A stretch of DNA of 10,480 nt from Candidatus Schekmanbacteria bacterium GWA2_38_11. GTDB lineage: Bacteria; Schekmanbacteria; GWA2-38-11. Where the stretch lies: positions 1 through 10,480 of the forward strand of contig MGDB01000008.1 in assembly GCA_001790645.1 (NCBI GenBank), in the 5' to 3' direction. How positions within the stretch are numbered: the first letter of the stretch is position 1; every line of letters begins with the position of its first letter. Below are positions 1-10,480 of this stretch, piece by piece. The notes under the pieces are model-generated. The model made no database searches. It had not been told where the DNA came from and saw only the letters and a program-made list of their open reading frames with translations. A program made the translations under genes and the position numbers.

Positions 1-1
1 T

Positions 2-424
2 GACCCTCTGCCATTTTGCCACCTTATATTTCTCGCCCATTTTACAATCCATGTCACATATTGCTTCGCAGGGATTACTCATCTTATACTTTTTCGTTGC
101 TTCAAAATGAGGGCATACTTCTAAATGTTCGTACCAGACAGGCTCGCCATTTTCCTCTTTTTTTTCAATCCATATCTTCCATCCAAAAGTGGGGAAAATA
201 TTAACTTCAGCCATCATAATATCGCCAATGTCTTTACCTTTAAACTGGGCAGACCTTTTCTGAAAGTTGACCTCAAATATCTTTTCGTATATCTCTTTTC
301 CCTTGTCCTTCCCATAAAGTTCAACAAGGCTTTGAAGAAGCTGAGGAAGCTTCAGAGCGTATTTATCAATCAGCATCTCCCTTTGCTTTTCCCAGGGAAT
401 CTCCTTGCCTTTCTCTATACTCAT
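2..424 (-). CDS. Partial ATC-hydrolase-like family protein (3' end beyond window), paralogue of the 595-1086 gene
   Basis: The reading frame opens with ATG at 424 (minus strand) and runs without a stop for 141 codons to the window edge, so the C-terminus is missing. An AAAAGGAG ribosome binding site lies on the minus strand at 431-438, seven bases from the ATG. Residues 81-127 closely match the neighbouring gene: both have a W-I-E-x-K-x-E stretch, V-W-Y-E-H-L, then C-P-x-x-E-x-x-K-K and a C-x-x-x-C-D motif. Cysteines are at 104, 119, 123 and 127. The cysteine spacing and W-Y-E-H segment recall the L-2-amino-thiazoline-4-carboxylate hydrolase (ATC hydrolase) family, whose members are mostly uncharacterised. 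No signal peptide or membrane segment is visible. The gene probably follows its paralogue in one transcript, with two repeats in the 170-bp gap. The family call is by motif memory and the substrate is unknown. Confidence 0.7.
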   Translation of the reverse strand, partial: MSIEKGKEIPWEKQREMLIDKYALKLPQLLQSLVELYGKDKGKEIYEKIFEVNFQKRSAQFKGKDIGDIMMAEVNIFPTFGWKIWIEKKEENGEPVWYEHLEVCPHFEATKKYKMSNPCEAICDMDCKMGEKYKVAKWQRV

Positions 425-454
425 ATACAACTCCTTTTCACTAAAAATTCTTTT

Positions 455-504
455 GCGGGGTTAGAAAACCCCGCCTATCGATAGGCGGGACATTCTTGTC
501 CCGC
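455..504 (-). repeat. Three-hairpin palindromic repeat, copy 1
   Basis: Read on the minus strand there are three consecutive hairpins. A is GCGGGACA, loop AGAA, TGTCCCGC (504-485). B is a short central palindrome, CCTAT/ATAGG. C is GCGGGGTTTTCTAACCCCGC (474-455). The central part CCCGCCTATCGATAGGCGGG (470-489) is a perfect 20-bp palindrome overlapping both neighbours, so alternative folds exist. Hairpin C is identical, in the opposite genomic orientation, to the hairpin at 3324-3343. Read in the direction of the adjacent gene, both copies lie just upstream of a start codon. No T-run directly follows hairpin C, so it is not a standard terminator. Confidence 0.9.
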
Positions 505-525
505 TGGTCATATTTTTTTAATATT

Positions 526-586
526 GATTACACAGATTATAACAAGATTACTCAGATTGTTCCTTTAGGAGGTAATCTGTGTAATC
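526..586. repeat. Fold-back repeat with 14-bp perfect inverted ends
   Basis: GATTACACAGATTA (526-539) is repeated as its exact reverse complement TAATCTGTGTAATC (573-586). Inside, GATTACTCAGATT (546-558) is a near copy of the left arm in direct orientation, and AACAA (541-545) / TTGTT (557-561) form an inner inverted pair. The element fills most of the space between the stop codon of the 595-1086 gene and the three-hairpin repeat. It has no coding potential. A transcript could fold it into a long stem, but no T-tract supports termination. Confidence 0.85.
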
Positions 587-594
587 CTATTCTA

Positions 595-1086
595 TTAATC
601 CTTCCAGTCCCTGATTTTAAAAGTGCATTCCTCTTTCTCATCTCCCATTCTTGATAATACTTCCCATCGCCCCCTTTTATCTCTTATAGCAAGCTCAACA
701 TCGTAATCGCAGAGGAAATCACATGGTATTTCTTTTAATCCCATTTTTTTTGCGGTCTCAAGAAAAGGGCATTTTGTCAGATGTTCATACCAAACATCTT
801 CTCCGCCTTCCTGCTTTTGCTCTATCCAGAGTTCAAATCCGAGTACCGGAAAACTTACCAGTTCCCTTTTCATCAATTCACCGACCGGAAGTTTTCCTCC
901 GGGGAAATTTTTTCTGATCCGTTTAATCCCTTCATCATAAAGCTTCTTGAATACTTCTTCTCCCTTTTTCTCTCCCAAAATCTTTTTTAAATCAAGGTAA
1001 AGGTTTATTCTTTCTGCAGCCATCTGGCTTGCCAATTTTTCCTTTTGTACTTCTATTGGTATCTGTTCAGGTTTAGGTAAGCGCAT
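595..1086 (-). CDS. ATC-hydrolase-like family protein, complete
   Basis: A 163-residue soluble protein with no signal peptide or membrane segment. The start is ATG at 1086 with an AAGGAGGG ribosome binding site on the minus strand (1091-1099). The N-terminal half is helical and charged. The conserved part runs from about residue 83: G-F-E-L-W-I-E-Q-K, then V-W-Y-E-H-L (98-103), C106-P, C122-x3-C126-D and a C-terminal G-D-x(4)-C154-x-F. This pattern resembles the ATC-hydrolase-like family named after L-2-amino-thiazoline-4-carboxylate hydrolase. Most members have no known function, so the substrate should not be assumed. Its downstream neighbour is a clear paralogue, which suggests a tandem duplication with later divergence, mostly in the N-terminal half. 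The gene diverges from the pilus operon and need not be related to it. Confidence 0.8.
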   Translation of the reverse strand: MRLPKPEQIPIEVQKEKLASQMAAERINLYLDLKKILGEKKGEEVFKKLYDEGIKRIRKNFPGGKLPVGELMKRELVSFPVLGFELWIEQKQEGGEDVWYEHLTKCPFLETAKKMGLKEIPCDFLCDYDVELAIRDKRGRWEVLSRMGDEKEECTFKIRDWKD

Positions 1087-1152
1087 TTTCTCCCTCCTTA
1101 AAAAAATTTATTTATTGTTTCAAAATATAAAGGCTTATAACCATTTTCTTTT

Positions 1153-1181
1153 TTGTTAGCATACGATTTTTATCTTGTCAA
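1153..1181 (-). promoter_or_regulatory. Possible sigma-70 promoter for the minus-strand gene pair
   Basis: On the minus strand a perfect -35 hexamer TTGACA (1181-1176) is followed after 17 bp by TAACAA (1158-1153). TG sits one base before the latter, as in an extended -10. The predicted start near 1146 leaves a leader of about 60 nt before the ATG at 1086. The -10 match is only 3 of 6, so support comes from the -35, the spacing and the TG. Confidence 0.4.
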
Positions 1182-1290
1182 ATTTTTAATTCATTTGATA
1201 TATCCCACCTCAAACTGCTCTAAAACAATCAACTACCCAGCGGCAGAGACCGCAGGGTATCAAAATCAAAATAACGTGGTCGTCTGTTGT

Positions 1291-1333
1291 CATTCCTGCC
1301 TGCCTGCCGGCAGGCAGGCGAAAGCAGGAATCC
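1291..1333. repeat. Hairpin repeat (ATTCCTGC...GCAGGAAT) carrying a nested 20-bp palindrome
   Basis: The outer arms ATTCCTG (1292-1298) and CAGGAAT (1325-1331) enclose the perfect palindrome CCTGCCTGCCGGCAGGCAGG (1299-1318). Removing those 20 bp restores a simple hairpin with an 8-bp stem and a GAAA tetraloop, ATTCCTGC-GAAA-GCAGGAAT. That form is close to a common intergenic repeat style (CATTCC...GGAATCC). A near-identical 20-mer sits in a different hairpin at 3281-3300. The stretch has no believable protein; the short reading frames across it are chance. Confidence 0.85.
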
Positions 1334-1344
1334 AGTGTTTATGG

Positions 1345-1423
1345 AAATCCCCCTTTGTCCCCCTTTTCCAAAGGGGGATTTAAGATTTCCCCCCTTTAAC
1401 AAAGGGGGGGTGAGGGGGGATTT
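1345..1423. repeat. Paired inverted C-rich/G-rich palindromic repeats
   Basis: The left unit has a perfect 13-bp stem, AAATCCCCCTTTG (1345-1357) with CAAAGGGGGATTT (1369-1381). The right unit has CCCCCCTTT (1389-1397) with AAAGGGGGG (1401-1409) and ends in GGGGGGATTT (1414-1423). The right unit read in reverse complement resembles the left unit, so two copies of one family appear to face each other. The outer arms AAATCCCCC and GGGGGATTT can also pair across the whole 79 bp. No coding potential. Confidence 0.85.
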
Positions 1424-1687
1424 TCGGGTCAATGACGGCTGTTAATATTATTTTTTACCCCGAAGCAAAGCTTTGAGGAATTCTTATGATTAAAAAAATA
1501 AAAAACCTTCCCCTCATCAGCGTCAAATTTCTTCCGGTTGTGTCCAGAACTCGACGTTCCTTGCTCATTTTAAGGGAAAAGCCTCATCATTTTAACTTTT
1601 TGCATTAAAATAATTAATTCTGCATTTTCAATTAGTTAAGAGTGTATAAAATTTTTCTCTATTTAATAATTTAAAATATCAGCGTTT

Positions 1688-1703
1688 TGGCACAGGATTT
1701 GCT
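1688..1703 (+). promoter_or_regulatory. Sigma-54 (RpoN) type -24/-12 promoter of the signalling/pilus operon
   Basis: TGGCAC (1688-1693), five bases, then TTGCT (1699-1703) fits the RpoN consensus TGGCAC-N5-TTGCW, including the invariant GG and GC and their spacing. The predicted start is about 1714, giving a leader of about 48 nt to the kinase ATG. Sigma-54 promoters need an AAA+ enhancer-binding activator, and none is encoded in this window. Pilin genes of several bacteria are RpoN-dependent, so control of a pilus operon in this way is plausible. Confidence 0.8.
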
Positions 1704-1720
1704 TAAGAGGGTAGATGTCC

Positions 1721-1748
1721 AACATAGATGTTAAACATTAACGTTTAA
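1721..1748 (+). promoter_or_regulatory. Inverted repeats in the untranslated leader of the kinase gene
   Basis: Two short symmetric motifs lie between the predicted transcription start and the ATG at 1762: AACAT-AG-ATGTT (1721-1732) and TTAAAC-ATTAAC-GTTTAA (1731-1748). They overlap slightly and could be an operator or a weak leader hairpin. They are AT-rich, so chance is a real alternative. No Shine-Dalgarno motif is visible directly before this ATG. Confidence 0.25.
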
Positions 1749-1761
1749 AATAAAAAATTTT

Positions 1762-3267
1762 ATGGAAAAAAAATTATCCCGCATTTCAAAATTCTCTTTT
1801 CTATCTTATTTCGGGAAAAACTCTAAATACATAGTCTTAGCCTTAATAATTATTTCAATCCTGACCCTTATCTTCATGACCTTTAATGCTTATAAGGACA
1901 ATAAAAAAATCGTATATCTCAAAGATATAATCCTCACTCTTCTTTTAGTCTCTGCACTGGGTTTTGTGCAGTATTATTTCTTGAGGAATATGGTCAAGCC
2001 AATGCAAAACCTTCATCAAAATTTAGAAGAATTTGTTAAAACAGATAAAGATTTATCCAATAAAGACAAGGAAAATGAAAGAGAAAACAGAGAAATTGGC
2101 AAATTAATAGAAAATATAAACTCAACTATAATTAGTTTTGACCATGCTAAAAAAGAGCTTCTTGAGGATAAGACTGAGCTGGAGTTATCCTTTAAGATGA
2201 TCTCATATGAAAGAAAAAGGCTCCAGTCAGTTTTGGATTGCCTGCCAGAAGCCCTTGTGGTGACCGGCCCTTCAGGAGAAATACTTTTCGCAAATAATGT
2301 AGCTGAAACGATATTTAAGTTTTCGAAAAAAGACGTTTTAGGGAAAACCCTAAAAGGCTTAATAAATGATAGTAATCTTAAGGGGTTTGTTGAAAAGAAT
2401 GAATTGGCAGAAAATCGAGTTTTAGTTCAGGAAATGGAAATAGGAAACAATGGAGAGGGTATCAGGAAATCATTCAAGGTCATATACGATCTTGTAAAGA
2501 GTGAGAACGAAAAGGTTTTAGGAAATGCTTTGATCCTTATAGATAACTCTCACCAGAAAATGGCAGAGCAGATGAGAAACGATTTTGTTTCATCTGTTTC
2601 TCATGAACTGCGAACCCCTCTTACTTCAATAAAATCCAAAGTAGAAATGCTCTTAGATGAAGAAGTTAATGATAAAGATACTCAAATTGAATTTTACAAT
2701 GGAATTATTGAAGAGGTGGATAGACTCTCTAACCTGATAGAAAATCTTCTTAATATTTCAAAGATAGAATTAGGTAGTGCCTCAGTTAATAAGTCATCAG
2801 TTCGAATTAAGAAATTACTTGAGGATAGCTTTCTTATGATAGAGCCGCTGGCTAATAAAAAAGGAGTGACTCTCCATAAAGACATCCCTGATAGACTTTC
2901 AGCAAGTGTTGAACTTGATAAACAGATGATACAGATGGCGATTAACAATTTAGTAGGCAATGCTATTAAATACACTCCTAAAGGAGGGGAAATATATCTT
3001 GAAGGAGAAGAGAAAGAAAAAGAGGTAATTATTCATGTAAAGGATACAGGTATCGGTATACCAGAGGAAGATCAGCCACACGTTTTTGAAAAATTCTTCC
3101 GCTCAAACCAGAAAGAAGTAAGAGAAAATCCAGGCAATGGTTTAGGGCTCTCAGTCGTTAAACAGATAGTAATGCTTCATGGAGGAGAAATAAAGTTAGA
3201 AAGTAAAGTAGGACAAGGTACACATTTTACTCTAACTCTGCCTAAAGAGCGAGGGAGCATAGTTTAA
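1762..3267 (+). CDS. Membrane sensor histidine kinase with PAS domain
   Basis: 501 residues. Two membrane segments (about 22-42 and 51-74) are joined by a loop of only about eight residues, so no extracellular sensor domain exists. A HAMP-like/coiled-coil linker (75-155) leads to a PAS domain (about 155-265). The HisKA domain has its phosphoacceptor H281 in S-H-E-L-R-T-P. The ATPase domain has its N box around N395-N400, G1 D428-T-G-I-G-I-P, an F box F442-E-K-F-F and G2 G458-N-G-L-G-L. All catalytic motifs are intact and the layout resembles PhoR/ResE-type kinases. Sensing is probably by the PAS domain or the membrane. The next gene is a receiver, the obvious partner. ATG 1762 is the only start that keeps the first membrane segment, since an in-frame stop lies at 1732-1734. 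No clear ribosome binding site precedes it, which is unusual beside its neighbours. It is not PilS-like, because PilS has six membrane segments. Confidence 0.93.
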   Translation: MEKKLSRISKFSFLSYFGKNSKYIVLALIIISILTLIFMTFNAYKDNKKIVYLKDIILTLLLVSALGFVQYYFLRNMVKPMQNLHQNLEEFVKTDKDLSNKDKENERENREIGKLIENINSTIISFDHAKKELLEDKTELELSFKMISYERKRLQSVLDCLPEALVVTGPSGEILFANNVAETIFKFSKKDVLGKTLKGLINDSNLKGFVEKNELAENRVLVQEMEIGNNGEGIRKSFKVIYDLVKSENEKVLGNALILIDNSHQKMAEQMRNDFVSSVSHELRTPLTSIKSKVEMLLDEEVNDKDTQIEFYNGIIEEVDRLSNLIENLLNISKIELGSASVNKSSVRIKKLLEDSFLMIEPLANKKGVTLHKDIPDRLSASVELDKQMIQMAINNLVGNAIKYTPKGGEIYLEGEEKEKEVIIHVKDTGIGIPEEDQPHVFEKFFRSNQKEVRENPGNGLGLSVVKQIVMLHGGEIKLESKVGQGTHFTLTLPKERGSIV

Positions 3268-3271
3268 GTTT

Positions 3272-3343
3272 GTGGGACAACTTGCCTGCCGGCAGGCAGG
3301 GAATGTCCCACCTATATCAATAGGCGGGGTTTTCTAACCCCGC
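3272..3343 (+). repeat. Three-hairpin palindromic repeat, copy 2, with a nested 20-bp palindrome
   Basis: Hairpin A has arms GTGGGACA (3272-3279) and TGTCCCAC (3304-3311). Hairpin B is CCTAT-ATCA-ATAGG (3310-3323 region). Hairpin C is GCGGGGTTTTCTAACCCCGC (3324-3343), an exact reverse complement of copy 1 at 455-474. Hairpin A differs from copy 1 by a paired C/G to T/A change in its stem. Its loop also holds 20 extra bases, CTTGCCTGCCGGCAGGCAGG (3281-3300). The element lies between the kinase and its response regulator and ends 15 bp before the regulator's ATG. Its trailing AAAGGG is the only candidate ribosome binding site for that gene. No T-tract follows, so read-through is expected. Confidence 0.9.
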
Positions 3344-3358
3344 TAAAGGGATTTTCAA

Positions 3359-3751
3359 ATGGAAAAAAAGATTCTACTTGTAGATGATGAACCTTCAGTG
3401 TTGAGGGTCTTAGATATGAAGTTTAAGAATGCAGGGTTTAAGGTCTTAACTGCTTCAGATGGTATGGAGGGTTTGGAAATTATAGAGAAGGAACTCCCTG
3501 ATGTAGTAATAAGCGATAACCGTATGCCAAATATGTCAGGAATTGATCTATGTGTTGCCTGTAAGAAGATTAGAGAGAAGAGAAATTTTTTATTTATTAT
3601 GCTTTCATCCTACGCTTCGGTAACAAGTAAGCTTGATAGGGAATGGGTAAATAGCCTTTCTGATACGGTTTTTATCCCTAAACCTTTTAGCCCAAGAAAT
3701 ATCTTAAAAACAGTTAAAAAATACTTTGCAGACAATGAGGAAAGAGTTTGA
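3359..3751 (+). CDS. Single-domain (CheY-like) response regulator
   Basis: 130 residues, entirely one receiver domain with no output domain. The acidic pocket is D9-D10, the phosphoacceptor is D53 (in S-D-N-R-M-P), the switch residue is S83 or S84 in L-S-S, and K108-P109 is the conserved lysine-proline. All are present, so phosphorylation by the preceding kinase is likely. With no DNA-binding or enzymatic domain it must act by protein contact. The following HD-GYP protein and the pilus machinery are the nearest candidates (inference). The separation from its kinase gene by a 72-bp repeat is odd for a two-component pair. The ribosome binding site is weak (AAAGGG, 3346-3350 region). The next gene starts 12 bp after the stop. 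Confidence 0.93.
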   Translation: MEKKILLVDDEPSVLRVLDMKFKNAGFKVLTASDGMEGLEIIEKELPDVVISDNRMPNMSGIDLCVACKKIREKRNFLFIMLSSYASVTSKLDREWVNSLSDTVFIPKPFSPRNILKTVKKYFADNEERV

Positions 3752-3763
3752 AGGGTTTAAGAG

Positions 3764-5365
3764 ATGGAAACAGAGATCATTAATTGGAAAGAATACATTG
3801 ATGAGGAAAAATTTGAGAATCTCTTAGAAGACATCTTCGATTCTCAAGGCTATTCTATCAGCCTTTTTAATAACGAGGGAAAAAAATTGGTCAGAAAAAA
3901 CAGAGATAAACAGAATCACCTGGTCTGCGAAGAATTGAGGGAAAATGAGAATTTTTGTAATGAACATTATCTTAAAGCTCAAGAAGCAATTACAGGCAAA
4001 AGGGGAAACTTAAGCTTTTGTGCGAAGAATAGAGAGAGGTTTCTATTTTGTGCGCCTTTTAAGACATCTTCAGGAAAAAATCTTGGGGCTATTGTAGCTT
4101 GTAAAAGAGCAAAAGTTTTTGATTCGCACGGAGATAATTTAGAAGAGAATGAAGAAGAGGTTAATTTTCTTAAAGGTATTACCTCACTCTTAGCAGACAA
4201 AATTTATCAGGATATCGAAATCAGACACCTCTCTGCGGAATTAAATGCAAAATATGAAGAATTAGCTCTTTTATATGAAATAGGAGAAAAGACTCTCGTA
4301 AGTGACAGCAAGGATGAATCTGTCGAGTATATTGTTACCCGAGCAATGGAAACAGTGAATCCGTCGCTTGTTGTATGGTCAGTTAGAGAAGAGAATAAAA
4401 ATATATTTTACAGAAATCCTGAAAGGGAATCTGAAGATAAATTTATTAGTGATGAAATAATAATGGAGATATGCCGCAAGGTTTCACGCATGAGCAGCAG
4501 GTCGCGCGAACCTTTAATCCTTAACAATTTAAACAAGTATCGAGAGTTTGCAGGTATTTGGCAGGACCCAATAAATGTCCTTTCTATTCCCCTTGTAAGT
4601 GATAGCAAAGGGTTTGGATCTTTGAATTTTATTGAATGTAATCCAGAAAAGATATTCCTCAATGACCAGTTAAAGTTGATGGAGTCAATCTCAAGAAGTA
4701 CTGTTACTATATTAAAAAATTCAGAGTTATATGAAAAGCTCCAAAAGCTTTTTTTCAATGTCATCCGGATGCTTCTTGGAATCATAGAAAGCAAAGATAC
4801 CTATACTGAAGGCCATTCTAAAAGAGTTTATCAGATATCTGTTCAATTTGCAAAAATCCTTAAATTAAGCCGCAAAGATATATTTGATCTTCAATGGGGA
4901 GCAATACTCCATGATGTTGGGAAAATCACAATACCTACAGAGATTATTAAAAAGCCAGGTAAGCTTACATCTGAAGAGTATGAAATAATTAAATCTCACC
5001 CTGTAAAGGGAGCAGAACTTGTTTCAACCATTGATGAATTTAAAAATGCAGTAAAAGGGATAAGGTACCATCATGAGAGAATAGATGGAAAAGGTTATCC
5101 TGATGGACTACGAGGAACAGAAATCCCTTTAATTGCAAGAATAATCGGTATCGCTGATACCTTTGATGCTTTAAACAGTGCAAGACCTTATAGAGCAAAA
5201 CCTTCTCGGGCATTTGTCTTAGCAGAGCTCAAGCAATTAGCCTCTACTCAACTTGATTCATTGCTTGTGGAACTCTTGTTAAACAATTACGAGTTATTTA
5301 TCAAACTCCTTGATAGCGAGGACTACGAACTATTCGAGGATACTAATATAAAAGGGATCTGGTAG
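3764..5365 (+). CDS. PocR-like / GAF / HD-GYP protein, probable c-di-GMP phosphodiesterase
   Basis: 533 residues with three parts. Residues 10-120 look like a PocR-type sensory domain, with cysteines C55, C65, C86 and C96 in a pattern that could bind metal or a cofactor. Residues about 160-320 fit a GAF domain. Residues 330-533 are an HD-GYP domain with H351, H383-D384 (H-D-V-G-K), H412, H436-H437 (H-H-E-R), D441-G-K-G-Y-P446 and D465 in place, so an active phosphodiesterase is expected. The usual F-D-P near the end is L-D-S (about 497-499), a mild departure. No membrane segment is visible. Only 12 bp follow the response regulator, and the stop TAG shares a base with the GTG start of the next gene, so the block is co-translated. 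Its likely role is to lower c-di-GMP in response to the PocR/GAF input or the phosphorelay. The PocR assignment is less certain than the rest. Confidence 0.88.
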   Translation: METEIINWKEYIDEEKFENLLEDIFDSQGYSISLFNNEGKKLVRKNRDKQNHLVCEELRENENFCNEHYLKAQEAITGKRGNLSFCAKNRERFLFCAPFKTSSGKNLGAIVACKRAKVFDSHGDNLEENEEEVNFLKGITSLLADKIYQDIEIRHLSAELNAKYEELALLYEIGEKTLVSDSKDESVEYIVTRAMETVNPSLVVWSVREENKNIFYRNPERESEDKFISDEIIMEICRKVSRMSSRSREPLILNNLNKYREFAGIWQDPINVLSIPLVSDSKGFGSLNFIECNPEKIFLNDQLKLMESISRSTVTILKNSELYEKLQKLFFNVIRMLLGIIESKDTYTEGHSKRVYQISVQFAKILKLSRKDIFDLQWGAILHDVGKITIPTEIIKKPGKLTSEEYEIIKSHPVKGAELVSTIDEFKNAVKGIRYHHERIDGKGYPDGLRGTEIPLIARIIGIADTFDALNSARPYRAKPSRAFVLAELKQLASTQLDSLLVELLLNNYELFIKLLDSEDYELFEDTNIKGIW

Positions 5366-5712
5366 TGGAAGAATTAAATAAGATTAAAAAAAGTAAACAA
5401 GGGATCTTTTCTATAGTTTCAGTATCTGACGCCATAGTTGAAGATGTTGCTTCAGAATTTCAAAAAGCTGTTTCAGAATCTTTAGAGAGAGGAGAGGTAA
5501 AAATAATTTTGGACCTCACCTCTGTCCCCTTTATCAGCAGCAAGGGTTTGGAAATACTTTTGGAAATGCACAAAGAATCGCAGAAAAAGGGTGGAGGAAT
5601 AAAAATTGCAAGCCCGAGTGAAATATGTGTGGATATTTTCTATGCAACTCACTTGGCAAACTCATTGGAAATCTACTCTGATATAGAAAGCGCAAGGAGA
5701 AGCTTTTTGTGA
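5365..5712 (+). CDS. STAS-domain (anti-sigma factor antagonist-like) protein
   Basis: 115 residues forming one STAS domain. The diagnostic segment is D50-L-T-S-V-P-F-I-S-S-K-G-L62. Aligned to SpoIIAA, S59 matches the phosphorylated serine, while the preceding Asp is replaced by S58. That variation is common in stand-alone STAS proteins. The start is GTG at 5365, overlapping the previous stop by one base, with AAAGGGA (5351-5357) as ribosome binding site. The end overlaps the PilB start by four bases (GTGA). No partner kinase of the RsbW type and no PP2C phosphatase lies in the window, so its partners are unknown. Its position between the HD-GYP and PilB genes suggests it acts as a protein-protein switch on the pilus motor or its signalling (inference). 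Confidence 0.87.
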   Translation: MEELNKIKKSKQGIFSIVSVSDAIVEDVASEFQKAVSESLERGEVKIILDLTSVPFISSKGLEILLEMHKESQKKGGGIKIASPSEICVDIFYATHLANSLEIYSDIESARRSFL

Positions 5713-7442
5713 TAAAGCCAAAGAAAAATATGATGTTGGGAGAACTCTTAGTCTCCTCAGAGGTTATAACGCCAGACCAGCTAAATACTGCCCTTCAGAA
5801 TCAGAAAGAATCAGGGAAAAGATTGGGGCAGATATTAGTTGATATGAAAATAGTTACTCCTGATGTAATTGCTGAAACCTTAAGCCACCAGCTCGGAATA
5901 CCTCATTTATGGCTAAGACCCGGCTTAATAGACCCTCAGGTAGTAAACATCATTCCAAAAGAAAAGGCCAAGCTCTATCAGGTAATTCCCATGTTCAAGG
6001 TCTATCAAAATTTAGCCCTTGCCATGTCAGACCCCTACGCAATGAATGTAATTGAGGATCTGGAAAAGGTAACAGGCTGCTCCATCCAGCCGGTTTTATG
6101 CAGGTCCTCAGACATAAAGGAATTTATAGACCAATATTATGATGAAAAGATGGGAATAGATACCCTTCTTGATTCTTTTGAGGAATCGTCATCTGTTCAG
6201 GTGGTTGAGGATTCAAGTGACGGGGATAGAGATGAAATTAAACAATTAGCAGAAGGAAGCCCCATAATAAATCTTGTAAATCTTATTATGACAAAAGCAA
6301 TCCGGGACGGGGCAAGTGATATCCATATTGAACCTGATCTTAATAAAATAAGGGTCCGTTACAGGATTGATGGAATAATGCATGAAACAATGACATCAAA
6401 AAAGGAAGTGCTCCCCGCAATAATCTCAAGAATAAAAGTAATGGCAAAACTTGATATTGCAGAGAGGAGGATGCCGCAAGAGGGAAGAATTCATATCAGA
6501 GGAGAGGGAAGAGATGTTGATTTACGGGTTTCATCAATGCCTACAATAAGCGGAGAGAAAATAGTGATGAGAATTCTTGATAGGAAAAATACCATATTTG
6601 ACCTGAGTAAATTAGGATTTACCGGGAGAACGTTAGAAGTATTCAGGGATATGCTCCACAGAACTCATGGGCTGGTCTTGGTTACAGGACCAACAGGAAG
6701 CGGCAAAACCACAACCTTATATTCAGCAATAAACCAGATCATAACCCTTGAAAAAAATTTCATAACTATTGAAGACCCGGTGGAATATCAACTTGAGATA
6801 ATTAATCAGATTCAGGTCAATGAGCGGATAGGGCTCACATTCGCCAAGGTGCTTAGATCAATTTTAAGACTTGACCCGGATATAATTATGGTTGGAGAAA
6901 TAAGAGATAAAGAAACAGCAGAAGTTGCAATCCAGGCTGCTTTAACAGGACATCTGGTCCTCTCAACACTTCATACAAATGATTCTTGCGGAGCTGTTAC
7001 ACGGCTTCTTGATATGGGGATTGAACCATATTTAGTTGCATCCTCGGTAATTGGCTCTTTGGCTCAGAGATTACTGCGTATGGTATGCCCCAATTGCAAA
7101 ATGAGTTACATTCCTCCTCAGTCATTGCTCGAAAGGGCTGGATGGCAAGGTTCCCGAAATACTGTTCTTGTAAAGGGAAAAGGTTGTGAAAAGTGCTTCG
7201 ACTCAGGATTTAGAGGAAGGATCGGTATTTATGAAATGTTTGAAATAAATGAAGAGATAAGGCAGGCAATAACAAGGAATCCATCTACTGATGAGCTAAG
7301 TAAATTAAGAGAAAAATCCGGATTCAAGAGTTTAAGGGAAGAAGGGTTAAGGCTTGTCAGAGAAAATTTGACCACTATTGAAGAGGTTACAAGGGCTATT
7401 TATGCAGAGGATAGCCAGAAAACGATAAGGAAAATTGCATGA
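5709..7442 (+). CDS. pilB: Type IV pilus / type II secretion assembly ATPase (PilB/GspE family) with MshEN-like domain
   Basis: 577 residues. The N-terminus (9-61) carries two 24-residue MshEN-type motifs, L-G-x-x-L-V...L-x-x-A-L-x-x-Q (9-32) and R38-L-G...Q61, separated by exactly five residues as in c-di-GMP-binding MshEN domains. Motif 1 starts with M9 rather than Arg, and the usual mid-motif glycines are E18 and K47. Affinity is therefore uncertain. The ATPase part is complete: Asp box I-T-I-E355-D-P-V-E, Walker A G327-P-T-G-S-G-K-T, Walker B around E397 (V-G-E-I-R-D), His box T413-G-H...L-H-T, and zinc cysteines C460-x2-C463 and C493-x2-C496. It should power pilin polymerisation at the inner membrane. 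The start is GTG 5709 overlapping the previous stop, with AAGGAG (5694-5699) nine bases upstream; ATG codons 8-9 are less likely. GspE cannot be excluded by sequence, but the adjacent PilT-type gene favours PilB. Confidence 0.93.
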   Translation: MIKPKKNMMLGELLVSSEVITPDQLNTALQNQKESGKRLGQILVDMKIVTPDVIAETLSHQLGIPHLWLRPGLIDPQVVNIIPKEKAKLYQVIPMFKVYQNLALAMSDPYAMNVIEDLEKVTGCSIQPVLCRSSDIKEFIDQYYDEKMGIDTLLDSFEESSSVQVVEDSSDGDRDEIKQLAEGSPIINLVNLIMTKAIRDGASDIHIEPDLNKIRVRYRIDGIMHETMTSKKEVLPAIISRIKVMAKLDIAERRMPQEGRIHIRGEGRDVDLRVSSMPTISGEKIVMRILDRKNTIFDLSKLGFTGRTLEVFRDMLHRTHGLVLVTGPTGSGKTTTLYSAINQIITLEKNFITIEDPVEYQLEIINQIQVNERIGLTFAKVLRSILRLDPDIIMVGEIRDKETAEVAIQAALTGHLVLSTLHTNDSCGAVTRLLDMGIEPYLVASSVIGSLAQRLLRMVCPNCKMSYIPPQSLLERAGWQGSRNTVLVKGKGCEKCFDSGFRGRIGIYEMFEINEEIRQAITRNPSTDELSKLREKSGFKSLREEGLRLVRENLTTIEEVTRAIYAEDSQKTIRKIA

Positions 7443-8485
7443 TCCCAATCAAAGAACTTTTGGAATTAGCAACAACAAAAAGAGCTTCAGACGTCTTAAT
7501 AGGGGTAAATCTTCCACCCCTGTTTAAGGTAGATGGAGAGATAATCCGCTCTGAGTTCAGACCTCTCGGAGTTGAGGAATGCCAGAATCTTATTTTCTCG
7601 ATGCTAACTCCTAAAAAAGTAGAGGAATTTGTTAAGAAAAAGGAGGTTGATAGCTCCTTCGGGCTAAATAACCTTGGCAGATTCAGGCTGAATGTTCATT
7701 ACCAGAGAGGAAGCGTTGCCTGTGCTGTTAAGATTGTACCCAATTTAATCCCTGACTTGGAAAACCTTGGTTTCCCTGGAATCGTCAAAGAATTTTTAAA
7801 GCAGAAATTCGGTCTGGTTTTAATAACAGGACCGCAGGGTAATGGAAAATCAACCACAATTGCTTCCATGATCGAAGAAATAAATTTAACCCGCCCCAGT
7901 CACATAATAACTATTGAGAACCCGATAGAGTTCACTCACAAAAATAAAAAAAGCATGATTGAACAGAGGGAAGTAGGCCCGGATACAGATTCATCTCTTG
8001 AAGCTTTAAGGCATGTTCGCAGGCAGGCATGTGACGTAATAATGCTTGATGAAATGAGCGACTTGGAAACCATAGAAGAAGTATTAAAGGCTGCTGAACT
8101 TGGGCAATTAATCCTTTCCACCATGCATGCCTCTTCTTCTGCTGATGCCATTGAAAGAATCATAGAAATTTTCCCTGAAGCGAAGAGGAATCAGATCGCT
8201 TTCCAGCTCTCAATCGCTTTACAGGGAATAATCTGCCAGCAACTCATCCCCAGAAAAGATGGCAAAGGCAGGGTTTTAGCCTGTGAAATAATTCTCATTG
8301 ATAAGGCTCTAAGAGGCCTTATCAAAACCGGTGATATTGATGAAGTTAAAAAATATCTGGATTCAGGAGGCATGAAAGGTTCAATCAGTATGAGAAAGTT
8401 TATTGAGGACCTCTTCCGCAAAGGAATTGTAGGAGAGGACTCCCTAAGGAAAAAGACAGAAAGAGAATATGATGAGATATCTTAG
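7439..8485 (+). CDS. Divergent PilT-family ATPase
   Basis: 348 residues, the usual PilT length, with a PilT-like N-terminal segment (A-S-D-V-L...L-P-P-L-F-K-V-D-G) and a C-terminal A-L-R-G-L-I-K-T-G segment matching the AIRAGA region. The nucleotide site is unusual throughout. Walker A is G131-P-Q-G-N-G-K-S-T instead of GPTGSGKST. The Asp box is I-E160-N161-P instead of IEDP. Walker B is L-D204-E205-M-S207-D instead of VGEMRD. The His box is L-G222-Q223...M-H230-A instead of TGH...LHT. The Walker A lysine K137 and a Walker B glutamate E205 survive, so ATP binding and perhaps hydrolysis remain possible. The N-terminal A-S-D-x-H-x motif has lost its His. ATG 7439 overlaps the PilB stop (ATGA), so both are made together. 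The role may be retraction, or a regulatory or accessory function like a PilU-type paralogue (inference). Confidence 0.88.
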   Translation: MIPIKELLELATTKRASDVLIGVNLPPLFKVDGEIIRSEFRPLGVEECQNLIFSMLTPKKVEEFVKKKEVDSSFGLNNLGRFRLNVHYQRGSVACAVKIVPNLIPDLENLGFPGIVKEFLKQKFGLVLITGPQGNGKSTTIASMIEEINLTRPSHIITIENPIEFTHKNKKSMIEQREVGPDTDSSLEALRHVRRQACDVIMLDEMSDLETIEEVLKAAELGQLILSTMHASSSADAIERIIEIFPEAKRNQIAFQLSIALQGIICQQLIPRKDGKGRVLACEIILIDKALRGLIKTGDIDEVKKYLDSGGMKGSISMRKFIEDLFRKGIVGEDSLRKKTEREYDEIS

Positions 8486-8501
8486 ACCTTATTCCCATAA
8501 T

Positions 8502-8561
8502 GTAGGGGTAAACCTTCAGGTTTGCCCAAAAGTTCGGACAAGGCTAAAGCCTTGTCCCTAC
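8502..8561. repeat. GTAG...CTAC two-hairpin repeat, copy 1
   Basis: A 60-bp element fills most of the gap between the PilT-like and PilC genes. It starts with GTAG and ends with CTAC. Inside are two 22-nt hairpins separated by eight bases: GGGTAAACCT-TC-AGGTTTGCCC (8506-8527) and GGACAAGGCT-AA-AGCCTTGTCC (8536-8557). GTAG and CTAC can pair, so RNA or single-stranded DNA would form a three-way junction. A second element with the same plan but different hairpin sequences lies at 10425-10480. Confidence 0.88.
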
Positions 8562-8592
8562 GGGTTTTATATTTGGCTGAGGTAAAAACAAT

Positions 8593-9708
8593 ATGGCTGA
8601 AATAGCACTAAATCTTCCTGACATAAAAGAGATTTTCGGGAAATTAAAAGGAATTAACCTATTCAAGAAAAGGGTTAAACTCAGGGACATAATTTGTTTC
8701 ACAAACCAGCTTGAAGTTATGACAGAGATGGGGACAGGCCTGGTTCCTTCTCTTAAAGCCTTATATGAACAGACAGAAAATGAGACACTCAAAGAAGCAA
8801 TTAAGACAATCGTTGTTGATGTAGAAGAGGGAAAAATGCTTTCTCATGCAATGGGAAAGCATCCCAAAGTCTTTTCAAATGTCTATGCCAGCATGATAAA
8901 AGCCGGAGAGACTGGAGGAGTCCTAAATGAGATGCTAAAGAGGCTTACAGTCTTTCAGGAAAAATGGGAAAAAATGATATCAAGTCTAAAATCTGCCACC
9001 ACATATCCCATGATACTAATAGGATTTGCTTTTACTGTTGTGATTTTCATGGTCTCTTTTGTTCTCCCGAGGTTTGTTGGAATATTCCACGGGCAAGAAA
9101 GTCTTCTTCCAGCGCCTACAAGAATTCTTTTGAATCTTACCGGTTTCTTCAAGAGCTATTGGTATCTTGTTATGATTTTTATTCTTATGATTATAGGAGG
9201 CGTTCATTATTTCCTAAAGCAGGAAAAAGGAGGTTATCTTCTCGATAAGTTTAAGATCAAAGCCCCGTTAATAGGAAAACTTTATCAGAACATATATGTC
9301 GGAAGAATAATGCGAATTATCGGGGTTATGCTTGATGCAGGAATACCACTGCTCGAAGGGGTACAAGTTACGAGGGCTACTATGGATAACAGACTATACG
9401 CCAGTTTCATAGACGATGTAATGGATAATATTAAGAGAGGAATAGGGATTTCTACTCCATTTAATGAGAGCCCGCTAATCCCCGCCACAATAAAGCAGAT
9501 GGTTAAAACTGGAGAGGCATCAGGGGCATTAGGCAGAGTCATGATGAGGATGGCTGATTTCTATGATGAAGAGTCTGAAAGATACATAAAAAAACTTACA
9601 ACCTTTATTGAACCGGCAATGATTGTTTGCGTGGGAGCAATTATAGCATTTATTGCCATGTCAATCATACTTCCAATATTCAAGATGTCATCAACAGTTG
9701 GGAAGTAA
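8593..9708 (+). CDS. pilC: Inner-membrane platform protein, PilC/GspF family
   Basis: 371 residues with the typical duplicated T2SSF domain. The first copy spans about 33-160 with A-G-E-T-G-G (104-109). The second spans about 235-365 with T-G-E-A-S-G (306-311) and E340-P341 before the last helix. Three membrane segments are at about 139-159, 189-207 and 343-363, as expected. The N-terminal tail before the first domain is short, so the protein is somewhat smaller than the usual 400 or so residues. It anchors the PilB/PilT motors to the inner membrane and helps load pilin. The start is ATG 8593, preceded at about ten bases by GAGG, a modest ribosome binding site. It is separated from the PilT-like gene by a 107-bp gap holding a repeat, and from the pilin gene by 74 bp. 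PilC and GspF cannot be separated with certainty by sequence. Confidence 0.92.
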   Translation: MAEIALNLPDIKEIFGKLKGINLFKKRVKLRDIICFTNQLEVMTEMGTGLVPSLKALYEQTENETLKEAIKTIVVDVEEGKMLSHAMGKHPKVFSNVYASMIKAGETGGVLNEMLKRLTVFQEKWEKMISSLKSATTYPMILIGFAFTVVIFMVSFVLPRFVGIFHGQESLLPAPTRILLNLTGFFKSYWYLVMIFILMIIGGVHYFLKQEKGGYLLDKFKIKAPLIGKLYQNIYVGRIMRIIGVMLDAGIPLLEGVQVTRATMDNRLYASFIDDVMDNIKRGIGISTPFNESPLIPATIKQMVKTGEASGALGRVMMRMADFYDEESERYIKKLTTFIEPAMIVCVGAIIAFIAMSIILPIFKMSSTVGK

Positions 9709-9725
9709 GGGGACAATGATAATTT

Positions 9726-9751
9726 GTAGGGGTCAATCTCTGTGTTGACCC
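9726..9751. repeat. Half of a GTAG-type hairpin repeat before the pilin gene
   Basis: GTAG (9726-9729) is followed by a hairpin with 7-bp arms, GGGTCAA (9730-9736) and TTGACCC (9745-9751), and an eight-base loop. The second hairpin and closing CTAC seen in the full elements at 8502 and 10425 are absent. It ends about 16 bases before the pilin ribosome binding site, so it could also form a leader hairpin of the pilin mRNA. Confidence 0.65.
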
Positions 9752-9766
9752 TCTTAATTCCAAAGG

Positions 9767-9777
9767 AAAGGAGGTGA
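9767..9777 (+). promoter_or_regulatory. Very strong ribosome binding site of the pilin gene
   Basis: AAAGGAGGTGA is an essentially full-length match to the 3' end of bacterial 16S rRNA, with its GGAGG core eight bases before the ATG at 9783. The other genes here have partial sites of 5-7 bases, or none. This predicts much higher translation of the pilin, as expected for the major subunit of a filament. Confidence 0.85.
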
Positions 9778-9782
9778 GATAA

Positions 9783-10319
9783 ATGAAAAAATTGTTAAAT
9801 GAGAAAAAGGGGTTTACCCTGATCGAGCTATTGTTAGTGGTAATCGTGCTCGGTATATTAGCAGCTCTGGCTATTCCGCAGTTTACTGATGCATCAAAGG
9901 ATACAAAAGAAGCATCATTGAAACAGGACCTCAGCATGATGAGGGATGCTATAGAGCGTTACTATCACCAGCATGGTAACAATTATCCAGGCGCTGTGGA
10001 TGAGACTGATGGTGTGGGCGCTCCTGCAAATGCTACTGCAGCAGCAACAGCTTTTACTAAACAGCTTACCCAATATTCAAATAAGGATGGAAAGATTTCA
10101 GCAACTTTGGATAAAGTCAATTACCCTTACGGGCCTTATTTGAAGACAGGGCTCCCAGTGAATCCTCTGCCTGCTTCAGGCAATCCTGTAAGTACAGTAA
10201 CGGCTGATATTACAGCTACGACTACTATTACTTCGGATGCATCTCCAACTACAGGATGGAAGTTTGCTACACTAACTGGCCAGTTGATTACAAATAATTC
10301 TTCATATGAAACCTGGTAA
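9783..10319 (+). CDS. Type IV pilin / type II-like pseudopilin, probable major subunit
   Basis: 178 residues. A short positively charged leader (M-K-K-L-L-N-E-K-K-G10) ends at the prepilin peptidase site before F11-T-L-I-E15-L, giving a mature protein of 168 residues with the conserved Glu at +5. The hydrophobic helix runs to about residue 31, followed by I-P-Q-F and an amphipathic helical stretch. The globular part has G-P-Y-L-K-T-G-L-P-V-N-P (117-128) and a C-terminal G-W-K-F...T-G-Q-L pattern, typical of GspG-like pseudopilins in many environmental bacteria. It is rich in Thr, Ala and Ser at 76-95 and 134-157, and has no cysteine, so no PilA/PilE-type disulfide loop. The very strong ribosome binding site suggests a major subunit. 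No prepilin peptidase lies in the window. Whether it forms a long pilus or a short pseudopilus cannot be read from sequence. Confidence 0.9.
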   Translation: MKKLLNEKKGFTLIELLLVVIVLGILAALAIPQFTDASKDTKEASLKQDLSMMRDAIERYYHQHGNNYPGAVDETDGVGAPANATAAATAFTKQLTQYSNKDGKISATLDKVNYPYGPYLKTGLPVNPLPASGNPVSTVTADITATTTITSDASPTTGWKFATLTGQLITNNSSYETW

Positions 10320-10332
10320 AGAAGAATTATTC

Positions 10333-10371
10333 TGTGATGGTGGCTCCGGAAAACCCGGAGCTACTGTCACA
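10333..10371 (+). terminator. Strong stem-loop after the pilin gene (mRNA 3' hairpin, not a classical terminator)
   Basis: A 17-bp stem (10333-10349 with 10355-10371) has no unpaired positions, three G-U wobbles on the RNA level and a five-base loop AAAAC. It starts 14 bases after the pilin stop codon. There is no T-tract after it, so intrinsic termination is doubtful. It could instead protect the pilin message from 3' decay, or partly attenuate transcription into genes beyond the window. An imperfect palindrome around AGTTTAAACT (10376-10402) follows. Confidence 0.6.
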
Positions 10372-10424
10372 GGCTGGTACAGGGTAGTTTAAACTGTGTA
10401 CCTTTAGTTATTCAGACTCAACTG

Positions 10425-10480
10425 GTAGTCGCAGGCTTTAGCCTGCGGAGAATATGACGCAACCTAAAGGTTGCGGCTAC
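10425..10480. repeat. GTAG...CTAC two-hairpin repeat, copy 2
   Basis: 56 bp with the same plan as the element at 8502: GTAG, an 18-nt hairpin CGCAGGCT-TT-AGCCTGCG (10430-10447), ten spacer bases, a second 18-nt hairpin CGCAACCT-AA-AGGTTGCG (10458-10475), then CTAC at the last four bases of the window. The hairpin sequences are unlike copy 1, so the architecture rather than the sequence is what the copies share. More sequence beyond the window could belong to it. Confidence 0.88.

Follow-up and report, generated by a model that had tools for sequence, protein, structure and literature searches.

Insertion sequences of the IS200/IS605 type have a fixed target tetranucleotide at their left end. 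New copies of DNA uptake sequences come from point mutation together with biased uptake and not from insertion. The double-hairpin elements and GC clusters of mitochondria are tiny, selfish and palindromic, and lie nested within each other; they are organellar, and no identity across phyla is known among them. In bacteria, REP and REPIN sequences, mobilised by RAYT (TnpA-REP), are described in the cited sections as short palindromes that are scattered over a genome in tens of copies and are presumed to move in trans (PMC3733652, PMC8266576, PMC3116915, PMC2817692). Some REPs are reported there as inserted within other palindromes, namely GTAG-23 of T. roseum and GTAG-15 dimers of A. variabilis (PMC3733652). 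REP hairpins are in turn the preferred insertion sites of certain insertion sequences (PMC1525189, cited part). Rickettsia palindromic elements (RPE), about 150 bp long and described from Rickettsia species in the cited part of the source, are palindromic repeats inserted in-frame into unrelated genes (PMC10969869).

A window of 10,480 nucleotides from Candidatus Schekmanbacteria bacterium GWA2_38_11 (contig MGDB01000008.1, positions 1 to 10,480) was analysed. It holds two copies of a 20-bp palindrome and the following features.

455..504, minus strand: empty, inverted version of the two-hairpin host composite of copy 2, with the loop at 485-504 lacking the palindrome
1289..1335, plus strand: host hairpin repeat of copy 1 (GTCATTCCTG and CGAAAGCAGGAATCCAG on the two sides of the junction)
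1299..1318, no strand: palindrome copy 1, CCTGCCTGCCGGCAGGCAGG, exact, a perfect 20-bp palindrome
1345..1423, no strand: a pair of C-run/G-run hairpins belonging to the CCCCCTTT...AAAGGGGG family, both empty in the window
1762..3267, plus strand: PAS histidine kinase gene, the end of which lies 13 bp ahead of copy 2
3272..3311, plus strand: host hairpin of copy 2 (GTGGGACAA and GAATGTCCCAC on the two sides of the junction), lying between the kinase gene and the response regulator gene
3281..3300, no strand: palindrome copy 2, CTTGCCTGCCGGCAGGCAGG, one substitution relative to CCTGCCTGCCGGCAGGCAGG
3324..3343, plus strand: second hairpin of the copy 2 host composite (GCGGGGTTTTCTAACCCCGC)
3359..3751, plus strand: response-regulator-like gene, named by eye from its sequence, starting 58 bp after copy 2

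A sequence-only reading of the window had described the two 20-mers as one base apart and placed inside unrelated hairpins. This observation is correct, and of larger extent than first thought. Both copies are nested in larger hairpins that fold well as single-stranded DNA (z -4.9 and -6.0). A third match to the 20-mer (1295-1314) is a register shift of copy 1. Dinucleotide-preserving shuffles of the window (n=200) yielded no match to the 20-mer, and a search of the window against Rfam at gathering scores yielded none. CCTGCCTGCCGGCAGGCAGG is free of stop codons in all six frames. As the same reading had stated, removal of 1299-1318 leaves an 8-bp stem with a GAAA loop (ATTCCTGC-GAAA-GCAGGAAT); five empty paralogues of this host match across the junction in the DNA examined. 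The empty twin of the copy 2 host was confirmed as well, the reverse complement of 485-504 being GCGGGACAA followed directly by GAATGTCCCGC, exactly 20 bp shorter than the filled counterpart GTGGGACAA-(20 bp)-GAATGTCCCAC. Hairpins of the CCCCCTTT...AAAGGGGG family hold the palindrome elsewhere in the same genome. The nearest taxon-named homologue of the PAS histidine kinase was from Candidatus Schekmanbacteria (57% identity).

The 16-base core of the palindrome is present in 71 copies in the window's genome (G000, 2.11 Mb), a dispersal comparable to that of REPs; the core pattern read backwards was found there in 0 copies. A genome of the same family (G001) holds 19 core copies, and two genomes of the same order (G002, G003) hold 0. 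Public genomes yielded at least 116 stretches with the exact 20-mer; their record titles include Patescibacteria, Omnitrophota, Nitrospirae and cultured Bacteroidota (Longitalea, Mucilaginibacter, Flavivirga, Maribacter). At least two copies were counted in 28 of 30 carriers, with a maximum of 31. Carriage was patchy (22/147 genomes in the family sample of G063; 27/145 genomes in the phylum sample of G069). Viral contigs contributed 33 stretches with the palindrome, and three control palindromes of equal base composition gave 0, 0 and 0 stretches there. A sequencing or linker artefact was judged unlikely because the flanks run on across the 20 bp and because the 20-mer is also present in a complete-genome record (NZ_CP107030.1, Maribacter, 4 copies in the genome).

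Empty sites were sought by a removal-size scan, in which 14-26 bp were cut from each copy and an ungapped match to an empty paralogous site was searched. Among the 90 copies scanned, 62 had a match at some size and 49 had one after removal of 20 bp; 28 were without an empty match in the DNA examined. Twenty bp was the best removal size in 44/62 matched copies, and another size fitted best in 18/62. The full scan at random positions gave matches at any size in 5/83 and at size 20 in 0/83. With host positions shifted by 35 bp, matches were obtained at any size in 18/89 and 19/89, and at size 20 in 5/89 and 2/89. An earlier random control, with one size and one placement each, gave 4/423. In three unrelated genomes (G063, G089, G334), 25 of 46 copies had a match, 24 of 46 at 20 bp, with 20 bp best in 23; shifted and random controls together reached size 20 in 1/138 placements. 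Empty/filled pairs, the search proposed by the sequence-only reading, were found in large number with exact 20-bp differences, and its idea of a precise insertion of a tiny palindrome is supported by these counts. No target duplication was found at the pairs.

Insertion without target duplication is shared with IS200/IS605 elements. The existence of exact empty/filled pairs sets the palindrome apart from DNA uptake sequences. The best removal size (14-26 bp scanned) is far from the RPE length of about 150 bp. Of the characters of a MITE, target duplication was absent, and a parent insertion sequence with matching terminal inverted repeats was not recognised in the DNA examined, a sample biased towards full 20-mers.

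From these sequence comparisons, the palindrome is probably a non-autonomous mobile element that spreads horizontally. Each 20-bp difference would represent an insertion and not an excision; copies would have been inserted as exactly 20 bp in most judgeable cases, with flanking DNA neither duplicated nor lost. The element would have crossed between phyla by horizontal transfer and multiplied in bursts within single genomes. Its movement would depend on a trans-acting activity encoded outside the element, probably on single-stranded or looped DNA during replication. Insertion would be frequent in small dispersed repeats, such as the hairpin loops of the window's genome and the degenerate tandem arrays of Longitalea. 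Targets appear to be degenerate, the junction being most often followed by T or C and preceded by A or G. Some copies would have spread passively as their host repeat was copied.

At least 48 distinct 3+3 junction contexts occur among the 71 copies of the window's genome, and several junction positions occur within one host repeat. The sequence-only reading had named few genomic copies, or copies always in one larger host repeat, as evidence against mobility; copies were numerous and their hosts varied. Flanks were counted for 255 copies, divided into four groups: the base directly outside the palindrome was T in 40-61% and A in 3-8%, and no base rose above 0.61 over 12 flank positions. A conserved tetranucleotide is thus lacking, and the GTAG or CGTC of REPs was not found at a palindrome end. 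In place of the fixed left-end tetranucleotide of IS200/IS605, only a degenerate preference was seen after orientation, for T at -2 and a pyrimidine at +1 (G000 and G001), weaker in pooled genomes.

Mismatches to the empty site were concentrated next to the junction (8/46 at -1, 7/46 at +1), were also raised at -3 and +3 (6/46 each), and were about 5% at other positions. A clean cut-and-paste process would not predict the excess of junction-adjacent changes. Their direction (9/15 were changes to A on the left side or to T on the right side) agrees with template switching during replication, in which a nascent strand that has stalled would pick up the palindrome from another template before going back to its own, making a dedicated enzyme unnecessary. 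Forks are expected to stall at loops and short repeats, and the type of host repeat differs between genomes, as this explanation would allow. Template switching alone would, however, leave the mostly constant length and the single sequence across phyla unexplained, and the absence of the three control palindromes from viral contigs also speaks against it; it is considered unlikely.

In the window's genome the hosts are hairpin loops, and in a Longitalea isolate they are degenerate tandem repeats; tRNA-like sequence and in-frame gene sites are further hosts. A perfect stem of 6 bp or more enclosed the junction in 36/71 copies of the window's genome (random 2.8%) and 9/19 of the same-family genome (random 2.1%), but in 10/122 of the pooled public genomes (random 2.3%) and 1/41 of the viral contigs (random 2.1%). 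For the latter two groups, the folding test gave no loop preference. The hairpin-loop preference proposed in the sequence-only reading is therefore strong within the bacterial family of the window, whereas general hairpin-loop targeting was rejected outside it by stem counts and folding. tRNA-like hosts numbered four in genomes plus a fuller tRNA in L145 (four recognised by eye) and three in viral contigs (two recognised by eye); ARAGORN called only L098 as a tRNA with the junction inside.

The sequence-only reading had also proposed a Y1 (HUH) transposase, REP-associated or of the IS200/IS605 type, acting in trans on a single-stranded hairpin. The absent target duplication, the palindromic substrate and the loop-like targets in the window's genome agree with such an enzyme. 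The genome has five Y1 matches, one with stops, and copies 379 and 869 bp from two of them count weakly in its favour. Matches were found in 18/20 carriers chosen for testing. Slight support also comes from the family sample of G063, where 10/10 carriers with at least four copies have a Y1 match (in four of them with an E of only 1e-4 to 1e-9), and from a palindrome copy 167 bp from the Y1 gene of G089, a gene taken from a stretch chosen for its palindrome. Against this, matches in that family sample occurred in 17/22 carriers vs 90/125 non-carriers. None was found in carriers G334 (23 copies) and G072 (11 copies), and the zero-copy relatives G002 and G003 do have them. The copy flanks lack a conserved tag. 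Linkage to Y1 genes of the REP kind was not seen in Y1-centred stretches of carriers, where 0/39 genes had a palindrome within 300 bp. Y1 transposase was dropped as a discriminating factor, as it neither marks carriers nor adjoins the palindrome as a rule; little points to trans-acting single-strand transposition, and the proposal appears improbable.

Host hairpin repeats could also have moved with the palindrome already inside. The three occurrences of the variant CCTGCCTGCCGGTAGGCAAG in the examined DNA of G000 and G001 share one C-run hairpin and one position within it, and one junction is common to several GTCATTCC copies. As a sole cause, this is refuted by the 48 distinct junctions in G000, and the several positions within one host repeat and the coding and tandem-repeat hosts of other genomes also speak against it. 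It holds for a minority of copies and is very unlikely as a general explanation. A larger element bounded by 10-bp terminal inverted repeats (CCTGCCTGCC and GGCAGGCAGG) would leave a perfect palindrome as its scar if the two ends were joined on excision. This reading is scarcely tenable: in 840 kb of the pooled genomes, full copies numbered 125 and solitary halves 19, more than half of these halves look by eye like mutated full copies, and no element-like pair was among the half-site pairs listed (first 15 per group), a sample biased because the DNA was chosen for holding the full 20-mer.

Comparison of sequences shows many independent sites that differ by exactly 20 bp, genomes with many copies, one sequence in many phyla, and in-frame coding inserts. 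Relative to the REPs of the sections cited above, the palindrome differs as a perfect 20-bp palindrome with the same sequence in many phyla, present also in coding sites and tRNA-like sequence. The REP-targeting insertion sequences encode their own transposase, according to the part cited (PMC1525189), and in this they differ from it. With 20-21 bp and carriers in many phyla, it is distinct from RPEs as presented in the cited part of PMC10969869. No published description of the palindrome was found among the literature matches listed (main texts, titles and abstract starts, with few subscription journals and preprints covered). As a mobile element, it might be the smallest horizontally transferred mobile DNA known, a bare 20-bp palindrome written into loops, short repeats, tRNA-like sequence and gene loops across phyla by a widespread bacterial activity; this wider claim is put forward tentatively, with doubt slightly prevailing. 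The usual marks of a mobile element are its genes, its ends and the target duplications beside it. In the present case, 20 bases seem enough for precise copying and sharing between phyla, so that either an insertion activity not yet identified exists or a known repair route acts unexpectedly. Since the carriers include cultured Bacteroidota, the question can be tested at the bench.

Insertions into genes, suggested as a possibility in the sequence-only reading, are supported by in-frame coding inserts that encode LPAGRQ. As in RPEs, a conserved gene is affected: the insert in recG was absent at the DNA level in 17/18 relatives read, and the remaining one has a different insert. The different inserts at one recG codon suggest that a single activity might serve several short inserts, the palindrome among them. 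The net length difference in recG is 21 bp and not 20, so the insertion length or a later change varies. If the insertion reading is true, DNA insertions would account for the recurrent LPAGRQ peptide in proteins of uncultivated bacteria, a point of importance for annotation and for the treatment of indels in protein trees. The sugar mutase of L168 was dropped as insertion evidence because its loop is length-variable, the site being too variable to judge. The chorismate synthase of L170 shows a net difference of 3 residues to 1r52. TCCCGATAGCTATCGGGA and the RPDGG-type inserts of recG are candidates for like empty/filled behaviour.

Both copies of the 20-bp perfect palindrome were confirmed where the sequence-only reading had placed them, each inside a larger hairpin. 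The host of the second copy was found empty elsewhere in the window, and deletion of exactly 20 bp yields the same loop. The palindrome was absent from all 200 shuffles of the window. The features concerned and other coding stretches of the window are:

1299-1318: palindrome, first copy
3281-3300: palindrome, second copy, one mismatch
485-504: empty host site of the second copy
1762-3267: histidine kinase whose closest taxon-named homologue is in Candidatus Schekmanbacteria (57% identity), the group to which, or near which, the host presumably belongs; four other matches are closer (58-80%)
1-430, minus strand, and 595-1086, minus strand: adjacent coding stretches, paralogue-like by eye
5709-10319: type IV pilus assembly genes, PilB/PilT/PilC/pilin like, named by eye

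In the genome of the window (G000; 2.11 Mb, 158 contigs, about 70% complete), the 16-base core TGCCTGCCGGCAGGCA occurs in 71 exact copies, against 0 for the same pattern read backwards. Of these copies, 53 have a perfect full 20-mer; the design of the search, which demands an exact core, confines the deviations of the others to the two outermost bases of a side. In the related genomes proposed for comparison, 19 core copies were detected in a genome of the same family (G001) and none in two genomes of the same order (G002 and G003). The same search gave a single core copy in each of 3 of 56 more distant genomes.

All 71 and 19 copies (90) were used for analysis of insertion. The 20 bp were removed in silico, and matches crossing the resulting junction were sought elsewhere in the fetched DNA. 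Such an empty match was obtained for 57/90 copies; under stricter criteria the match was ungapped for 46, gapped only for 7 and missing for 37. When removal sizes of 14-26 bp were scanned, 62/90 copies had an ungapped match at any size; with ties split, 20 bp fitted best in 44, 21 bp in 7 and another size in 11. The proposed precise insertion of 20 bp is borne out by the controls: a match at 20 bp was present for 49/90 real copies vs 0/83 random positions in the same stretches (any size, 5/83) and 5/89 and 2/89 positions displaced by 35 bp into the host (any size, 18/89 and 19/89). The 71 G000 copies occupy 48 distinct junction contexts of 3+3 bases and 60 of 8+8, and a single host repeat bears the palindrome at several different points; many independent events are therefore needed. 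Part of the copies moved together with their host repeat, e.g. the variant CCTGCCTGCCGGTAGGCAAG, whose three occurrences all lie in the same hairpin.

With both strands read, T accounted for 40-61% and A for 3-8% of the bases right of the junction in all four groups of copies. After orientation by expectation-maximisation, the G000 and G001 junctions showed T at -2 and a pyrimidine at +1; this preference was weaker in the pooled public genomes, and the viral set differed from the other groups in having a purine at -1. Relative to the empty site, the two junction-adjacent bases were changed in 8/46 and 7/46 cases, with 9 of these 15 changes leading to A left of the junction or to T right of it. 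Positions -3 and +3 were changed in 6/46 cases each, and all positions other than the junction-adjacent ones, these two included, averaged about 5%.

A preference for hairpin loops, also proposed earlier, is real in the window's genome but is not a general property, as judged from stem counts and folding. Perfect stems of at least 6 bp surrounded the junction in 36/71 G000 copies (random 2.8%), 9/19 in G001 (2.1%), 10/122 in pooled genomes (2.3%) and 1/41 in viral contigs (2.1%). By folding, 16 of 54 distinct G000 sites (30%) lay in a hairpin loop, vs 4-11% at offsets of 6 to 10 bases and 14% at random positions; no loop peak was found by folding in pooled genomes (13/120, random 15%) or viral contigs (4/39, random 13%).

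The exact 20-mer was found in 33 stretches of viral contigs, in which three further palindromes, equal to it in length and base composition, gave 0, 0 and 0 stretches. It was also found in at least 116 stretches of public genomes (one genome per species), with record titles naming Patescibacteria groups, Omnitrophota, Bacteroidota, Nitrospirae, Elusimicrobia, Verrucomicrobia, Planctomycetales, Chloroflexi and others; cultured isolates and one complete genome are among the records. Among 30 genomes, all picked as carriers, 28 had at least 2 copies (maximum 31). The palindrome was carried by 22/147 genomes (1 to 29 copies each) sampled from the family of Longitalea luteola (G063; Chitinophagaceae) and by 27/145 genomes sampled from the phylum of a Collierbacteria record (G069; Patescibacteria), each sample including the carrier on which it was centred. 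Its distribution is patchy and marked by bursts.

Comparison genome by genome indicated that hosts differ, often being the genome's own small repeats. In three unrelated carriers, G063, G089 (Doudnabacteria) and G334 (Patescibacteria sample), an empty match within the fetched DNA was obtained for 25/46 copies, with the best size at 20 bp in 23. Matches at 20 bp were present for 17/22 copies in G063 vs 0/22, 1/22 and 0/22 in shifted and random controls, and for 3/12 in G089 and 4/12 in G334 vs none in such controls. At least two GCGTT- or GAGATT-kind motifs, picked post hoc from flanks already inspected, occurred in the 80-bp flanks of 20/22 G063 copies vs 2.6% of 6000 random windows; with a free choice of strand, 20/22 junctions show TT to their right. 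The Longitalea loci L277-L296 are degenerate tandem arrays of GCGTT and GAGATTT types hosting the palindrome, and in a viral contig (L107:3900-4140) a palindrome variant lies within a 21-bp tandem array. tRNA-like hosts were recognised in 5 of the at least 116 public and 3/33 viral stretches, by eye except for L098, a viral contig with the palindrome in the variable region of a tRNA-Met. In L105, L121, L152, L210, L217 and L268, tRNA-like 5' fragments are broken by it in or near the D arm (by eye).

Movement by a Y1 transposase, as suggested by the sequence-only reading, is kept as a rival explanation, and the claim itself was not sustained. G000 has five Y1 matches, and zero-copy relatives have matches as well; in the G063 family sample a match was present in all 10 carriers with at least 4 copies and overall in 17/22 carriers vs 90/125 non-carriers. 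Among 20 chosen carriers 18 had a match, and none was found in G334 and G072. In 40 regions fetched from listed matches (153 kb, one exact palindrome copy), 0 of 39 Y1 frames had the palindrome (up to 3 mismatches) within 300 bp. Pointing the other way are the Y1 gene of G089, with a copy at a distance of 167 bp (this stretch had been fetched because it holds the palindrome), and two of the five in G000, with copies at 379 bp (a broken frame) and 869 bp. The arrangement is not regular REP-RAYT linkage; mobilisation in trans is therefore preferred, by an activity that would most likely act on single-stranded or looped DNA. Template switching as the means of movement is held as a further rival.

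REPs resemble the palindrome in size and abundance, and some are nested in other palindromes (PMC3733652). Unlike it, they bear a GTAG or CGTC tag; the importance of GTAG for cleavage varies among the TnpA-REP enzymes tested (PMC8266576). Hairpins with a GTAG-like end, similar by eye to GTAG-tagged REPs, occur at 8499-8565 and 10425-10480 of the window. Rickettsia palindromic elements share in-frame coding insertion but measure about 150 bp (PMC10969869). The 20-mer, 18-mer and 16-mer had no occurrence in the main texts of the literature searched. The perfect palindrome TCCCGATAGCTATCGGGA, common to two Bacteroidota contigs (L136 and L215), may be another element of this type.

For 45/257 copies the reading frame stays open over 60 codons or more to either side; many such frames probably do not represent genes. 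Insertion into genes, likewise anticipated, was substantiated in recG of L187, where the palindrome codes for LPAGRQ. The T. maritima structure 1gm5 has seven residues fewer at this site, and the nearest RecG relatives of the query, up to 91% identical, have no insert. Among the best 120 of 1638 RecG homologues, 104 have the short loop, 12 seven extra residues, 3 eight and 1 fourteen; the 16 long loops read LPAGRQ/LPASRQ (4), RPDGG (5), PFDAAQG (1) or otherwise (6). On a tree built by a quick method with the insert loop excluded, no bootstrap and several long branches, the long/short state, labelled by length alone with gains and losses pooled, switches 14 times, with 9 or more of these switches forced by supported branches; shuffled labels average 16. 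Of 19 relatives whose recG DNA was fetched, 18 were read; 17 of these lacked the insert, and in L301 the codon carried a 21-bp insert of different sequence, several short inserts thus making this codon a hot spot. The net difference is 21 bp in recG and three residues in chorismate synthase (L170, compared with 1r52); selection for frame may pick out such coding cases. RPDGG-type inserts at the recG codon occur in L301 (recG of G392) and in the protein hits P0015, P0035, P0053, P0057 and P0060, scattered on the tree.
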